Of a stretch of 64,000 nt of DNA, positions 1-64,000 are shown piece after piece (positions within the stretch are counted from its first letter, which is position 1; every line of letters begins with the position of its first letter). Made by a program: the position numbers and the translations under genes. The stretch lies in contig NZ_QOVF01000001.1 of the NCBI RefSeq assembly GCF_008365385.1, positions 496,001 through 560,000 of the forward strand, written 5' to 3'. Below the pieces are notes generated by a model. The model was not told the origin of the DNA, did no database searches, and was given only the letters and a program-made list of their open reading frames with translations. Source of the DNA: Halopseudomonas laoshanensis. Lineage in GTDB: Bacteria > Pseudomonadota > Gammaproteobacteria > Pseudomonadales > Pseudomonadaceae.

Positions 1-165
1 CAGGGTCTGATCTACGGTTGGCAATTCTGATTTCGCGATTAATCTGCCCGGTTGGGCTGATTGCCGTTATTTCTGTGGCGCATATCTAGCGCTGATCTGT
101 ATCTGTGCGCCGCCGCTGAGTCTGACTAGCATAGTCACAATAACTCACCCTCGGAGTAGCGGCAC

Positions 166-1002
166 ATGCCTTCTTCATTCTCGTTTCAACAGGTCGATGT
201 ATTTGCTGAAAAGCCTCTGCAAGGCAACGCGTTGGCTGTAGTCAGTAACGCCGACGCGTTGACTGAGGATCAGATGGCCGCATTCGCGCGCTGGACCAAC
301 CTCAGCGAAACCACTTTTCTGCTGCGTCCAACCTTGCCAGATGCCGATTACCGCGTGCGTATTTTCACCCCTCAGCGAGAGCTGCCTTTTGCCGGGCATC
401 CCACGTTGGGCAGCTGCCATGTATGGCTGGACAACGGCGGCGTGCCGCAGGCCAAGGAAATCGTGCAGGAGTGTGGCGCGGGCCTGGTACGCATCCGCCG
501 TGACGGCGCCCGCCTGGCTTTCGCCGCGCCCCCTATGGTACGCAGCGGCAAGGTGGACGACGCAACACTTGCACGGGTATCTCATGGGCTGGGCATCTCG
601 CTGGAGAGTGTGCTGGACAGTAACTGGGTGGACAACGGCCCGGGCTGGGTCGCCGTACTGCTTTCATCGCGTGAAGACGCGCTCGCCATCCGTGCGGATT
701 ACTCCGCGCTCAAAGGCTTGAATGTCGGCGTGGTGGCTCCTTGGACAGGTGCTGGCGCTGAAGCTGATGTGGAAGTGCGCGCCTTCATCGGTGACGAATA
801 CACCGAAGACCCGGTCACCGGCAGCCTGAATGCCAGCCTCGCGCAGTGGTTGATAGCTGCCGGCAAGCTGCCACAGCGCTACGTTTCCAGTCAGGGCACG
901 GTTATTGGGCGGCGGGGCAGGGTGCATATCGAGAAAGTGGGTGATGATGTCTGGGTAGGTGGGGAAGTGCAGCGTTGTGTGGCTGGGGAGGTTTGGTTTT
1001 AA
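166..1002 (+). CDS. PhzF family isomerase/epimerase-like protein
   Basis: 278 residues, the usual length for the PhzF/diaminopimelate-epimerase fold. The N-terminus shows the family pattern: a QVDVFAEKPLQGNALAVV stretch, then the conserved Glu of NLSETTF near residue 46 and the FAGHPTLGSCHVW segment. The second half carries the matching EDPVTGSLNASLAQWL block. Known members isomerise small amino-acid-like or phenazine-precursor substrates in the cytoplasm, but most lone PhzF genes have no known substrate. No phenazine genes are near, so a role in phenazine synthesis is unlikely. A GGAG element lies 12 bases before the ATG. It stands alone, tail to tail with the SUMF1-type lipoprotein gene. 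Confidence 0.93.
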   Translation: MPSSFSFQQVDVFAEKPLQGNALAVVSNADALTEDQMAAFARWTNLSETTFLLRPTLPDADYRVRIFTPQRELPFAGHPTLGSCHVWLDNGGVPQAKEIVQECGAGLVRIRRDGARLAFAAPPMVRSGKVDDATLARVSHGLGISLESVLDSNWVDNGPGWVAVLLSSREDALAIRADYSALKGLNVGVVAPWTGAGAEADVEVRAFIGDEYTEDPVTGSLNASLAQWLIAAGKLPQRYVSSQGTVIGRRGRVHIEKVGDDVWVGGEVQRCVAGEVWF

Positions 1003-1047
1003 TCTCGTTGAACCGGTCCGACTCGTTGCACTTGGAAGCTTCGTAGC

Positions 1048-1992
1048 TCATTGCCTGGATTTAATTGGCTCAGGGCTCTGAACGGCACAGCGAAAAGTAT
1101 ATTCCGCAACACTTTCCCATTCTGGATTCATCATGCTAGGTAAAGATTCGGATATACCTGTCCGTGAAAAGCTGAAGTCCAGCGAATCAGTGCCTAGATT
1201 ACGAACGACACGCTGTGTTCCTTCCTCTGGGCCCTTCGGGTCTACCCTGGTGGGACGCTCTTGGTAGTATTCCTTAGAAAACCAGTCTTGTACCCATTCC
1301 ATACCATTGCCGGCCATGTCAAAAAGTCCGAGGGGATTGGCTGGCAGTTGGGAGCCGACCGGTACGAAACTGCTGGTTTCATCTACTTCTTTAGCCAACT
1401 CTGGATGATTATGTAAAGGTTGCCCGTCATGAGTAGGGTAGACCCAATCCTGGCTGCCTCGATTGCGAGCAGCGAACTCCCATTGAGCAGAGGTTGGCAG
1501 CGTTACCGGGACGCCAATTTTTTCTCCCAGCCATCCACAATAATTATTAGCTTCCTGCCAAGTTACCTGAGCAGGTTTACTGCCATAGAAGCGGCTCGTC
1601 GGTTCTTGCTCGAAAGGTTTTCTTGCCCAGGTCTTGGATAAGCCGCGCTCTATAGGCTCTAAATGATTGGCTAATAGGTAATTATCAAAGTCCTCCCAGG
1701 TTATTTTGAAGCGCCCCAGTGAATAACTGGATAGTGTGACTTCGTGCGCAGCATTCTGCTCCATGGCGGCAGGAAAGTAGGGTCGCCAAACACCATCTTT
1801 CCCAGTTGCCCCGAAGTCGCCCATGACAAAGACGCCGCCCTCAATGTGGACCATATCGGGAATGATCGGTTCTTTCTCTTCACCGAGTTTCTCAGCCTCT
1901 CCAGCCTGGCGAATATTATAAGAATCGTCATTGCAACCGTATAAAAATGACAACCCTGTCACCAAGATGGGGATGGATAAGAAGTTACGCAT
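1048..1992 (-). CDS. SUMF1/formylglycine-generating-enzyme-like lipoprotein of a T6SS cargo module
   Basis: 314 residues. The first 20 form a lipoprotein signal ending in the lipobox LYGC, so it should be anchored in an envelope membrane. The rest is an FGE-sulfatase (SUMF1/EgtB-type) domain: IEGGVFVMGDFG near residue 50, PVTLPTSAQWEFAARN in the middle, NPLGLFDMAGNGMEWVQDW, and a C-terminal FRCAV. These are fold landmarks; I see nothing that proves formylglycine-forming activity. Its ATG overlaps the stop of the upstream LysM protein by 8 bases, with AGGAA at good spacing, so the two are translationally coupled. Last gene of a vgrG module, where immunity or accessory proteins usually sit. TagR of the T6SS threonine-phosphorylation pathway has the same fold. 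Immunity or accessory function is inference. Confidence 0.88.
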   Translation of the reverse strand: MRNFLSIPILVTGLSFLYGCNDDSYNIRQAGEAEKLGEEKEPIIPDMVHIEGGVFVMGDFGATGKDGVWRPYFPAAMEQNAAHEVTLSSYSLGRFKITWEDFDNYLLANHLEPIERGLSKTWARKPFEQEPTSRFYGSKPAQVTWQEANNYCGWLGEKIGVPVTLPTSAQWEFAARNRGSQDWVYPTHDGQPLHNHPELAKEVDETSSFVPVGSQLPANPLGLFDMAGNGMEWVQDWFSKEYYQERPTRVDPKGPEEGTQRVVRNLGTDSLDFSFSRTGISESLPSMMNPEWESVAEYTFRCAVQSPEPIKSRQ

Positions 1993-4030
1993 AATGAGTT
2001 CCTGAAAGCTGAATATGTTTGGCCAATTTTACTGGCTGGTTCGGCGTTGCCCGAGTCCCGCTTAGCCTGCTTTCGAGGCGGTCCATTTGTAGGCCAGGGA
2101 ACAGTCTCATCAGGTTTTTCAGGCGGCTTCGGTTAAGCGTGAAACTAGTTTTCCTACCATTCGTACTAATACGGGTCACTGTTTCCTCGTAATCTCTCCA
2201 GCTCTGGCTCAGCTCTAGAAGAGTAAGAATTGCACGTTCTCTGCTATTAAACCCTGCGGTTAAGCGATCCCAAAATGTCGGGCCGTAATCGAAGCACAGA
2301 ATTTCAAGTAACTGACCCTTAACTTCTGGAGGGGCGTACCTGATCCAACTGTCTTCACCCTTAGCTAAGTCTAAGAGGGTATTTTCTGCTGTTGTTATCG
2401 CAAGAATCTCTCTTTCGCGTGCCGTGCGATGACTTTGAATAAATCGCTGGACTTCCGCTTCCACGCGTTCCGCTGCCTCCTGCCCAAGACGAGCTGCCAT
2501 AACCGCATGGCCTGTTCCGCTCAATACTCCAAAAACAGCAAAACTCGTCAGTTGATTAAAGGCTCCGGCTTCGATTTCCTCTACTTTATGGAAATCTACG
2601 CCAAGAAGCGCGTTATAGATGAACTTAACGAGGGAGCCAAAGGCTTCAGCATTGACTTCTGCTCCGAACTCGCCGGATGCACCGCCTCCCACAACCAGAC
2701 CCGCGTGTACATTAAAGTAAAACTTGTGGGTTTGTTTGCTCCATCCGATACGAAGCCGAGCCTCCGCGCCTAGACCAAGAGCTGCGCCCACGCCTACTCC
2801 TAATGTGGACAGAGCTTTCCATCGCGGCACCTCCACCAGAGTGTCTTGCCATTCAATACTACCTTCGAGTTTGCCGTCAGCACGGACGCCTGCAAATGCG
2901 CCTGCTTCAACGCTCGCGGGCTCACCATTTCGGCTGTTACGGTTCGAGTCACCAACGCCGCGCAGTTGCGGAATACCGTTATTCATTGCGACATGGACTT
3001 CCGCACTCAGCATGGCACTCGCCCCAGAGAAACCTACTAGCTCTGCGGACACTTTGGCGCGGAACTTACCTAGTGAGGCGGCTTGGCGCTGGTTGTTCTG
3101 ATCCCTGTAATAGATCAACCATTCGCTTTCGTCCTCAGCCGGCCAGGTAGTGGTCGCGTAGGCTTTACCCTCGGCAAGGCTAGCGCTAGCGGATGCCTTG
3201 GCGGCGATATGTGCGGAGAGTTTTCGCGGGTCGTACCCTGATTGCAAACTGGCACCCATCGCGAAACGCATGGCTTGCGCCTGAGCGCCGACAACGATTG
3301 GCTGCATGCCTTCAACCGGCGTCCAGCGAGCAGGGTCGTTTTGCCACTCCAGCAAACACCAATCGACAAAGCTTTGATGCAGAGTCAGTTTGAGCGACGG
3401 CTTATTCATATCCTGCGCTATGGTTTCAGCCAATTTCTGTCCATTGATTGCCCCGCTTTCGGGGTCATACCAGCCCTTTGCGCGGGCCCTGTCTTGAGCT
3501 TCGATACTGTAACTGCGATGCCTACGCCAACCAGAGTCCTTGCGCACGTAAGCGTAATGGTTGTTACCTTTCAGGCGGCGTATTTCGGTCAGTTGCATCG
3601 GCTCGGATGGCTTGCTCGAATCAATAATTCGTTCCTGCTGGAGGCGCTCGACAAAACCATCCTTGAAGGCAAGTATATTGTCTTCCGTATTCTCCATTGC
3701 CTCATAGAACTGGTGAATCAACTGATGTAACACAGCTTCTTCTTGCTCGATTTCTCGCTGATGCTCTGCGGTCAGTGGCACAAATATACCTTCTTCAGCC
3801 TGGTGAAGTAGGTCAACATACTCATCGGCGCATGCACTGCAGTCGGCTACCTGGCCAATGCTCCGGGTTTGGCGGGTTTTGTCTGGTTCGGGCAGACGAA
3901 TGCGTTGCTGCGGGTGAATACGGTTGGCATCTCCAATCTCCGGGTTCAGTCGCATCAGCGTTGCGACAGTGGTGCCGTTAGCTTTGGCGATTAAACTGAG
4001 GCTGTCTCCCGATCTAACGATGTATTCCAC
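1985..4030 (-). CDS. LysM-domain putative T6SS effector
   Basis: 681 residues starting at GTG (GTG-GAA-TAC), two bases after the stop of the DUF4123 gene. Residues 1-47 are one LysM motif (YIVRSGDSLSLIAKANGTTV, then a LNPEI turn and QRIRLP). Next come a CSAC pair near residue 65, a long charged helical region, a middle region rich in Ala and Gly (about 230-470) with short stretches that could contact membranes, and a charged C-terminal 150 residues. I recognise no enzyme motif. Position right after vgrG and a DUF4123 adaptor is the classic place for a cargo effector. The Gly/Ala-rich middle could suit a pore former, which is speculation. Base composition looks more AT-rich than in vgrG, consistent with exchange of cargo genes. 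Confidence 0.8.
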   Translation of the reverse strand: MEYIVRSGDSLSLIAKANGTTVATLMRLNPEIGDANRIHPQQRIRLPEPDKTRQTRSIGQVADCSACADEYVDLLHQAEEGIFVPLTAEHQREIEQEEAVLHQLIHQFYEAMENTEDNILAFKDGFVERLQQERIIDSSKPSEPMQLTEIRRLKGNNHYAYVRKDSGWRRHRSYSIEAQDRARAKGWYDPESGAINGQKLAETIAQDMNKPSLKLTLHQSFVDWCLLEWQNDPARWTPVEGMQPIVVGAQAQAMRFAMGASLQSGYDPRKLSAHIAAKASASASLAEGKAYATTTWPAEDESEWLIYYRDQNNQRQAASLGKFRAKVSAELVGFSGASAMLSAEVHVAMNNGIPQLRGVGDSNRNSRNGEPASVEAGAFAGVRADGKLEGSIEWQDTLVEVPRWKALSTLGVGVGAALGLGAEARLRIGWSKQTHKFYFNVHAGLVVGGGASGEFGAEVNAEAFGSLVKFIYNALLGVDFHKVEEIEAGAFNQLTSFAVFGVLSGTGHAVMAARLGQEAAERVEAEVQRFIQSHRTAREREILAITTAENTLLDLAKGEDSWIRYAPPEVKGQLLEILCFDYGPTFWDRLTAGFNSRERAILTLLELSQSWRDYEETVTRISTNGRKTSFTLNRSRLKNLMRLFPGLQMDRLESRLSGTRATPNQPVKLAKHIQLSGTHYA

Positions 4031-4032
4031 GG

Positions 4033-4860
4033 TTATACGTCCTTGTCTAAACCAAAGAGTTGTTTCTCTGCGAGCTGAAGACGCTGATTGGCGCTTTGCT
4101 CCGGATTAGCGAGCAACTCTCGTGCCCAGCCTTGACGGCTGAATTCCTGAGGGAAACGCCAGGCCAGCTCCAGATAATGTAAACACTGGTGCTCAAGAGT
4201 GAAGCCATCTTCATGGGCTTGCTGAATCAGGTTATCTATTTGTTCACGTTGGTGGACGTAATTCTGGTGCTCTGGACGGCAACCTAAGTCCAACGCTGTC
4301 TTATCGACAAAGCGCTGATATTCCTCAGCTTCCCATTGTTTCAACTGTCGTTCCCGCAACTTGTACCAGCCTTCCTCATGCGTGTGTCGGGGTGCTCCAG
4401 TGGCTTTGCTGACATAGCTCTGCCATGTGCCTTTAGTAAACACTCGCCATTGGGTGATGGGACCTGACCAGGCTTCGAATTCCCCAGTGCTCATGGAACT
4501 GAACAACCTGCTTGACCAGTTTGGAGCATAGAACCGGCAGTAGGCGAGTTGGTCAGAGGGTAGGGTAATGCTGATCAAGCTGCGCAGGTGGTTCGCCAGC
4601 ACATTCATGGGGGCGTCTGAATACACGACCACGCCATCTGAACGCCAGGATTCAGTCGATGCTAACAATCGCCCCTTAGCAGAAGGCTTGACCAGCCAAG
4701 GGCTGGCTTCTATCACTTCGGTATGCCGAGTGCCACGAAACAACGGCTCAGTGATCGGGTGATCATCAAGGTTGTAGGCCGTGAAGGGCACGTCCATGGC
4801 CAGACCATCCACTAGCAGATAACAGGAGTCTGAATAGATTGGCGCGTCCGTTTGTTTCAT
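4033..4860 (-). CDS. DUF4123 domain protein, T6SS adaptor (Tap-like)
   Basis: 275 residues from the ATG at 4860, which lies two bases beyond the vgrG stop. An in-frame ATG at 4923 would add 21 residues but overlaps the vgrG end and has no ribosome site, so I prefer 4860. The N-terminal half fits DUF4123: YLLVDGL at the start, a central SPWLVK segment and a LRSLISITLP region followed by YCRFYAPNW. DUF4123 proteins are cytoplasmic chaperones that load a specific effector on its cognate VgrG and do not leave with it. Its place between vgrG and the LysM protein strongly suggests it links those two. Confidence 0.9.
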   Translation of the reverse strand: MKQTDAPIYSDSCYLLVDGLAMDVPFTAYNLDDHPITEPLFRGTRHTEVIEASPWLVKPSAKGRLLASTESWRSDGVVVYSDAPMNVLANHLRSLISITLPSDQLAYCRFYAPNWSSRLFSSMSTGEFEAWSGPITQWRVFTKGTWQSYVSKATGAPRHTHEEGWYKLRERQLKQWEAEEYQRFVDKTALDLGCRPEHQNYVHQREQIDNLIQQAHEDGFTLEHQCLHYLELAWRFPQEFSRQGWARELLANPEQSANQRLQLAEKQLFGLDKDV

Positions 4861-4862
4861 GA

Positions 4863-6989
4863 TTAAGCTATCCGGCACGGGCAGGCCTCCAGAGGACAAT
4901 GGCCGTCGGATTGACGATGACATTGGCTGGCCAGCAGCAGGTCGTCTTTGGCGGCGGCTTTAAGACGCCCTAGATCATTGGGCTGAACCGCAAATAAGAT
5001 AGCGCCCGTCTCAGTCTGTGCTGCAGCTGCAGGTATAACCGGTAGTTGGATACCAATCCCCGAACCTTTTCCAGCAGTACCACCCGCATTCTGCCGAATC
5101 GTGGGGCCTACAAGGGTAACGCCGCTGGCATCGATTTTGATAAAGCTGCCGCCGGCCTTGAGTGTCAGCTCATTACCTGCCTCGATTACCATCTTCTGTC
5201 CCGCCTTGAGATGAATCTCGCGGCCGGCCTTGGTCAGTTGTGCAGTACCCAGCTTTATATGCTGGCTGGTACCCACGGTCAGGTGGTCGTTGGCTTTGAT
5301 CTCGGACTTTCTGTCTGCGTGGGTGGTGTGATGCTCTTCGGCTATGAACTCGCTGTAGCTGTTTGCTTCCACGCGATCATGACGTTCGTTGCCTACTCGG
5401 ATCTTCTGGTCGTGCTCGATGTTCTCGTCCCAGTCGCGCTGGGCGTGCAGGTAGATCTGTTCTTCGCCTTTTTTATCTTCGATGCGCAGTTCGTTGTACC
5501 CGTCGCCGCCGCCGCCGGGCGCCGTGCTCAGGGTTTTGAATACGCTTCGGGTTTTGTGTGCGGGTAGCTCGTACGGAACCGGGTGAGTCTTGTGGTACAG
5601 GCATCCGGTGACCAGGGGTTGATCCGGGTCCCCTTCGAGGAAGGTGATCAGCACTTCCATACCGATTCTGGGGATGGCAATGCCGCCGTATTGATTGCCG
5701 GCCCAGCTGGAGGAGACTCTGAGCCAACAGCTGGTTTGGTCGTTGCCCTGGCCTTCGCGATCCCAGTGGAATTGCACCTTGATGCGGCCATATTGGTCGC
5801 AGTGAATTTCTTCGCCTTCCGGGCCGGTGACCACGGCGGTTTGGCTGCCCAGCACCTTGGGTTTTGGATGGGCGAGTTGTGGACGGTAGGGCACATCCCA
5901 GGGAGTGGCGGTGAATTGATTGCGGTAGCCTTGTGTAAAACCGTCTTCGGCTTTGGTATCGCTGGTGACGGATTCTTCCAGTACCTGCGGCTGTTTGCCT
6001 TCGTGCCGGATGCCAGTGATCAGCCAGAGGTCGTTCCAGTCGGTTCTGGGGTGTTCGGAGAGCGTGAGGAAATGACCACTGATCAGCGTAGGCACATCGC
6101 TCTTGCCTTCGGCCAGGCGGTAGTCGCTGCGGTGGCGTTCCAGGCTGCGTTTGGCCAGGTGCTTGCCGCGGGCGCGTTCGGTAAAGAGGCCGGGGTAATC
6201 GTAGTCTTCCAGGTCGGGTAGCGGTACTGGCGGTTGATCGCCTTCGACCGACTGTTCGGTCTTGTGCGCGGCTTCCATCAAGAGATGGGGCTTTTCGAAG
6301 TCGTAATCCCGGCGGGTGACGCGGCTGGGGCGGGTTTCCACGCGCATGGCGAAGCGCTTTATGACTGGCTCATCGGCGACCAGGCCGCTGTCCTGAATAT
6401 ACGCAGTGGGGCGATCCAGTTTCGGAAAACCGGTCTGGTCGTCGCCGAAGACCAAAAGATGGTTATCGCTGCTGTGTTCGAAGTGATAGTGGATACCTTC
6501 TTCTTCGCAGAGGCGCTGAATGAAATGCAGGTCGGTTTCGTCGTACTGGGTGCAGTAGATCCGTTGTGGGTATTCGCTGTTTAGCTGGAATCGGTAGGCA
6601 TCGGCCTGGATGCCATGGTCGCTTAATACCCGGGCGATGATCTGCGGCACGGTCAGATGCTGAAAAATACGCTGATTGGTGCGGTGGCCCAGGTAAAACA
6701 GATGCGGCACCAGATCGATATGGTAGCGCGTCAGTCGCTTGCCGGCATCGCCCTGGGCGACGCGGTGGATCAGGCCGTGGATGCCTTTGCCCGCTCCTGC
6801 GAAACTGAAGAAAGCCGGTTGCTGGAGCAGGCGGTCGATGTCCAGGTCCGGGCGTTCGCTGACCAACTCCAATTGGAAATGGTAGGGCTGGCTGATGTGC
6901 TCGACGCCTTCAAAGGACAGGACCTTGAATTCGTGCGAGACGCCGGGAATATCGAGGGTGAAGTGAGCCTGGTTGGCGGCGGCGAACAT
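4863..6989 (-). CDS. vgrG: Type VI secretion tip protein VgrG (TssI)
   Basis: 708 residues; AAGGA lies 7 bases before the ATG. Family order is clear: gp27-like base (FTLDIPGVSHEFKVLSF onward, with QYDETDLHFIQRLCEEEGI near 150-170), the gp5 OB-fold (YGRIKVQFHWDREG; SCWLRVSSSWAG; RIGMEVLITFLEGDPDQPLV around residues 410-470), then the beta-helix needle with repeated short strands (HLKAGQKMVIEAGNELTLKAGG). VgrG trimers cap the Hcp tube and carry effectors. There is a C-terminal extension of about 80 residues, ending in a short stretch with four Cys and two His. No other T6SS structural gene is in the window, so this is an orphan vgrG island that would depend on a main cluster elsewhere. First gene of the module. 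Confidence 0.97.
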   Translation of the reverse strand: MFAAANQAHFTLDIPGVSHEFKVLSFEGVEHISQPYHFQLELVSERPDLDIDRLLQQPAFFSFAGAGKGIHGLIHRVAQGDAGKRLTRYHIDLVPHLFYLGHRTNQRIFQHLTVPQIIARVLSDHGIQADAYRFQLNSEYPQRIYCTQYDETDLHFIQRLCEEEGIHYHFEHSSDNHLLVFGDDQTGFPKLDRPTAYIQDSGLVADEPVIKRFAMRVETRPSRVTRRDYDFEKPHLLMEAAHKTEQSVEGDQPPVPLPDLEDYDYPGLFTERARGKHLAKRSLERHRSDYRLAEGKSDVPTLISGHFLTLSEHPRTDWNDLWLITGIRHEGKQPQVLEESVTSDTKAEDGFTQGYRNQFTATPWDVPYRPQLAHPKPKVLGSQTAVVTGPEGEEIHCDQYGRIKVQFHWDREGQGNDQTSCWLRVSSSWAGNQYGGIAIPRIGMEVLITFLEGDPDQPLVTGCLYHKTHPVPYELPAHKTRSVFKTLSTAPGGGGDGYNELRIEDKKGEEQIYLHAQRDWDENIEHDQKIRVGNERHDRVEANSYSEFIAEEHHTTHADRKSEIKANDHLTVGTSQHIKLGTAQLTKAGREIHLKAGQKMVIEAGNELTLKAGGSFIKIDASGVTLVGPTIRQNAGGTAGKGSGIGIQLPVIPAAAAQTETGAILFAVQPNDLGRLKAAAKDDLLLASQCHRQSDGHCPLEACPCRIA

Positions 6990-7207
6990 CCAATGTTCCT
7001 TGTGCTGGTAGGGCTGAGAGCGAAAGCGGCCGTGCTGGGCGCGCGCAGATTATCGCAGATTGAGGTGTGGAGTTATGTGAGCTAGTCAGCAAAATGGGTG
7101 GTCTAGGGTGGTAGAAAGGTCAATCAGATCAAGGGGATATGTGCGCAAGAAGTTGCGCAGGTAGTGATCGGTTGGGGCCGAAAGACAATAAAAACCAAGG
7201 TCAAAAT

Positions 7208-7233
7208 GGATTCCCGCTTTTGCGGGAATGACG
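7208..7233 (+). repeat. Short palindromic repeat (REP-like), unit 1
   Basis: ATTCCCGC and GCGGGAAT arms around a TTTT loop, followed by GACG. This matches the widespread proteobacterial extragenic palindrome with the core ATTCCCGC...GCGGGAATGAC. Confidence 0.8.
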
Positions 7234-7273
7234 AGTTGGGTGGGAGGCTGGTGATAGTTGGTCCAGACCGCTT

Positions 7274-7301
7274 GGATTCCCGCCTACGCGGGAATGACGG
7301 G
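7274..7301 (+). repeat. Short palindromic repeat (REP-like), unit 2
   Basis: Same orientation as unit 1: GGATTCCCGC, spacer CTAC, GCGGGAATGACGG. The arms are identical to unit 1 and only the loop differs. Confidence 0.8.
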
Positions 7302-7357
7302 AGTATTAGGTTGGCTCTACGGTTTGGCCGACAAACAGTACTCGCATCCCCCAGAAT

Positions 7358-7387
7358 CGTCATCCTCGCGAAGGCGGGGATCCATTC
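7358..7387 (-). repeat. Short palindromic repeat (REP-like), unit 3, inverted
   Basis: Inverted copy starting CGTCATCC and ending GGGGATCCATTC, with a CGCGAAGGCG centre. It is more diverged than units 1 and 2, but keeps the flanking GTCAT and ATCCA ends. Confidence 0.7.
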
Positions 7388-7521
7388 GGCTTTTCGGCTG
7401 GGTAAGTGGACGGGTGGCAACTGCGAGAGGGTGCCGGGTACAGGGTTTACAGATCAATGCGGCCACATGGGTCACAGATTACGCGTAGCGCTTTTCAGGA
7501 GGATGAGCGTAAGTAGCTAAT

Positions 7522-7548
7522 GAACTGAAATCACGGCCAAATGTCATA
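7522..7548 (+). promoter_or_regulatory. Candidate AlgU (sigma-22/sigma-E type) promoter of the first csbD
   Basis: GAACTG, 16 bases, then TCATA. The AlgU consensus is GAACTT, 16-17 bases, TCTGA. The position fits a start about 35 bases before the csbD ATG. The second csbD gene has a similar element, which raises confidence. Confidence 0.4.
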
Positions 7549-7590
7549 GCCATGTACGGTCGAATCCCGATCGTTAGCAGGAGTACCATT

Positions 7591-7782
7591 ATGAGCGGCA
7601 CTACAGACAAAATTAAAGGCACGGCAAACGAAGTTGCTGGCAAAGGCAAGCAAGCTGTAGGTAAGACGGTTGGTAATGAGCGTCTACAAGGCGAAGGCGC
7701 GGCTCAAGAGGTCAAGGGCAAAGCTCAGAACCTCAAAGGTGATGTTAAAAACGCAGTCAAAGACGGTATCGACAAGGCCTGA
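7591..7782 (+). CDS. CsbD family stress protein (copy 1)
   Basis: 63 residues. I chose the ATG at 7591 because AGGAG lies 8 bases upstream and the protein then starts MSGTTDKIKGTANE, the family start. An upstream in-frame ATG at 7552 has no ribosome site. The protein is small, highly charged and repetitive, with KGKQAVGK, QGEGAAQEVKGKA and KNAVKDGIDKA units, typical of CsbD/YjbJ proteins. Members are abundant cytoplasmic proteins of unknown mechanism induced by osmotic, envelope or stationary-phase stress. A close paralogue lies at 45528-45719. Confidence 0.93.
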   Translation: MSGTTDKIKGTANEVAGKGKQAVGKTVGNERLQGEGAAQEVKGKAQNLKGDVKNAVKDGIDKA

Positions 7783-7799
7783 TTCAGTCTTGGTACTAG

Positions 7800-7827
7800 G
7801 GCACTGGCGCATAGCGCTAGTGCCGTT
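7800..7827 (+). terminator. Hairpin after csbD copy 1
   Basis: Ten-base arms GGCACTGGCG and CGCTAGTGCC (one G-T pair) around a five-base loop, followed only by GTTT. Probable terminator of csbD, with a weak U tract. Confidence 0.6.
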
Positions 7828-8283
7828 TGCGTTCGCCCCCCCCCCGCTTTGCACTGCTGCGTCTACAAATCTTCCTTCATTGGCTCCTGATACTTCTCCT
7901 ATCGCTCTAAGAAATGGTCACTGCGGTTGTGCTTGAGCAGAGTACTGCCTGCCCGTATTTGCTGGGTTGCCGGCTCACTCCCTGATAAGAAAATGCTCAA
8001 AACGACCAACGGCTTCACCCGTTCAATTGACGTTAGAGGTCAATTTGCGTATGAATGTTCATTCATAACCGTTCTTAATCTTCTTTTATGTCTCGGTTGT
8101 TTGCTATATCAATTAACGAATCATCCTGACATTTTTCTATTGATAGGGTGGTATCGAAACAATATTAAAAAATGGATCCGTTGCGGCGCTAAGTCTTTTC
8201 ACCCGTCAGCCCCTTTTCGGCATCCTGCGCCGGGCGGGCGGACGTTTTAATGCACTCCACTACAAAAACAAACGGAGAAGCGC
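7828..8283. other. Intergenic region upstream of the tandem esterases
   Basis: Holds a run of ten C residues at 7836-7845, an AT-rich stretch from about 8041 to 8165 and a perfect 7+7 inverted repeat at 8051-8066. No convincing gene; the open frame across 7927-8250 has no family features. The AT-rich part probably contains the promoter of the esterase pair. Confidence 0.6.
8051..8066. promoter_or_regulatory. Palindromic operator-like site, TetR type
   Basis: ATGAATG-TT-CATTCAT, a perfect inverted repeat with a two-base centre in the AT-rich region before the esterase genes. TGAAT/ATTCA palindromes are the usual form of TetR-family operators. No TetR gene is in the window. Confidence 0.45.
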
Positions 8284-10329
8284 ATGAAAGATCATCTGGA
8301 GCATCGCTCTTGTACTCGTCCAAGCAAAAGTCGCGTAGCGGGATCACCGCTGCTGGCGATTTCTCTGACACCGGTATTGCTGGCTCTTGCTGGGTGTTTT
8401 GGCGGCGGCGGAGGGGGTTCTTCCGATTCCGGGCCGGACACCATGACCGGTACCTTCATAGACAGCGCAGTCTCTGGGCTGGATTACCAGGGCACCACCA
8501 CTGCCGCGAGCATGACCGACGAGCAGGGCCAGTTCAGCTATGTCAACGGCGAAACCCTGACGTTTTCCATTGGTGAACTTGAGTTAGGGTCGGCCGTCGG
8601 AGCGGAAGTAATGACGCCCTTGAGCATTACTCAAGGCGCCAGCGCTGCTAACGAGACGCGCGTAAACAATATGCTGATCCTGTTGCAGACCTTTGACGCC
8701 GATGGCGATCTGAACAATGGCATCCAGATTACCGAGAGCATTCGAGATTACATTTCTCTCAATGCAGCCAGCTTGGATCTTGCTCAGCCAGTAGCTGATT
8801 TTCGCGCCAGCCTGACCCCGCTGGTGACGGAACTGGATGCAGCAGGCGCGTTCTCTGACACCGATTCACGGCCACGCACGGTCACTGCCGCCGATGAGGC
8901 CATTGAGCATTTTGCGCGCTCAACCAGCCCTCGAATGACTGTCGAGACGACCACAGGCGAACTGCGCGGTTTTGAAGCCAACACCAATACCTGGCAGTTT
9001 TTGGGTGTTCCTTATGCGCGTCCGCCGTTGGGCGATCTGAGATGGCGCGCTCCGCAGCCTTTGCAGCCATGGGATGGCGTGCGTGATGCCGTGGCCTGGA
9101 GCGACCAGGCGGCACAGAATCCGGCGCTGGAGCGTTTTGGTGAGGGCGGAATGAGCGAAGACTCGCTTTACCTCAATGTTACCGCGCCCAAGGATGCCGA
9201 AGACCTGCCGGTCATGGTCTGGTTCCATGGCGGCGGCTTTACCGCGCTGACCAGTAATACCCTACCTTTCAATAACCCTGAAGCCTTGGTCACCAAGGGC
9301 GTGGTGCAAGTGTCGGTCAATCATCGTCTGGGGCCTTTTGGTTATATCGCTCATCCGGAGCTGAGTGCTGAAAGCGGTTATAACGGCTCCGGCAACTACG
9401 GGCAGATGGACCTGATTGCTGCATTGGAATGGGTACAGGACAACATCCAGGCATTCGGCGGCAACCCGAATAACGTGACTATTTTTGGCGAGTCGGGCGG
9501 CGGCAGGAAAGTGTTGTCGCTGATGGCATCCCCTCAGGCAAAGGGCTTGTTCCACCGGGCTATAAGCCAGAGCGGCACGCTGATTCCTGATACGCGCTCG
9601 CTGGAATCTGCCGAAGCCATCGGCTCCACACTGCAGACCAATCTAAAGGCGGCCTCGCTGGAAGAAATGCGGGAAAGAAGCTGGCTGCAGGTCATGGCTG
9701 CTGCTGCCCGACTGGTGCCTTATACCAACGTGGATAACAGCTATTTGCCCACCACCGAGCGCGTCAGCTTCGAAAGCGGTGCACAGAACGATGTGCCCTT
9801 CATGTTTGTCATCAATACCAACGACACCCCCGACCCCATTGGCACCGTCATCGATGTTTTTCCATGGATGGAACCGCTTAGCATGGCCAATCATTACGCT
9901 GCGCTGTTCAGTCATCAGCCCGCGGGCTGGAAGGGCATGGGCGTAGAGGCATACCACGCTGCCGAACTGGCATACGTGTTCAACGCACCTGAAAGCGTGA
10001 TCACCCATCACTTGCTCGGCCTGGTGATTGACCCTGCAACGGGTGAGTCATTGGAGATTGGTGACCTGAATAATAACGGCGTCTCCGGTTCCCAGGGTGA
10101 TCCCGCAGACATCTTTGTTTCTGCTGGCTTTGATCAGACGGATGAGGTGGTTATCGACCGCATGATGACCATGTGGACCAACTTCGCCAAAACCGGTGAC
10201 CCAAGCATTGAGGGTGAAATCGACTTCCCGTTGTATGACGGCCAGACCCAGCGCTACTTAGAGCTCGGCGCTGACGCTGAAGCGCAGATCGGGATTGCAG
10301 ACCAATTCAGCACTGACACCCAACAATAA
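8284..10329 (+). CDS. Carboxylesterase type B lipoprotein (copy 1)
   Basis: 681 residues; GGAG lies before the ATG. The signal peptide ends in the lipobox LAGC at about residue 38, followed by a Gly/Ser-rich linker, so the mature enzyme should be a lipoprotein outside the inner membrane. Residues 55-200 form a domain repeated in the paralogue (SGLDYQGTTTAASMTDEQGQF...). The hydrolase follows: GVPYARPPLGDLRW, SEDSLYLNV, WFHGGGF oxyanion motif, and nucleophile Ser404 in GESGGG. Catalytic His is probably in YHAAELAYVF. Members hydrolyse carboxylic esters; substrate unknown. It is the first gene of a pair, 15 bases before copy 2. Compared with copy 2 it lacks residues between the Ser and His regions. 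Confidence 0.93.
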   Translation: MKDHLEHRSCTRPSKSRVAGSPLLAISLTPVLLALAGCFGGGGGGSSDSGPDTMTGTFIDSAVSGLDYQGTTTAASMTDEQGQFSYVNGETLTFSIGELELGSAVGAEVMTPLSITQGASAANETRVNNMLILLQTFDADGDLNNGIQITESIRDYISLNAASLDLAQPVADFRASLTPLVTELDAAGAFSDTDSRPRTVTAADEAIEHFARSTSPRMTVETTTGELRGFEANTNTWQFLGVPYARPPLGDLRWRAPQPLQPWDGVRDAVAWSDQAAQNPALERFGEGGMSEDSLYLNVTAPKDAEDLPVMVWFHGGGFTALTSNTLPFNNPEALVTKGVVQVSVNHRLGPFGYIAHPELSAESGYNGSGNYGQMDLIAALEWVQDNIQAFGGNPNNVTIFGESGGGRKVLSLMASPQAKGLFHRAISQSGTLIPDTRSLESAEAIGSTLQTNLKAASLEEMRERSWLQVMAAAARLVPYTNVDNSYLPTTERVSFESGAQNDVPFMFVINTNDTPDPIGTVIDVFPWMEPLSMANHYAALFSHQPAGWKGMGVEAYHAAELAYVFNAPESVITHHLLGLVIDPATGESLEIGDLNNNGVSGSQGDPADIFVSAGFDQTDEVVIDRMMTMWTNFAKTGDPSIEGEIDFPLYDGQTQRYLELGADAEAQIGIADQFSTDTQQ

Positions 10330-10344
10330 AAACAGGTGATAAAC

Positions 10345-12378
10345 ATGACTACAATCAACCGAGGTTCAGGCACCCGAACGGTGCCTATGATATTCGCTCT
10401 GGCGCCCTTGTTTCTGGCACTGACCGGCTGCTTCGGCGGCAGTGGCGGTTCTGATTCGGATGATGACGTTGCAACAAGTACCGGCGTCTTTGTCGACAGC
10501 CCCGTTGCAGGTCTTGATTACCAGGGCACAACCACAGCCGCAGCGGTAACCGACGAGCAGGGGCAGTTCACTTACCGGGAAGGCGAGACGTTGACCTTTT
10601 CCATTGGTGATCTGGAATTGGGCTCTGCGCTGGGTGGAGAGGTGCTGACGCCTTTGAGCATTATCGAGGACGCTGAATCTGCTACTGATCAGCGTGTCTC
10701 CAATATCCTGATTCTGCTGCAGACTCTGGACGCTGACGGTAATCTGAATAATGGCATTCAGATTACCGACCTCATTCGCGATGAAGTGTCTTTGAGTGCC
10801 GCTGGTATTCTGATTGATCAACCCACTGCGGCCTTCCGCACCAGCCTGCAGGAGTTGATGGCAACTCTGGAAGAGCAGCAGGCATTCAGCGATGCTGATC
10901 CGCGTGCGCGGACGGTGACCACGGCGGCCAATGCGCTGGAACATTTTCAGCGTTCGACCAGCGAGCGGGTAGAGGTTGAAACAAGCGGCGGGACCTTGCG
11001 CGGTTTCGCCGCCAATGACGACACCTGGCAGTTCCTCGGCGTGCCATACGCCAAGCCGCCGTTAGGCGATTTGCGCTGGCGGCCACCTGTGCCTGCAGAA
11101 CCCTGGTCAGATGTACGTGAGGCAACCTCATGGTCAGACCAGTCTGCTCAGGACCCGGCGCTTCAGGCGATCAACAAGGGGGGCATGAGCGAAGATTCCC
11201 TGTACCTGAATATCACGGCACCGAAAGAGGCAGAGAACCTGCCGGTAATGGTCTGGTTCCATGGCGGGGCCTTCGCGATTCTGTCTGGCAACTCCGCCCA
11301 GTACAACAACCCTGAGAGCCTGACTACCAAGGAGGTTGTTCTGGTGACGGTCAATCACCGGCTGGGGCCCTTCGGTTATATTGCCCACCCCTTGCTGACT
11401 GCAGAGAGCGGCTACCAGGGCTCGGGTAACTACGGCCAGATGGATCTGGTGATGGCTCTGGAGTGGGTGCGCGACAATATCGCTGGCTTTGGTGGCAACC
11501 CGGACAACGTAACCTTGTTCGGTCAGTCGGGTGGGGGTGGCAAGACCTATTCCTTGATGAACTCGCCCCAGGCCGCTGGGCTGTTTCACAAGGCCATCGT
11601 CCAGAGTGGTGCATCCCCACTGGACCCCGAGAGCGAGCCGGCCGACTCATTGGCCAGTTCAGAGGCAGTCGGTAGCGCCTTGTTTGAAAGAGCGGGGGTG
11701 TCCACCCTGGAAGAAGCCAGAGCATTGCCCTGGACTGCTTTCACTCAAGCCGACAAGGACAACGGCATCCCACGGGAGACTTACAGGCCCAACGCGGATA
11801 ATTATTACCAGCCTAAAACTTACTTCCAGAACGCCCAGGACGGCATGCCCAGCGACGTTCCACTAATGGCCGGCGCGACTAACGGAGACTACTCGACCCT
11901 GCGGGCCGCTCTGCCGATCTGGTTAACCCAGCGTTCGGATACCTACCAGTCCAATCAGTACGTCTACAAGTTCAGCCGTGTGCCTGACGGCTGGGCAGAC
12001 CTGGGTCTGCGCAGTTGCCACGGCTGCGAGTTACCCTATCTGTTTGATTACCCGGCAGGGTTGGTGCAGAACTTCCAGCTTGGTCTGGTCCTGACGCCGG
12101 AAGGCACGCGACCGGCGATCGGTGATCTCAATGGCAACGGTGTTAGCGGCTCTCAAGGTGATGCAGCGGATGTGTTCGCATCCATGGAATATGGCGCTGA
12201 GGACGATGTGATTTCCGAGCTGACCATGACCATGTGGACTAACTTCGCCAAGACCGGCAACCCCAGTACCGAGAGCCTGGAGTGGCCACCCTACACCAAC
12301 GCCAATGACACCTTCGTGGAGATCGGGCCGGAGACTGAAGCCACGGTAGAAACTGGCTTGGCGGAAGCCTTGCAGTAA
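10345..12378 (+). CDS. Carboxylesterase type B lipoprotein (copy 2)
   Basis: 677 residues from the ATG at 10345, which has AGGTG upstream; a GTG nine bases earlier is in frame but less likely. Lipobox LTGC, then the same N-terminal domain as copy 1 (LDYQGTTTAAAVTDEQGQF; ADGNLNNGIQIT) and a type B esterase domain: VPYAKPPLGDLRW, SEDSLYLN, WFHGGAF, nucleophile Ser395 in GQSGGG (Gln in place of the usual Glu), and a likely catalytic His in SCHGCELPYLFDYP. The CHGC pair could form a disulfide absent from copy 1. Tandem duplication with clear divergence between copies suggests different substrates, perhaps environmental esters. A terminator follows. Confidence 0.93.
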   Translation: MTTINRGSGTRTVPMIFALAPLFLALTGCFGGSGGSDSDDDVATSTGVFVDSPVAGLDYQGTTTAAAVTDEQGQFTYREGETLTFSIGDLELGSALGGEVLTPLSIIEDAESATDQRVSNILILLQTLDADGNLNNGIQITDLIRDEVSLSAAGILIDQPTAAFRTSLQELMATLEEQQAFSDADPRARTVTTAANALEHFQRSTSERVEVETSGGTLRGFAANDDTWQFLGVPYAKPPLGDLRWRPPVPAEPWSDVREATSWSDQSAQDPALQAINKGGMSEDSLYLNITAPKEAENLPVMVWFHGGAFAILSGNSAQYNNPESLTTKEVVLVTVNHRLGPFGYIAHPLLTAESGYQGSGNYGQMDLVMALEWVRDNIAGFGGNPDNVTLFGQSGGGGKTYSLMNSPQAAGLFHKAIVQSGASPLDPESEPADSLASSEAVGSALFERAGVSTLEEARALPWTAFTQADKDNGIPRETYRPNADNYYQPKTYFQNAQDGMPSDVPLMAGATNGDYSTLRAALPIWLTQRSDTYQSNQYVYKFSRVPDGWADLGLRSCHGCELPYLFDYPAGLVQNFQLGLVLTPEGTRPAIGDLNGNGVSGSQGDAADVFASMEYGAEDDVISELTMTMWTNFAKTGNPSTESLEWPPYTNANDTFVEIGPETEATVETGLAEALQ

Positions 12379-12398
12379 CGCGACAGCATTCTCCTTTG

Positions 12399-12437
12399 CA
12401 GCGCTGGTTTCGTGCATGGAATCAGCGCTGTTTTTTT
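12399..12437 (+). terminator. Rho-independent terminator after the esterase pair
   Basis: CAGCGCTG occurs twice, 16 bases apart. It is its own reverse complement, so the copies can pair. Seven T residues follow the second copy. Confidence 0.65.
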
Positions 12438-13386
12438 ATCTGCAGTTTCCCGCCTGGCGGTAACCACCCGCCTGTGCCTGTGCTGCTGTGTCAAACATGA
12501 CCCTGTTGCGCTCCGCTACCTGGTTGTAGCTGGGGCATCCCTGCGGCAAATGAAACACCTTGCTGTTGCGGTTACCAATAATCTTGCCCTGTACCGCGGC
12601 ATGTGAACTCGGCGCCAAGACAATCTCAGTGCGTTTCTCCAGTTCTTTCAAACCTTCCCCACTGGGGCGCTTGCCGATACTCCAGGTACGCTCGCCGGTT
12701 ACATAAGGATTGCTGTGCCCCATAACGCGGGCGATACGCTGGTCCCTGACACGCTCGGATTCGCTCACCGGGTATTTACCGTACCAGGCCATCAGCAATT
12801 GTTGTTGCTGTCTGGACATGCTCAGGCCATAACGGTCGTGCATATAAAATTGAATGCGCGCTACCGTACCTTTGGCCTCATTCCGGGGCTCGGCAACCCG
12901 CTGTTTGAAATCCACCCGAGAAGTACAGGCACCGTAGCGGTAGGGGGTGCTGGTCAGTTGGCCAAAGTTGTAATTGCTGCGATCAGCATTGACTTCACCT
13001 ACCGTCGGCCAAAGGTTGTGCATGTCGGCTTCCATGGCACGGAACACCGGATCGGTACGAATACAATGTTTGCGTCCGCCCTGTTGCCAGCATTGGCGTT
13101 GATGCCCAAAAGCCCAGGCCGGCATTACGTGCTCCCATTCCAGGCGTTCAGCACGCACTTCCTGGGCACGAATCTTGTAGCCGCAGGCAGCCAGATCCAT
13201 GCGGCCGCCGGAACGGCCCTGCCACTGCCAGTTACACCCGCAATAAAGATCGCCAGCGGTATTCTGGTCATGAAAGACCTGCCTGCGTAGCTCTGTCTTG
13301 GCTTGATCGAAAGTAAGTGGAGCGGCGGAAATCGATAAAGACGCAAGGGCGACCAGCGCACTCGCGATAAGGTAGATAAATGGCAC
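12436..13386 (-). CDS. Secreted endonuclease I (EndA/NucM family)
   Basis: Nuclease of the endonuclease I family: LEWEHVMPAW with the catalytic His, DMHNLWPTVGEVNADRSNYNFG, and paired Cys residues for disulfides. These enzymes cut DNA in the periplasm or outside the cell. The start is uncertain. GTG at 13386 has AGGA six bases upstream and gives a hydrophobic signal ending SISA-AP, but without an N-terminal positive charge. ATGs at 13413 and 13428 and a TTG at 13455 (adds two Arg) are alternatives. After the nuclease, the last 45 residues (KVFHLPQGCPSYNQVAERN...) look like a small Cys-containing module seen at the end of some secreted nucleases. Confidence 0.9.
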   Translation of the reverse strand: MPFIYLIASALVALASLSISAAPLTFDQAKTELRRQVFHDQNTAGDLYCGCNWQWQGRSGGRMDLAACGYKIRAQEVRAERLEWEHVMPAWAFGHQRQCWQQGGRKHCIRTDPVFRAMEADMHNLWPTVGEVNADRSNYNFGQLTSTPYRYGACTSRVDFKQRVAEPRNEAKGTVARIQFYMHDRYGLSMSRQQQQLLMAWYGKYPVSESERVRDQRIARVMGHSNPYVTGERTWSIGKRPSGEGLKELEKRTEIVLAPSSHAAVQGKIIGNRNSKVFHLPQGCPSYNQVAERNRVMFDTAAQAQAGGYRQAGNCR

Positions 13387-13580
13387 TGCTATTCCTATTG
13401 CTGAAGGAGCCATTACTGCGGTCGGCATGGTAACTGCGCGCCTGGTGACGAACAACGTGTTTCAGACGGGTTCTGCGACAAGCAAATTGTTAACCCCATA
13501 ACAAACCTGACAGAAACCTATCTCTTTTCCATATCGCGGTTGGTTAGGTGTGCTTGAATTCGGCCTAGGGGAGGAATCGT

Positions 13581-14213
13581 ATGGCCGGGAAGCCCATCAC
13601 CTTGATGATCATCGATGACCAGCCGCTGCTGAGGGCGGGGGTAGCTGCAATCATCAGCAGCAACGCTGATATTGCGTTGGTAGGCGAGACGGAGTCTGAG
13701 CGCGACGCTATGGAGCTGTTGCGTGATTTGCAGCCGGACGTGATTTTGATGCCGGTGCAAAGGCCGATCATGAATAGCATCGACGCCATCAACCGCATGC
13801 TCAGCGAACACCCCCAGGCAAAGATTGCGATATTGAGCACTCATCCGAAAGAACTGCAAATGCTGCAAGCGGCTAACGCGCGCGCCTGCGCGTATCTGCT
13901 GAAAAATGCCTTGCATACAGACTTGGTCGACACCGTGCTTGCTCTGGCGGCTGGACAACACTTGCTACCGGCCGACGTCAAGGTTGATTCGATCGCTCAA
14001 GTGAGGTCAGGGCCGCTGTCGAGTCGCGAGTGGCAAGTATTGCGCTGGGTCGCTAAGGGCCGATCCAACCGGCAAGTGGCGCAGCTGCTGACGATCAGCG
14101 AGGGAACAGCAAAGGGGCATCTGCATAACGCAATGCGCAAACTGGGCGCGCGTAATCGGACGCAGGCCGTGAGCATTGCCATGCAGCGGGGAGTTATCGG
14201 AGTAGAGCACTGA
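13581..14213 (+). CDS. LuxR/NarL-type response regulator without phospho-acceptor Asp
   Basis: 210 residues. The N-terminal receiver keeps the acidic pair Asp12-Asp13 (IIDDQPLLRAG), the Ser/Thr switch (AILSTHP) and the Lys of YLLKNAL. The phospho-acceptor position, normally Asp in VLMDxxMP, is Pro58 (ILMPVQRP). The C-terminal HTH is a full LuxR type (LSSREWQVLRWVAKGRSNRQVAQLL, then TAKGHLHNAMRKLGARNRTQA). It should bind DNA but cannot be phosphorylated in the normal way. GGGGAGG lies upstream of the ATG. No histidine kinase is adjacent; the endonuclease is divergent. Targets are unknown. Confidence 0.92.
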   Translation: MAGKPITLMIIDDQPLLRAGVAAIISSNADIALVGETESERDAMELLRDLQPDVILMPVQRPIMNSIDAINRMLSEHPQAKIAILSTHPKELQMLQAANARACAYLLKNALHTDLVDTVLALAAGQHLLPADVKVDSIAQVRSGPLSSREWQVLRWVAKGRSNRQVAQLLTISEGTAKGHLHNAMRKLGARNRTQAVSIAMQRGVIGVEH

Positions 14214-14438
14214 ACAGTTCAAGCAACGCTAGGCTCGGTACCCGGGGTGGGTGCCCAGCCTGCTTGCGATGCGCCCGTTCAGAAGTGGCGCGCATTGAAA
14301 CCATCAAATTGCCTGGGCCAGGCGTAGCGGTTTAGGGGGTGAGACGTAGCTGGGAATGGAACGGCGGAGTAAACTCGTGTTCTGATCAGCGTCATCGCCG
14401 ATTGATCGCGACCTGTTTGTGCCACTTATGGAAGAATC

Positions 14439-15587
14439 ATGCTGAAAGCTCGAGCGGAAGAAAAAAGCTTTATCCTGTTATTAGTGATCGTATCGGTGGC
14501 CTTTATCTGGCTGTTGTTGCCTTTTTATAGCGCGGTTTTCTGGGGCACCATTTTAGCGATCATCTTCCAGCCGGTGCAGCGCTGGATTGAAACCAAACTC
14601 AATGGTCGGCGCGGGTTATCGGCGTTTGTGACGCTGATGATGATCCTGCTGATGGTGATTCTGCCGGTGATTTTTCTCACCGGAGCGCTGGTGCAGGAAG
14701 GCGCGGCTCTGTACGAGCGGATGGAGTCCGGCAACATCAATTTTGGTGATTACTTCCAGCAGATCATGACCGCACTACCCGGCCCAGTGCAGGATCTGCT
14801 GGCACGATTCGGGTTGGCGGATATTTCCGGCGTCCAACAGCAGCTCTCCGAAGGCGCTCAGCAAGCCAGTCAGTTCGTCGCGACAAAAGCCTTTGGCGTA
14901 GGGCAGGACACTTTCCGCTTCCTGGTCAGCTTCGCGATCATGCTCTACCTGCTTTTCTTTCTGTTGCGCGACGGGCCTACTGTTTCCCGGCATATCAAAC
15001 GAGCCATCCCGCTGGGTGAAACCTACAAGCAGCACCTGCTGACCAAGTTCACCATGGTGGTCAAGGCTACGGTCAAAGGTAACATCGCCGTGGCGGTGGT
15101 GCAGGGCGCGTTGGGCGGCTTTATTTTCTGGGTGCTGGGTCTTCAGGGTGCTCTGCTGTGGGGCGTGCTGATGGCGGTGCTGTCTTTGTTGCCAGCGGTG
15201 GGTGCAGGCTTGATCTGGGGCCCGGTAGCCATTTACTTCCTGGCCACTGGGGCGATCTGGCAAGCTGCGGTATTGACTGCCTTTGGTGCCATTGTGATTG
15301 GGCTGGCAGACAACATTTTGCGCCCGCAACTGGTCGGCAAGGATCTCAAGTTACCCGACTACGTAGTACTGATTTCCACCCTGGGCGGCCTGTCGTTGTT
15401 TGGGCTGAACGGCTTTGTTATCGGGCCGATGATTGCCGCGCTATTTATCGCGGCCTGGAGCTTGTTTGCTGATGCGAGGGAGCAGGCGAAAACCGAAATC
15501 CCGCTGGCCGACACGCCTGCAACACCTGCGTCCACGCCACAAATTGATACTCTGTCGATTAGCTCCGGCGGCGATGCCAGCCGTTAG
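14439..15587 (+). CDS. AI-2E family (PerM/YdiK-type) membrane protein
   Basis: 382 residues with about eight hydrophobic segments. Landmarks of the AI-2E/UPF0118 family are present: WGTILAIIFQPV near the start, a soluble middle section (residues about 85-160), and the C-terminal FGLNGFVIGPMIAALFIAAW. A short polar tail follows. Members are proposed exporters of small molecules or ion antiporters; the AI-2 label comes from one homologue and is not proof of function. It is a single gene, convergent with glpK, with a shared hairpin between. Confidence 0.93.
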   Translation: MLKARAEEKSFILLLVIVSVAFIWLLLPFYSAVFWGTILAIIFQPVQRWIETKLNGRRGLSAFVTLMMILLMVILPVIFLTGALVQEGAALYERMESGNINFGDYFQQIMTALPGPVQDLLARFGLADISGVQQQLSEGAQQASQFVATKAFGVGQDTFRFLVSFAIMLYLLFFLLRDGPTVSRHIKRAIPLGETYKQHLLTKFTMVVKATVKGNIAVAVVQGALGGFIFWVLGLQGALLWGVLMAVLSLLPAVGAGLIWGPVAIYFLATGAIWQAAVLTAFGAIVIGLADNILRPQLVGKDLKLPDYVVLISTLGGLSLFGLNGFVIGPMIAALFIAAWSLFADAREQAKTEIPLADTPATPASTPQIDTLSISSGGDASR

Positions 15588-15596
15588 AACGGAGCC

Positions 15597-15618
15597 AGCC
15601 CGCCTGTTCAGGCGGGCT
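15597..15618. terminator. Hairpin between perM-like gene and glpK
   Basis: Perfect nine-base arms AGCCCGCCT and AGGCGGGCT with a four-base loop, in the short space between convergent genes. No T run, but it could act in both directions. Confidence 0.6.
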
Positions 15619-15637
15619 TAGCTCAGACAAGAACACC

Positions 15638-17128
15638 TTAGACAGGTACATCTCTGACACGGCGAATGGCATCCAGCCAGCCGGAGTAGAGCTGCTCGCG
15701 TTTGGTCTCGGGCATGGCCGGGCTAAAGGCGCGCTCGCATTGCCAGCGTTGGGCTATGTCGTCCAGATCCTTGAATAAACCAATCTGTAACCCAGCGAGA
15801 TAAGCGGCGCCCAGCGCTGTGGTTTCGGTCACCTGCGGCCGGTCTACGGGTACACCGAGAATATTCGCCAACGCCTGAACCACCCAGTTGTTGACTACCA
15901 TGCCGCCATCCACGCGCAGTGCGGCGGTGCTGTTGGCGCCGTCGGCGATCATTGCGTCCAGCAGGTCGCGGGTTTGAAAACACACCGACTGCAGGCCGGC
16001 GGTGACGATCTCGGCAATGCCCGTGTCGCGCGTCAGGCCAAAAATCGCGCCGCGCGCCTTGGGATCCCAGTAGGGTGCGCCCAGGCCGGTAAAGGCCGGT
16101 ACCAGATAAACGCCACACTGATCGCCTGTTTCTTCTGCCATGGCTTCGGTTTCACCGGCATGCTGGATCAGCTTGAGGCCATCACGCAGCCATTGGATCG
16201 CCGCGCCGGCAACAAAAATGCTGCCCTCCAGCGCGTAGGTGGTTTTGCCATTGAGTCGGTAGCCGACGGTGGTTAACAGCCGGTGCTCAGAGTGGATCGG
16301 CGTATCCCCGGTATTCATCACCATAAAGCAGCCGGTGCCATACGTGCTCTTGACCATGCCGGGTTTGAAGCAGGCCTGGCCAATCAGCGCTGCCTGCTGA
16401 TCGCCGGCGATGCCGGCTACTGGAATCGCCGCGCCCAATACGTCGGCGTCAGTGGTGCCGAATTCGGCAGCACAGTCCATCACCTCAGGCAGCAAGCTGG
16501 TGGGGATGCCCAGCAGTTCGAGCATTTGCTCGTCCCACTGCTGTGTATGAATATTGAACATCAGCGTGCGCGAGGCGTTGCTGGCGTCAGTGCGGTGCAC
16601 CTTACCGCCGGTCAGGCGCCAGAGCAGGAAGCTGTCGACGGTACCGAAACGCAGTTTGCCCTGGTCGGCGCGATCACGGGCGCCATCAACGTTATCCAGT
16701 AGCCAGCGTAGTTTGGTGCCGGAGAAATACGGGTCGATCAGCAGCCCGGTATTGGCCGTGACCATCGCTTCGTGGCCAGCTTCTTTCAGTTCGGTGCAGT
16801 AGTCTGCGGTGCGCCGATCCTGCCATACGATCGCGTGATGCAGCAGTTCGCCGGTCTCGGCATCCCACAGCAGTGTGGTTTCGCGCTGGTTGGTAATGCC
16901 GATGGCGCTAATATCGCTGGCCTGAAGCTGAGCTTTCTGCAGTACATCGCGGCAAACGTCCAGGGTGCTGGACCAGATCTCTTCGCCATCGTGCTCGACC
17001 CAGCCGTCCTGTGGAAAGTACTGCTTGAACTCGGCCTGGGAAACGGCGACGGGGTTGGCCTGGGCGTCAAAAATAATGGCGCGGCTACTGGTAGTGCCCT
17101 GGTCGATGGCGAGAATATGCTGGGCCAT
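15638..17128 (-). CDS. glpK: Glycerol kinase
   Basis: 496 residues, the normal length for GlpK. It starts [21 protein letters not shown], the FGGY phosphate-binding motif. Later come [34 protein letters not shown] and the C-terminal [24 protein letters not shown] with GAAYLAGL. It phosphorylates glycerol with ATP to glycerol 3-phosphate in the cytoplasm. No glpF, glpD or glpR is nearby, which differs from the glp cluster of well-known pseudomonads. It follows ybaK on the same strand after 35 bases and may be read with it. Confidence 0.97.
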
Positions 17129-17163
17129 GGCGCGGCTGTCCTTGTTGTGATTGCTTTTAACGG

Positions 17164-17649
17164 TCAGTGATGCGGTTTGTCTGCGCGGCTAATGTTCGCG
17201 AATTCCCCACGGGTCTGGCTGGCCAGCGCCTCTGCGGTCAGTTCAATTTCCAACCCACGTCGGCCGCCGCTGACATACAGGGTAGGCCATTGCCGGGCGC
17301 TGGTGTCGATAAAGGTCCGCAATGCTTTCTTTTGCCCTAACGGGCTGATGCCACCCAGCAGATAGCCGGTGCTGCGCTGTGCTGCAGCGGGGTCGGCCAT
17401 GGCAATTTTCTTGACGTTGGCTGAAGCTGCCAGTGCTTTAAGGTCGAGCATGCCGTTGACCGGTACGATGGCAACCAATAGCTCGGCAGTTTCGCTGCTG
17501 GCTAGCAGCGTCTTGAACACACGCGCAGGATCGAGTCCGAGTTTGTCGGCGGCTTCACCGCCATAAGATTCGGCCTTGGGGTCATGCTGATAGCGATGCA
17601 GCCGGTAATCAATGCCGGCTTTGTCGAGCAGTTTTGTAGCTGGCGTCAT
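17164..17649 (-). CDS. ybaK: Cys-tRNA(Pro)/Cys-tRNA(Cys) deacylase YbaK
   Basis: 161 residues from the ATG at 17649, which has AGGAA eight bases upstream; the frame is open further but without a better start. Single YbaK/ProX editing domain: [20 protein letters not shown], the [13 protein letters not shown] segment and [21 protein letters not shown], with the catalytic Lys in KTL. It hydrolyses cysteine mischarged on tRNA(Pro) in trans, a translation quality-control step. A perfect hairpin lies directly before its ribosome site. Confidence 0.95.
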
Positions 17650-17662
17650 GGTGTATTCCTGG

Positions 17663-17692
17663 CAGGGACGCTGCAAGATTAAAGCGTCCCTG
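17663..17692 (-). promoter_or_regulatory. Hairpin immediately upstream of the ybaK ribosome site
   Basis: Perfect ten-base arms CAGGGACGCT and AGCGTCCCTG with a ten-base loop, between the stop of the reductase gene and the AGGAA of ybaK. It lacks a T run, so it may be a transcript end, a processing site or a control of ybaK translation. Confidence 0.5.
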
Positions 17693-17711
17693 CGCCGTCG
17701 CCAAGCGCTGA

Positions 17712-18749
17712 TCAGCTGTCGGCGATCTTGACTACCAGCTTGCCGAAGTTTTTGCCTTCCAGCAGCCCCATAAAGGCGGCAGGCGCATTCTCCAATCCAT
17801 CGACCTGATCTTCCTTGACCTTGACCTTGCCTTCGGCAACCCAGGGCGTCATGACCTTGAGAAACTCGGGGTAGTGCGGGCCGTAGTTGTCAAAAATGAT
17901 AAACGCCTGCATGCGAATACGCTGGCTGAGCATCAGGCGCATCAACTGCGGCAAACGATCCGGGCCAGGCGGCAGCTCGGTGGCATTGTACTGGGCGATC
18001 AGGCCGCAGACCGGAATGCGCGAGTGCGGATTCAGCAGCGGCATCACCGCGTCGAACACCTTGCCGCCGACGTTCTCGAAGTACACATCGATACCCTTGG
18101 GGCAGGCCAGGGCCAGTTGCTCGGCGAGGTCATCCTGTTTGTGATCCAGGCATGCATCAAAGCCGAGCTCCTTGACCGCGTAAGCGCATTTTTCCGCACC
18201 GCCAGCTACGCCGACCACGCGGCAGCCCTTGAGCTTGGCAACCTGGCCCACGACCGCGCCGACCGGACCGGTGGCGGCGGCGACTACCACGGTTTCACCT
18301 GGCTTGGGTTGGCCAATGTCCAGCAGGCCCATATAGCCGGTAAAGCCGGGCATGCCGAGTACACCCAGTGCCTGCGAAGGGTTCTTCATCTGCGGGTCGA
18401 GCTTGAACACCATGGCGCCATTGCTGACCGAATAATCCTGCCAGCCGGCCGTGTAGGACATGACCAGATCACCCTTGGCGAAGCCGTCAAGGTGCGACTC
18501 TTCCACCCGACATACCGCGCCACAGGGCATCACGCCGCCAACGGGTACCGGCTCTGAATAGGACTTGGCATCGCTCATGCGGCCGCGCATGTAGGGGTCC
18601 AGGGACGTCCACAGGGCGCGGAGCAGCATCTGACCCTGTTCGGGTTTTGGGATCGGGCTCTCGATCAGGTTGAAGTTCTCGGCTTTAGGAGCGCCTACCG
18701 GGCGTGAAGCGAGCAGTATCTGGCGGTTGACCTGATTGTTCTGAGGCAT
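17712..18749 (-). CDS. NADP-dependent zinc-free oxidoreductase (CurA/MDR family)
   Basis: 345 residues, a medium-chain dehydrogenase/reductase of the leukotriene B4 dehydrogenase/CurA group. Seen in order: QILLASRPVGAPKAENF at the start, DPYMRGRMSD, GMPGFTGYMGLLDIG, the nucleotide-binding VVAAATGPVGAVVGQVAKLKG, then VVGVAGGAEKC and YFENVGG. No structural zinc Cys cluster. Members reduce double bonds of enones, including curcumin, with NADPH. The natural substrate here is unknown. GAGGGA lies before the ATG. It is the first gene of a minus-strand run with ybaK and possibly glpK. Confidence 0.95.
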   Translation of the reverse strand: MPQNNQVNRQILLASRPVGAPKAENFNLIESPIPKPEQGQMLLRALWTSLDPYMRGRMSDAKSYSEPVPVGGVMPCGAVCRVEESHLDGFAKGDLVMSYTAGWQDYSVSNGAMVFKLDPQMKNPSQALGVLGMPGFTGYMGLLDIGQPKPGETVVVAAATGPVGAVVGQVAKLKGCRVVGVAGGAEKCAYAVKELGFDACLDHKQDDLAEQLALACPKGIDVYFENVGGKVFDAVMPLLNPHSRIPVCGLIAQYNATELPPGPDRLPQLMRLMLSQRIRMQAFIIFDNYGPHYPEFLKVMTPWVAEGKVKVKEDQVDGLENAPAAFMGLLEGKNFGKLVVKIADS

Positions 18750-18889
18750 GGGTGTCCCTCTGGTTATTTGGTTGCGAGTGCGGGATAAGTTGTTGGCAAT
18801 AGCTGTGCATGCAGAATGCGAGCGGTTGACCGGTAGGTCAACCAGGCTGGCACAGGCTTATGGTGGGGTATTGATCAGGCGAAGATCGG

Positions 18890-19477
18890 CTACTGATCGC
18901 CGTGGGTCATATTCCAGCTGCTGATAAAGTCGCGAGCCAGGCCGCCGCGGTGGGGGTAGGTAAGTTGCCAGACATGCGCAAGTGCTTGAGTATCGGATGC
19001 TTCGGTAAGGCAGACTGCCTGCTGCTGGTAGATCATCCAGGCGATGGCAGTAGCATAAGCCAGATTAAAGGCCAGCTCGGCGTGTGGGTCTTGCAGAAAG
19101 CAGCGCTGGCTAGCCAGTCCGCGAATCAGGCTGGCGAGGTCAGGCTGGGTAGCCAGGTAGTCGTCCCACAACCGGGTATGTACGCTGGCGCTGATGCCGT
19201 ATGGCCCGATGCCGTCGCCTGATTGCTTGTCCGCCGGTAGCCAGGCCATGGCCAGCAGGGTGCCTAGTAACAGATTTTCAGCGCTGGTATCGGCGACGCC
19301 CAAATAGGTCAAGGTCGGGCGTATCACATGGCAACGCAAGCTCTGCGGCGGTACCAGAACGGCGATGTTCAGAGGCGGATTGAAAGGAAGCGCGGGTTCC
19401 TGACCGATCGCTGCTGCGGGATCATGATTCAAGTGAAGCTGAGGAGACTGCATCAAGTACGGGCTAACCGTTGTCAC
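18890..19477 (-). CDS. Unknown protein resembling phage lysozyme-like domain, degenerate
   Basis: 195 residues, no signal peptide. The segment from about residue 50 (CHVIRPTLTYLGVADTSAEN, LLLGTLLAMAWLP) followed by GIGPYGISASVHTRLWDDYLA and ELAFNLAYATAIAWMIYQQ matches my recollection of a family of phage-encoded peptidoglycan-cleaving proteins (AENLLLGTAAQES...LGIYQMEPATHDDIWDNYL). The Glu expected after LLLGT is missing (LAMAWLP), so the enzyme activity is probably lost or the gene domesticated. It is divergent from the hybrid kinase gene across a 157-base AT-rich spacer. Assignment is moderate to weak. Confidence 0.65.
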   Translation of the reverse strand: MTTVSPYLMQSPQLHLNHDPAAAIGQEPALPFNPPLNIAVLVPPQSLRCHVIRPTLTYLGVADTSAENLLLGTLLAMAWLPADKQSGDGIGPYGISASVHTRLWDDYLATQPDLASLIRGLASQRCFLQDPHAELAFNLAYATAIAWMIYQQQAVCLTEASDTQALAHVWQLTYPHRGGLARDFISSWNMTHGDQ

Positions 19478-19578
19478 ATGATCACCTTACTGCATAAGTA
19501 CGTTAAAGGGCTTAGGTGAAGCATAGTCCTAAAAAGACAAAGTAAAATATTGTTTTTAAACTGATTAATCTTTTAATT

Positions 19579-19606
19579 TTGCTCCTATATTTCCCGATGG
19601 TATAAA
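19579..19606 (+). promoter_or_regulatory. Candidate sigma-70 promoter of the hybrid kinase gene
   Basis: TTGCTC, 16 bases, TATAAA, in an AT-rich spacer. The -10 element ends 28 bases before the ATG at 19635. Confidence 0.4.
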
Positions 19607-19634
19607 AAGGCCATTACACAACAAATAGAACAGG

Positions 19635-21422
19635 ATGTCGGCCATGTCACCGGGCCCTGCCAGCTCCCAGATTCCCATTGACGAACCAGCGTTGCTGGCC
19701 CAACAACGTAGTTTCACCAACCTGCGTTTCAGCCAAGGCTTTGAACCAGGTTTTCAGCGCTACCTGCACGACAAGATGTGCAATCGCGTGTGGGTGGTGG
19801 CCTTTTCCTGTGTCAGTTTCATGTTGCTGTTCGTCTGGATTGATCTGACCTATTTGCCCGCTTATTTGAATCGCTATACCGTCAGCGTACGCCTGGTGGT
19901 GCTGACGATTGTCTGCATCACTCTCTGGTATGCCAATCGACCCAACAAAATCGCCCCGCGAAGGGCCTTCGCTGCGGCGTGGCTCAGCTACGTGTTGAGC
20001 GGGCTGATGGTGGCGATGATCATTGTCGTCAGCCGCATTGCGGACATCGGCGTGCAGGTCACCCACGACGGTCTCTATCTGGTGTTGCTCTCGGGGTTCT
20101 TTCTGCTCGGCTTACCGATGCGCTATGCGGTGACCGGGTCCTGGGGCATCGTGCTGGCGTACCTGTGGGCGGAGTATATGATTGGCAGCCCGCGCAGTTT
20201 GATCATCGCCAGCGGGCTATTCCTGGTGTGCTTCAATCTGATCGGCAGCCTCGGCGCTTATATCTATGAATACATGATGCGCGGCGCTTACCTGAATGAG
20301 CGCCTTCTGGTCGCAGCGCGCGCAAGGGCCGAGCGCGAAAGTCAAAGCAAGACTCGCTTTCTGGCTACCGCCAGTCATGACCTACGCCAACCTTTGCATG
20401 CCATGTCCTTGTTTATCCAGCACCTCGACGAGCGAGTGATTGATCCTCCATTACGGCTGACGGTCAAACGCCTGGCGGACTCAACTCAGTTGCTGCAAGC
20501 CATGCTTAATTCGCTGCTGGATATCTCGCGGTTGAGTGTCGGAATGGTCCGCCCGCAACTGCGGGCTTTCAACCTGCGGCCGTGGCTGTTGCGGTTACTG
20601 GCAGGGCTGGAAGCCAGTGCTGAACAGCGTGGCGTACGAATGCACCTGGTCTGCCCACATCACAGTGCGGTCTACAGTGACCCATTGCTGCTGGAGCGGC
20701 TGATTCGCAACTTTCTCAACAACGCATTGCTGCACGCCCAGGCGACTGAGGTACGTATTGAGGTCGTAAGGGTTGAACAGCGTGTGCGCTTGTCGGTGGT
20801 CGATAATGGTTGCGGTTTGAGCGCCGCCGAGCAAGAGCAGGTCTTCGAAGAGTTTACGCAGTTGAATAACCCTGCGCGTACGCTGGAGAAGGGCGTTGGG
20901 CTGGGGCTGTCCATCTGCAGACAGTTGATGCACCTGCTGGAATACCCCTCGGGTCTGATCTCTGCGCCGGGGCAGGGTTCGCAGTTCTGGATAGAAGTGC
21001 CGGTGGCTGACTGGACCGAGGAGCTGAAGAGCGCTCCTGAGCATCAACAAACTACTTTGCTCGGCAACGTGGTGGTCATCGAGAACGACCTGATCAACCA
21101 GGAAGCGATGGAGACCTTGTTGCGCGAATGGGGTTGTACGGTGCGCTGTTATCAGACGCCCGAGCAGGCGCTGGAAAACATCCTGCCGGGCAGCGTAGAT
21201 CTGCTGGTAAGCGATTACCGCCTGGAGGGCAGTATGGATGGCATCTCACTGGTCAGGACGCTGCGTGAGCGTGGTCTGCATACTGGCGCCACGCTGTTGA
21301 TTACGGCTGATACCAGCGAGGAAGTCGTCGAGGCGGCGCGCTTGACGGATATCGAGCTGATCTATAAACCCGTACTACCCGCTCGTCTGCGGCGCATGAT
21401 TCAGCAGTTGCTCGCCGACTAA
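19635..21422 (+). CDS. Hybrid sensor histidine kinase with six-TM sensor and receiver
   Basis: 595 residues. Residues 50-215 contain about six hydrophobic segments, so the sensor is in the inner membrane. Then a HisKA box with the phospho-His in ATASHDLRQPLHAMS (the SHDLRQPL form seen in NahK/ErcS'-like kinases), an HATPase domain (IRNFLNNALLHA; VVDNGCGLS; GLGLSICRQL), and a C-terminal receiver (VVVIENDLINQEAM; Asp in LVSDYRLEG; Lys of YKPVL). An alternative start lies three codons in, at 19644. It is convergent with and overlaps by four bases the LuxR-type regulator on the other strand, the likely partner. Confidence 0.94.
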   Translation: MSAMSPGPASSQIPIDEPALLAQQRSFTNLRFSQGFEPGFQRYLHDKMCNRVWVVAFSCVSFMLLFVWIDLTYLPAYLNRYTVSVRLVVLTIVCITLWYANRPNKIAPRRAFAAAWLSYVLSGLMVAMIIVVSRIADIGVQVTHDGLYLVLLSGFFLLGLPMRYAVTGSWGIVLAYLWAEYMIGSPRSLIIASGLFLVCFNLIGSLGAYIYEYMMRGAYLNERLLVAARARAERESQSKTRFLATASHDLRQPLHAMSLFIQHLDERVIDPPLRLTVKRLADSTQLLQAMLNSLLDISRLSVGMVRPQLRAFNLRPWLLRLLAGLEASAEQRGVRMHLVCPHHSAVYSDPLLLERLIRNFLNNALLHAQATEVRIEVVRVEQRVRLSVVDNGCGLSAAEQEQVFEEFTQLNNPARTLEKGVGLGLSICRQLMHLLEYPSGLISAPGQGSQFWIEVPVADWTEELKSAPEHQQTTLLGNVVVIENDLINQEAMETLLREWGCTVRCYQTPEQALENILPGSVDLLVSDYRLEGSMDGISLVRTLRERGLHTGATLLITADTSEEVVEAARLTDIELIYKPVLPARLRRMIQQLLAD

Positions 21423-22060
21423 AGGCTGACCAAGCCGAGCTTGCGAGCAATGCCCACGCACTCGGTACGATTGTGGCAGTCGAAAGTGATGAACAAGGCC
21501 TTGAGATGCGTTTTGACCGTATCTTCCGAGAGATTCAGGCGCTGACAAATTACCTTGTTCGGCAGGCCCTCACTGAGCAGATCGAGGATCTCCAACTGCC
21601 GGGGGGTAACACCCAGTTCGCGTGCAGATGCTTGGCGATCCGTAGGCATGCCATTGCCGATGACGACCTGTTCGCCGAACAGCAAGCGCGTCACCGCATC
21701 CAGCAGAGTGCTGCCGTCTGCGGTCTTGCTGATAAAGCCCGACGCGCCGAGCTGCATGGCCGCGTCCAGATCGCTGGCGCTGTTACTCGCGGTCAGTATT
21801 GCAATAGGCACCAGCGCATCTATCTTGCGTAACTTCTGCAGCAATGCCAGACCGCTACTGTCGGGCAGTTGCAGGTCGAGCAGAATCAGATCGTAGGTGT
21901 GTTCGCTGGCGTGCTGCTCGGCCTCGTTAGCGTTGTGTGCATGGTCAAGTCTGACGTCCTGGCAGAGATTCTGCAGCGTCAAACTCAAGCCATCGAGGTA
22001 AATCTGATGATCATCGATCAGCAGCAAACGCGTATCAGGCGGCAGGTTTGGGGCCAGCAT
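21419..22060 (-). CDS. LuxR/NarL-type response regulator
   Basis: 213 residues. Complete receiver: LLIDDHQIYLDG, phospho-acceptor Asp62 in LILLDLQLPDSSG, AILTASNS and the Lys of GFISKTADG. C-terminal LuxR HTH: LGVTPRQLEILDLLSEGLPNK, LNLSEDTVKTHLKALFITF. Closest in style to ErbR/AgmR-type regulators that work with NahK/ErcS'-like kinases. Its stop overlaps the stop of the convergent hybrid kinase by four bases. The pairing is inference from position and family. Confidence 0.94.
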   Translation of the reverse strand: MLAPNLPPDTRLLLIDDHQIYLDGLSLTLQNLCQDVRLDHAHNANEAEQHASEHTYDLILLDLQLPDSSGLALLQKLRKIDALVPIAILTASNSASDLDAAMQLGASGFISKTADGSTLLDAVTRLLFGEQVVIGNGMPTDRQASARELGVTPRQLEILDLLSEGLPNKVICQRLNLSEDTVKTHLKALFITFDCHNRTECVGIARKLGLVSL

Positions 22061-22195
22061 GGATGCTTCCTTAGGTAATCCACCGTGTACAGCGCACGGG
22101 CATCACGGTGTTTTTATTATTGGATGGATCATAAGCAACCTTGCTCTGAAGGTCTAGGTGCAGGGTTGGCAATACGCGCAGAGCGCGTGGCGTCT

Positions 22196-23389
22196 TTAAG
22201 CCGGGAAACTTTTGCGGCGCAAGTAAACAATCAACCCGAGGTTGATCAGCAGGACCAGCAAACTGCCAGCCACAACGCTCGGCCAACCGGCCAGGCGCCA
22301 GAAGGGCTCCAGATAATAGACCCCCAGAGCCGAGCCAAGATAGTAGAAAACGGAATACAGTGAGGACGCGCTGGCCTTGCTGTGGGTTGCATGCTGATTG
22401 ATCCAGGCGTTGGCCAGCGAATGGGTGAGGAAGAAGCCGAACGCATTGCACAACAAGCCGGCAAGGATCAGCCACAACTGCTCCGAGAGTGTGATCAGGC
22501 AGCCGCCAATCAATAACAACACGCCGATGGCCATTCCCGGCAACCCACCTCCATAGTTCAGGCGACCGGACAGTGCAGCAGAGAAGGTGCCGGCCAGATA
22601 GGTGAGAAACAGCAGGCCCAGTGCACCGGCACCGAGTTGCCAGGGTTCCGCGCTGAGGCGAAAGGTCAGATAGGTGTACAGGTTGATGAAGATCATGAAG
22701 TTGCAGCCGCCGAGCAGAAACGCTGGCAGCAATTGTCGATTGCACAGATGATCAATAAAACTTTGGAAGCCTCCTGCCGGTGACAGCCGCTGCGGGAGAA
22801 AACCGGCAGGGCGGGGCAGCAGAATCGCCACGCAGATCAAGCCGAGCAAGGTGAAGGCCGCGAGGCTGAGAAATACCGCCTGCAATCCCAGATGCTCACC
22901 AATAAAGCCCCCTGCTAAACGTCCACCCGCGCCACCGACAGTGTTGCCCGCGATATACAGCCCCACTGCGGCGACCATTGCCTTGCGGCTCATGCTGTCG
23001 CCCAGGTAGGCGATCGCCACCGCGGGTAGCACGCCCAGGCAAATACCCAAGGCTGCGCGTAACCACAGCAGTAGCGAATAGTCGGTGGTATAAGCCATGG
23101 CCAGATTGAGCACTAAGGTGGCCGTGATACCTGCCAACAGCGGGCCCTTGCGGCCAATCGCGTCTGACAGGGGGCCATGCACCAGCAGCGAACAGGCCAG
23201 AGTCAGGTTGGTCAGGGTAAATACACTGCTGGCCTGCAGGCTGGTGATCTGGAAGGTCTCGGCAATCAGCGGCAGCAGCGGATGTATGGCATACAAATTG
23301 GCGAATACCACCAGTGAGGCCAGAATCAACGCCAGGCAGGCCCGGCGAAAAGCCGGGGTGCCTTTTTCAATCAGCGGTTCAACGCTCAC
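22196..23389 (-). CDS. MFS transporter (YnfM-like efflux type)
   Basis: 397 residues from a GTG at 23389 (protein begins VSVEPLIEKGTPAFRR). The frame stays open upstream, but that part lies inside the sodium channel gene and reads as Cys- and Arg-rich non-protein. Twelve hydrophobic helices are visible. Motif A-like GPLSDAIGRKGPLL lies between helices 2 and 3, and LAGGFIGEHLG in the first half marks the drug/sugar efflux group. Substrate unknown. The GTG overlaps the channel stop by 11 bases, so the two genes are probably co-translated. Confidence 0.9.
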   Translation of the reverse strand: MSVEPLIEKGTPAFRRACLALILASLVVFANLYAIHPLLPLIAETFQITSLQASSVFTLTNLTLACSLLVHGPLSDAIGRKGPLLAGITATLVLNLAMAYTTDYSLLLWLRAALGICLGVLPAVAIAYLGDSMSRKAMVAAVGLYIAGNTVGGAGGRLAGGFIGEHLGLQAVFLSLAAFTLLGLICVAILLPRPAGFLPQRLSPAGGFQSFIDHLCNRQLLPAFLLGGCNFMIFINLYTYLTFRLSAEPWQLGAGALGLLFLTYLAGTFSAALSGRLNYGGGLPGMAIGVLLLIGGCLITLSEQLWLILAGLLCNAFGFFLTHSLANAWINQHATHSKASASSLYSVFYYLGSALGVYYLEPFWRLAGWPSVVAGSLLVLLINLGLIVYLRRKSFPA

Positions 23390-24254
23390 GCAGTGCGTTA
23401 CGCAATGAGCTGAGTTCCTCGCGCAGCTGCCGTACCTCGTCCAGGAGCAGCTCCTGATGCACTCCGGACAAGGTGCTGGCATGGTGCTCTGCCTGCACCT
23501 CGCCAGCGGTCCCTTCTTTGAGTGCTTTGGCCGCTGCGATGCGTTCACGCTGATTCTGGATGGCGTCGACGATCACCGCGATAAACAGGTTGAGCATCAT
23601 GAATGTGGCAATCAGGATAAAGGGCACGAAGTACAGCCAGGCGAACGGGTAAACCTCCATAACCGGGCGCACGATACCCATCGACCAGCTCTCCAGCGTC
23701 ATGATCTGGAACAGCGTATACAGGCTGGCGCCCAGGGTGCCGAACCAGTCAGGGAAGGCTTGGCCAAACAGCTGGGTCGCAATCACCGCGGCCACATAGA
23801 ACACCAGGCTCAGCAGGGCGACGATGCTACCCATGCCCGGCAGCGCCGACAGCAGCGATTGAACTACGATCTTCATGCTTGGCACTATGGATACCAGTCG
23901 CAGGACCCGCAATACGCGCAGCGCGCGCAGCACTGCCAACGGACCGCTAGCCGGGACCAGCGCAATGGCAATTACCAGGGTATCAAACAACCCCCAGGGA
24001 TCCTTCAGCAAGCGCCAGCCATGGGCGACGAAGCGTAGACCGATCTCGATCACGAACATGCCGAGAATGATCTGATCGAGCAGTTTCAGCACACCGCCCC
24101 AGTGCCGCATCATGGTCGAAGAGGTTTCCAGGCCGAGGATCACCGCGTTGATCAGAATCAGCGCCATGACCAGAAACTGGATGCGTGGCTGCTCCAACCG
24201 TTCAGCCAGCCGCTGACGCCAGGGCTGGGACATATCTAGGGTAGTGGTGTTCAT
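23379..24254 (-). CDS. Bacterial voltage-gated sodium channel (BacNaV/NaChBac family)
   Basis: 291 residues with six-TM architecture. Voltage sensor S4 has Arg at every third place (R110, R113, R116, R119). The pore loop holds the selectivity filter TLESW (186-190), which in NaChBac and NavMs gives sodium selectivity through its Glu. S6 is YFVPFILIATFMMLNLFIAV. The C-terminal 35 residues form a heptad-like coiled coil (ELLLDEVRQLREELSSLRNAL), as in known tetrameric channels. It should be an inner-membrane tetramer opened by depolarisation; in marine and alkaliphilic bacteria such channels are linked to motility, chemotaxis and pH balance. Neighbours are apt upstream and an overlapping MFS gene downstream. 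Confidence 0.93.
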   Translation of the reverse strand: MNTTTLDMSQPWRQRLAERLEQPRIQFLVMALILINAVILGLETSSTMMRHWGGVLKLLDQIILGMFVIEIGLRFVAHGWRLLKDPWGLFDTLVIAIALVPASGPLAVLRALRVLRVLRLVSIVPSMKIVVQSLLSALPGMGSIVALLSLVFYVAAVIATQLFGQAFPDWFGTLGASLYTLFQIMTLESWSMGIVRPVMEVYPFAWLYFVPFILIATFMMLNLFIAVIVDAIQNQRERIAAAKALKEGTAGEVQAEHHASTLSGVHQELLLDEVRQLREELSSLRNALRER

Positions 24255-24317
24255 GTGTGCTCACACTTCGAGCGCAGGCGCGCTCAGGATAACGGGTTGG
24301 TTGGATGCAGAACCGGC

Positions 24318-24863
24318 TTATTCGTCCAGCTCGAAAGCACACAGGGTATAAGTGGGAATATCGGCATCCTGCATCTTGCGGGAGCCGCCGAGGTCGGGCA
24401 GGTCGATAATAGCGCCGGCCTCGTAAACATTGCCGCCGAGTTGCTTGACCAGTCGGGCTGCAGCCAGAAAGGTGCCGCCAGTGGCAATCAGGTCGTCGAG
24501 CAACAACACCTGCTCGCCGCCCTTGAGTGCATCGCGGTGCATTTCCACCACACAGTCACCGTACTCGCTGCTGTAGGTTTCGCTGATCACATCGGCAGGC
24601 AGCTTGCCGGCCTTGCGTACCAGAATCAGCGGTTTATTCAACTCGTAGGCGAGCACTGAGCCAAGCAAAAAACCGCGGGCATCTATAGCCGCAATGTGTG
24701 TAATGGGTGATTCGACATAGCGTTGAATCAGGCTGTCAGCGACCATGCGCATCGCGCGGGGTGACTGGTACAGTGGGGTGATGTCGCGGAAGGTCACCCC
24801 GGCCTTGGGGAAATCGGGTATCGGGCGGACCAGGGATTTGATGCTGTACTCGTCAAATATCAT
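24318..24863 (-). CDS. apt: Adenine phosphoribosyltransferase
   Basis: 181 residues, full length. It opens [22 protein letters not shown], with [10 protein letters not shown], the [17 protein letters not shown] loop and the PRPP-binding motif [17 protein letters not shown]. It converts adenine and PRPP to AMP in purine salvage. The apt-anr adjacency is conserved in Pseudomonas. Confidence 0.97.
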
Positions 24864-24886
24864 TACGGGAGTCCAATGGCGTTAAT

Positions 24887-25621
24887 TCAGTCACTTTGGC
24901 CGCCGGCAAGGGCGCAGAGTTCAATGTGGTCGAGTATATCAATCTGTTTGCCGTCTGCGGCAATCAGACCTTGTTGTTGAAACCGGGTAAATACCCGTGA
25001 AACGGTTTCGACTGCCAGACCCAGATAGTTACCGATTTCGCTGCGCGACATGGCCAGGCGAAAGCACTTGGCTGAGTAACCGCGCGCGCGATAGCGTGCC
25101 GACAGGTTGATCAATAAAGTGGCAATGCGCTCATCGGCAGTTTTCTTCGAGAGCAGCAGCATCATCTGCTGATCATCGCGAATCTCCCGGCTCATCAGGC
25201 GCATGACCTGCTTGCGTAGTTGCGGCATGGTCGCAGTCAGGTCATCCAGGCGCTCAAATGGTATTTCGCACACCGAGGTGGTTTCCAGCGCTACCGCGGA
25301 GACGGGATAGCGCTCGCTGTCCATACCGGACAAGCCGATCAGTTCACTGGCCAGATGAAAGCCGGTGATTTGCTCTTCACCGTTATCCGACAGGCTGAAG
25401 GTCTTTACCGCGCCGGAACGCAAGGCATAGATCGACTCAAAGGGGTCGCCCTGACGAAACAGCATTTCACCTTTTTTCACCGGTCGCCCACGCTTGACGA
25501 TGTTGTCCAGCACTTCCAGCTCTTCGTCATGCAATGCCAAAGGCAAACACATGCCTGAGAGGCTGCAGTCCTTGCAGTGGGTTTCGGGTAGCGCAGCGCG
25601 CAAGGTGATGGGAGTACTCAT
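24887..25621 (-). CDS. anr: Oxygen-sensing FNR-type regulator Anr
   Basis: 244 residues. It carries the four Cys that hold the oxygen-labile [4Fe-4S] cluster: C16, C19 and C25 in [10 protein letters not shown], and C118. Next come the cyclic-nucleotide-binding-like barrel ([20 protein letters not shown]) and a C-terminal HTH ([24 protein letters not shown]) with the E..SR of FNR that reads TTGAT half-sites. It switches on low-oxygen respiration. AGGAAG precedes the ATG. A matching ANR box lies before ccoN at 34491-34504. The hemN gene often found between anr and the TauE/SafE gene is missing. Confidence 0.97.
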
Positions 25622-25712
25622 GGGCAGCTTCCTGGCTGAGGTCTAGCGGTACAGTAATGACTGTAAAGCGTACATCATGCATGGCTACTCTGCCATTTAT
25701 CCCATAGTTGGG

Positions 25713-26462
25713 TCAGTGGTGCTGATGTTCCGTCGCTTCTGCGGGCAGGCCTTGATTAGCTTCATGGCTGCCGTGCCCCATCAACCACGCCTGGTGGGGT
25801 CCCGGTATGGTCCACAAGCCAAAGAGGATAACCAGCAACGCGGCGGAGATGCGCACATGGCGCTTGCGCAACCAGCGCAACATTGTCTGCGCCGCCAGAC
25901 CAGTGGCCATCAGCGTTGGCAGCGTGCCCAAACCAAATGTCAGCATCAGCCCGGCAGACACCCCCGCATCGCCCTGGCTGCTGGCCCAGATCAGCGTGCT
26001 GTAGACCAGCCCGCATGGCAGCCAGCCCCATAGCGCGCCTAGTGCGATTGCCTGGCTAGGCGATTTGACCGGCAGCAGTTTGCGCGCACGTGGCTCGATA
26101 TGCCGCCAGAGTCCGCGGCCCAACTGTTCTATGCGGGTCAACCCGGACCACCAGTTAGCCAAATATAAACCCATGGCGATCATCAGCAATCCGGCAAGGG
26201 TGCGCAACAGAATGCCGAGGCCAAGATCCTGGATCAGCCAGCCAAGACTGCCGACCAATGCGCCGGCTAGGCTGTAGCTGGCGATTCGCCCGGCGTTATA
26301 CCCCAGCAAAATGCGCCACAGCGGCCAACCTTTGCGCTGTTGCGCCGGGATGGCCATGGTCAGCGCGCCCATCAGGCCGCCACACATGCCGATGCAGTGC
26401 CCGCCGCCGAGCAAGCCGAGCGCCAGGGCAGTGAGAAACAGCGGCAGTAGTTCGGCGTTCAA
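25713..26462 (-). CDS. Sulfite exporter TauE/SafE family (UreH-like) membrane protein
   Basis: 249 residues with six or more hydrophobic helices. It shows GGGHCIGMCGGLMGALTMA at the start and the matching GALWGWLPCGLVYS in the middle, the two repeats of the UreH-like/CcoA-adjacent group. The start is TTG at 26462, overlapping the ccoS stop by four bases (TTGA), so it is translated with the cbb3 assembly genes. Homologues at this place occur in Pseudomonas cco clusters; the role, perhaps metal handling for the oxidase, is not established. The C-terminus is His-rich (EATEHQHH). Confidence 0.93.
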   Translation of the reverse strand: MNAELLPLFLTALALGLLGGGHCIGMCGGLMGALTMAIPAQQRKGWPLWRILLGYNAGRIASYSLAGALVGSLGWLIQDLGLGILLRTLAGLLMIAMGLYLANWWSGLTRIEQLGRGLWRHIEPRARKLLPVKSPSQAIALGALWGWLPCGLVYSTLIWASSQGDAGVSAGLMLTFGLGTLPTLMATGLAAQTMLRWLRKRHVRISAALLVILFGLWTIPGPHQAWLMGHGSHEANQGLPAEATEHQHH

Positions 26463-26707
26463 GATCGGTTATCTCGGTCTTCGTTTTCCGCCGCGGACGC
26501 TTCGAGGTCTTTTGGCTCGTCAGCCGTTGTCGGCTTTTCTTCTGGCTGGGCGGCCAGATGCGCCGGGTCTTCGTCGTCGAACAGGATGCTGTGTGCAGGG
26601 CCGTCGAGGTCATCGTACTGGCCGCTATCGACCGCCCAGGTGAATACCCAGATGGCGATGATGACCAGTACCACGGCGATGGGGACCAAAATATACAAGA
26701 ATGTCAT
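26459..26707 (-). CDS. ccoS: cbb3 oxidase assembly protein CcoS
   Basis: 82 residues: one N-terminal TM helix (FLYILVPIAVVLVIIAIWVFTW) followed by the FDDLDGPAHSIL-type family motif (here YDDLDGPAHSILFDDE), then a charged tail longer than in many homologues. CcoS is needed to insert heme b and copper into CcoN. ATGA overlap with ccoI upstream and TTGA overlap with the TauE/SafE gene downstream. Confidence 0.95.
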   Translation of the reverse strand: MTFLYILVPIAVVLVIIAIWVFTWAVDSGQYDDLDGPAHSILFDDEDPAHLAAQPEEKPTTADEPKDLEASAAENEDRDNRS

Positions 26708-29187
26708 ACCGCCGTCTCCAATAGCACGGGAGCGCCGCGCTGAGTGACCTGCCGCCGCTGGTCCATGCGCACCAGGCGCAACGCGTTCAGCACTACCAGC
26801 AGTGAGCTGGCGGACATACCAATAGCAGCCCAGGCGGGTGTAACCAGGCCCAGCGCTGCCAATGGCAGGATACCGGCATTATAGGCGCCGGCCCAGAACA
26901 GGTTCTGCACCACGATGCGTCTGGTACGCCGAGCCCCGCTCAAGGCCTGCAGCAGCACCGTCAACTGACTGCTGAGCAGCACTGCGTCGGCGCTGGTTTT
27001 GGCCAGGTCAGACGCCTCGCCCATGGCAATAGAGATATTCGCGCTGGCCAGCACCGGTACGTCATTGACCCCGTCGCCGAGCATCAGCACCTGACGGCCC
27101 TGGCTCTGCAGTCCCTGCACATAGGCGAGTTTATCCGCAGGGCTGGCATTACCAATGGCCTTTTCGATGCCCAATTGGTCAGCCATGCGGTTGACCACCT
27201 GATCATGGTCACCGGAGAGCAGGATGACCTGAAGCGCGCGGGCTTTGAGTCCTTGGATCAACTCGGCAGCATCGGGGCGCAGGCGGTCGTTGAGTACGAA
27301 CCAGGCAATCGGGCCCTGCTCGTCACCGAGTAGCAGCCACTGACCGGGTTCGTCAGGCAGTTCGGGTGCTGCATGGCTACTTGGCATGGCACTGAATTTG
27401 GCACTGAGCTCACTGACAAAAGCGGGTTTGCCAATACGCAGTAGCTGGCCCTGGCAAATCCCTTCCAGTCCCAGGCCGGGGTGGCTGGTGACGCTGTCAG
27501 CCTGCTCCAAGGTGCGGCCAAAGGCACGGGCGATGGGATGCTCGGAGCGGGCTTCAAGCATCCGCGCCAGACGCAAAGCCTGATCGCTGTCCTGGCCGGC
27601 AAAGGCTTCAACACGCTCCAATGTCATCCGGCCTTCGGTCAGCGTGCCGGTCTTGTCGACAATCACGGTGTCTATTTTGGTCAAACCTTCGAGCACATGC
27701 CCGCGGGTGATCAACAGCCCGAGTTTCTGCAGACTGCCGGTGGCGGTGGTCAGTGCCGTGGGGGTGGCCAACGACAGCGCGCAAGGGCAGGTGGCGACGA
27801 GCATTGCCAGTACGACCCAGAACGCTGTTTCGCCATTGGCCAGCCACCACCAGAGACCGCCGACGACGACCGCGGCACTCATGACGATCAGCAGAAAATA
27901 CTGCGCCGCCTGATCGGCAATTTGCGCCAGGCGTGGCTTGTCGGTCTGGGCGCGCTCGAGTAATCGCACGATGGCGGACAGGCGCGTCTGTTCACCGATG
28001 GCGTTGACTCGAATACGCAGTGGGCCTTCAACGTTCAGGGTGCCGGCGGTCACCTGGTCGCCGACGCGTTTGGCCAGCGGCAGGTATTCACCGGACAGCG
28101 CAGACTCATCCACGCTGCTGATGCCGTCAATGATCTCACCGTCGGCAGGGATGCTCTCGCCTGGCTTGATATCCAGCAAGTCGCCGGGCTGCACTTCGTC
28201 CAGCATCACCCGCTGCGTATGCCCCTCGCTGTCTACGCGCATGGCGCTGGGCGGCAGCAGGTTGACCAGTTTGGCGCTGCTTTCCACCGTGCGCTGCCGC
28301 GCCCGGCGTTCCAGATAGCGCCCCGCCAGCAGGAAAAACGCAAACATGGTGACCGAATCGAAGTAAATTTCGCCGGTATTGGTTACCGTGGCCCAGACCC
28401 CAGCCAGATAGGCGCCACCGATCGCCAGAGATACGGATACATCCATGCTCAAGCGGCGATTACTCAGGTCTCGCCAGGCGCCCTGGAAGAAGGGCGCGCA
28501 ACTGTAGAGCACCACGGGCGTGGTCATTAACAGGCTGACCCAGCGCAGGATAATGGCCATATCCGCAGTCAGGTCCTGATTGAATTCCTCATACAGGGCC
28601 ATCGTCGCCATCATCACCTGCATGAACATCAGCCCGGCCAGGCCCAGGCGACGCAGATAACGTCGATTCTCGGCGGCAATCTGCTCGCTGGCCTTGTCTG
28701 CTTCAAACGGATGCGCGCCATAGCCGATGCGCTTGATCTCTGCCAGCAGTGCAGAGAGGCGCGTCTGTTCCGGGTTCCAGGTCAGTGTCAGGCGGTGATT
28801 GCCCAGGTTCAGGCCGGCCTGGCTCACGCCAGGCATCTGGCTCAGGCGTTTCTCGATCAGCCAGCCGCAGGCTGCGCAACTGATGCCTTCAATTAATAAC
28901 TGGATCTGCTGCTGATCACCCTCACTATGCACATAGCGTTGCTGCACATCGGCGCGGTCGAGCAGCTCCAGTTCATCCTGCAGTACCCGGGGGAGGGCTT
29001 CGGGATTGACGGCATTATCGGTGCGGTGGCGGTAATAGCTTTCCAGGCCGCCCGCCACGATGGCTGCGGCGACCGCCTGACAGCCCGGGCAGCACATGGC
29101 TCTGGGCTGCTCGAGTATGACGCAGGTCCAGGAAGAGCCGGTCGGAACCGGCTCGCTACAGTGGTAGCAGGGGACAGGATTAGCCAT
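26704..29187 (-). CDS. ccoI: Copper-exporting P-type ATPase CcoI/FixI for cbb3 assembly
   Basis: 827 residues. The N-terminus has a Cys-rich metal-binding region (CYHCSEPVP, CCPGCQAV), then an HMA domain (GISCAACGWLIEK). Eight TM helices surround the P-type core: the CPC ion site in VATCPCALSLATP, phosphorylated Asp in DKTGTLTEG, SEHPIA and GDGVNDVPVLA. FixI-type ATPases move copper to the periplasm for the CuB centre of CcoN. It lies between ccoH and ccoS with near-zero spacing. Confidence 0.97.
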   Translation of the reverse strand: MANPVPCYHCSEPVPTGSSWTCVILEQPRAMCCPGCQAVAAAIVAGGLESYYRHRTDNAVNPEALPRVLQDELELLDRADVQQRYVHSEGDQQQIQLLIEGISCAACGWLIEKRLSQMPGVSQAGLNLGNHRLTLTWNPEQTRLSALLAEIKRIGYGAHPFEADKASEQIAAENRRYLRRLGLAGLMFMQVMMATMALYEEFNQDLTADMAIILRWVSLLMTTPVVLYSCAPFFQGAWRDLSNRRLSMDVSVSLAIGGAYLAGVWATVTNTGEIYFDSVTMFAFFLLAGRYLERRARQRTVESSAKLVNLLPPSAMRVDSEGHTQRVMLDEVQPGDLLDIKPGESIPADGEIIDGISSVDESALSGEYLPLAKRVGDQVTAGTLNVEGPLRIRVNAIGEQTRLSAIVRLLERAQTDKPRLAQIADQAAQYFLLIVMSAAVVVGGLWWWLANGETAFWVVLAMLVATCPCALSLATPTALTTATGSLQKLGLLITRGHVLEGLTKIDTVIVDKTGTLTEGRMTLERVEAFAGQDSDQALRLARMLEARSEHPIARAFGRTLEQADSVTSHPGLGLEGICQGQLLRIGKPAFVSELSAKFSAMPSSHAAPELPDEPGQWLLLGDEQGPIAWFVLNDRLRPDAAELIQGLKARALQVILLSGDHDQVVNRMADQLGIEKAIGNASPADKLAYVQGLQSQGRQVLMLGDGVNDVPVLASANISIAMGEASDLAKTSADAVLLSSQLTVLLQALSGARRTRRIVVQNLFWAGAYNAGILPLAALGLVTPAWAAIGMSASSLLVVLNALRLVRMDQRRQVTQRGAPVLLETAV

Positions 29188-29189
29188 GC

Positions 29190-29705
29190 TTACTCGGCGC
29201 TGAGACGATAAGTCTGCCCGCTGCCCAGGTTGATCTCATCGGTCAGACGCCAGCCTGTTTCGCCAGGTTTGGTCGGGTCGCTCAGATCGACGTAGTGACG
29301 ACCCTGCATGGATTCAGACAACTGCCCGGCGTACTGATTGCCACTGACGCGCTTGAGCAGCACGGTGCGGTCGCGTTCCGCGTGAGAAGGGGAGATCAAG
29401 TCCAGTTGCAGGTCGGCCGGCAGCGGCTCCAACTGGCCCTCAAGGTTCAGACTGATCTCGCCCGTTACCTCGTCCACGCTGAACTCGGAGGACAGCTGCA
29501 GCTCATCAGCCAACTGATCGCGGCCCAGGTGCATGTTGATCGCGCGACCTTCCTTGTAATAGTTGTCGCGAACCATGCTGTCCTGGTGTGCCAGCGAAAT
29601 AAATAGCAAACCCAGCCCGATGACTACGGCAAACACCAGAATTCCGATGATGAACCAGGGCCAGAACTGCTTGTACCAGGGTGGAATGATTTCGTCTTGC
29701 TGCAT
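29190..29705 (-). CDS. ccoH: cbb3 oxidase assembly protein CcoH/FixH
   Basis: 171 residues: one N-terminal TM helix (FIIGILVFAVVIGLGLLFISLA) and a periplasmic FixH domain with the family's DNYYKEGRAIN motif and a WRLTDEI near the C-terminus. CcoH stays bound to the oxidase and stabilises it during assembly. It is two bases from ccoI and four from ccoG. Confidence 0.95.
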   Translation of the reverse strand: MQQDEIIPPWYKQFWPWFIIGILVFAVVIGLGLLFISLAHQDSMVRDNYYKEGRAINMHLGRDQLADELQLSSEFSVDEVTGEISLNLEGQLEPLPADLQLDLISPSHAERDRTVLLKRVSGNQYAGQLSESMQGRHYVDLSDPTKPGETGWRLTDEINLGSGQTYRLSAE

Positions 29706-29709
29706 GTAA

Positions 29710-31125
29710 TTACCTGAGGTTAGGGCCCATGAAACGGCTTTCGGACAGCGTTGTCACTTCGGGGTCGTCTTCAGCGGTGACGCGGAAGTTGACTGGCATG
29801 TTGGTGCTTTCCAGGAATGCCGGGTCGAGCTGCACGTTCACCGGTAGTTGCAAGTGTCCGTTGGCCTCGACAGTCAGGCGGTTGTCCGGCAGATTCATCT
29901 CCAATTCCGGATGCCCTTCGATGCTCAGATCAAAGGTCCGCTCCTGCTGGGCCTTGTTGAAGATCCTGACAATATACACGTTCTCGATATCGCCGCCGCG
30001 GGCCTCGCGGAACAGCACGTTACGGTCACGCTGCACGTCCAGTGACACTTCGGACAGGCTGGTAACAGTCACGATGAACAATCCGATCATGATCGCCAGG
30101 GCCGCACCATAGCCGAGCAGTCGCGGACGAATGACTTGGGTTTTCTCGCCACTGAGATTATGCTCGGTGGTGTAGCTGATCAGCCCCCTGGGATAGTTCA
30201 TCTTGTCCATGATGTCATCGCATGCGTCCACGCAGGCGGCGCACTGAATGCACTCATACTGCAGGCCATCGCGGATATCGATGCCGGTAGGGCAGACCTG
30301 AACGCACATATTGCAGTCCACGCAGTCGCCCAGACCCACGGCCGCAGGCTCTACACCCTTCTTGCGTGGCCCGCGCTGCTCACCACGGCGCGGGTCATAG
30401 GCGACGATCAGTGTGTCCTTGTCGAACATCACGCTCTGGAAGCGGCCGTAGGGGCACATGTAAAAGCAGACTTGCTCGCGCAACCAGCCGGCATTGATGT
30501 AGGTGGCCATGGTAAAGAAGAACACCCAGAACAGCGTCCAGCCATTGATTTGCAGGGTGAAGGTATCCGGTACCAGTTCGCGAATCGGCGTGAAATAACC
30601 GACAAAGGTCAGCGCGGTGACTACCGACACGCTCAGCCAGATGCTGTGTTTGGCAGTACGGCGAGCCAGCTTGTTGGCGTTCATCGGTTGCTTGTCGAGC
30701 TTGATGCGCGCGTTGCGCTCGCCCTCGGTAACCTTTTCCGCCCACATGAAAATCCATGTCCATACGGTTTGCGGGCAGGTGTAACCGCACCAGATGCGGC
30801 CGGCGAACACGGTGATGAAAAACAGGCCAAAGGCGCAGATGATCAGCAGGAAGGACAGCAAAAAGAAGTCTTCCGGCTGGAAAGTGGCACTGAAAATATG
30901 GAACTGGCGTGCCGGCAGATCAAACAGCACGGCCTGACGGCCACCCCAATCCAGCCAGGCGGTACCGAAATACAGCAGAAACAGCAAACCCACGCCGATC
31001 AGCCGTACGTTGCGAAAAAATCCCTGGTAAGACCGCGTCTGGATCTTGTCGCGCTTGGCGTACAGATCGTAGGTCTGAACCTGACCCGGGGGGGTGACAT
31101 TCTTGACGGGAATTTTTTCGCTCAT
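29710..31125 (-). CDS. ccoG: Cytochrome oxidase accessory protein CcoG (copper reductase)
   Basis: 471 residues. The membrane part has CGYTCPQTVW, followed by a ferredoxin-like section with two [4Fe-4S] sites (CVDCNMCVQVCPTG and CIQCAACVDAC) and a C-terminal Ig-like periplasmic domain (PEDFFLL at the N-terminal membrane part; FNKAQQERTFDLSIEG near the end). CcoG reduces Cu(II) in the cytoplasm for delivery to cbb3 oxidase. It is the first gene of the ccoGHIS group, 137 bases after ccoP with a strong hairpin between. Confidence 0.97.
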   Translation of the reverse strand: MSEKIPVKNVTPPGQVQTYDLYAKRDKIQTRSYQGFFRNVRLIGVGLLFLLYFGTAWLDWGGRQAVLFDLPARQFHIFSATFQPEDFFLLSFLLIICAFGLFFITVFAGRIWCGYTCPQTVWTWIFMWAEKVTEGERNARIKLDKQPMNANKLARRTAKHSIWLSVSVVTALTFVGYFTPIRELVPDTFTLQINGWTLFWVFFFTMATYINAGWLREQVCFYMCPYGRFQSVMFDKDTLIVAYDPRRGEQRGPRKKGVEPAAVGLGDCVDCNMCVQVCPTGIDIRDGLQYECIQCAACVDACDDIMDKMNYPRGLISYTTEHNLSGEKTQVIRPRLLGYGAALAIMIGLFIVTVTSLSEVSLDVQRDRNVLFREARGGDIENVYIVRIFNKAQQERTFDLSIEGHPELEMNLPDNRLTVEANGHLQLPVNVQLDPAFLESTNMPVNFRVTAEDDPEVTTLSESRFMGPNLR

Positions 31126-31157
31126 GATGATCCGCCGTGGTGTTGTGCGAGGGAGGT

Positions 31158-31183
31158 GTCCCGGCCGGAGGTCCGGCCGGGAC
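31158..31183 (-). terminator. Strong hairpin between ccoP and ccoG
   Basis: Perfect twelve-base arms GTCCCGGCCGGA and TCCGGCCGGGAC with a two-base centre. No T run on either side. It probably lowers read-through or protects the 3' end of the ccoNOQP message, so that structural subunits are made in excess over assembly factors. Confidence 0.65.
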
Positions 31184-31262
31184 TGGTAGTGCTATACCAC
31201 TCAAGAATAGGGTGGCTGGTCGTTCAGCGCCATGCGACCTGGCGTCGCGGCGGGTGGGTGGT

Positions 31263-32165
31263 TCAGTCTGCTTCGGCGTCGGTATTGCGCTTGGACAGGC
31301 TATAAACGTACGCAGTCAGCACGTGCAGCTTGTCTTCACCCAGGTGTGCCTGGGATGGCATGTTACCGTTACGACCATAGCGCAGGCTCTGCTGAACCTG
31401 CAGCATGCTGGCGCCATACAGCCAAACATCGTCTGTCAGGTTAGGTGCGCCCAACAGTGGGTTGCCTGTGCCGTCCGGGCCGTGGCAGGCCACGCAGTTG
31501 GTCTTGAAGATCTGTTCACCAGCAGCAATATCCACGCCTTCAGTTTCCAGTCCTGACAGGCTACGAACATAACCGGCGGCATTGCGAACACCAGACTCGC
31601 CGATGACTGCCAGCCAAGCCGGCATCGCCGCCTGACGGCCGCCATTGAGCGTGGTGCGAATCTGGTCCGGCTCACCGCCCCAGATCCATTCGTCGTCGGT
31701 CAGGTTCGGGAAACCGTAGGCACCGCGGCCATCAGAACCGTGGCAAACCGAGCAGTTAACCGCAAACAGGCGCTGGCCGATGCGATGAGCCTCGTCGTCC
31801 TGGGCAACCTCTTCCACCGGCATGTCGGCGAACTTGGCGAAAATCGGTGCGAACTGCTCACGTGCATCCGCTACCTCTTCCTCGTACTGGCCCACTTGGG
31901 TCCAACCGAGGATGCCAGGCCATTTACCCATGCCAGGGTAGAGCACCAGGTAGACGGCGCTGAAAACGATGGTCGCCAGAAACAGGACGAACCACCAGCG
32001 CGGCAGGGGGTTGTCGTACTCCTCGATACCATCGAAGGAATGGCCAACGGTTTGGTCGGTTTCTTCCGGCCGCTGCCCTTTGCGGGTAGCGAAGAGCAAC
32101 CAGAGGATCAGGCCCAGCGTGATCAGGGTCAGGACAATGATGTACCCGCTCCAGAAATTACTCAT
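31263..32165 (-). CDS. ccoP: cbb3 oxidase diheme subunit CcoP
   Basis: 300 residues. Two N-terminal hydrophobic segments (IVLTLITLGLILWLLF; WWFVLFLATIVFSAVYLVLYPG) anchor it. Two c-type heme sites follow, CSVCH and CVACH, each with downstream Met ligands. It passes electrons from soluble cytochromes to CcoO and CcoN. ATGA overlap with ccoQ. Confidence 0.97.
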   Translation of the reverse strand: MSNFWSGYIIVLTLITLGLILWLLFATRKGQRPEETDQTVGHSFDGIEEYDNPLPRWWFVLFLATIVFSAVYLVLYPGMGKWPGILGWTQVGQYEEEVADAREQFAPIFAKFADMPVEEVAQDDEAHRIGQRLFAVNCSVCHGSDGRGAYGFPNLTDDEWIWGGEPDQIRTTLNGGRQAAMPAWLAVIGESGVRNAAGYVRSLSGLETEGVDIAAGEQIFKTNCVACHGPDGTGNPLLGAPNLTDDVWLYGASMLQVQQSLRYGRNGNMPSQAHLGEDKLHVLTAYVYSLSKRNTDAEAD

Positions 32166-32353
32166 TCTTTGTTACTCCTAGCGTCTTGCTGCTCACGGCG
32201 CGCTTTTTCATCATCAGACTCATCGGCGAAGGGCAGTTGAGCCGCTTCGTCGAAATCTTTTTTCTTGTAGGAGCTATAGGCCCATACGGTGACACCGATG
32301 AATGCCAACATCGCAAGGATGGTGGCAATGCCGCGGAGAGTGTTGATATCCAT
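32162..32353 (-). CDS. ccoQ: cbb3 oxidase small subunit CcoQ
   Basis: 63 residues with one TM helix (IATILAMLAFIGVTVWAYS) and a charged tail (YKKKDFDEAAQLPFADESDDE), the CcoQ/FixQ pattern. It stabilises CcoP association. Six bases from ccoO and overlapping ccoP. Confidence 0.96.
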   Translation of the reverse strand: MDINTLRGIATILAMLAFIGVTVWAYSSYKKKDFDEAAQLPFADESDDEKARREQQDARSNKE

Positions 32354-32359
32354 GGTCGG

Positions 32360-32971
32360 TTACCGGCGATCTGAAAGAACAGTGCCGAGGTGCTGCAGAT
32401 AGGCGATCACGGCGTCGATTTCGGCGACCCCTTTGACTTCCTCTTCAGCACCGGCAATGTCTTCGTCGGTGTAGGGCACGCCCAGGCGGCGCAGGCCAGT
32501 CATCTTGGCAGCGGTATGGTCGCCGCTCAGGACGTTTTCCTGCAGCCACGGGTAAGCCGGCATCTTGGACTCAGGCACTACATCACGCGGGTTGATCAGG
32601 TGCGCACGATGCCAATCGTCGGAGTAACGCTGACCGACGCGGGCCAGATCTGGACCGGTACGCTTGGAGCCCCACAGGAAAGGGTGCTCGTAGACGCTTT
32701 CACCGGCTACCGAGTAGTGACCATAACGCTCGGTTTCCGAACGGAACGGGCGGACCATCTGCGAGTGGCAACCAACGCAACCTTCGCGGATATAGATGTC
32801 ACGTCCTTCCAGCTCCAGCGCGGTGTAAGGCCGCAGGCCCTCGATCGGCTGAGTGGTTTCCTGTTGAAAGAACAGCGGGACGATCTGGGTCAGGCCGCCG
32901 AAGCTGATCGCAACAACGATCAGCACCACCAGCAGGCCCAGATTTTTTTCTACCAATTCGTGCTTTTTCAT
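32360..32971 (-). CDS. ccoO: cbb3 oxidase monoheme subunit CcoO
   Basis: 203 residues. One N-terminal TM anchor, then one c-type heme site [11 protein letters not shown] and the family segment [14 protein letters not shown] with [24 protein letters not shown] overlap with the ccoN stop gives translational coupling. Confidence 0.97.
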
Positions 32972-34413
32972 TAGTGAGCTGCTCCCTGGGTCATTTGCGC
33001 GGCGGCCTGTGCTTCAGCCGGCTGAGAGGCGCGAATGGTGCGCCACACGTTGTAACCCATCAGAAGCATACCAATGAGGAAGAACAAGCCGCCGATCATG
33101 CGGACAATAAAGCCCGGGTGGCTGGCTTCCAGCGCTTCCACAAAGGAGTAGGTCAGGGTGCCGTCGACGTTGACTGCGCGCCACATGAGGCCCTGGGTAA
33201 TGCCGTTAACCCACATGGAAACGATATACAGAACCGTACCTACAGTAGCTAGCCAGAAGTGCACGTTGATCAGGCCAACGCTGTGCATCTGCTCACGGCC
33301 GAAGATCTTCGGAATCATGTGATAGAGCGAGCCGATGGAGATCATCGCAACCCAGCCCAGCGCACCGGCGTGTACGTGACCAATGGTCCAGTCGGTGTAG
33401 TGGGAGAGGGCGTTAACGGTTTTAATCGCCATCATCGGACCTTCAAAGGTCGACATGCCGTAGAACGCCAGGGACACCACCAGGAAGCGCAGGATCGGAT
33501 CGGTGCGCAGTTTGTGCCAGGCACCCGACAGCGTCATCATGCCGTTGATCATGCCGCCCCAGCTTGGCGCCAGCAGAATCAGTGACATCACCATGCCCAG
33601 CGACTGTGCCCAGTCAGGCAGCGCGGTGTAATGCAGGTGGTGCGGGCCGGCCCAGATGTAGATCGCGATCAGTGCCCAGAAATGCACGATCGACAGACGG
33701 TAGGAGTAGATCGGGCGGTTAGCCTGCTTGGGTACGAAGTAATACATCATGCCCAGGAAGCCGGCAGTCAGGAAGAACCCCACCGCGTTGTGCCCGTACC
33801 ACCACTGAACCATTGCATCCGTCGCACCCGAATACATCGAGTAGGATTTGAACAGCGTGATCGGCATAGCCATGCTGTTGACGATGTGCAGCACAGCAAC
33901 GGTAATGATGAAGGCGCCAAAGAACCAGTTACCCACATAGATGTGCTTCATCTGGCGCTTCATAATGGTGCCGAAGAACACCAGGCCGTAACTGATCCAG
34001 ACCAGAGCGATAAGAATATCGATCGGCCATTCCAGTTCGGCATACTCTTTGGTCGACGTGAGACCCAGAGGCAGCGTAATAACCGCTAAGACGATAACTG
34101 TCTGCCAGCCCCAGAACACAAAGGCCGCCAGGCGGTCGGAAAACAGCCGGGCCTGTGAGGTGCGCTGCACCACGTAGAAGGAGGTAGCCATCAACGCGCA
34201 ACCGCCAAAGGCAAAGACGACCGCATTGGTATGCAACGGGCGCAGGCGTCCGAAGCTGGTCCAGGGCAGGTCAAAGTTCAGGGCGGGCCAGACCAGCTGG
34301 GCTGCCAGAAGGACACCAAGGCTCATGCCTACGATACCCCAGATCACCGTCATGACGGCGAACTGACGTACCACTTTGTAGTTATAAGCTGTCGAAGTGG
34401 TAGCTGTGCTCAT
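32971..34413 (-). CDS. ccoN: cbb3 oxidase catalytic subunit CcoN
   Basis: 480 residues from the ATG at 34413 ([18 protein letters not shown]), with GGAA upstream. The frame is open 28 codons further, but that part does not fit the family. Twelve TM helices with heme-copper oxidase His ligands: [25 protein letters not shown] and [11 protein letters not shown], then the HVHAGALGW. It reduces oxygen to water at high affinity and pumps protons. First gene of ccoNOQP, with an ANR-dependent promoter in front. Only one cbb3 operon is in the window, whereas P. aeruginosa has two. Confidence 0.98.
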
Positions 34414-34808
34414 GCGAGGTTCCACGGATAGCAATGGGTTTAAGGGGTCTAAAACGGCGGCAAGTATGAGGAAAGCTGCCCTCGTTTGCAATGACACAGG
34501 TCAAGGTATGGTCCGCTTCAAAGCCCTCTGGATGGCCTTTTACAGTACACTCGACGAAGTGGCAGTGGGCAGTGACAGCAATCGATACATCTGCCTGCAC
34601 GGCGCAAGATTGATAACCGGCGCGAGGTTTTTAGTTGTGTGGCCGGCTCCTTCTCCACGGCTATCAGACGAACGCGGATCGGGCAACGGTAAGCTTAGTA
34701 CCCCGGGGGCCATGTGTGAAGCACAATAACCCTGTTGATTGCGTGGCATCTTGTCGCAGTTGTGCTCGCGGCTGCCGGGGAATGAACAGATAAACAGGAG
34801 ATCCGACG
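34414..34808. other. Intergenic region between ccoN and the alpha/beta hydrolase
   Basis: About 395 bases between divergent genes. The left 100 bases hold the ANR box and -10 of ccoN. I see no gene or stable hairpin in the rest, apart from the AGGAG of the hydrolase at its right end. Confidence 0.6.
34463..34504 (-). promoter_or_regulatory. ANR-dependent promoter of ccoNOQP
   Basis: On the minus strand TTGACCTGTGTCAT (34491-34504) matches the ANR/FNR consensus TTGAT-N4-ATCAA with the common Pseudomonas TTGAC form, one mismatch at the last base. A CATACT -10 element lies at 34463-34468. This places the box centre about 41 bases before the expected start, the class II activation geometry. Confidence 0.8.
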
Positions 34809-35453
34809 TTGCCTGCAAAGCTGATTGACCACCCCGCGAATGGCGCAGCACATGCGACCCTGCTGTTCGCACATGGCGCAGGCGCGCCTATGGATAGCGA
34901 GTTCATGCAGCTGATGGCTACGTTGCTGAGCCAGCAGGGGCTCGACGTCGTACGGTTCGAATTTCCCTATATGCAGACTCGTCGCTTGGAAGGTAAAAAG
35001 CGCCCGCCTGACCCCATGCCGAGGTTGCTTGACGCCTACCGCGAGCAATGCGGCCTGCACCGCGGCCCGTTATTTATTGCGGGTAAATCCATGGGCGGCA
35101 GGGTAGCGAGCATGCTGGTGGACGAGTTGCCGGTAGCCGGCGCTGTGTGCTTTGGTTATCCCTTTCATCCGCCAGGCAAGCCGGAGAAAACTCGCATCGC
35201 TCATCTGCAGAATTTACGCCGCCCCCTGTTGGTGCTGCAGGGTACCCGCGATCCGTTGGGTAAACCGCATGAAGTCGCTGAGTACCCGCTATCCGAGCGC
35301 CTGGAGCTGAAGTGGTTGGACAGCGCGGACCATGATTTCAAGCCGCTCAAGGCGTCAGGGCGGACCCAGCAGGATGTTATTGCCCATGCCGCGCGGTTGG
35401 CTGGCGAGTTCTGTCGCCAGCATTTACCCGGTTCAATCGTTAGCACCGGTTAA
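34809..35453 (+). CDS. Alpha/beta hydrolase of the KANL3/Tex30 family
   Basis: 214 residues starting at TTG with AGGAG eight bases upstream. Landmarks: TLLFAHGAGAPMDSEFM, the nucleophile region FIAGKSMGGRVAS (Ser in GKSMGG), LLVLQGTRDPLG with the acidic residue, and a likely catalytic His in DSADHDFKPLK. Small cytoplasmic hydrolase of unknown substrate, common in Pseudomonas. It converges with the chemoreceptor gene; only 12 bases separate them. Confidence 0.92.
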   Translation: MPAKLIDHPANGAAHATLLFAHGAGAPMDSEFMQLMATLLSQQGLDVVRFEFPYMQTRRLEGKKRPPDPMPRLLDAYREQCGLHRGPLFIAGKSMGGRVASMLVDELPVAGAVCFGYPFHPPGKPEKTRIAHLQNLRRPLLVLQGTRDPLGKPHEVAEYPLSERLELKWLDSADHDFKPLKASGRTQQDVIAHAARLAGEFCRQHLPGSIVSTG

Positions 35454-35465
35454 CGGGCTAACCGG

Positions 35466-37205
35466 TCAGACTCCCAGCGCCTTTGGCAAAATGCCAGTGC
35501 TCAGGGTACCCCAGTGCTTGCCTTTGACCGTCAGCGGTACAAAGAGCACGAACACGATAGTGCTGCTGCCGGGCAGCACAAAGCTGCCCATACCCACATG
35601 CTCGCATTTATTCATGTTATCCAGATTCACGCCCTTGGCCACAAAGCGCATATGCACACTTTTGGCTGCGTCAATCGCGGGATCGCCGGTCAGCGGCTGC
35701 GAGGTCGCCGAGCGGCTGGCAGCCAGATAGCCGTGATTGTCCACGGGCACCATATACACGATACCGTCCTTACCCTGCGAGTCCCACTCATCAAGCAATG
35801 GTTGAACCAACTTCTGGTACGGCTCCGCCCAACTGACGTTGTGCTTGGGCGGCTGGGTGTCGGGGATGGGCTGGTATTGCCGGTCAAATACGTTTATGCC
35901 TTGCTCCAGCAGTTGTTCAAGGCGGGATTCGATCAGGCGCCGACGCGCCATCAGCTTGTCCGTTGCGCCTTCCAGGTTGCCCTGTCCCAGGCGGAAGTTG
36001 CACAGCGCCTGCAGGACCAGATTGGTGTTTTCCAGCTGGGTATCTGCGTGCTCAAAAACACTGCTGACGCACTGGCTGATCCCCACACTGAGATCGCGTA
36101 TGGCGCTGCCATGCTGGTGGGTTTCAGTGTTCGTTACGGTCAGTTGTTCCAGCGCACTGCTGACCATCAATAGATCATCATTGGCCTGCTGGAAATCTTC
36201 GACCATCCGTTCAAACTGCTCAGCGGCGGTACTGACCGCGCTGCCGGCCTGGTTGGTCTGAGCCTGCATGGTCTGGGTCTGCTGATCCGCGCCGGCCATG
36301 GCATCGAGCATCTGCTCAATCAGCTGGCCAATCTGGGTTGCTGCGCTGCCTACCTTGACCGATAGATTGCGCACTTCGTCGGCGACCACGGCAAAGCCAC
36401 GACCATGCTCACCCGCGCGGGCGGCTTCTATCGCCGCATTGAGAGCCAGCATATTGGTCTGCGAAGAAAAATCCTGGACTGTGGTGAGAATGCTGCGGAT
36501 CTGCCCGGAGGTACTGTCCAGCGCTTCGATATTGGTCTTGAAACCCGTCATGCTCTGACTGATTTGTTGCATCTGTACGTGGGCGTCGCCGAGCTGCAGT
36601 TTCGAGCTGCGCGCTACTTCCAGGTTGCGGCTGTTCATCTCGGTGATGATGCCCGCGCGGGAGGATATGTCCTGTAGCGCCCGAGTGGTTTGCTCGCTGG
36701 CCTGGAAGATCAACTCTGACAAGTTCTTTTGTTGCTGGGCATCATTGCCAGCGTGCTCGGCGAGTAGACGGTTTTGCGCTGAGGACAGCGCAATACGCAG
36801 GCTCTGTTGCTGCAGGTCGAGCATGATGTCGCGAAGCCGCGAGGAGAACTCAGCAAGTTGTGCACTTAGCGGGTCGGCAGTCCGCTGGGGCGCGTCGTCC
36901 TCGGCCAGGTCTATCTGCACAGCATTGGCTTTGTATAGCTGCGCTTGTGCAGTCTGGCTGCCGCCGTTCAATAACCGGACTTCCTTGATCAGCATCAGCG
37001 CCACAGGCGTGAGCAACAGGCTAGCGCCGAACAGCAGACCACTGCTTAGCCAGAGTAATGCCGCGCTGAAAAACAACTGACTGGCCAAGAGTAAAAGACA
37101 AAGGCCGGTAGGGGAAAAGATCTGCGCGGCGGGTTGACGAAAACCGTCTGCATTCCCTTCAGCACTTCTCATGCTACGCATATTGTCGATGGTCTCGCTG
37201 CTCAT
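35466..37205 (-). CDS. Methyl-accepting chemotaxis protein with C-terminal sensor-like region
   Basis: 579 residues. Two adjacent hydrophobic segments (residues 30-70) with almost no loop anchor it, so there is no periplasmic sensor. The signalling domain follows with the hairpin tip [30 protein letters not shown] near 245-275. After it, from about 415, comes a region ([13 protein letters not shown]...[18 protein letters not shown]...) that resembles half of a Cache-type ligand domain and ends the protein. This order, signalling then sensing and both cytoplasmic, is uncommon. It should feed CheA through CheW. Ligand unknown; the Cys in NKCEHVGMG might bind a metal or heme, which is a guess. 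Confidence 0.9.
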
Positions 37206-37307
37206 GTGGTCTGCACCTTATACCCCTGAAGAGGTTTATTATTCTGGTTCAGAAACATTATCGGCAGCGCTGTCAGTTTGCTTTAGCTTGTCGAGCAAAA
37301 CAGCAGG

Positions 37308-37332
37308 TCAGGGCGGTCGGCCGCCGCCCTGA
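37308..37332 (-). terminator. Hairpin after dctM
   Basis: Perfect nine-base arms TCAGGGCGG and CCGCCCTGA with a seven-base loop, just past the stop of the TRAP permease gene. A TGTTTT stretch follows on the minus strand a few bases later. Confidence 0.65.
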
Positions 37333-37342
37333 TTCGACTGCG

Positions 37343-38626
37343 TCAGCCACCCCCTAGAGAGGGAAGCCATAGCGAGATGGCGGGGAACATGATCAGCAAT
37401 GCGGTGGCCAGCAGTAATATCAGAATGAACGGCAGGGTGCCGCGGATCACGTCAAAATAGGGCCTGCGGAACACCGCCATAGCGGTAAAGATGTCGCACC
37501 CGAACGGCGGCGTGGCTGAACCAATAGCGGCCTGGAGGGTGACAATCACGCCCACATGGACCGGATCCAGACCCGCTGCCGCCACCGCCGGTTTGAATAG
37601 CGGCGTCAGGATCAGGATCACCACGATGGGGTCAACAAACATGCAGCCGACGAAAAAGGACACGGCGATCAACCCCAGCACCAGCAACTGACTGTCGCCG
37701 ATAGTCTCGATCACAGGTCCAAGGATAGCCTGCGGAATGCCAGCAAAGGAGATGGTGTAGGTAAAGGCGTTACCCGCCGCGACCAGGATAAAGACCACCG
37801 CCGTAATCAACCCGGTGGAAAGAGCTATGTCCCAGAGCTCGGTCACCTTGACCGCACGCAAGATCACCACTTCCAGCACCAGCGCATAAAGTACTGCAAT
37901 GGCCGCAGCTTCGGTCGGGCTGAAAATGCCGCCGTAGATACCGCCGACGACTACTAATGGAAAGCCCAGGGGTAGCAGCGCCTTTTTCAATGCCTGGCCG
38001 CGCCTCACCCAGGTTGCCTTTTCTTCAGGCGCGATGCCCATGCGCAGAGAGGCATACCAGCAGTACACCGAGAACATCAGCAGAATCAGCAAGCCGGGCA
38101 GGATACCGGCGATAAACAGGTCACCAATTGACGCGCCCGAGACTACGCCGTAAATGATCATGCCGATACTGGGCGGGATCAGCAGGGCAATGTCGCTGGA
38201 GTTGATAATCAGCGCAATGCTGAAGGAGTCCGAATAGCCTTTTTCCAGCAACTTCGGCCGCATCGGACCACCCATGGCCACCACCGTGGCCTGAGTAGAA
38301 CCGGAAACCGCGCCGAACAGAGTGCAGCCGGCAGCGGTAGTGATCGGCAGTCCGCCGCGCAAGTGCCCGACAAAGGTCTGCACCAGATCGAGCAGGCGAT
38401 TGGCGGTGTGGCCACGGGTCATCAGGTCCGCAGCGAAAATAAATAGTGGCACAGCCGCCAGCGCCCAGCTCTGCACGCCGCTGATCATCTGGCCCATAAG
38501 CAGCCCGACGTTGTTCATGTCGATCACCAGAAACATGAACATCAAACTGGCGACCAGCAAAGGCACCATCATCGGAAAGCCCAGGAGCAACAGCACGATC
38601 ATGGAAATGATAATAATAGTCAGCAT
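37343..38626 (-). CDS. dctM: TRAP transporter large permease (DctM family)
   Basis: 427 residues with about twelve hydrophobic helices, starting LTIIIISMIVLLLLGFPMMVPL. Family landmarks: the PITTAAGCTLFGAVSGSTQATVVAMG segment and, near the C-terminus, VTLQAAIGSATPPFGCDIF. It is the sodium-coupled channel part of a TRAP uptake system for carboxylates or similar acids. 18 bases after dctQ, same operon. Confidence 0.95.
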   Translation of the reverse strand: MLTIIIISMIVLLLLGFPMMVPLLVASLMFMFLVIDMNNVGLLMGQMISGVQSWALAAVPLFIFAADLMTRGHTANRLLDLVQTFVGHLRGGLPITTAAGCTLFGAVSGSTQATVVAMGGPMRPKLLEKGYSDSFSIALIINSSDIALLIPPSIGMIIYGVVSGASIGDLFIAGILPGLLILLMFSVYCWYASLRMGIAPEEKATWVRRGQALKKALLPLGFPLVVVGGIYGGIFSPTEAAAIAVLYALVLEVVILRAVKVTELWDIALSTGLITAVVFILVAAGNAFTYTISFAGIPQAILGPVIETIGDSQLLVLGLIAVSFFVGCMFVDPIVVILILTPLFKPAVAAAGLDPVHVGVIVTLQAAIGSATPPFGCDIFTAMAVFRRPYFDVIRGTLPFILILLLATALLIMFPAISLWLPSLGGG

Positions 38627-38644
38627 GATGGGGTCCGCCCCTCC

Positions 38645-39238
38645 TTAGGTGGTGAGGTCGTCGGGCACGTCGTCATATCGCTCTTTTTCACTGAACGAGC
38701 GATAAATATCCGCTGAGGTCATATTGCGCAATGCGGTCAGCCAATACTGAATGCCGGCCAGAGCAAAGCCAATGGGCACTATCAGATAAGGAATCCATAA
38801 CGGAATCTGCAGAGCCGAGGATTTACGCCCGCGACTCTGGATGGCACTGACATACTCATAGGCATGCCAGCAGAAATAGAACATCAAGGCGCCGGTCAAC
38901 AGGCATATAGTGATCAGGAGCGTTTTTCTCGGCCAGCCCTTGAGCTGATCATAAAACGCTGACATGCAGATATGCCGCGCACGTCGAACCCCGTAGCCGA
39001 GGCCGGCAAATGTCATGATCACGATGCACATCTGGGTCAGTTCTACCTGGCCGGTTACACCGCTACTGAGTAACTGCCGGGCCAGCACATGCACTACCAG
39101 CATCCCGGAGATAAACAGGACAGTGCAGCCTAGGATCAGTTTTTCGATCTGTTCGGTCACGCGATCCAGCAAACTTAAAGCGCGGATTAACCCTTTGCTC
39201 CAGCCGCCTGTGGCCGGGGGTCCGTCGGAATCGGGCAT
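38645..39238 (-). CDS. dctQ: TRAP transporter small permease (DctQ family)
   Basis: 197 residues from the ATG at 39238, which has AGAGGA seven bases upstream. A longer frame from 39283 lacks such a site. Four TM helices with the family's VELTQMCIVIMTFAGLGYGVRRARHI and a SALQIPLWIPYLIVPIGF segment. Helps dctM at the inner membrane. Divergent from the dctP gene across about 158 bases, which must hold both promoters. Confidence 0.94.
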   Translation of the reverse strand: MPDSDGPPATGGWSKGLIRALSLLDRVTEQIEKLILGCTVLFISGMLVVHVLARQLLSSGVTGQVELTQMCIVIMTFAGLGYGVRRARHICMSAFYDQLKGWPRKTLLITICLLTGALMFYFCWHAYEYVSAIQSRGRKSSALQIPLWIPYLIVPIGFALAGIQYWLTALRNMTSADIYRSFSEKERYDDVPDDLTT

Positions 39239-39396
39239 TAGATTGTCCTCTGCATACAGTCTGCAATACGGCACTGTTGCCAAATAGCGCTTTGAATGTT
39301 GCTTAATTCAACATAACCCAAGTCGATTGTTTTTGCATAGCGTAGCTTGTGCTAAGGTTAAAAATGTTAACCAGAACAATTGATAAGGAGTGTTCC

Positions 39397-40551
39397 ATGA
39401 TATTACGTAATGGATTGATCGCCGGGGCAGTAATACTGTTAGCGGCGTGCGGATCAGACGAGCAGGAAACAGCGGCTACTGCTCCGGAGACCGCAACTCC
39501 GGAAACGGAAGAAGTTGAGGTCACCACATGGGGCTTTGGTCTGGAAGAAATCGAAGGCAGTGTGCAGTATGAATACGGCGAGAAGTTTGCCGAACTGATC
39601 AACGAGAAGTCCGATGGCGAGATTGAGGTCAAACTCTATCCTTACGGCCAATTGGGCGGTTTGACTGACATTTATGACCAGGTTCAGGAAGGCGCTATTC
39701 AGTTAGCCTTCGGCTCTGGCTTTTTGGGCGGTACCGTTCCCGAGTCACAGCTGTTCAGCTTGAACTTCGTGCTGACCGACGATGAAAAGCTCAACACCGA
39801 AATTCTCAACGATCCGGCGTTCCGCAAGCATGAAGACCTGGTTGCTGCGTTTGGCGAGCGCAACTTGCAACCCTTGGCTATCGTGCCCGAGGGCTGGCAG
39901 GTATGGAGTGCCAACAAGGCTGTCCGTACGCCTGAAGACTTCGACGGTATGGCGATCCGCGTAATGGATAACCGCCTGCTGCGCGAAACTTATAGCGCCT
40001 ATGGTGCAGAGCCTACCACCATGGAATACGGTGAGTTGTTCAGCGGCATGCAGCTGGGTCAACTGGACGGTAACATCCAACCGGTTTTTGCCCATCAGGA
40101 AATGGACTTTTATCAGGTTCAGGATTATCTGATTTTTGCCAATCAGGCGCAGTTTATCGCTACCTTTATGGGTAACAAGGAGTGGTACGACGGTTTGTCT
40201 GATGAGCATAAAGACATGATCGAAGAGACTGTCGTCGAGTTGGTACCGCATGTACATGATGTGCAGACGCGCCTGAATACCGAGCGTTTGGATATCATCA
40301 CCGAAAACAGCGATATCGAGCTGGTTTATCTGACCCCTGAAGAGCGCGATGCGTTTCGCGAGCTGAGCATTCCGGTACGTGACACCTTCGCCGAAATGGT
40401 CGGTGAGCGTGGCGAGCGTCTGATGAACGCTTTGATTGAGCAGGTTGAAGCCGCTCAGTCAGGTGATGAGACCCCTTCTGAAGAGACTGACGCGGAAGAT
40501 GGTATGCAGGAAAGCGATGAATCGGCAATGGATGAAGCCGACGCCGCTTGA
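39397..40551 (+). CDS. dctP: TRAP substrate-binding protein, lipoprotein form (DctP family)
   Basis: 384 residues from the ATG at 39397 with AAGGAG six bases upstream. The signal peptide ends in the lipobox LAAC, so it is predicted to be a lipoprotein. Most Gram-negative DctP proteins are soluble in the periplasm. The body is a DctP fold: QYEYGEKFAELINEKSDGEIEV type opening, GQLGGLTDIYDQVQEGAIQLA, and the Arg of GMAIRVMDNRLL that binds the ligand carboxylate. After the fold comes an acidic tail of about 35 residues rich in Glu, Asp and Ser, unusual for the family. Ligand is probably an organic acid. The genes are split divergently from dctQM. Confidence 0.93.
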   Translation: MILRNGLIAGAVILLAACGSDEQETAATAPETATPETEEVEVTTWGFGLEEIEGSVQYEYGEKFAELINEKSDGEIEVKLYPYGQLGGLTDIYDQVQEGAIQLAFGSGFLGGTVPESQLFSLNFVLTDDEKLNTEILNDPAFRKHEDLVAAFGERNLQPLAIVPEGWQVWSANKAVRTPEDFDGMAIRVMDNRLLRETYSAYGAEPTTMEYGELFSGMQLGQLDGNIQPVFAHQEMDFYQVQDYLIFANQAQFIATFMGNKEWYDGLSDEHKDMIEETVVELVPHVHDVQTRLNTERLDIITENSDIELVYLTPEERDAFRELSIPVRDTFAEMVGERGERLMNALIEQVEAAQSGDETPSEETDAEDGMQESDESAMDEADAA

Positions 40552-40560
40552 TTGCCTGTA

Positions 40561-40596
40561 ACCGTTATTGCGCATTAGCTGTTGTGCAATAACGGT
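40561..40596. terminator. Hairpin between dctP and the selenocysteine tRNA
   Basis: Fourteen-base arms ACCGTTATTGCGCA and TGTGCAATAACGGT with one G-T pair and an eight-base loop. It lies 9 bases after the dctP stop and just beyond the 3' end of the convergent tRNA, so it may end transcription from both sides. Confidence 0.7.
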
Positions 40597-40599
40597 GAT

Positions 40600-40694
40600 T
40601 GGCGGAAGGGAATAGGAGTCGAACCTACCAGACGCGCCTGGCGCATCTCACCGGGTTTGAAATCCGAGCGCCCCACCGGGGACGATGCCCTTCC
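40600..40694 (-). tRNA. selC: Selenocysteine tRNA, tRNA-Sec(UCA)
   Basis: 95 bases on the minus strand, the length of E. coli tRNA-Sec. It opens GGAAGGGCATCGTC and ends TTCCGCCA with an encoded CCA. Anticodon UCA sits in ATTTCAAAC. The variable arm is long, with seven pairs (GATGCGC / GCGCGTC), and the T loop is TTCGACT. These features separate it from tRNA-Ser. It decodes in-frame UGA as selenocysteine with SelA, SelB and SelD, none of which is in the window, nor did I see a clear selenoprotein here. Confidence 0.95.
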
Positions 40695-40711
40695 ATCAGT
40701 CGCAAGCTAGC

Positions 40712-40735
40712 ATAGCGCGCCGCCCGGCGCGCTAT
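40712..40735. repeat. GC-rich palindrome upstream of the selenocysteine tRNA
   Basis: Perfect eleven-base arms ATAGCGCGCCG and CGGCGCGCTAT with a CC centre, 17 bases before the tRNA 5' end on the minus strand. It is in the tRNA leader or promoter region and points away from any protein gene end. Confidence 0.6.
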
Positions 40736-40870
40736 CTATAAAGGTCATGGATTACGGCGGATAACAACCGCGTGTATCCAGCTCCTGACATCCCGCCGAT
40801 CATTAGTTCTTTCGCACTGGCCTGCCAGCCTTTAGCATGTAGCCTTTGTATTCCCCCACTGGATATCCCC

Positions 40871-41965
40871 ATGTCACACATTGATCGCATGAGCATCGAG
40901 CGCGCCCTGAGCCAATATCAGGACCCTTATCTGAAAACGGATCTGATCAGTGCTGGATGTCTGCGTGACATCCAGATTGATCAGGCGCGGGTCACGGTAG
41001 AGATTGAGCTGGGTTACGCCGCTGCCAGCTTGACCGCTGGCATTGCCCAAATGCTGCAGGTGGCCGTGGAGGCGGTGGAGGATGTCGAGGCGGCGAAGAT
41101 CAACGTGCGCTGTGTAGTGCGTGCAGCGCCGGCGCAGGGCAGTATCGAAGCGCTGGGTAATGTGAAAAATATTATCGCGGTGGCCTCGGGTAAAGGCGGG
41201 GTTGGCAAATCCACCACGGCAGTCAATCTGGCCCTGGCGTTGGCGCGAGAGGGTGCGTCGGTAGGCGTGCTGGATGCGGATATCTACGGCCCGAGCATGG
41301 GTTTGATGCTCGGCTTGCCAGCCAACACCCGGCCGGAAATCAAGGATCAGAAACTGTTTATCGCGCCACGCGCCCACGGGGTGCAGGTCATGTCCATGGC
41401 TTTTCTGGTTGACGAGAATACCCCGGTAGTCTGGCGCGGGCCAATGGTGTCAGGAGCCTTGATGCAATTGCTGACGCAGACCGCCTGGGATGACCTGGAC
41501 TACCTGGTCGTGGATATGCCGCCGGGAACCGGTGACATCCAATTGACGCTGGCGCAGAAAGTGCCGGTCACCGGCGCAGTGATTGTTACCACACCGCAGG
41601 ATCTGGCGCTGCTGGATGCGATCAAGGGCATCGAGATGTTCAACAAGGTGAATATTCCGGTGTTGGGCGTAGTGGAAAACATGGCCATCCATATTTGCTC
41701 GCAGTGCGGTCATGCCGAGCATTTGTTCGGTGAGGGCGGCGGCGAAAGATTGGCTGAGCAGTATGGCGTTGATCTGCTGGCGTCGATGCCGCTGTCGATG
41801 ATGATTCGCGAGCAGGCTGATGGCGGAACGCCGACGGTGGTCGCTGAACCGGAATGCCAGATCAGCATGATCTATCAGGATATGGCGCGGCATGTGGGCG
41901 CTCGAATCGCCGAACGCGCGACTGATGCCCAGGGCATGCCCAACATCAGCATCAGTGACGATTGA
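40871..41965 (+). CDS. apbC: Iron-sulfur cluster carrier protein Mrp/ApbC
   Basis: 364 residues from the ATG at 40871; the frame extends 33 codons upstream but reads as non-family sequence. Residues 1-90 form a MIP18-like domain. Then comes the deviant Walker A motif GKGGVGKSTTAVNLA, ADIYGPS, and the DYLVVDMPPGTGD switch. The CxxC for the bridging cluster is HICSQCGHAE. It carries or transfers Fe-S clusters in the cytoplasm. The mrp-dcd order is conserved in Pseudomonas. Confidence 0.96.
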   Translation: MSHIDRMSIERALSQYQDPYLKTDLISAGCLRDIQIDQARVTVEIELGYAAASLTAGIAQMLQVAVEAVEDVEAAKINVRCVVRAAPAQGSIEALGNVKNIIAVASGKGGVGKSTTAVNLALALAREGASVGVLDADIYGPSMGLMLGLPANTRPEIKDQKLFIAPRAHGVQVMSMAFLVDENTPVVWRGPMVSGALMQLLTQTAWDDLDYLVVDMPPGTGDIQLTLAQKVPVTGAVIVTTPQDLALLDAIKGIEMFNKVNIPVLGVVENMAIHICSQCGHAEHLFGEGGGERLAEQYGVDLLASMPLSMMIREQADGGTPTVVAEPECQISMIYQDMARHVGARIAERATDAQGMPNISISDD

Positions 41966-42047
41966 GACGGCGCCGGACGGCACCCTTTTTTCACCGCGGA
42001 TTACCCGTTAACATGCAACCTCTTTTTTGCACACTGCAGGGCACATC

Positions 42048-42614
42048 ATGAGCATCAAGTCAGACCGTTGGATACGTCAAATGTCCCAGGAACAGGGCAT
42101 GATCGAGCCCTTTGTCGAGCGTCAGGTACGCGGTGAAGAGAGTGACCGGGTTATCTCCTATGGTGTTTCCAGCTACGGCTATGACGTACGTTGCTCGAAT
42201 GAATTCAAGGTGTTTACCAATATTCACTCGGCCACCGTGGATCCCAAGCATTTCGATGAGAAAAGCTTTGTCGATATCACCAGCGATGTATGCATCATTC
42301 CGCCGAACTCTTTTGCGCTGGCGCGTACGGTCGAATATTTCCGTATTCCGCGTAATGTACTGACCATCTGCCTGGGCAAAAGCACCTACGCCCGCTGCGG
42401 CATCATAGTCAACGTCACGCCGCTGGAGCCTGAGTGGGAAGGCCACGTTACACTGGAATTTTCCAACACCACGACTTTGCCAGCGAAGATTTATGCCAAT
42501 GAGGGCGTTGCGCAAATGCTGTTCTTTGAATCCGATGAGCCCTGTGAAGTGTCCTACCGCGACCGTGGTGGCAAGTATCAGGGGCAACGCGGCGTGACCC
42601 TGCCCAGAGCCTAA
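42048..42614 (+). CDS. dcd: dCTP deaminase
   Basis: 188 residues from the ATG at 42048, the same length and start ([12 protein letters not shown]) as the Pseudomonas enzyme. Conserved blocks: [58 protein letters not shown] with the catalytic Glu, and [11 protein letters not shown]. It deaminates dCTP to dUTP on the route to dTMP. A strong terminator follows. Confidence 0.98.
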
Positions 42615-42663
42615 GGGCGACGTTAGCCCGGTATAGCAGCCCGGTATTAATAGCTACGTACAT

Positions 42664-42703
42664 AAAAAACCCGATCAAAGCCTTGGCCTTGATCGGGTTT
42701 TTT
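42664..42703. terminator. Bidirectional rho-independent terminator between dcd and torF-like gene
   Basis: Arms AAAAAACCCGATCAA and TTGATCGGGTTTTTT around a ten-base loop. The A and T tracts make it work for both convergent genes. Confidence 0.93.
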
Positions 42704-42747
42704 ATTGCTTGAGTCACAACAGGGCGCTCAACGACGCCGTGTTTACA

Positions 42748-43452
42748 TCAGAAGCTCTTGGATACCGCGAACGTCACGTTGGAGCCGCACGAATCGGTGC
42801 TGCCGTAGGCACAATTTTCGTCGCTGATGTCGGTGTCGCTGTACATCACCGCCCAGCCAAGGCCCAGGGCTTCCTTGCTCAAGGTCAAAGCCCAGTCGTT
42901 GTAATCAAAGCCGTCGCCAGTTTTATCGTTGCTGTCGCCGTAGTGCAGACCCAGACCGATGTCGTAGGGCAGGGCAAGATCGTAGCCCACGTAGTAGTAG
43001 TGGTTGTCAGCATTGTTGTAGGTGTCTTTGAGGCCCACGGTGAAACCATAGGCGCTGACGCTGGCGAGCCATTCGTAGACATCGATCGAGCTGTTGCCGG
43101 GGAAGGTATAGTTGGCCCAGGCAAGATCGTAGGTAACTTCTTCAGTGATAGCCCCGCCGTAACCAACGTAGTAGTCCAGTTCGATGCTGGCCCCGCCGAA
43201 ATCGTCGGAGTCTACATTGGAGCCCCAGGCACCCAGGTAAACGCCGCTCTCGTGAGCAAAATCCAGGCTGGCCTGAACGGCGCCTTTGCCATCAGTCTGC
43301 GATTGACCACGCCAGATGTAGTCGGTCGCCAGTGTGGCGGTCATGCTGGCGTCGATGGTGCCGATGGCAGTGTCGAATTCTTCTGCGTGGGTCATGCTGG
43401 CAAAACCCAGAGTGGTTGCTGCTGCGATGGCGGCGGTTAGTTTCTTCATCAT
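42748..43452 (-). CDS. TorF family putative porin
   Basis: 234 residues from the ATG at 43452, with GGGG eight bases upstream. Signal peptide MMKKLTAAIAAATTLGFASMTHA, then a short beta-barrel-like sequence of alternating strands: ATLATDYIWRGQSQTDGKGAVQASLDFAHESGVYLGAWGS is split by Gly and Asp turns, and the chain ends in Phe (VSKSF), the outer-membrane assembly signal. Matches the TorF/Gcw_chp family of small outer-membrane proteins with no firm substrate. A Cys pair near the C-terminus may form a disulfide. The upstream 200 bases are AT-rich. Confidence 0.92.
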   Translation of the reverse strand: MMKKLTAAIAAATTLGFASMTHAEEFDTAIGTIDASMTATLATDYIWRGQSQTDGKGAVQASLDFAHESGVYLGAWGSNVDSDDFGGASIELDYYVGYGGAITEEVTYDLAWANYTFPGNSSIDVYEWLASVSAYGFTVGLKDTYNNADNHYYYVGYDLALPYDIGLGLHYGDSNDKTGDGFDYNDWALTLSKEALGLGWAVMYSDTDISDENCAYGSTDSCGSNVTFAVSKSF

Positions 43453-43687
43453 CCTCATTACCCCATATAAATAAATCAAAATTAGAAAATGTGTTGGCAG
43501 ATGGCACTTTGCACATTGCTTGCCAGCTTTAAATAATTTTCTAAATTCATGGGGTTATGAACGAAATATGACAAAGAGCCTTATCGATGATGCTGGCCAG
43601 GCGGCAGCATTGCACCTGTGAAGTGCGGAGTTCACGTGACGGGCTTGGTTGTGGTGCGTGGCAAATCAGCTGAGCGGACGGCGCGAT

Positions 43688-44119
43688 TTAGCCGAGATTA
43701 ACCAGGGCGATAAGGTCCTTTTCGCGACGATAGCGCTGCAACTTGCTGGCGAGGGATTCGGGCAAGTTACCGGTGATCTGGTAGCCGTGATGATGGTAGA
43801 GATCAGCCAGTTCTGGTCGGCAAAATAGCCATATAGAGCCGCTTACTGCCGGTCGCATCTGGCTGAGCAGGCGCCCAGCCAGCCCTTGATTGCGCACGGA
43901 CGGGTCGACGAACAGGCTGGTCAGCCAATGGCCGTAGCCATCAGTCAGCGGCTGAATACAGGCGCAGGCTTGGATGTCCGGCGCTCCCACGGCCCATACC
44001 TGATGGACATCGCGGGCTTTCATAAGGCTGCCATGCCGGCGATAGAAGGCGTTGGCCAATGGATGCATGGCCGGTGATAACAGCAGGCAAGACGACGTGA
44101 CAGAGCGGGGCGGCGACAT
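43688..44119 (-). CDS. GNAT family N-acetyltransferase
   Basis: 143 residues. Short GNAT domain: a LLSPAMHPLANAFYRRH start, YGHWLTSLFVDPSVRNQGLAGRLL carrying the acetyl-CoA pyrophosphate loop (RNQGLA), and LADLYHHHGYQ near the end. The likely role is acetyl transfer to an unknown amine. It starts 11 bases after the stop of a small unknown gene on the same strand, so the two are probably an operon. Confidence 0.88.
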   Translation of the reverse strand: MSPPRSVTSSCLLLSPAMHPLANAFYRRHGSLMKARDVHQVWAVGAPDIQACACIQPLTDGYGHWLTSLFVDPSVRNQGLAGRLLSQMRPAVSGSIWLFCRPELADLYHHHGYQITGNLPESLASKLQRYRREKDLIALVNLG

Positions 44120-44130
44120 TTCGGAAGAGC

Positions 44131-44361
44131 TTAGCGTTTGCCCATGGAACGGCGGGTGCCTTTGGGCGCCATGCCGATTCTTTTCTCATGCCGCGGATTG
44201 ATGCCCTTCAGACGCCAGGGTTGCTTGGCATTCTTGGCAGCCAGGGCCTCTGCGGTGGAAAACGGCAGCTTGAAAGCGGGAGGCTGGCCCTGCGTTTCAG
44301 CATGGGGCAGTTCTGCGCTTGGGTCTTTCTCGGGCTGGTCCGCTGGGTTAGGGCTGGTCAT
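44131..44361 (-). CDS. Small basic protein of unknown function
   Basis: 76 residues. Proline- and acid-rich first 30 residues (PEKDPSAELPHAETQ), then a basic end (WRLKGINPRHEKRIGMAPKGTRRSMGKR). I recognise no domain, though the basic tail could bind nucleic acid. Close spacing with the acetyltransferase supports it as a real gene. Confidence 0.65.
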   Translation of the reverse strand: MTSPNPADQPEKDPSAELPHAETQGQPPAFKLPFSTAEALAAKNAKQPWRLKGINPRHEKRIGMAPKGTRRSMGKR

Positions 44362-44526
44362 GGAAAATCCGTGGAATGATGTGATGACGTGGCGCGCGAG
44401 TATACCCGTTTATGGCCAAGGTTCCACGGTCCGGCAATTATTTCCGGACCAGATGCAAAGGTTTCGGATCAATCTGCGCATTGGGCTGTCAGAATGGGAA
44501 CACGATTTCCGTTTACAGGTTCACAC

Positions 44527-45441
44527 ATGGAAGATGTCTTGCCTCTCTCAGCCTTGCCCGCACCTTTATCCAGATCCCCCCGCGCCGTTTTCAGGTGGTT
44601 TACTTGCGCTAGTCTGCTGAGCGTCGGACTATTTGTTGTCGCCCCTGTTAGCGCAAACGAAGCGGCGAAGGTGGTGAGTCAGATCAATCAGTACCGTGAG
44701 TCCGGGCGTGACTGCGCTGGCGATTTCAAACCGCCTGCCGGTCCATTGGCTACGAGTGAGGTGCTGGCTGGAGTGCCTACCATTGCCGGTCAGGATCTGG
44801 GCTTCCTGCTGCAACGGGCGGGTTATCAAGCCGCGCAGGCGCAGGCGGTGAGAGTCACGGGCCCGGAAGACGTCGCCATGATGATGACTGTCCTCCAGCA
44901 GCAGTATTGCGAGGTGTTGATGAACCCGGCCTATGCGGATGTCGGCGTATCGCGTGAGGGGAAAAGATGGCAGCTGGTCATGGCTCGCTCTTTGTTGTCC
45001 AGTGGTATGGGCGATTGGGAGGAGGCGGGCCGGGAAGTGCTCGATCTGGTCAATGAGGTGCGTGGCGAGTCCCGTACATGCGGTAATGAAACGTTCCCCA
45101 GCACATTGCCGCTGGCATGGAACGACGAGCTCGCCAGTGCCGCACTGGATCACAGCCATGATATGGCCAAGCAGAACTACTTCAGCCACACCGGGCGAGA
45201 TAACAGCCAGGTGGGTGAGCGGGTGGGTCGTCAGGACTACGAGTATCAAGTGGTCGGGGAGAATCTGGCAGCCGGTCATGGTTCGGCGAAGCAGGCTGTC
45301 GCCGGGTGGTTGATGAGCCCTGGGCACTGCGCGAATCTGATGAATCCGCAGTTCACCGAGATGGGCGCGGCGTACGTTGTGAACCCAGCCAGCGACAGCG
45401 CCATTTTCTGGACACAGGTGTTCGCTGCGCCTAAAGAGTGA
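44527..45441 (+). CDS. Secreted protein with two CAP (SCP/PR1) domains, the first degenerate
   Basis: 304 residues from the ATG at 44527, with AGGT upstream; earlier ATGs give a non-signal extension. After a signal segment (FTCASLLSVGLFVVAPVSA), the C-terminal 140 residues are a normal bacterial CAP domain: LDLVNEVRGESRTCG, LAWNDELASAALDHSHDMA, FSHTGRD, GENLAAG, and HCANLMNPQFTEMG. The first half repeats the frame of that domain in reduced form (INQYRESGRDCAG at the start; YCEVLMNPAYADVG at the end) but lacks the FSH and GEN motifs. So it looks like an internal duplication with decay. Extracytoplasmic; function unknown. Confidence 0.9.
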   Translation: MEDVLPLSALPAPLSRSPRAVFRWFTCASLLSVGLFVVAPVSANEAAKVVSQINQYRESGRDCAGDFKPPAGPLATSEVLAGVPTIAGQDLGFLLQRAGYQAAQAQAVRVTGPEDVAMMMTVLQQQYCEVLMNPAYADVGVSREGKRWQLVMARSLLSSGMGDWEEAGREVLDLVNEVRGESRTCGNETFPSTLPLAWNDELASAALDHSHDMAKQNYFSHTGRDNSQVGERVGRQDYEYQVVGENLAAGHGSAKQAVAGWLMSPGHCANLMNPQFTEMGAAYVVNPASDSAIFWTQVFAAPKE

Positions 45442-45451
45442 CAAATAATCT

Positions 45452-45479
45452 GAACTTGTCGGCTTTACGACCGGTCAAC
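45452..45479 (+). promoter_or_regulatory. Candidate AlgU-type promoter of the second csbD
   Basis: GAACTT exact -35, 17 bases, then TCAAC; the AlgU consensus is GAACTT, 16-17 bases, TCTGA. The start would lie about 40 bases before the csbD ATG. Confidence 0.4.
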
Positions 45480-45527
45480 TTACTGTAAGCGAGATTTCAT
45501 ATCGCAACATTGACTGAGGTGAAAGCA

Positions 45528-45719
45528 ATGACTAGCACAACTGACAAGATCAAAGGCAAAACCAACGAAGCAGTCGGTAAAGGCAAGCAAGGCGTTGGTG
45601 AAGCAACCAATAATGATCGCCTGAAAGGTGAAGGCAAAGCCCAGGAAACCAAGGGTGGCGCTCAGCAAGTCAAAGGTGAAGCCAAGGACACCCTGAAGAA
45701 AGGTGTCGATAAGGCTTAA
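45528..45719 (+). CDS. CsbD family stress protein (copy 2)
   Basis: 63 residues from the ATG at 45528 with GAGGTG upstream. MTSTTDKIKGKTNEAVGKGKQ opening and three charged repeat units (KGEGKAQETKGGA, VKGEAKDTLKKGVDKA). Same length as the copy at 7591 and clearly similar, though the two are 38 kb apart. Likely a general stress protein under an extracytoplasmic sigma factor. Strong terminator downstream. Confidence 0.94.
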   Translation: MTSTTDKIKGKTNEAVGKGKQGVGEATNNDRLKGEGKAQETKGGAQQVKGEAKDTLKKGVDKA

Positions 45720-45779
45720 CAACCTGAAGCGATGATGCAGGCAGCGATTTGGTAACACCACAATCGCTGCTGCAAGCAG

Positions 45780-45811
45780 GGCCGGTACACGCAAGTGTGC
45801 CGGCCTTTTTT
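45780..45811 (+). terminator. Rho-independent terminator after csbD copy 2
   Basis: Arms GGCCGGTACAC and GTGTGCCGGCC (one G-T pair) with a GCAA tetraloop, followed by six T residues. Confidence 0.93.
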
Positions 45812-45908
45812 GCATTGGTGCAGACTGTGACGTATTTCGCTACGCTGACTGTACGTTTCCTACCCCGCTGATTGCCGGTCTAATGGATACTTTACGAGGA
45901 GTATTCCT

Positions 45909-46799
45909 ATGGCCCCGCGGGATCTGATGTTGGCATTGGTGGTAATTGTCGTCTGGGGCATGAATTTTGTTGTCATCAAGACCGGACTGCAGGGTATGCC
46001 GCCAATGCTGCTGGGTGCGCTGCGGTTTATGTTGGTGGTGTTTCCTGCGGTGCTGTTCATCAAGCGCCCGGATGTGCCCTGGCGCTGGCTGTTGGCTTAT
46101 GGCCTGACCATATCCCTGGGTCAGTTTGCCTTTCTTTTTTACGCGATGTCAGTGGGGATGCCCGCCGGCCTGGCGTCGGTAGTACTGCAATCCCAAGCCC
46201 TTTTCACGCTGTTTTTCGCCGTGCTTTTTCTCGGCGAGCGTCTGCGTGGATTCAATCTGGTCGGTTTGCTGGTCGCGGCTGGCGGGCTGACGCTGATTGG
46301 TCTGCAGGTAGACAAGGTGATGACCCTGGCTGGATTTCTGCTGACCATCTGCGCAGCGTCCATGTGGGCGATGGGCAACATCGTTACGCGCAAGATCGGC
46401 AAGGTCAATCTGGTCGGTCTGGTGGTGTGGGGCAGCATGATTCCGCCGTTGCCGTTTCTGGCCCTGTCCTGGTGGCTGGAGGGCCCGGTGCTGATGGGCG
46501 AGGCGCTGGTCAATATCAGCCTGGATACCATACTGGTGCTGTGCTATCTGGCATTTGGCGCGACCCTGCTGGGCTACAGCTTGTGGGGCCGATTGCTATC
46601 ACGCTACCCAGCGAGCCAGGTGGCGCCTTTCTCGCTGTTGGTGCCGGTAATTGGGCTGACTTCCGCGGCGTTGTTAGCGGGGGAGCGGGTAGGGCCGATG
46701 CAGTTGACTGGCGCGCTGTTGGTGATGCTCGGGATTCTGATCAACGTGTCAGGGGGTTGGTTGTTCGGTCGCTGGCGCTTGCGTAGCGCGCGGGCATGA
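45909..46799 (+). CDS. EamA family (drug/metabolite) exporter
   Basis: 296 residues, ten hydrophobic helices in two EamA repeats, opening LMLALVVIVVWGMNFVVIKTGL; the second half has AFGATLLGYSLWGRLLSRYPASQVAPFSLLVPV. GAGGAG lies before the ATG. Closest in style to the YdcZ/RhtA-like amino-acid exporters; substrate unknown. Single gene. Confidence 0.93.
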   Translation: MAPRDLMLALVVIVVWGMNFVVIKTGLQGMPPMLLGALRFMLVVFPAVLFIKRPDVPWRWLLAYGLTISLGQFAFLFYAMSVGMPAGLASVVLQSQALFTLFFAVLFLGERLRGFNLVGLLVAAGGLTLIGLQVDKVMTLAGFLLTICAASMWAMGNIVTRKIGKVNLVGLVVWGSMIPPLPFLALSWWLEGPVLMGEALVNISLDTILVLCYLAFGATLLGYSLWGRLLSRYPASQVAPFSLLVPVIGLTSAALLAGERVGPMQLTGALLVMLGILINVSGGWLFGRWRLRSARA

Positions 46800-46864
46800 C
46801 AGGCTGACTGAGTCGAAAAACTGAGCCGCAAGGCGCAGCCCGTCGACCCAGCCAGTTCAGATGA

Positions 46865-47146
46865 TCAGTCCTGGCGGCTGGTCACTTCCAGCAGGTGATA
46901 ACCGAATTGGGTTTTCACCGGACCCTGCACAACATTCACTGGCGCGCTGAATACCACGGTGTCGAATTCCTTGACCATCTGGCCAGGGCCGAATGAACCC
47001 AGGTCTCCACCATCGCGACCGGACGGGCAAGTGGAATTGTCCTTGGCGACCGTGGCGAAATCGGCGCCGCCTTCAATAGCTGCTTTCAGTTCATTACATT
47101 TTTCTTCAGTCGGTACCAGGATATGACGGGCTGTAGCTTTAGGCAT
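46865..47146 (-). CDS. ppiC: Parvulin-type peptidyl-prolyl isomerase PpiC
   Basis: 93 residues from the ATG at 47146 with GGAG upstream. The frame is open much further, but this start gives the normal parvulin: MPKATARHILVPTEEKC, CPSGRDGGDLGSFGPGQMVKEFD, and GPVKTQFGYHLLEV. No signal peptide, so cytoplasmic. It catalyses cis-trans isomerisation at prolines. Confidence 0.96.
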   Translation of the reverse strand: MPKATARHILVPTEEKCNELKAAIEGGADFATVAKDNSTCPSGRDGGDLGSFGPGQMVKEFDTVVFSAPVNVVQGPVKTQFGYHLLEVTSRQD

Positions 47147-47327
47147 GGGTGTTACTCCAGTAAGGGCGAGGTGAATATATAACCAGGGGTATAGGTGCAG
47201 AGGGTAGCGCAAAGCGTCGGCGCTCGAAAGCGCCAGTCCGACCTCCGGTGTACTTCTATTCGGTAAGAAATCATTGCGATGGTCGAGCCAGTCTGTGAAA
47301 AGCCGGCGCTTTGCTCTAGTGTGACTA

Positions 47328-48110
47328 ATGAATACTCTCTTACATGCAGCCAAAGCCATGCCAGACAAATCAGAGCCTCGTACTCCCCAGCAACGACAAA
47401 GCTCAAGCCGAAATGGCTTGCCGGTAGGCACTGGCGAAAAGTCAGATAAGCAGTCTATCGAGAAGTTTATTCATCAGGTCCGCAGTCTGCCTACCGGTGG
47501 CGGAGGGCAGGGCCGCTTGTTATTTGCGCTGGACGCCACCGCCAGCCGCGAGGCGACCTGGGACCAGGCCTGCGATCTGCAGAGTGAACTGTTCCTGGCC
47601 ACTCGCGATCTGGGTGGGCTAGCTATTCAGCTGTGCTATTACCGCGGTTATGGCGAGTTCAAGGCTACCGCATTTGTAACTCAGACCCAGCAACTGCTCA
47701 AATTGATGAATGGCGTGCGTTGCCTGGGCGGTATCACCCAGATCAACCGGGTATTGCAGCATGCATTGAAAGAAACCCGTGCGCAGCCGGTCAAGGCCGT
47801 TGTGTTCATTGGCGATTGCTGCGAAGAGCCGGTCGATCCTTTGTGCCACAGTGCCGGTGAGCTGGGCATGTTGCGCACGCCGGTGTTCATGTTTCAGGAG
47901 GGTAATGACGCGCATACCAAAGCGGTATTTGAACAGGTGAGCAAGCTGTCGGGCGGTGCCTATGCGCCCTTTGATCGCAGCAGTCCGCAATTATTGAAGG
48001 ACCTGTTATCGGCTGTGGCTGTCTATGCTTCGGGTGGCGTCAAGGCGCTGAAACACTTTGCCAGTCAAAGTTCGCCGGAGGTCAAGCGCCTGACCGGACA
48101 GATTCGCTAG
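47328..48110 (+). CDS. VWA-like domain protein paired with a J-domain membrane protein
   Basis: 260 residues, alternative start at 47358. After a polar N-terminus comes a von Willebrand A-like fold: GRLLFALDATASREATWDQA (a MIDAS-like DATAS), the YYRGYGEF and GVRCLGGITQINRVL blocks, VKAVVFIGDCCEEPVD and VFEQVSKLSGGAYAPFD. No signal peptide or TM helix, so cytoplasmic. The ion site is DxTxS rather than DxSxS. It precedes the J-domain gene by 55 bases on the same strand. Function unknown; joint action with the J-protein is inference. Confidence 0.82.
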   Translation: MNTLLHAAKAMPDKSEPRTPQQRQSSSRNGLPVGTGEKSDKQSIEKFIHQVRSLPTGGGGQGRLLFALDATASREATWDQACDLQSELFLATRDLGGLAIQLCYYRGYGEFKATAFVTQTQQLLKLMNGVRCLGGITQINRVLQHALKETRAQPVKAVVFIGDCCEEPVDPLCHSAGELGMLRTPVFMFQEGNDAHTKAVFEQVSKLSGGAYAPFDRSSPQLLKDLLSAVAVYASGGVKALKHFASQSSPEVKRLTGQIR

Positions 48111-48165
48111 CCACAGCTCCGGCAGCGCCAGCACAAATAGAGAAAGCAACTCGTCGGAGAACGTC

Positions 48166-48909
48166 TTGGGCTTATTGTTAATTGTACTGATCATCATCGG
48201 CGTTATTGCCTGGTTCTGGGTCCGCAGTCTGCCTGCTGCCCAGCGCCGGCCTGCGCTGGTCAAACTGCTGCTGCTGGGGGTTGTGCTGGCCGTGATCGTG
48301 CTGGCCCTGTCCGGGCGTTTTTACCTGGTATTGGCCTTGCTGGCGGGTTTGCTGCCTTTCATCAAGCGCCTGGTGCCGGGGCTTATTATGGGGCGGGTCT
48401 TGCGCGGTATGAAAATGCCTGGCGGTCGCGCGCAGCCCAGCGCCGGAAATCAGTCAAAGGTGACCTCGCAAGTGCTGGAAATGACCCTGGATCATGATTC
48501 GGGTGACATGACCGGCCAGGTACTAAGTGGGCCATTGGCGGGTCGCCTGCTGGGTGAGCTGGGAGAAAGTGAGTTTATCCAACTGCTGCAGTATTGCCGG
48601 CAGACCGACGAAGACTCCGCACGTCTGCTGGAGTCCTATCTGGACCGACGTTTCGGCGACTCCTGGCGTGAGGATGAGCCCGGGGCTGGTGGCGCTGCCG
48701 ACCATGGCGGCCCTCAGGCTCACAGCGGTGGTCCGCTGACCGAACAGGAGGCGCTGGATGTGCTGGGGCTCAAGCCTGGCGCCAGCCGGGAGGACATTAT
48801 TGAAGCTCACCGCCGCATGATGCAGAAGATGCATCCGGATCGTGGCGGCAGCGATTATCTTGCTGCGCTGATCAATCAGGCTAAAGATGTGCTGCTAGGT
48901 TTACGCTGA
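48166..48909 (+). CDS. Membrane-anchored J-domain protein (TIM14-like)
   Basis: 247 residues from TTG with GGAG six bases upstream. Three N-terminal TM segments (residues 1-75). Middle part: SQVLEMTLDHDSGDMTGQV and GRLLGELGESEFIQLLQYC. The C-terminal J-domain (about 197-247) is TEQEALDVLGLKPGASRED..., with the HPD motif at 223-225 (KMHPDRGGSDYLAALI). This is the short DnaJC15/TIM14 layout, so it may recruit Hsp70/DnaK to the membrane. The VWA gene before it may be its partner. Confidence 0.92.
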   Translation: MGLLLIVLIIIGVIAWFWVRSLPAAQRRPALVKLLLLGVVLAVIVLALSGRFYLVLALLAGLLPFIKRLVPGLIMGRVLRGMKMPGGRAQPSAGNQSKVTSQVLEMTLDHDSGDMTGQVLSGPLAGRLLGELGESEFIQLLQYCRQTDEDSARLLESYLDRRFGDSWREDEPGAGGAADHGGPQAHSGGPLTEQEALDVLGLKPGASREDIIEAHRRMMQKMHPDRGGSDYLAALINQAKDVLLGLR

Positions 48910-48935
48910 GATTGCGTTCAGCCTGTTTCGCAATT

Positions 48936-49550
48936 TCATTTCGGGCGATAGAGCTGAAAGCGCTTGCCCAGTTCGAAATAATCAGCTGCGCCGCCGCCGC
49001 GCAGCACTGGTTGAGCGGCCGCTGTGTCGTAGATGCCATCTACCAGTAACGTCTTGTCGATATGCACCGCCACCACTTCGCCAAGAATCAACCACGTAGG
49101 TACGGGCACGCTGTCCAGCCCTTGCAGCTGGAGGATCTGGGTGACCTTGCATTCAAATGAAACCGGGCTTTCCAGCACTCGCGGCACTGCAATCACCTGA
49201 GAGGCGACCGGGGTCAAGTGGCCCAGTTCGAATTCATCCACCTCGGGCCCCACGGCCGCGCAGCTTTCATTCATTGCCTCGACCAACGGGCGGGTCACCA
49301 GGTTCCAGGCGAATTCACCGGTCTGCTCAATGTTGTTGAGGCTGTCCTTGCGGCCAACGCTGGCGAAGCCAATGATGGGGGGTACGTAATTGAAGGCGTT
49401 GAAAAAGCTGTAAGGCGCCAGATTCAGGCGGCCCTTGGCATCTTGCGAAGAGATCCAGCCAATGGGTCTTGGACCTACGATGGCGTTGAAGGGATCATGG
49501 GGCAAACCATGGCCCTGTGCCGTTTCGTAGTAATACATCTGCCTGCTCAT
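48936..49550 (-). CDS. Flavin reductase-like (DIM6/NTAB) FMN-binding protein
   Basis: 204 residues from the ATG at 49550, GGGAG eight bases upstream; a GTG nine bases earlier is in frame. Flavin-reductase fold: YYETAQGHGLPHDPFNAIVGPRPIGWIS opening, LAPYSFFNAFNYVPPIIGFA, FAWNLVTRPLVEAMN and an LGEVVAVHID. Binds FMN; substrate unknown. It shares an intergenic region with the divergent ORF6N-like gene. Confidence 0.93.
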   Translation of the reverse strand: MSRQMYYYETAQGHGLPHDPFNAIVGPRPIGWISSQDAKGRLNLAPYSFFNAFNYVPPIIGFASVGRKDSLNNIEQTGEFAWNLVTRPLVEAMNESCAAVGPEVDEFELGHLTPVASQVIAVPRVLESPVSFECKVTQILQLQGLDSVPVPTWLILGEVVAVHIDKTLLVDGIYDTAAAQPVLRGGGAADYFELGKRFQLYRPK

Positions 49551-49647
49551 GCAACCCACTCCCGTCTGATATTATCTGGCGTCATCTTTACCTGTTCCTG
49601 CGCTATCCTCAATACCCGCCCAACGCCGAATCATAGAAGGATGTGAC

Positions 49648-49968
49648 ATGGACTCAGCGGAAACTGTAATGAGCAGAGTTAAGCCCATCGCTTTTGCCGG
49701 GGTAGAAACCCTCAGCTTTCGTCAGCTCGATGAGCTCAATGGCTTGGGCAAAGGGTCGAGCTTCAAACTGTTCAAAACACATCTTCCAGCGCTAAAAGAG
49801 GACAGCGATTATTTCTACGTGTCCGGAGACGCGCATCCTCAACTGCTTGCCGAGCTGAAAAAGTCAGAACAGGTTTATCTCGGCAGCGTCCATCTGGTCT
49901 TGCTGAGTCGCGCAGGCTACGAAAAACTCCAGCAGCTCTCGAAATTAGTCCCCACTCGGAAAAAGTAG
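49648..49968 (+). CDS. Small protein resembling ORF6N/KilA-N-type domain
   Basis: 106 residues with AAGGA seven bases before the ATG. The core TLSFRQLDELNGLGKGSSFKLFK, then EDSDYFYVSGD and LVLLSRAGYEKLQQL, resembles the ORF6N or Rha-type N-terminal DNA-binding domains of phage antirepressors (a RQLDELHG start and a GYxxL end). No C-terminal partner domain. It may be a domesticated phage regulator. The family assignment is from pattern memory and is moderate. Confidence 0.75.
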   Translation: MDSAETVMSRVKPIAFAGVETLSFRQLDELNGLGKGSSFKLFKTHLPALKEDSDYFYVSGDAHPQLLAELKKSEQVYLGSVHLVLLSRAGYEKLQQLSKLVPTRKK

Positions 49969-50092
49969 CGATTGCTAAGCGGGGAGGGTGACGAAAATGA
50001 GTATTGGTTGAACTAATTTGGGCCTGGCTACACCTATATTTGTGTTGTAAAGACGCATATATTGCTAAATGTCTCCACCGAGTAGCCACGCT

Positions 50093-50857
50093 ATGACCAA
50101 AGCATTGTTCCGTTATCAAGACCGCTTGATCAATAGACTGGACCTCATTGATGACGCCGACTCCGAAGCGTTGATTCAGAAGCTCGCCTCGGTTACCACG
50201 CCGTCTACGGTGGCTTTTCTCAACCAGCATGCCTACAACCTGGCGCAGGAGGATCCTCGCCTGCAGCAGGGATTCGCCGAGATGACCTATCTGCTCAGGG
50301 ATGGCATCGGGATCAAGTGGGCCTGCCAGCTCAATGGTCGAGAGCCCAAAGCCAATATGAACGGCTCGGATTTTATCCCCCGGCTGGTTAATCATCTGCT
50401 CGAAGCGACCCCCTGTGATTACCAGTTTTTCGCCATGGGTACGCGCGATCCGTGGTTGGAAAAGGGCGCCGAAAACCTGTTCAAGCACCACCGCTTTCAC
50501 GCGGTTGACGGATTCCAGCCGGCGGAAACCTATCTGGATTACATTCGCGGGCATCTTGACCCGACGCGTGTCCCCGTTATTTTGCTGGCGATGGGCATGC
50601 CCAAGCAGGAAGAGCTGGCAAGGCGCATTCAGACGACGATAAATGGCCCCGCCTTGATCATCTGCGGCGGTGCGATTCTGGATTTCGCTGCTAATCGCGT
50701 AAAGCGGGCACCGCTGCTTTTCCGCAAATCCGGGATGGAGTGGCTGTACCGCCTACTCAAGGAACCCAGGCGGCTGGCCAGACGCTACATTCTGGGTATT
50801 CCTCGGTTTTTCTACTATCTCGCGCGTAACGGTATGGTTTCCCGCCAGGCGCGCTAG
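50093..50857 (+). CDS. WecG/TagA/CpsF family glycosyltransferase
   Basis: 254 residues from the ATG at 50093; an ATG at 50069 is in frame without a ribosome site. Family blocks: TVAFLNQHAYNLAQED, DGIGIKWACQLNG, ERMNGSD-like ANMNGSDFIPRLV, VPVILLAMGMPKQEELA and GGAILDFAANRVKRAPLLFRKSGMEWLYRLLKEPRRLARRY split by short turns. These GT26 enzymes add a sugar, often ManNAc(A), to a lipid-linked sugar at the membrane. It lies 72 bases before the acyl-CoA dehydrogenase-like gene and may serve the same pathway, but no other polysaccharide genes are near. Confidence 0.93.
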   Translation: MTKALFRYQDRLINRLDLIDDADSEALIQKLASVTTPSTVAFLNQHAYNLAQEDPRLQQGFAEMTYLLRDGIGIKWACQLNGREPKANMNGSDFIPRLVNHLLEATPCDYQFFAMGTRDPWLEKGAENLFKHHRFHAVDGFQPAETYLDYIRGHLDPTRVPVILLAMGMPKQEELARRIQTTINGPALIICGGAILDFAANRVKRAPLLFRKSGMEWLYRLLKEPRRLARRYILGIPRFFYYLARNGMVSRQAR

Positions 50858-50929
50858 TCCCGCCAAACAAATTGAACGATTTCGCCAGGTTTATGCCCAA
50901 AACTATGGACATAACGACGGAAGAAAATC

Positions 50930-51961
50930 ATGACGGACGACCTCCAGCGGCTCGCAGCCATTCTTGATGTCATTGCCAAGCGGCCCCAGCCTCTCCGTCA
51001 TGATGCCGAGCTTCAAGTAGCCATGCGGGTGTGCGTCGAGCAAGGTCTGGACCGCTTGCCCCTGCCGGCCGGGGGGCGGACTTTACAGCGCTGGCAAGCG
51101 TTGGCCTCGGTAGCGGGCCACGACCTGGCGCTGGCGAAACTCTATGAAAGTCATACTGATGCCATCGCCATCCTCCATGAACTCGATTCCAGGCATCTGC
51201 TAACCGATGGTTTGTGGGCTGTTTGGGCTGCCGATCCGCCTTACGCCCGCTTGAATGTGGGCCATGACGCGGAGGGCGTGGCGCGGTTGCATGGGCGAAA
51301 AGCCTGGTGCTCGGGAGCGGCGCAAATTGATAGCGCGCTGATTACCGCGTGGGATGATCAGAATCAGCCGCGATTGGTAGCGGTCAATCTCCATCAGCGC
51401 CAGGTCGCAATCAGCGATCAGGGCTGGCAAGCGGTAGGCATGGCCACCACGGCCAGCGTGGAAGTGCAGTTTGACCAGGCGCAGGCCACTTTTGTCGGCG
51501 GGTGCGACAGTTATCTGTCAAGACCTGGCTTCTGGCATGGCGGTGCCGGCATCGCGGCCTGTTGGTACGGGGCTGCTGCTGCATTGGGCCAAGCTCTTAA
51601 AGCGCATTGCGCCAAGCGAACCGATGATCCGCATGCGCAAGCGCATCTGGGGGCGGTGGACGCGACCCTGAGTAGTGCCGCAGGAGCGTTGCGCGACTGC
51701 GCCCAGTGGATTGAGCAGCACCCGCAGGAGGATGCGCAGTGGGTTGTACGTCGCGTCCGTGCGCAGGTAGAGCAGGCCGCGGACGAGGTGCTCAAACGAG
51801 TAGGCCGCGCGTTGGGGTCCACGCCCTATTGTCGCGATCCACATTTTGCCCGTCTGGCGGCGGATTTGCCGGTATTCATGCGTCAAAGCCATGCTGAACG
51901 GGATCTGGCCGAGCTGGGCCGACAGGTGGCGAATGCCGATCACCTGACCTGGCAGTTGTGA
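50930..51961 (+). CDS. Acyl-CoA dehydrogenase-like protein of the glycolipid-like cluster
   Basis: 343 residues, GGAAG before the ATG. It shows the fold of acyl-CoA dehydrogenases in reduced form: ASVAGHDLALAKLYESHTDAIAIL, the KAWCSGAAQIDSALITA middle sheet, WQAVGMATTASVEVQFD and a C-terminal helical half (HWGG-like WHGGAGIAACWYGAAAALG). Shorter than true family members (about 380), and I do not see the catalytic Glu in its usual context. Likely an FAD flavoprotein acting on an acyl chain or a related amine. First gene of a four-gene run with tiny gaps. Confidence 0.85.
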   Translation: MTDDLQRLAAILDVIAKRPQPLRHDAELQVAMRVCVEQGLDRLPLPAGGRTLQRWQALASVAGHDLALAKLYESHTDAIAILHELDSRHLLTDGLWAVWAADPPYARLNVGHDAEGVARLHGRKAWCSGAAQIDSALITAWDDQNQPRLVAVNLHQRQVAISDQGWQAVGMATTASVEVQFDQAQATFVGGCDSYLSRPGFWHGGAGIAACWYGAAAALGQALKAHCAKRTDDPHAQAHLGAVDATLSSAAGALRDCAQWIEQHPQEDAQWVVRRVRAQVEQAADEVLKRVGRALGSTPYCRDPHFARLAADLPVFMRQSHAERDLAELGRQVANADHLTWQL

Positions 51962-51967
51962 CGCGCC

Positions 51968-52792
51968 ATGACGCCTGAGCAGATTGCCGCTATTGCACAA
52001 TCAAAGCCCACCGTCGGGACCGATGTCAGAGCGCCTTCTGCCGGCGCTTTTGGAGTATGCGGGACGCCGCTGGAGGCATGGCAGCGCAGCAGCGCGTTAG
52101 CTGCAGTGGCCTCTGTTTCCTTGGCAGAGTTGATCCCGCAATCGGCGCGATTGATTGTCATCGCACCGCACCCTGACGATGAAGTCCTGGCCTGCGGCGG
52201 TCTGCTGGCGGCGCTGGCGGAACGAGGTACAGCCGTCACGCTGGTGTCGGTCACCGACGGAGAGGGCAGCCATCCGGATTCCCCGTTGTGGCCGCCACAC
52301 AGGCTACGCAGTGTCCGGCGGCAGGAAAGTCGCCGTGCCATGACGTTGTTAGGCTTCGCGCCGGACCAACTGGGCTGGCAATACCTGGGGCTGCCCGATG
52401 GCAGCGTCGCGGCCCACGCCGCTGCTCTGGAATCATGCCTGGCGTCCCTGGCGCGCCCAGGTGATTGCCTGCTGACCACCTGGCGCGGTGATGGTCACTG
52501 TGACCACGAGGCCGTAGGTGAGGTAGCTGCGGCCAGCGCCCGACGTGTCGGTGCGCGGCTGATCGAGGCGCCGGTTTGGGCCTGGCATTGGGCTGCACCG
52601 GAAGATCCGCGTTTACCCTGGGCGCGTGCGCGCAAATGGATGCTGGATGATCAGCAACTTGCCAGGAAGCGCCTTGCCGTGGCGGCTCACGTCAGTCAGT
52701 TGCAAGGCGACTCCAGTACGCAAGCCGGGCCAGTACTGGACAAGGTTACCCTGGCGCGTCTGCTGCAACCCTATGAACTGTTCTTTACATGA
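51968..52792 (+). CDS. PIG-L family deacetylase
   Basis: 274 residues. After a polar N-terminal 60 residues comes IVIAPHPDDEVLACGG, with the zinc-binding HPDDE near 68-72, then VTDGEGSHPDS, RRQESRRAMTLLG and GDGHCDHEAVG with the last zinc His. Zinc hydrolases of this family remove acetyl from N-acetyl sugars or their glycosides. Six bases after the dehydrogenase-like stop, 10 before the methyltransferase ATG. The cluster suggests the substrate is a small N-acetylated sugar compound. Confidence 0.94.
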   Translation: MTPEQIAAIAQSKPTVGTDVRAPSAGAFGVCGTPLEAWQRSSALAAVASVSLAELIPQSARLIVIAPHPDDEVLACGGLLAALAERGTAVTLVSVTDGEGSHPDSPLWPPHRLRSVRRQESRRAMTLLGFAPDQLGWQYLGLPDGSVAAHAAALESCLASLARPGDCLLTTWRGDGHCDHEAVGEVAAASARRVGARLIEAPVWAWHWAAPEDPRLPWARARKWMLDDQQLARKRLAVAAHVSQLQGDSSTQAGPVLDKVTLARLLQPYELFFT

Positions 52793-52802
52793 GGGTAGTG
52801 CC

Positions 52803-53402
52803 ATGAATATGCCCGCCTCTTACTTCGACAAAATGTTCGAAGCCAGTGAAGATCCTTGGGCCTTCCGCGAGCGCTGGTATGAAAAGCGTAAGCGTGATCT
52901 GACCCTGGCCAGCTTGTTGCGCCAGCAATATCAGCGAGTATTTGAGCCCGGCTGCGCAAACGGCGAACTCAGTCTGGCATTGGCCGAACGCAGTGTGGGT
53001 TTCCTCGGGCTGGACATATGCGAGCGCGCGGTTGCGTTGGCTCGCGCCCGTCTGGCGCAGCAAAGTGCCGCGACAATCAATCTTGGCCAGGTGCCAGAGG
53101 ATTGGCCTGCAGGCAGTTTCGATCTAATCGTGCTCAGCGAGCTGGGCTACTATCTGGATGAAGAGCAGTGGGTGCGAGTTATTCAACTCGCGCAGCAGAG
53201 CCTGCGGCCGCACGGCACGCTGCTGGCGTGCCACTGGTTACATCCTATCGAAGGCTGTCCGATGGACGGCGCTCGCGTCCACCAATTACTTGCGCAGCAC
53301 CTCAAGCTGCATCGTAACGTACGCCACGAAGAAGCAGATTTTCTGCTCGAAGTCTGGAGTAGCGATCTGGCCCCGATGCGCCTGCAGGAGCGGGTGACTT
53401 GA
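52803..53402 (+). CDS. NodS-like SAM-dependent methyltransferase
   Basis: 199 residues from the ATG at 52803 with GAGGG upstream. The frame is open 59 codons further, but inside the deacetylase gene. YFDKMFEASEDPWAFRERWYEKRKRDLTLA, here split at turns, is the NodS-type opening. The SAM site is VFEPGCANGELSLALAERS with GLDICERAVALA and VPEDWPAGSFDLIVLSELGYYL. NodS N-methylates the amino sugar of Nod factors after deacetylation. The gene overlaps the next one by four bases (TTGA). Confidence 0.93.
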   Translation: MNMPASYFDKMFEASEDPWAFRERWYEKRKRDLTLASLLRQQYQRVFEPGCANGELSLALAERSVGFLGLDICERAVALARARLAQQSAATINLGQVPEDWPAGSFDLIVLSELGYYLDEEQWVRVIQLAQQSLRPHGTLLACHWLHPIEGCPMDGARVHQLLAQHLKLHRNVRHEEADFLLEVWSSDLAPMRLQERVT

Positions 53403-54097
53403 TTGGCGTTATCGTGCCGGCCCACAACGAGGAGGCGCTGCTCGCCGACTGTCTGCGCTCGGTGCAAGCGGCTGGCAGGCACGCGGATCTGCTCGGAGAG
53501 ACCGTCTGCGTAGTAGTGGTGCTGGATACCTGCGAAGACCGTTCAGCAGCGATAGCCAATAGCTTTGGCGCCGATATTCTGGAAGTGCAGGAGCGCAACG
53601 TTGGGCATGCACGCCGGGTCGGGGCTGAATGGTTGCTGGCCAAGGGCGCGCGCTGGCTGGCTATTACCGATGCCGACACGCTGGTGCCGGAGGATTGGAT
53701 CAGTTGTCAGCTGAGTTTCAAGGCCGACGCAGTGTGCGGCACTGTGCGCATTGATTGCTGGGAAGACCTGCCTGATACAGTGCGTTACCGTTACGCTCAG
53801 GAGTATCAGCAGCGCGAAGAGCACCGGCATATTCACGGTGCCAATCTCGGCGTCTGCTCGCAGGCCTATCAACGCGTGGGCGGCTTTCTTTCGCTTGTAG
53901 CGCATGAAGATGTGGCGCTGGTCAGAGCACTGGAACAAGCTGGCGCGCGGATCGCCTGGACCGCACTGAATACTGTCAGTACCAGCGCCCGCCTGACTGC
54001 GCGAGCTCGTGGCGGCTTCGGTGATTACCTCAAGGCGCTGGCTGCCGAGACCGTGGCTGCCGGTGTCCAGGTGGCAACGTCACGGCCACTCCGGTAG
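53399..54097 (+). CDS. Family 2 glycosyltransferase
   Basis: 232 residues from TTG at 53399, overlapping the methyltransferase stop (TTGA). GT-A fold: GVIVPAHNEEALLADCLRSV, VVVVLDTCEDRSAAIA, GHARRVGAEWLLA, and the metal site ITDADTLVPEDWI. Later HGANLGVCSQAYQRVGGF and AHEDVALVRALE. No TM helix, so cytoplasmic and non-processive. It probably adds the sugar that the deacetylase and methyltransferase modify. Last gene of the run. Confidence 0.94.
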   Translation: MIGVIVPAHNEEALLADCLRSVQAAGRHADLLGETVCVVVVLDTCEDRSAAIANSFGADILEVQERNVGHARRVGAEWLLAKGARWLAITDADTLVPEDWISCQLSFKADAVCGTVRIDCWEDLPDTVRYRYAQEYQQREEHRHIHGANLGVCSQAYQRVGGFLSLVAHEDVALVRALEQAGARIAWTALNTVSTSARLTARARGGFGDYLKALAAETVAAGVQVATSRPLR

Positions 54098-54208
54098 CGG
54101 CCAAGGCGGTGGCAAAACGTGCAGCGGTGCCATGATCCAGCTCCATTAGTCTGAACTTTCGGCGGTGTGTTGGTCGTATCTTCTACATGAACGTGATTGG
54201 AGTTGAAT

Positions 54209-54745
54209 ATGAGCAATGCATTGCAGGGCAAGCATGTAGCCATTCTGGTAACTGATGGATTCGAGCAAGTCGAGTTGACCAGCCCCAGAGATGCGCTGAA
54301 GGCGGCTGGCGCCAGTGTGGATATATTGGCCGATAAATCTGGCAAGGTTGAAGGCTGGAATCACGACAAGCCGGCAGACAGCTTCACGGTGGACAAGACC
54401 TTCGAAAATGCGTCTTTGGCTGACTACGATGCCATCGTGCTGCCGGGTGGCGTGTTCAATAGCGATAACATCCGTATGGATACTGATGCCCAGTCACTGG
54501 TACTCGAGGCCGCTGGGTCGGGCAAACCAATCGCAGTTATCTGCCACGGTGCCTGGATATTGGCCTCGACCGATTTGGTGCGTGGCAAGACCATCACCAG
54601 CTTTCCATCGCTGAAAGACGACCTTACCAATGCTGGCGCCGATTGGGTCGATCAGGAAGTGGTCGTAGACGGCGAGTTGATCAGCAGCCGCACTCCGGAT
54701 GACCTGCCTGCCTTTAACAAGGCGTTGGTCGCTGCGCTGAGCTAA
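54209..54745 (+). CDS. DJ-1/PfpI family protein (class I glutamine amidotransferase-like)
   Basis: 178 residues from the ATG at 54209 with GGAG six bases upstream. Starts KHVAILVTDGFEQVELTSP with the conserved Glu, then YDAIVLPGGVFNSDNIR and the nucleophile Cys in AVICHGAWIL. The end is ELISSRTPDDLPAFNKAL. Members include proteases, glyoxalases and general stress proteins (YhbO type). Which activity applies here is not visible. Followed by a strong terminator. Confidence 0.95.
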   Translation: MSNALQGKHVAILVTDGFEQVELTSPRDALKAAGASVDILADKSGKVEGWNHDKPADSFTVDKTFENASLADYDAIVLPGGVFNSDNIRMDTDAQSLVLEAAGSGKPIAVICHGAWILASTDLVRGKTITSFPSLKDDLTNAGADWVDQEVVVDGELISSRTPDDLPAFNKALVAALS

Positions 54746-54779
54746 GCGGCAACCGCTGCACACTGGTGCTTCGGCCACT

Positions 54780-54817
54780 AAAAAGCCTCATCCGCGAACC
54801 GGATGAGGCTTTTTTTA
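54780..54817 (+). terminator. Bidirectional terminator after the PfpI-like gene
   Basis: Ten-base perfect arms GCCTCATCCG and CGGATGAGGC, a five-base loop, five A before and seven T after. Shared with the convergent small periplasmic protein. Confidence 0.93.
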
Positions 54818-54828
54818 TTCGGCTAAGA

Positions 54829-55116
54829 TCATTCCAGCTCGCTGGTGCAGCTTTGTGCGGCGGCAATCAGCCGTTCCTGAATGGCTGGATCAACGGCATC
54901 ACCGCCCATGGCTTCCAGTTCTTCAGTGCTGAGATCCTTTGCAACCTCGTCCGCGGCGCAACCACAAAAGGTCTCTGCCTTGACTGAAGAGTGCTCCAGT
55001 TGCGTGGTTTCAACGCATTCGGCGACGAAGTTTTCCCGAGCATTGTCAGGCCAGTCGGCAAAGGCGGGAAGGGCGAAGGCCAGCGGCGTAAGAAAAGCGA
55101 TGAGATGACGCTTCAT
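54829..55116 (-). CDS. Small periplasmic protein of unknown function
   Basis: 95 residues. Signal peptide MKRHLIAFLTPLAFALPAFA, then a mature chain of 75 residues with four Cys (ECVE, FCGCAADE, SCTSELE), rich in acid residues, probably with two disulfides. Similar short proteins with a CGCxADE pattern are common in Pseudomonas with no known role. AGGAG lies upstream of the ATG. Confidence 0.85.
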   Translation of the reverse strand: MKRHLIAFLTPLAFALPAFADWPDNARENFVAECVETTQLEHSSVKAETFCGCAADEVAKDLSTEELEAMGGDAVDPAIQERLIAAAQSCTSELE

Positions 55117-55524
55117 TTGAAACTCCTTTTTTTATTGCTGATGTCGATCATGGGTGATCGCGGGGCCCAGGACTAGAGGGCGCTACTTTTTGGAGGTCCG
55201 CAGACCGCAGTAGTTCATTTATCCTGCTGCTGTGGTGTGGCGTAGGGATGATTGGCAATCACCAGCGCATCGTTTTGCGACGGTCTTGGCAAAAAGCACG
55301 GCGGCTGGTCGGATAACGGGAACTTGTTCTGCATAACGGGGTCATTCGGCTGGCGGAACACAACCTCAAAAAGCTCTGCGCAGTACTGGCCATGCGCCTT
55401 ACAGCCCGCAGACTCAGCTTAAAAGACAGGGTGTCCGCCACCGCCGTCGCACTCGATTGCTGACAGAATTCAATGCATCAGACCCTGGCCGTCCGATTCA
55501 GGTCATGAGTCTGAGCCGCTGCAA
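55117..55524. other. Intergenic region without recognised gene
   Basis: About 400 bases between divergent genes. I read all six frames and found only short stop-broken stretches and no family match. A plus-strand frame near 55320-55425 is open for about 45 codons and rich in Arg and Leu, but has no start with a ribosome site. The right end must hold the promoter of the SH3/coiled-coil gene. Confidence 0.5.
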
Positions 55525-56205
55525 GTGAAAAAAGTTATGTTGATAGCCAAAAGTGCTTCTGCTGTTTCGTTCCTTCGCGTCGCTCGCCTGACCTCCTGTG
55601 CTGTCTGTTTTGGCGCTCTGTTTGCGCTGCCCATGCCTGCCCATGCCCAGGAGGAGGGCAGTAACGAGCGCTGGGTGAGCGACAACCTGAATACCTATGT
55701 TCGTAGTGGGCCCACTGATGGCTACCGGATTGTGGGCACCCTGACCTCGGGTGAACGGGTCGAACTATTGACTACCCAGGGCGACTATAGCCGGGTGCGC
55801 AGTGCCTCAGGCGATACAGTGTGGATCCCCAGTAGCGAGTTGCAGGAGGTACCCGGCCAGGGCGAGCGGCTGCCGCAGCTGGAAGCCCAGGTTGCCGAGC
55901 TCAGTGCTGAGCTGGAAGGCATTGATGCGACCTGGACCACGCGAGTGCAGGGCATGCAGGAAACACTCGACTCGCGTAAAGCCTTGATTGATGAGTTGGA
56001 AGCCACGCGTCAGGCGTTGCACGCCGAATTGACCGAGACCCAGTCTGAATTACGTAGCGTGCAGGCGCAGCTGGGCGATGAAAATAAGCAGGTCTTGATG
56101 CGCTACATGCTCTATGGCGGCGGTATCGCCGGGGTGGGTATTATCTTTGGCTTGATCTTGCCGTCCATGACCCGTAGCCGAAAGCGTAACGATGGCTGGG
56201 TATGA
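55525..56205 (+). CDS. SH3-domain coiled-coil membrane protein (YgiM-like, TIGR04211)
   Basis: 226 residues from GTG. A signal-like segment ends MPAHAQE. Residues 45-110 form a bacterial SH3 domain (WVSDNLNTYVRSGPTDGYRIVGTLTSGE, split at turns), then a long coiled coil (LPQLEAQVAELSAELEG..., ELEATRQALHAELTETQSEL) and a C-terminal TM helix (YGGGIAGVGIIFGLILPSM) with a basic end. So it sits in the inner membrane with its SH3 domain in the periplasm. ATGA overlap with ppnN. Confidence 0.92.
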   Translation: MKKVMLIAKSASAVSFLRVARLTSCAVCFGALFALPMPAHAQEEGSNERWVSDNLNTYVRSGPTDGYRIVGTLTSGERVELLTTQGDYSRVRSASGDTVWIPSSELQEVPGQGERLPQLEAQVAELSAELEGIDATWTTRVQGMQETLDSRKALIDELEATRQALHAELTETQSELRSVQAQLGDENKQVLMRYMLYGGGIAGVGIIFGLILPSMTRSRKRNDGWV

Positions 56206-57635
56206 CGGTAGCGTTGGACGATTCTGGTAACATGGAGCCCTCTATTTTCGGCTCGGACACCAGAATGCAAAAACACGTCGTCAACGTTTCAGTCAACCCG
56301 CGGGGCAGCCTGGAAACGCTGTCCCAGCGCGAAGTACACCAGCTCAGTGAAGCGGGCTCGGGCAGTACCTACAGTCTTTTTCGCCAGTGTGCGTTGGCCA
56401 TTCTGAATACCGGCGCGCAGATTGATAATGCCAAAACCATTCTCGAAGCTTATGAAGACTTCGAAGTGCGCATTCATCAACAGGACCGCGGTGTTCGACT
56501 GGAACTGTTGAATGCGCCTGCAGACGCGTTTGTCGATGGTGAAATGATCGCCAGCACTCGGGAGATGCTGTTCAGTGCGCTGCGCGACATCGTCTATACC
56601 GAAAGCGAGCTGGGCAGCCCGCTCATTGACCTGAGCAGCTCGCCAGGTATCACTGATTACGTTTTCCAGTTGTTGCGCAACGCCCGTACCTTGCTCCCTG
56701 GCGTGGAGCCGAAAATGGTGGTGTGCTGGGGTGGTCATTCGATCAACTCGGAAGAGTACAAATATTCCAAGAAGGTGGGCCACGAACTCGGTTTGCGCAG
56801 CCTGGATATCTGTACCGGTTGCGGCCCTGGCGTGATGAAGGGGCCGATGAAGGGCGCGACCATCGCCCATGCCAAACAGCGCATTCGCGGCGGCCGCTAC
56901 CTGGGCCTGACCGAGCCGGGCATCATTGCCGCCGAGGCGCCGAATCCCATCGTTAACGAGCTGGTGATTCTGCCGGACATCGAAAAGCGTCTGGAAGCCT
57001 TTGTACGCGTTGGGCACGGGATCATTATTTTCCCCGGCGGCGTGGGTACTGCCGAAGAGTTTCTGTATTTGCTGGGTATTCTGTTGCACCCGGATAACCA
57101 GGGTGTGCCGTTCCCGGTCATTCTCACCGGGCCGAAAAGTGCTGAGGCCTATCTGCAGCAGTTGCATGACTTTGTTGGCGCCACGCTTGGCGCCGATGCG
57201 CAAAGCCGCTATCAGGTGATTATTGATGACCCGGCGCAGGTCGCGGTGCAGATGGCCGCAGGGTTGAGAAAAGTCAGAGAGTTTCGTCGCGAGCGTAACG
57301 ACGCTTTCCACTTCAACTGGTTGCTGAAAATCGAAGAAGGGTTCCAGCGGCCGTTTGACCCCACCCACGAGAATATGGCCAGCCTGCAGCTTACCCGCGC
57401 CGTTCCAGCCCACGAGCTAGCCGCTAACCTGCGCCGCGCGTTCTCCGGCATTGTCGCCGGCAACGTCAAGGACAATGGCATTCGCCGTATTGAAGAACAT
57501 GGACCCTATGAGATCCGTGGCGAGGCACACATCATGCAGCCACTGGACGAGCTGCTCCAGGCCTTCGTGGCTCAGCACCGCATGAAGCTGCCTGGCGGTT
57601 CGGCCTATGTGCCCTGTTACCGCGTCGTGAGCTGA
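56202..57635 (+). CDS. ppnN: Pyrimidine/purine nucleotide 5'-monophosphate nucleosidase
   Basis: 477 residues with ATGA overlap with the SH3 gene. The first 20-25 residues may not be translated: E. coli PpnN is shorter, and ATGs at 56232 and 56265 are in frame. The fold is LOG-like: MVVCWGGHSINSEEYKYSKKVG, the CTGCGPGVMKGPMKGA site, and GHGIIIFPGGVGTAEEFLYLLGIL with the PGGxGTxxE catalytic motif. It splits nucleotide monophosphates into base and ribose 5-phosphate and is controlled by (p)ppGpp in E. coli. Confidence 0.95.
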   Translation: MTVALDDSGNMEPSIFGSDTRMQKHVVNVSVNPRGSLETLSQREVHQLSEAGSGSTYSLFRQCALAILNTGAQIDNAKTILEAYEDFEVRIHQQDRGVRLELLNAPADAFVDGEMIASTREMLFSALRDIVYTESELGSPLIDLSSSPGITDYVFQLLRNARTLLPGVEPKMVVCWGGHSINSEEYKYSKKVGHELGLRSLDICTGCGPGVMKGPMKGATIAHAKQRIRGGRYLGLTEPGIIAAEAPNPIVNELVILPDIEKRLEAFVRVGHGIIIFPGGVGTAEEFLYLLGILLHPDNQGVPFPVILTGPKSAEAYLQQLHDFVGATLGADAQSRYQVIIDDPAQVAVQMAAGLRKVREFRRERNDAFHFNWLLKIEEGFQRPFDPTHENMASLQLTRAVPAHELAANLRRAFSGIVAGNVKDNGIRRIEEHGPYEIRGEAHIMQPLDELLQAFVAQHRMKLPGGSAYVPCYRVVS

Positions 57636-57660
57636 TCCGCTAACCTTAGCCCCTAGCCCA

Positions 57661-57692
57661 GCAGGTGTCTTACACATTAATATGACACCTGC
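57661..57692 (+). terminator. Probable terminator after ppnN
   Basis: Nine-base perfect arms GCAGGTGTC and GACACCTGC around a 14-base loop, followed by a pyrimidine-rich AGTTCTTCTTTT tail. Confidence 0.65.
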
Positions 57693-57796
57693 AGTTCTTC
57701 TTTTGCTACCTCTCTCTACTCAACCAAACATCGCCAAACGGATGACCTTCCTCTGCTTGCGGACCGGGTCACCGCCAGGAGCCAGAGCAGCGCTTT

Positions 57797-60634
57797 ATGC
57801 ACAAGGATTCACTCGATAGTCCGTTGTCCGCCGTCCTCGACAACCCGGCGTTCCTGCGCTGCCCAGGCGAGATGGCGGAACTGATCCGTGCCTTCGACTG
57901 GAGCGCCACCGGGCTGGGCCCGATTGTCCTGTGGCCGCTCAGCTTGAAGGCTGTCGTCGACGTTATGCTGCGCTCCTCGGTGCCTATGGCAATACTCTGG
58001 GGCAAGGACGGCATTTTGATCTTCAATGATGCCTACTCGACATTTTCTGGCGCTCACTATCGTCACAAATTGGGCCGCAAGGTCGTCGACGCCTGGCCCG
58101 AAGCCGCGGCGTTCAACGCCAATGTCGTGAGTACCGTGCTTGCCGGAGACACGCTGTCCTACCGCGATATCGAATTCACCTTGCAGCGTGGAGGCATACC
58201 GGAACCTGTTTGGATGGACCTGGACTACTCACCGATAGTAGGGGCGGGCGGAGATCCTGCGGGCGTGATGGCGATTGTTCGCGAAACCACTGAGAAAATT
58301 CTGGCCGCCAGGCAGGTGATTAATGTTCAGCAACGGCAGCATCAGATGCTGCAACAGATGCCTGGATTTGTCGCAGTGTTGCAGGGGCCGGAGTTTATTT
58401 ATGAATATGTTAATGACGCTTATATCAGGATTTCGCAGCGCACGGACTTCGTCGGCAGGCGCTTTCGGGATGTGTTCCCGGATGTAGCGGAGCAGGGTTT
58501 TTATGAAATGCTCGACCGGGTATACGCCAGTGGCAAGGGCGTGGTCACCCGCAATATGCCGATGCGACTCCGCGGCAGCGATGAAGAGCAGTTTATCGAC
58601 TTTGTCTTCGAACCCATCCGCGATGGTAGTGGGGCAGTCTCTGGACTGTTTATTGGCGGTTACGAGGTCACCGAAGCCTACCGTGCTACTCAAGCGTTGA
58701 AAGCCAGCGAAGAACGGTTACTGGATCTCAATGCTAATCTCGAGCGCAAGGTCAGTGAGCGTACCCAGGCGCGCAGCGTTAGTTGGCAGGTCAGCCCTGA
58801 TCTGATGGGCGCCTTGAACGCTGATGGCTACTTCATTACCTCCAACCCGGCCTGGCAGACGATGCTCGGCTGGACCGAGGAAGACCTGGCCGAGCACACC
58901 CTGTTTGACCTGATTCATCCCGACGACATCGCCGCGACCATGCAGGCCTTCAAGGGAAATCTGCAAGGCTCACCGTCAATCCGCTTCCCCAACCGTTATC
59001 GTTGCAAGCACGGAGGTTACCGTTGGATCTCCTGGATCGGGGTGCCGGAAGACGGCATGATTTATTGCACTGGCCGCGATATTACCGAGGAAAAGCTGGC
59101 AGCGGCCGAACGTGATCAGTTGTGGACGCTGTCTGAGGATCTGCTGGCGCGGGCCGATTATGACGGCAACCTTACAGCCGTTAACCCGGCCTGGACCCGG
59201 CTGCTGGGTTGGTCGGAAACCAAACTGCTAACTGATCGCTACGCCGAGATTATCCATCCCGATAATCTGCAGATGGTTATTGAGCAGCTTGAGCTGATGG
59301 GGCAGACCGGGCAGCCAACGCGTTTCGAGAACAGCATTCTTGCGGCTGACGGTGAATGGCGACCGATTGACTGGACGGTGTCGCCGGAGCCCGGCGGTAC
59401 CCATTTCATCGCCATCGGCCGGGACCTTACCGAGCATAAAAATCGTGAAAAGGAACTGGTCCGCGCTCAGGATGCGTTGCGCCAGGCACATAAAATGGAA
59501 GCGGTGGGCCAATTGACCGGGGGCATCGCCCACGATTTCAACAATTTGCTGGCGGCTATCAGCGGTAGTCTCGAATTGCTGGAAATGCGCATTAACCAGG
59601 GCAAATTCGAAGGTACCGAGCGTTATATCAATGCTGCCCAGGGCGCGTCCCGCCGCGCGGCCGCATTAACCCAGCGGCTCTTGGCTTTTTCACGCAGGCA
59701 AACGCTGGATCCGCGCCCCACTGATTGCAACAGGCTGGTGCAGGGCATGGAAGAGCTTATCCGCCGCAGTGTCGGGCCTGAGGTCGACTTGCAATTCGTC
59801 AGCGAGCCGCAGCTCTGGACCACGCTGGTGGACGCATCGCAGTTGGAGAATGCGCTGCTGAATCTGTGCATCAACGGCCGTGATGCCATGGCGCCGCAAG
59901 GTGGTGCGCTGGTAATCGAAACTGCCAACCGCTGGCTCAATCAGCGCGACGCAGCCGTTTTCGATTTGCCCAGTGGCGCTTATGTCTTTCTCAGTGTGAC
60001 CGACCACGGCATCGGCATGACGCCTGAAATCGTCGACAAAGCCTTCGATCCGTTTTTTACCACCAAGCCCTTGGGCCAGGGAACGGGTTTGGGCCTGTCG
60101 ATGATCCATGGCTTTGTAAGACAGTCCGGGGGTCAGGTGTGGATCCATTCGGAACCGCAAAAGGGCACTACGGTGTGTCTGCACCTGCCGCGCTCCACTG
60201 CCACCGCATCAGCTGCGGATCCAAAGCCGGCATTGCCGGGGGGCGGCAGCGGCCAGGGTGAGACGGTGCTGGTCATCGATGATGAGGCCGCGGTACGCAT
60301 GTTGATGGTCGAAGTGCTGGAAGATGCCGGCTATCAGACGCTGGCTGCGGAAGATGGGCCTGCGGGCCTGGAAATAGTGCGCTCTGCTGCACGCATTGAC
60401 CTGCTGGTAACGGATGTTGGTTTGCCGCGCGGTATGAATGGGCGGCAGGTCGCCGATGCGGCGCGTGCGCTGCGGCCCGAGTTAAAGGTGTTGTTCGTGA
60501 CCGGCTATGCGGAGAAATCCGCGATGAGCCAGGTTCAGCTTAACGACAGCTTGCAGGTACTGATCAAGCCATTTCCCATGGCAGCGCTGAGCGGCAAGGT
60601 GCGCGATATGATCGGGCAGCGGTCAGATCGCTAA
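57797..60634 (+). CDS. Soluble hybrid histidine kinase with PAS domains and receiver
   Basis: 945 residues with no TM helix, so cytoplasmic. Four PAS-type sensor segments in the first 560 residues; the third and fourth are clear (LMGALNADGYFITSNPAW..., LLARADYDGNLTAVNPAW...). Then HisKA with phospho-His579 in GGIAHDFNNLLAAISG, HATPase (NALLNLCINGRDAM, VTDHGIGMTPE, GTGLGLSMIHGF) and a C-terminal receiver (VLVIDDEAAVRML; Asp in LLVTDVGLPRG; Lys of LIKPF). The AHDFNNLL H-box is common in hybrids of this layout. No regulator adjoins. Ligands of the PAS domains cannot be told; the first lies in a region often linked to light or redox sensing, without a visible cofactor residue. Confidence 0.93.
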   Translation: MHKDSLDSPLSAVLDNPAFLRCPGEMAELIRAFDWSATGLGPIVLWPLSLKAVVDVMLRSSVPMAILWGKDGILIFNDAYSTFSGAHYRHKLGRKVVDAWPEAAAFNANVVSTVLAGDTLSYRDIEFTLQRGGIPEPVWMDLDYSPIVGAGGDPAGVMAIVRETTEKILAARQVINVQQRQHQMLQQMPGFVAVLQGPEFIYEYVNDAYIRISQRTDFVGRRFRDVFPDVAEQGFYEMLDRVYASGKGVVTRNMPMRLRGSDEEQFIDFVFEPIRDGSGAVSGLFIGGYEVTEAYRATQALKASEERLLDLNANLERKVSERTQARSVSWQVSPDLMGALNADGYFITSNPAWQTMLGWTEEDLAEHTLFDLIHPDDIAATMQAFKGNLQGSPSIRFPNRYRCKHGGYRWISWIGVPEDGMIYCTGRDITEEKLAAAERDQLWTLSEDLLARADYDGNLTAVNPAWTRLLGWSETKLLTDRYAEIIHPDNLQMVIEQLELMGQTGQPTRFENSILAADGEWRPIDWTVSPEPGGTHFIAIGRDLTEHKNREKELVRAQDALRQAHKMEAVGQLTGGIAHDFNNLLAAISGSLELLEMRINQGKFEGTERYINAAQGASRRAAALTQRLLAFSRRQTLDPRPTDCNRLVQGMEELIRRSVGPEVDLQFVSEPQLWTTLVDASQLENALLNLCINGRDAMAPQGGALVIETANRWLNQRDAAVFDLPSGAYVFLSVTDHGIGMTPEIVDKAFDPFFTTKPLGQGTGLGLSMIHGFVRQSGGQVWIHSEPQKGTTVCLHLPRSTATASAADPKPALPGGGSGQGETVLVIDDEAAVRMLMVEVLEDAGYQTLAAEDGPAGLEIVRSAARIDLLVTDVGLPRGMNGRQVADAARALRPELKVLFVTGYAEKSAMSQVQLNDSLQVLIKPFPMAALSGKVRDMIGQRSDR

Positions 60635-60738
60635 GGCTGCTGATGGCAGACCTCCTGTCGGCTGTCGAAAACAAAAGTGGAACGCTTGCTCTGGGGCACA
60701 GTCATTAACTTACGATGACTACTACTGGAGGACGAGTA

Positions 60739-61131
60739 ATGAATAACCCTTTTGACAAGAATCAGACTCAGAACGTTGGCGAATTCGAGCGTGCGGTTTC
60801 TGTATTCAGCGGCCTGATGCTGGTCGGCAAAGGCGTTCGCCGCGGCGGCTTCAGCGGCATCTTGCAACTCGCTCTGGGTGGCATGGCACTGGCGCGTGGT
60901 TATACCGGGCATTGCGAGGCCAAGCGGATATTCAACGAAACCCTTAATGAAAAACAAGGGAGTCAAAAGCAAGGCCAGGCCGCTCTTGATCAGCGCTATA
61001 GCCATATGCCGATGGATTCCGAAGTGCACAGCCCTGATTTTGAAAGCAAGTCGGTTGATTTGCCAGACGCAACACCCATGGGGCATGAAAATCAGGTTGG
61101 CGCGCGCGGTACTCCTTCCGCAAATAGCTGA
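60739..61131 (+). CDS. DUF2892 (YgaP-like membrane) protein
   Basis: 130 residues from the ATG at 60739, with GGAGGA upstream. The DUF2892 core is NVGEFERAVSVFSGLMLVGKGVRRGGFSG (two short hydrophobic helices, split at turns) and LALGGMALARGYTGHCEAKR with its conserved Cys. The last 60 residues are polar and unusual, rich in Asp, Ser and Met. Role unknown; homologues are small inner-membrane proteins, some fused to rhodanese. Confidence 0.9.
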   Translation: MNNPFDKNQTQNVGEFERAVSVFSGLMLVGKGVRRGGFSGILQLALGGMALARGYTGHCEAKRIFNETLNEKQGSQKQGQAALDQRYSHMPMDSEVHSPDFESKSVDLPDATPMGHENQVGARGTPSANS

Positions 61132-61142
61132 TAGATTCCGGC

Positions 61143-61178
61143 TGCAGGTACGTCGTCAGCGTAACGCTGGTACCTGCA
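61143..61178 (+). terminator. Hairpin after the DUF2892 gene
   Basis: Outer arms TGCAGGTAC and GTACCTGCA plus an inner CAGCG/CGCTG stem, then CTGCCCTTGTTT. A weak terminator by its T content. Confidence 0.55.
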
Positions 61179-61455
61179 CTGCCCTTGTTTGGTCTGAATA
61201 GCGTTTATAGCGCCCCAGCTGTTGCGCCTCCTGCGAACAGCGATTATGGCTCGCTACCCTCCGTCTTTACCCCATAACATCTAGGTTTATCCTCGAATTG
61301 AGCCGTTTTGGCCCTTGAATTCTCCTACCCCGTGTTTTTGCTCTAAGCTTTCCTCAGACTTTTGAATGCTTGCTCCAACTAACGATTTTAGTTAGCGTTC
61401 TCATTTTTATTCCGATAAGTGATGTTCGTCTTTGCTTCAGGGAAATTAATGGAAT
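61179..61455. other. Intergenic region before the GGDEF-EAL gene
   Basis: No gene seen. It becomes AT-rich toward the ATG and should hold the promoter of the GGDEF-EAL gene. A TTGAAT at 61315 and several AT-rich hexamers are present, but I could not choose a promoter. Confidence 0.4.
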
Positions 61456-63330
61456 ATGGATGCAGACGTTAAAAAGGATGAAAAAGTGCATGGATCCTAC
61501 CGCCCGAGCGTTCAGCGGCTAACGCACATTGCTGATTTGTTATGTATTGTTTTACTGGTGATCGGGGGTCGCGCGGTCGCACTCGGCGGTGAGCTGGACA
61601 TACTGCTGTCAACCTTGGGCGTGGTAGCAGCACTGGTAGGGCGTTATCTGATTCAACGCGAACGAACAGAGCTGGCAGTGCCTCTGCTGTTGGGCGTCAT
61701 GATGGTGCTGGTCAGCGTATCGATGGTGGTCAATCAGGGACTCTATAGCGGCGCTTTGCTGTCTTATCCATGCCTGCTTATCGCTGCGGGCATGCTGGCA
61801 TCGCGTCGGGTATTTCTCGGTTTGTTGGTCAGCATGCTGGGCATGGTGGCGCTCATTACCTGGATATCGCTTAATGGCATGCACACCTACGTGGCCGTAC
61901 CCCATGGCCCTGGACGTATGCTGGTGGTCAGTTCATTGCTGGTGCTGGGCGCTGTCGCCATGTGGTTACTGGCCAACGATTTACATCATGCCCGTGAAAA
62001 TCTCGACCATGAAATCTTCCAGCTGGAAAACTCCCAAGCCAGCCTCAACTATCTGGCGCAGCATGACCCATTGACTGATCTTCCCAATCGCTCGCTGATT
62101 GAGGAGCGGGTTGGAAATGCCATCGGCCGCGCCAGACAGTCGGGCAAGATGGTCGCATTGCTGTTTCTGGATCTGGATCATTTCAAGATTATCAATGATT
62201 CCCTCGGGCATATTGCTGGTGACCAGTTGCTGCGTGAAATTGCCTCGCGGCTGAAGAAGGTGGTCAGGGGTGGCGATACTGTCAGCCGGCAAGGTGGTGA
62301 CGAGTTTCTTATCGTTCTCGCCGAGGTCGATAGTATCGATGCGATGACCGCGGTATTGATGCGTATTCAGACACTGGTAGCGCAGCCGCTGACCCTGCAG
62401 GATATGGAGCTGGTGGTTTCCCTCTCGATCGGTATTTCGGTTTATCCGCAAGACGGCGACGATTTTGGCACCTTGCTGAAAAAAGCAGACACGGCGATGT
62501 ATCAAGCCAAGTCTGCCGGTCGCAACGCTTATCGGCTGTTCAGTGACGAAATGAGCGCGGACACCTATGCACGGCTGGGAATGGAGCAGGATCTGCGTCA
62601 GGCGCTGGTGCGAAACGAGTTCGAACTGCATTACCAGCCTATTGTGGATATGCGGGACGGGCGGGTGGTTGCGGTGGAGGCATTGCTGCGCTGGCGCCAC
62701 CCCGAGCGCGGCATGGTCGGGCCGGATGCGTTTATTCAGGTGGCCGAGCAGTCAGGGCTCATCGTCGAGATGGGTATCTGGGTATTACAGCAAGCCTGCC
62801 AGCAGATGGTCATCTGGCAGGGTGAAGGCCTGCCCGAGGTGTTGATATCGGTCAATCTGTCCGCGGTACAGATGCACCGCGGCGATCTGGAACAGTCAGT
62901 GCGCGATGCGCTGCAACGTACCGGACTGAAAGCGTCGCTGTTGGAACTGGAGCTGACCGAGTCGATGCTGCTGCACGACTCCGAAGCGTCAATCCTGCTC
63001 TTGCAGCGCCTGAAACAGTTGGGCGTCAAGTTGGCTATCGATGATTTTGGTACCGGATATTCCAACCTGTCTTACCTGCAGCGTTTTCAGGTGGATCGAT
63101 TGAAAATCGACCGTTCTTTCGTGCAGTCGATCATCAGCAATGAGCAAAATCGAGCGATAGTCACGGCCATCATACAGATGGCGCACAGCCTTGAGCTGGA
63201 AACCACCGCCGAGGGTATTGAAGACGAAGCGACTCGGCAGCTACTGGCGGCGCTAGGCTGTGATTGCGGCCAGGGCTACCTGTTTTCCAGGCCGGTGTCG
63301 GCGTCAAAATTCATGGCCCAGGTTCGATAG
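61456..63330 (+). CDS. Membrane GGDEF-EAL protein, cyclic-di-GMP turnover
   Basis: 624 residues. Six hydrophobic helices in the first 185 residues form a membrane sensor. GGDEF is intact (SRQGGDEFLIVLAE near 280) with an RGGD inhibitory site five residues upstream. EAL is intact too: VVAVEALLRWRHP near 407, ELTESMLL, IDDFGTGYSNLSYL, VDRLKIDRSFV and AEGIED. Both activities, synthesis and breakdown of c-di-GMP, are therefore possible and may switch with the sensor. Single gene. Confidence 0.96.
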   Translation: MDADVKKDEKVHGSYRPSVQRLTHIADLLCIVLLVIGGRAVALGGELDILLSTLGVVAALVGRYLIQRERTELAVPLLLGVMMVLVSVSMVVNQGLYSGALLSYPCLLIAAGMLASRRVFLGLLVSMLGMVALITWISLNGMHTYVAVPHGPGRMLVVSSLLVLGAVAMWLLANDLHHARENLDHEIFQLENSQASLNYLAQHDPLTDLPNRSLIEERVGNAIGRARQSGKMVALLFLDLDHFKIINDSLGHIAGDQLLREIASRLKKVVRGGDTVSRQGGDEFLIVLAEVDSIDAMTAVLMRIQTLVAQPLTLQDMELVVSLSIGISVYPQDGDDFGTLLKKADTAMYQAKSAGRNAYRLFSDEMSADTYARLGMEQDLRQALVRNEFELHYQPIVDMRDGRVVAVEALLRWRHPERGMVGPDAFIQVAEQSGLIVEMGIWVLQQACQQMVIWQGEGLPEVLISVNLSAVQMHRGDLEQSVRDALQRTGLKASLLELELTESMLLHDSEASILLLQRLKQLGVKLAIDDFGTGYSNLSYLQRFQVDRLKIDRSFVQSIISNEQNRAIVTAIIQMAHSLELETTAEGIEDEATRQLLAALGCDCGQGYLFSRPVSASKFMAQVR

Positions 63331-63344
63331 GCTCGAAGAGCCTA

Positions 63345-64000
63345 TCAAGTCGGCTCCGGGATCAGGCCGATGGTGACGATTCTGGCGTCGATCATATCGC
63401 GTACGGTCAAGATCACACCGTCCAGCGTAACCGATGTGCCGATTTGCACTTCTCGCAGCTCTTCGGACATCGTCTGGCGCACCAGGGCTTCGAGCGTCAG
63501 CAAGTCATCAGCGGCGAGGATGATGCCGTAGGAGGAACGAATGTCATCCACAGTGGTTGAGCCCTTCAGGCGCAGTTCTCGGCTGGGTAGCTCGTTGCGA
63601 GCAGCCTCCAACGCCTGGGAAAAGACCGAATCGACAAAGGGCCTGGTTTCCGGACGCAGCACCACAAACAGGTGATCGCCAGCCTGCAACGCAGTCGATC
63701 CGCGTGGTGGGATGACCAGGCTCTTGCGGGTGATCATGGCGACCACGGTGCCATCCGGCAACGCCATCTGCGACAGTCTGCGGCCCACTGCACGACCATT
63801 GGCGCCCAATGTGTACTCGACGATATCCGCATCCACGTCGCCCAGCGCGGTAATTTCCAGAGTAGCTGCCGGCGTAGCGGGCGGCTTTTCCGTCAGCCCC
63901 AGCTTGCGCGCTACCCAGGGCAGAGTTGAGCCCTGGATGGTGGCAGAAATCAACACCACGAAGAACACCACGTTGAAGATCAGCTCTGCGCCGGGTAGCC
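63345..64000 (-). CDS. NhaP2/CvrA-type potassium/proton antiporter, C-terminal part (runs off the edge)
   Basis: At least 218 residues, open through the window end on the minus strand; the start is outside. The left part reads LPGAELIFNVVFFVVLISATIQGSTLPWVARKLGL, split by the edge, the last TM helix of a CPA1 antiporter. After it come a RCK_C (TrkA-C) domain (GRRLSQMALPDGTVVAMI; LQAGDHLFVVLRPE) and a CorC/HlyC-like end (LRLKGSTTVDDIRSSYGIIL; DGVILTVRDMIDARI). This layout is that of NhaP2/CvrA. It exports K+ in exchange for H+ at the inner membrane. Confidence 0.92.
   Translation of the reverse strand, partial: LPGAELIFNVVFFVVLISATIQGSTLPWVARKLGLTEKPPATPAATLEITALGDVDADIVEYTLGANGRAVGRRLSQMALPDGTVVAMITRKSLVIPPRGSTALQAGDHLFVVLRPETRPFVDSVFSQALEAARNELPSRELRLKGSTTVDDIRSSYGIILAADDLLTLEALVRQTMSEELREVQIGTSVTLDGVILTVRDMIDARIVTIGLIPEPT

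What the first reader, a model, noticed from the sequence alone, without database searches (positions are those of the whole stretch)
50930..54097. Four-gene cluster with Nod-factor-like chemistry in a pseudomonad
Four genes in one direction, with two overlaps or near-contacts, encode an acyl-CoA dehydrogenase-like flavoprotein, a PIG-L N-deacetylase, a NodS-type N-methyltransferase and a soluble family 2 glycosyltransferase. Nod factors are made by a glycosyltransferase (NodC), N-deacetylase (NodB), N-methyltransferase (NodS) and acyl transfer. Here the sugar, deacetylation and methylation steps have counterparts from partly different families, and the flavoprotein may act on an acyl chain. 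I know of no described product for this set. A WecG/TagA glycosyltransferase sits just upstream. The product is proposed, not shown: a small N-methylated or N-acylated glycoside.
Basis: partly seen in the sequence, partly recalled or inferred. Interest (0 to 1): 0.78.

Follow-up and report, generated by a model that had tools for sequence, protein, structure and literature searches.

The report
Stress-linked amino-sugar synthesis gene module
A four-gene set for making an unknown small amino-sugar compound recurs across many bacteria, often beside genes for trehalose and other stress protection, so it probably makes a protective molecule inside the cell and not a Nod-type plant signal.

Summary
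The four genes are real, intact and in the stated order; the proteins look soluble. The flavoprotein occurs in 80 of 298 Pseudomonadaceae genomes and 33 of 398 genomes of the phylum, and three Streptomycetaceae plasmids carry all four genes. In the phylum sample strong flavoprotein and glycosyltransferase matches share 21 genomes of 22 and 21. The context is stress, not symbiosis: treY-glgX or ligD in 69 of 80 Pseudomonas-type loci, otsA directly upstream in five other loci, catalase or ferritin-like genes in others. In this window the set is an insertion together with a PfpI gene; a relative has the empty site. The flavoprotein lacks both known catalytic glutamates of acyl-CoA dehydrogenases and resembles DszC/KijD3-type monooxygenases, so action on an acyl chain is unlikely. 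Best reading: an intracellular pathway that transfers an N-acetylamino sugar to a small acceptor, deacetylates, N-methylates and oxidises it, giving a stress protectant. Trehalose or another non-reducing sugar is a candidate acceptor. Product and acceptor are not shown. My searches found no paper on the set.

The parts
50930..51961 (+). acyl-CoA-dehydrogenase-fold flavoprotein, probably a flavin-dependent monooxygenase (343 aa)
51968..52792 (+). PIG-L N-deacetylase with intact APHPDDE and DGHxDH motifs (274 aa)
52803..53402 (+). NodS-like SAM-dependent (N-)methyltransferase (199 aa)
53399..54097 (+). soluble GT2 glycosyltransferase, TDADT and HxHxHGAN motifs (232 aa)
54197..54745 (+). DJ-1/PfpI family protein, inside the same inserted block; a PfpI gene is also near the set in seven other loci besides the twin L170
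50837..54775 (.). stretch absent from the otherwise colinear locus of relative G012 (empty site); 1-kb windows inside have G+C 0.58-0.65, those outside 0.52-0.60
48936..49559 (-). flavin-reductase-like gene, also missing at the G012 site; possible but unproven electron donor for the flavoprotein
   Evidence: family name recalled, no family search made

Best explanation
The four genes are a mobile, widely conserved pathway for a small intracellular amino-sugar glycoside that serves in the general stress response, next to trehalose. Proposed order: (1) the soluble GT2 enzyme moves an N-acetylamino sugar from a nucleotide sugar to a small polar acceptor, perhaps trehalose or another non-reducing sugar; (2) the PIG-L enzyme removes the acetyl group; (3) the NodS-like enzyme N-methylates the freed amine; (4) the flavoprotein oxidises the product, most simply at nitrogen as in the KijD3/nitrososynthase enzymes of the same fold. 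Shown here: families, order, conservation, co-occurrence, lack of membrane segments, stress and trehalose linkage, an empty site in a relative, loss of the dehydrogenase bases. Inferred: each substrate, the order of steps, N-oxidation, the protective role.
For: Order ACAD-PIGL-MT-GT in 64 of the 80 closest loci of the genome scan and in 23 of 45 further loci. ACAD (E<=1e-80) in 22 and GT (E<=1e-70) in 21 of 398 genomes, 21 shared, in G086 and G538 on different contigs. TreY and GlgX in 38 and LigD in 31 of 80 Pseudomonas-type loci, without overlap. Of 57 flavoprotein-bearing genomes with a listed TreY place, 40 have TreY 2.6-2.9 kb upstream on the same strand. OtsA directly upstream in L010, L017, L154, L159 and L168. 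A GT4 fused to a sucrose-phosphate phosphatase domain in L155; Mn-catalase or DUF892 near the set in L156-L158. Deacetylase and methyltransferase nearest to chitobiose deacetylase and NodS. DszC, TdsC, KijD3 and nitrososynthase among Foldseek's top 50. CSGA motif shared with an SfnB-like protein, no Glu at either base position. No membrane segment.
Confidence: 0.5

Rival explanations
1. Nod-factor-like lipochitooligosaccharide or other exported plant signal.
For: NodS is the closest named, characterised PDB relative of the methyltransferase profile; deacetylation and sugar transfer have analogues in Nod factor synthesis.
Against: No membrane chitin synthase, acyltransferase or exporter in the set; no membrane segment in the four proteins. 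NodC matches in the genome are all below cut-off; no NodA match, but the controls were silent as well. Plasmid carriers come from soil, sewage, animals and patients, and the neighbours are often stress genes.
Confidence: 0.04
2. The enzymes modify an existing polymer or glycoconjugate of the same stress islands, such as glycogen-type alpha-glucan, capping it with N-methylated amino sugar.
For: Linked to glgX/treY in Pseudomonas; extra glycosyltransferase genes join it in L171 and L155.
Against: Also linked to otsBA and to a sucrose-phosphate-synthase-like gene, which by family make disaccharides and no glucan.
Confidence: 0.15
3. A thiol cofactor pathway related to mycothiol or bacillithiol.
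For: The deacetylase matches BshB1, BshB2, Mca and MshB models weakly.
Against: All these matches are far below cut-off (best 43.3 of 182.5 bits); no cysteine ligase in the set; the one MshC match in the genome is below cut-off and all 14 controls ring too, as expected of cysteinyl-tRNA synthetase (recalled).
Confidence: 0.04
4. An ordinary specialised metabolite (antibiotic or toxin-like aminoglycoside) that merely travels with stress islands.
For: Patchy distribution, plasmid carriage, empty site; the window methyltransferase also hits gentamicin N-3'' methyltransferase (1.2e-7).
Against: No resistance or export gene recurs in the set; an MFS gene follows it in the two Acinetobacter plasmids shown, and MFS-like genes judged by eye lie within about 4 kb in L165, L167 and L169. 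Repeated linkage to non-reducing-sugar synthesis.
Confidence: 0.17

Closest known systems
Nod factor synthesis (NodC, NodB, NodS, NodA)
   Same: sugar transfer, N-deacetylation and a NodS-like methyltransferase (3ofj, 1.6e-28)
   Different: soluble GT2 instead of membrane NodC, PIG-L instead of NodB, no acyltransferase in the set, extra flavoprotein, stress context
Trehalose/alpha-glucan operons of Pseudomonas (glgA-treZ-malQ-treY-glgX, PSPTO_3125-3130)
   Same: GlgX lies directly upstream on the same strand in 34 of 80 loci
   Different: the passages I saw in papers on this locus (PMC8982409, PMC8719888, PMC8084333, PMC3591346) describe it without the four genes
DszC/TdsC/SfnB/MsuC and KijD3/nitrososynthase flavin monooxygenases
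   Same: acyl-CoA dehydrogenase fold; best PDB sequence hits TdsC 3.6e-12 and DszC 1.9e-9; CSGA motif
   Different: shorter (343 aa), SfnB-type His not at the aligned position, no conserved reductase gene
Diacetylchitobiose deacetylase and other PIG-L (LmbE) enzymes
   Same: conserved zinc and acid motifs (roles of the residues recalled)
   Different: substrate unknown; 28 of 80 loci have a further PIG-L hit, mostly with PHPGDE
4isc, 'Methyltransferase'
   Same: solved member of this methyltransferase family (1.8e-64 with the profile, 1.4e-52 with the window protein)
   Different: no function named in the listing; source organism not checked

Membership tests
Nod factor synthesis | NodC-type membrane chitin synthase | tested here: not met
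   GT2 of 232 aa without membrane segment (maximum 19-residue hydropathy 1.27); the four genome matches to NodC are below the cut-off
Nod factor synthesis | NodB-family (polysaccharide deacetylase) enzyme in the set | tested here: not met
   PIG-L is the only Pfam family found in the deacetylase at E<=1
Nod factor synthesis | NodA acyltransferase | tested here: inconclusive
   none in the set; genome search empty, but no control genome rang
NodS equivalog | NCBIfam NF041650 cut-off of 300 bits | tested here: not met
   48.6 bits; Pfam NodS 34.5 over its cut-off of 24: a relative, not NodS
Mycothiol/bacillithiol synthesis | BshB/MshB deacetylase over cut-off and a cysteine ligase | tested here: not met
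Acyl-CoA dehydrogenase (dehydrogenating) | catalytic Glu at the MCAD-376 or IVD-254 position (names recalled) | tested here: not met
   each of four dehydrogenases of the same genome has one or the other; the 16 family members shown have S, H, N, C, P or A at the first position and Gly at the second
DszC/SfnB-type flavin monooxygenase | fold and CSGA motif | tested here: met
   L155 has CSGS, and the members from other classes of the phylum have ASGA or ATGA
DszC/SfnB-type flavin monooxygenase | catalytic His near the C-terminus (role recalled) | tested here: not met
   the SfnB-like His aligns with invariant Gln319; His321 is two residues away and is absent in the members from other classes of the phylum
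DszC/SfnB-type flavin monooxygenase | separate flavin reductase | tested here: inconclusive
   a reductase-like gene 1.4 kb away only in the window and L170 among the loci searched; a housekeeping reductase could serve
KijD3-type amino-sugar N-oxygenase | N-oxidation of an amino sugar | not testable with these tools
   fold match only (4kcf, 3m9v, 3mxl)

The most novel reading that the evidence does not exclude
An undescribed class of intracellular stress metabolites: N-methylated, N-oxidised amino-sugar glycosides, possibly of trehalose or sucrose, made by a mobile four-enzyme module spread over Pseudomonadota and Actinomycetota and joined again and again to whichever non-reducing-sugar pathway the host uses.
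Probability: 0.2. Interest if true: 0.85.

Novelty: new variant of a known kind. Interest (0 to 1): 0.6.

Why it matters
Trehalose and glycogen loci of pseudomonads are studied for drought, salt and leaf-surface survival, yet in many species four unexplained genes follow directly behind them. If they make a second protectant, stress effects credited to trehalose or glucan in those species may need to be re-read. The recurring link to different trehalose routes, and once to a sucrose-type gene, gives a concrete, testable guess at the acceptor. The flavoprotein would add a stress-linked branch to the acyl-CoA-dehydrogenase-fold monooxygenases.

Tried and rejected
Nod-factor and thiol readings: tested and set aside. 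WecG as a member of the set: rejected. The flavoprotein as a true acyl-CoA dehydrogenase: unlikely by residues, though fold scores alone do not decide. A conserved flavin reductase: not found outside the window and L170 in the loci searched. A sigma-70-like promoter at 50600-54900: none found, where 1.4 are expected in shuffles. Distance-matrix correlation of the four proteins over 35-38 loci (r 0.70-0.86, 0 of 500 permutations as high) agrees with joint inheritance but cannot be told from shared species history. The TreY/ACAD association (p 7e-16) is not corrected for relatedness and takes all 79 TreY matches as over the cut-off. The ACAD/GT thresholds were set after I saw the gap in the tables; at E<=1e-20 for both, ACAD is in 33 and GT in 26 of 398 genomes, 25 shared, G395 with GT only.

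Stress-gene control: 24 of 45 loci hit at least one query, but six loci (L006-L010, L015) supplied queries and L170 is the window's twin; without these seven, 17 of 38 against 2 of 20 arbitrary stretches from 15 of the same genomes. L012 and L017 are near relatives of query-source loci and are among the 17; some of the 17 rest on weak matches (L155, L179, L181). The control holds no plasmid and no genome from the other classes of the phylum.

Labels: in the first tree L035 and L084 were mislabelled and L056 and L065 left unlabelled; corrected. A wrong ORF (L221) entered the first profile comparison; it was repeated without it.

Literature: ten searches in an open-licence library; no listed paper was about the set, judged by listings and the passages cited. 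Freeman 2010 was seen only as a citation. That PSPTO_3131-3134 are the four genes is my recollection; a search for those tags found no paper.
Full report
OBSERVATION. The four ORFs are as described. Pfam confirms PIG-L, NodS-like/Methyltransf_25 and GT2 over cut-off; the acyl-CoA dehydrogenase match is sub-threshold by sequence, but the AlphaFold model (39 sequences, pLDDT 87.1, pTM 0.90) has the whole fold. None of the four proteins has a membrane segment by a simple hydropathy scan. The genome has one PIG-L match.

CONSERVATION. In the genus, 4 of 37 genomes match the flavoprotein, one of them weakly. In the family, 80 of 298 genomes in 9 of 19 genera match at E<=1e-20; in the phylum sample, 33 of 398. 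On plasmid records, 37 match, 20 of them Acinetobacter; I fetched 12 of the 37, and three Streptomycetaceae (Streptomyces, Kitasatospora, Embleya) carry all four genes. Of these 80, 64 have ACAD-PIGL-MT-GT in order on one strand, 21 of them with a further PIG-L within 3.2 kb; 13 have ACAD-PIGL-MT with the GT elsewhere or not found; one lacks PIG-L; one has the other three more than 5 kb downstream; one is broken. Of 45 further loci, 23 have the order, 7 have GT first, 1 has PIGL-MT-GT-ACAD, 4 ACAD-MT-GT, 6 ACAD-PIGL-MT, 3 ACAD and MT only, 1 ACAD alone.

CO-OCCURRENCE. In the same 398 genomes the GT (E<=1e-70) is in 21 and the flavoprotein (E<=1e-80) in 22, with 21 shared (Fisher 5e-34; not corrected for relatedness, thresholds set at the visible gap). 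At E<=1e-20 the numbers are 26, 33 and 25. In G086 and G538 the GT lies on another contig. The exception, G430, has other glycosyltransferases beside its ACAD and MT.

CONTEXT. Of the 80 loci, 38 hold TreY and GlgX and 31 hold LigD, with no overlap; 11 hold neither. GlgX is directly upstream in 34 and LigD in 30. TreY is found in 79 of the 80 flavoprotein-bearing Pseudomonadaceae and is over its cut-off in 199 of all 298. Of 57 with a listed TreY place, 40 have it 2.6-2.9 kb upstream on the same strand, 11 at 21-23 kb, 1 at 5.5 kb on the other strand, 2 (the window genome and its twin) over 360 kb away, 3 on another contig. G047, the one without a TreY match, has OtsB-OtsA directly upstream (L168). 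OtsA is also directly upstream in two Comamonas plasmids, in G367 and in G486; in Comamonas the order is otsA-ACAD-PIGL-MT-GT-otsB. The two Acinetobacter plasmids shown carry otsA-otsB nearby on the other strand, with catalase and DUF421; a Legionella lytica plasmid has otsB-GH65-PIGL-MT-GT-ACAD. G430 has a GT4 fused to a sucrose-phosphate-phosphatase domain, a gene without Pfam match, a GT2 gene, MT and ACAD. Mn-catalase, DUF892 or DUF2383 genes adjoin or lie near the set in L156-L158 and L173. After leaving out query-source loci and the twin, 17 of 38 loci hold at least one stress or trehalose query against 2 of 20 arbitrary stretches (limits under Tried and rejected). On a flavoprotein tree the Ots linkage needs 3 changes and the TreY-GlgX linkage 2, so the link to trehalose probably arose more than once; three changes can also be one gain and two losses.

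ORIGIN IN THIS WINDOW. G012 is colinear on both sides (73-81% identical DNA), but 50837-54775 is missing there, taking out the four genes and PfpI while leaving WecG. G+C is 0.58-0.65 in 1-kb windows inside the block and 0.52-0.60 outside, a modest difference. The flavin-reductase-like gene at 48936-49559 is missing at that site too. A PfpI gene is also near the set in L008, L013, L035, L048, L049, L055 and L095.

READING. Enzymes without membrane segments, no exporter in the set, and repeated linkage to non-reducing-sugar synthesis point to an intracellular protectant glycoside. GlcNAc-type transfer, deacetylation, N-methylation and oxidation are inferred from families. Trehalose as acceptor is a guess from linkage alone. 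PIG-L being absent from some copies is the main loose end.

LITERATURE. Passages found by term search in PMC8982409, PMC8719888, PMC8084333, PMC3591346 and PMC4636370 treat the Pseudomonas trehalose/glucan genes and do not mention the four. A passage of PMC8084333 states that P. aeruginosa, in common with other pseudomonads, lacks otsA/otsB; G047, of the window's family, has them. I found no paper on the set.

Noticed in passing
28 of the 80 loci L018-L097, for example L060, L061, L092, about 2 kb after ACAD: A further PIG-L copy near the GT; of the 25 such copies in the printed tally, 24 have PHPGDE in place of PHPDDE and most have N, T, S or P in place of the motif His: a conserved, dead-looking deacetylase beside the live one (residue roles recalled).
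   Followed up: partly
L171:10955-13989; L155:2975-7419; L176:2674-5685: Extra glycosyltransferase genes join the set: GT2 with a GT7C domain, a gene with the motif VHHxGxGH and no Pfam match, and a GT4 in L171 and L155 (L176 judged by eye). Perhaps a longer version of the pathway.
   Followed up: partly
L155:2975-5362: GT4 fused to a sucrose-phosphate-phosphatase domain close to MT and ACAD in G430.
   Followed up: partly
L168 (G047): otsB-otsA in a member of the window's family, although a passage of PMC8084333 says that pseudomonads lack them.
   Followed up: no
window 48936-49559: Flavin-reductase-like gene missing at the G012 site, a second difference 1.4 kb from the insertion.
   Followed up: partly
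L008:5021-5743 and L008:8959-11379: Cupriavidus plasmid has ACAD-MT-GT without PIG-L between, but a separate PIG-L gene about 3 kb away beside catalase.
   Followed up: no
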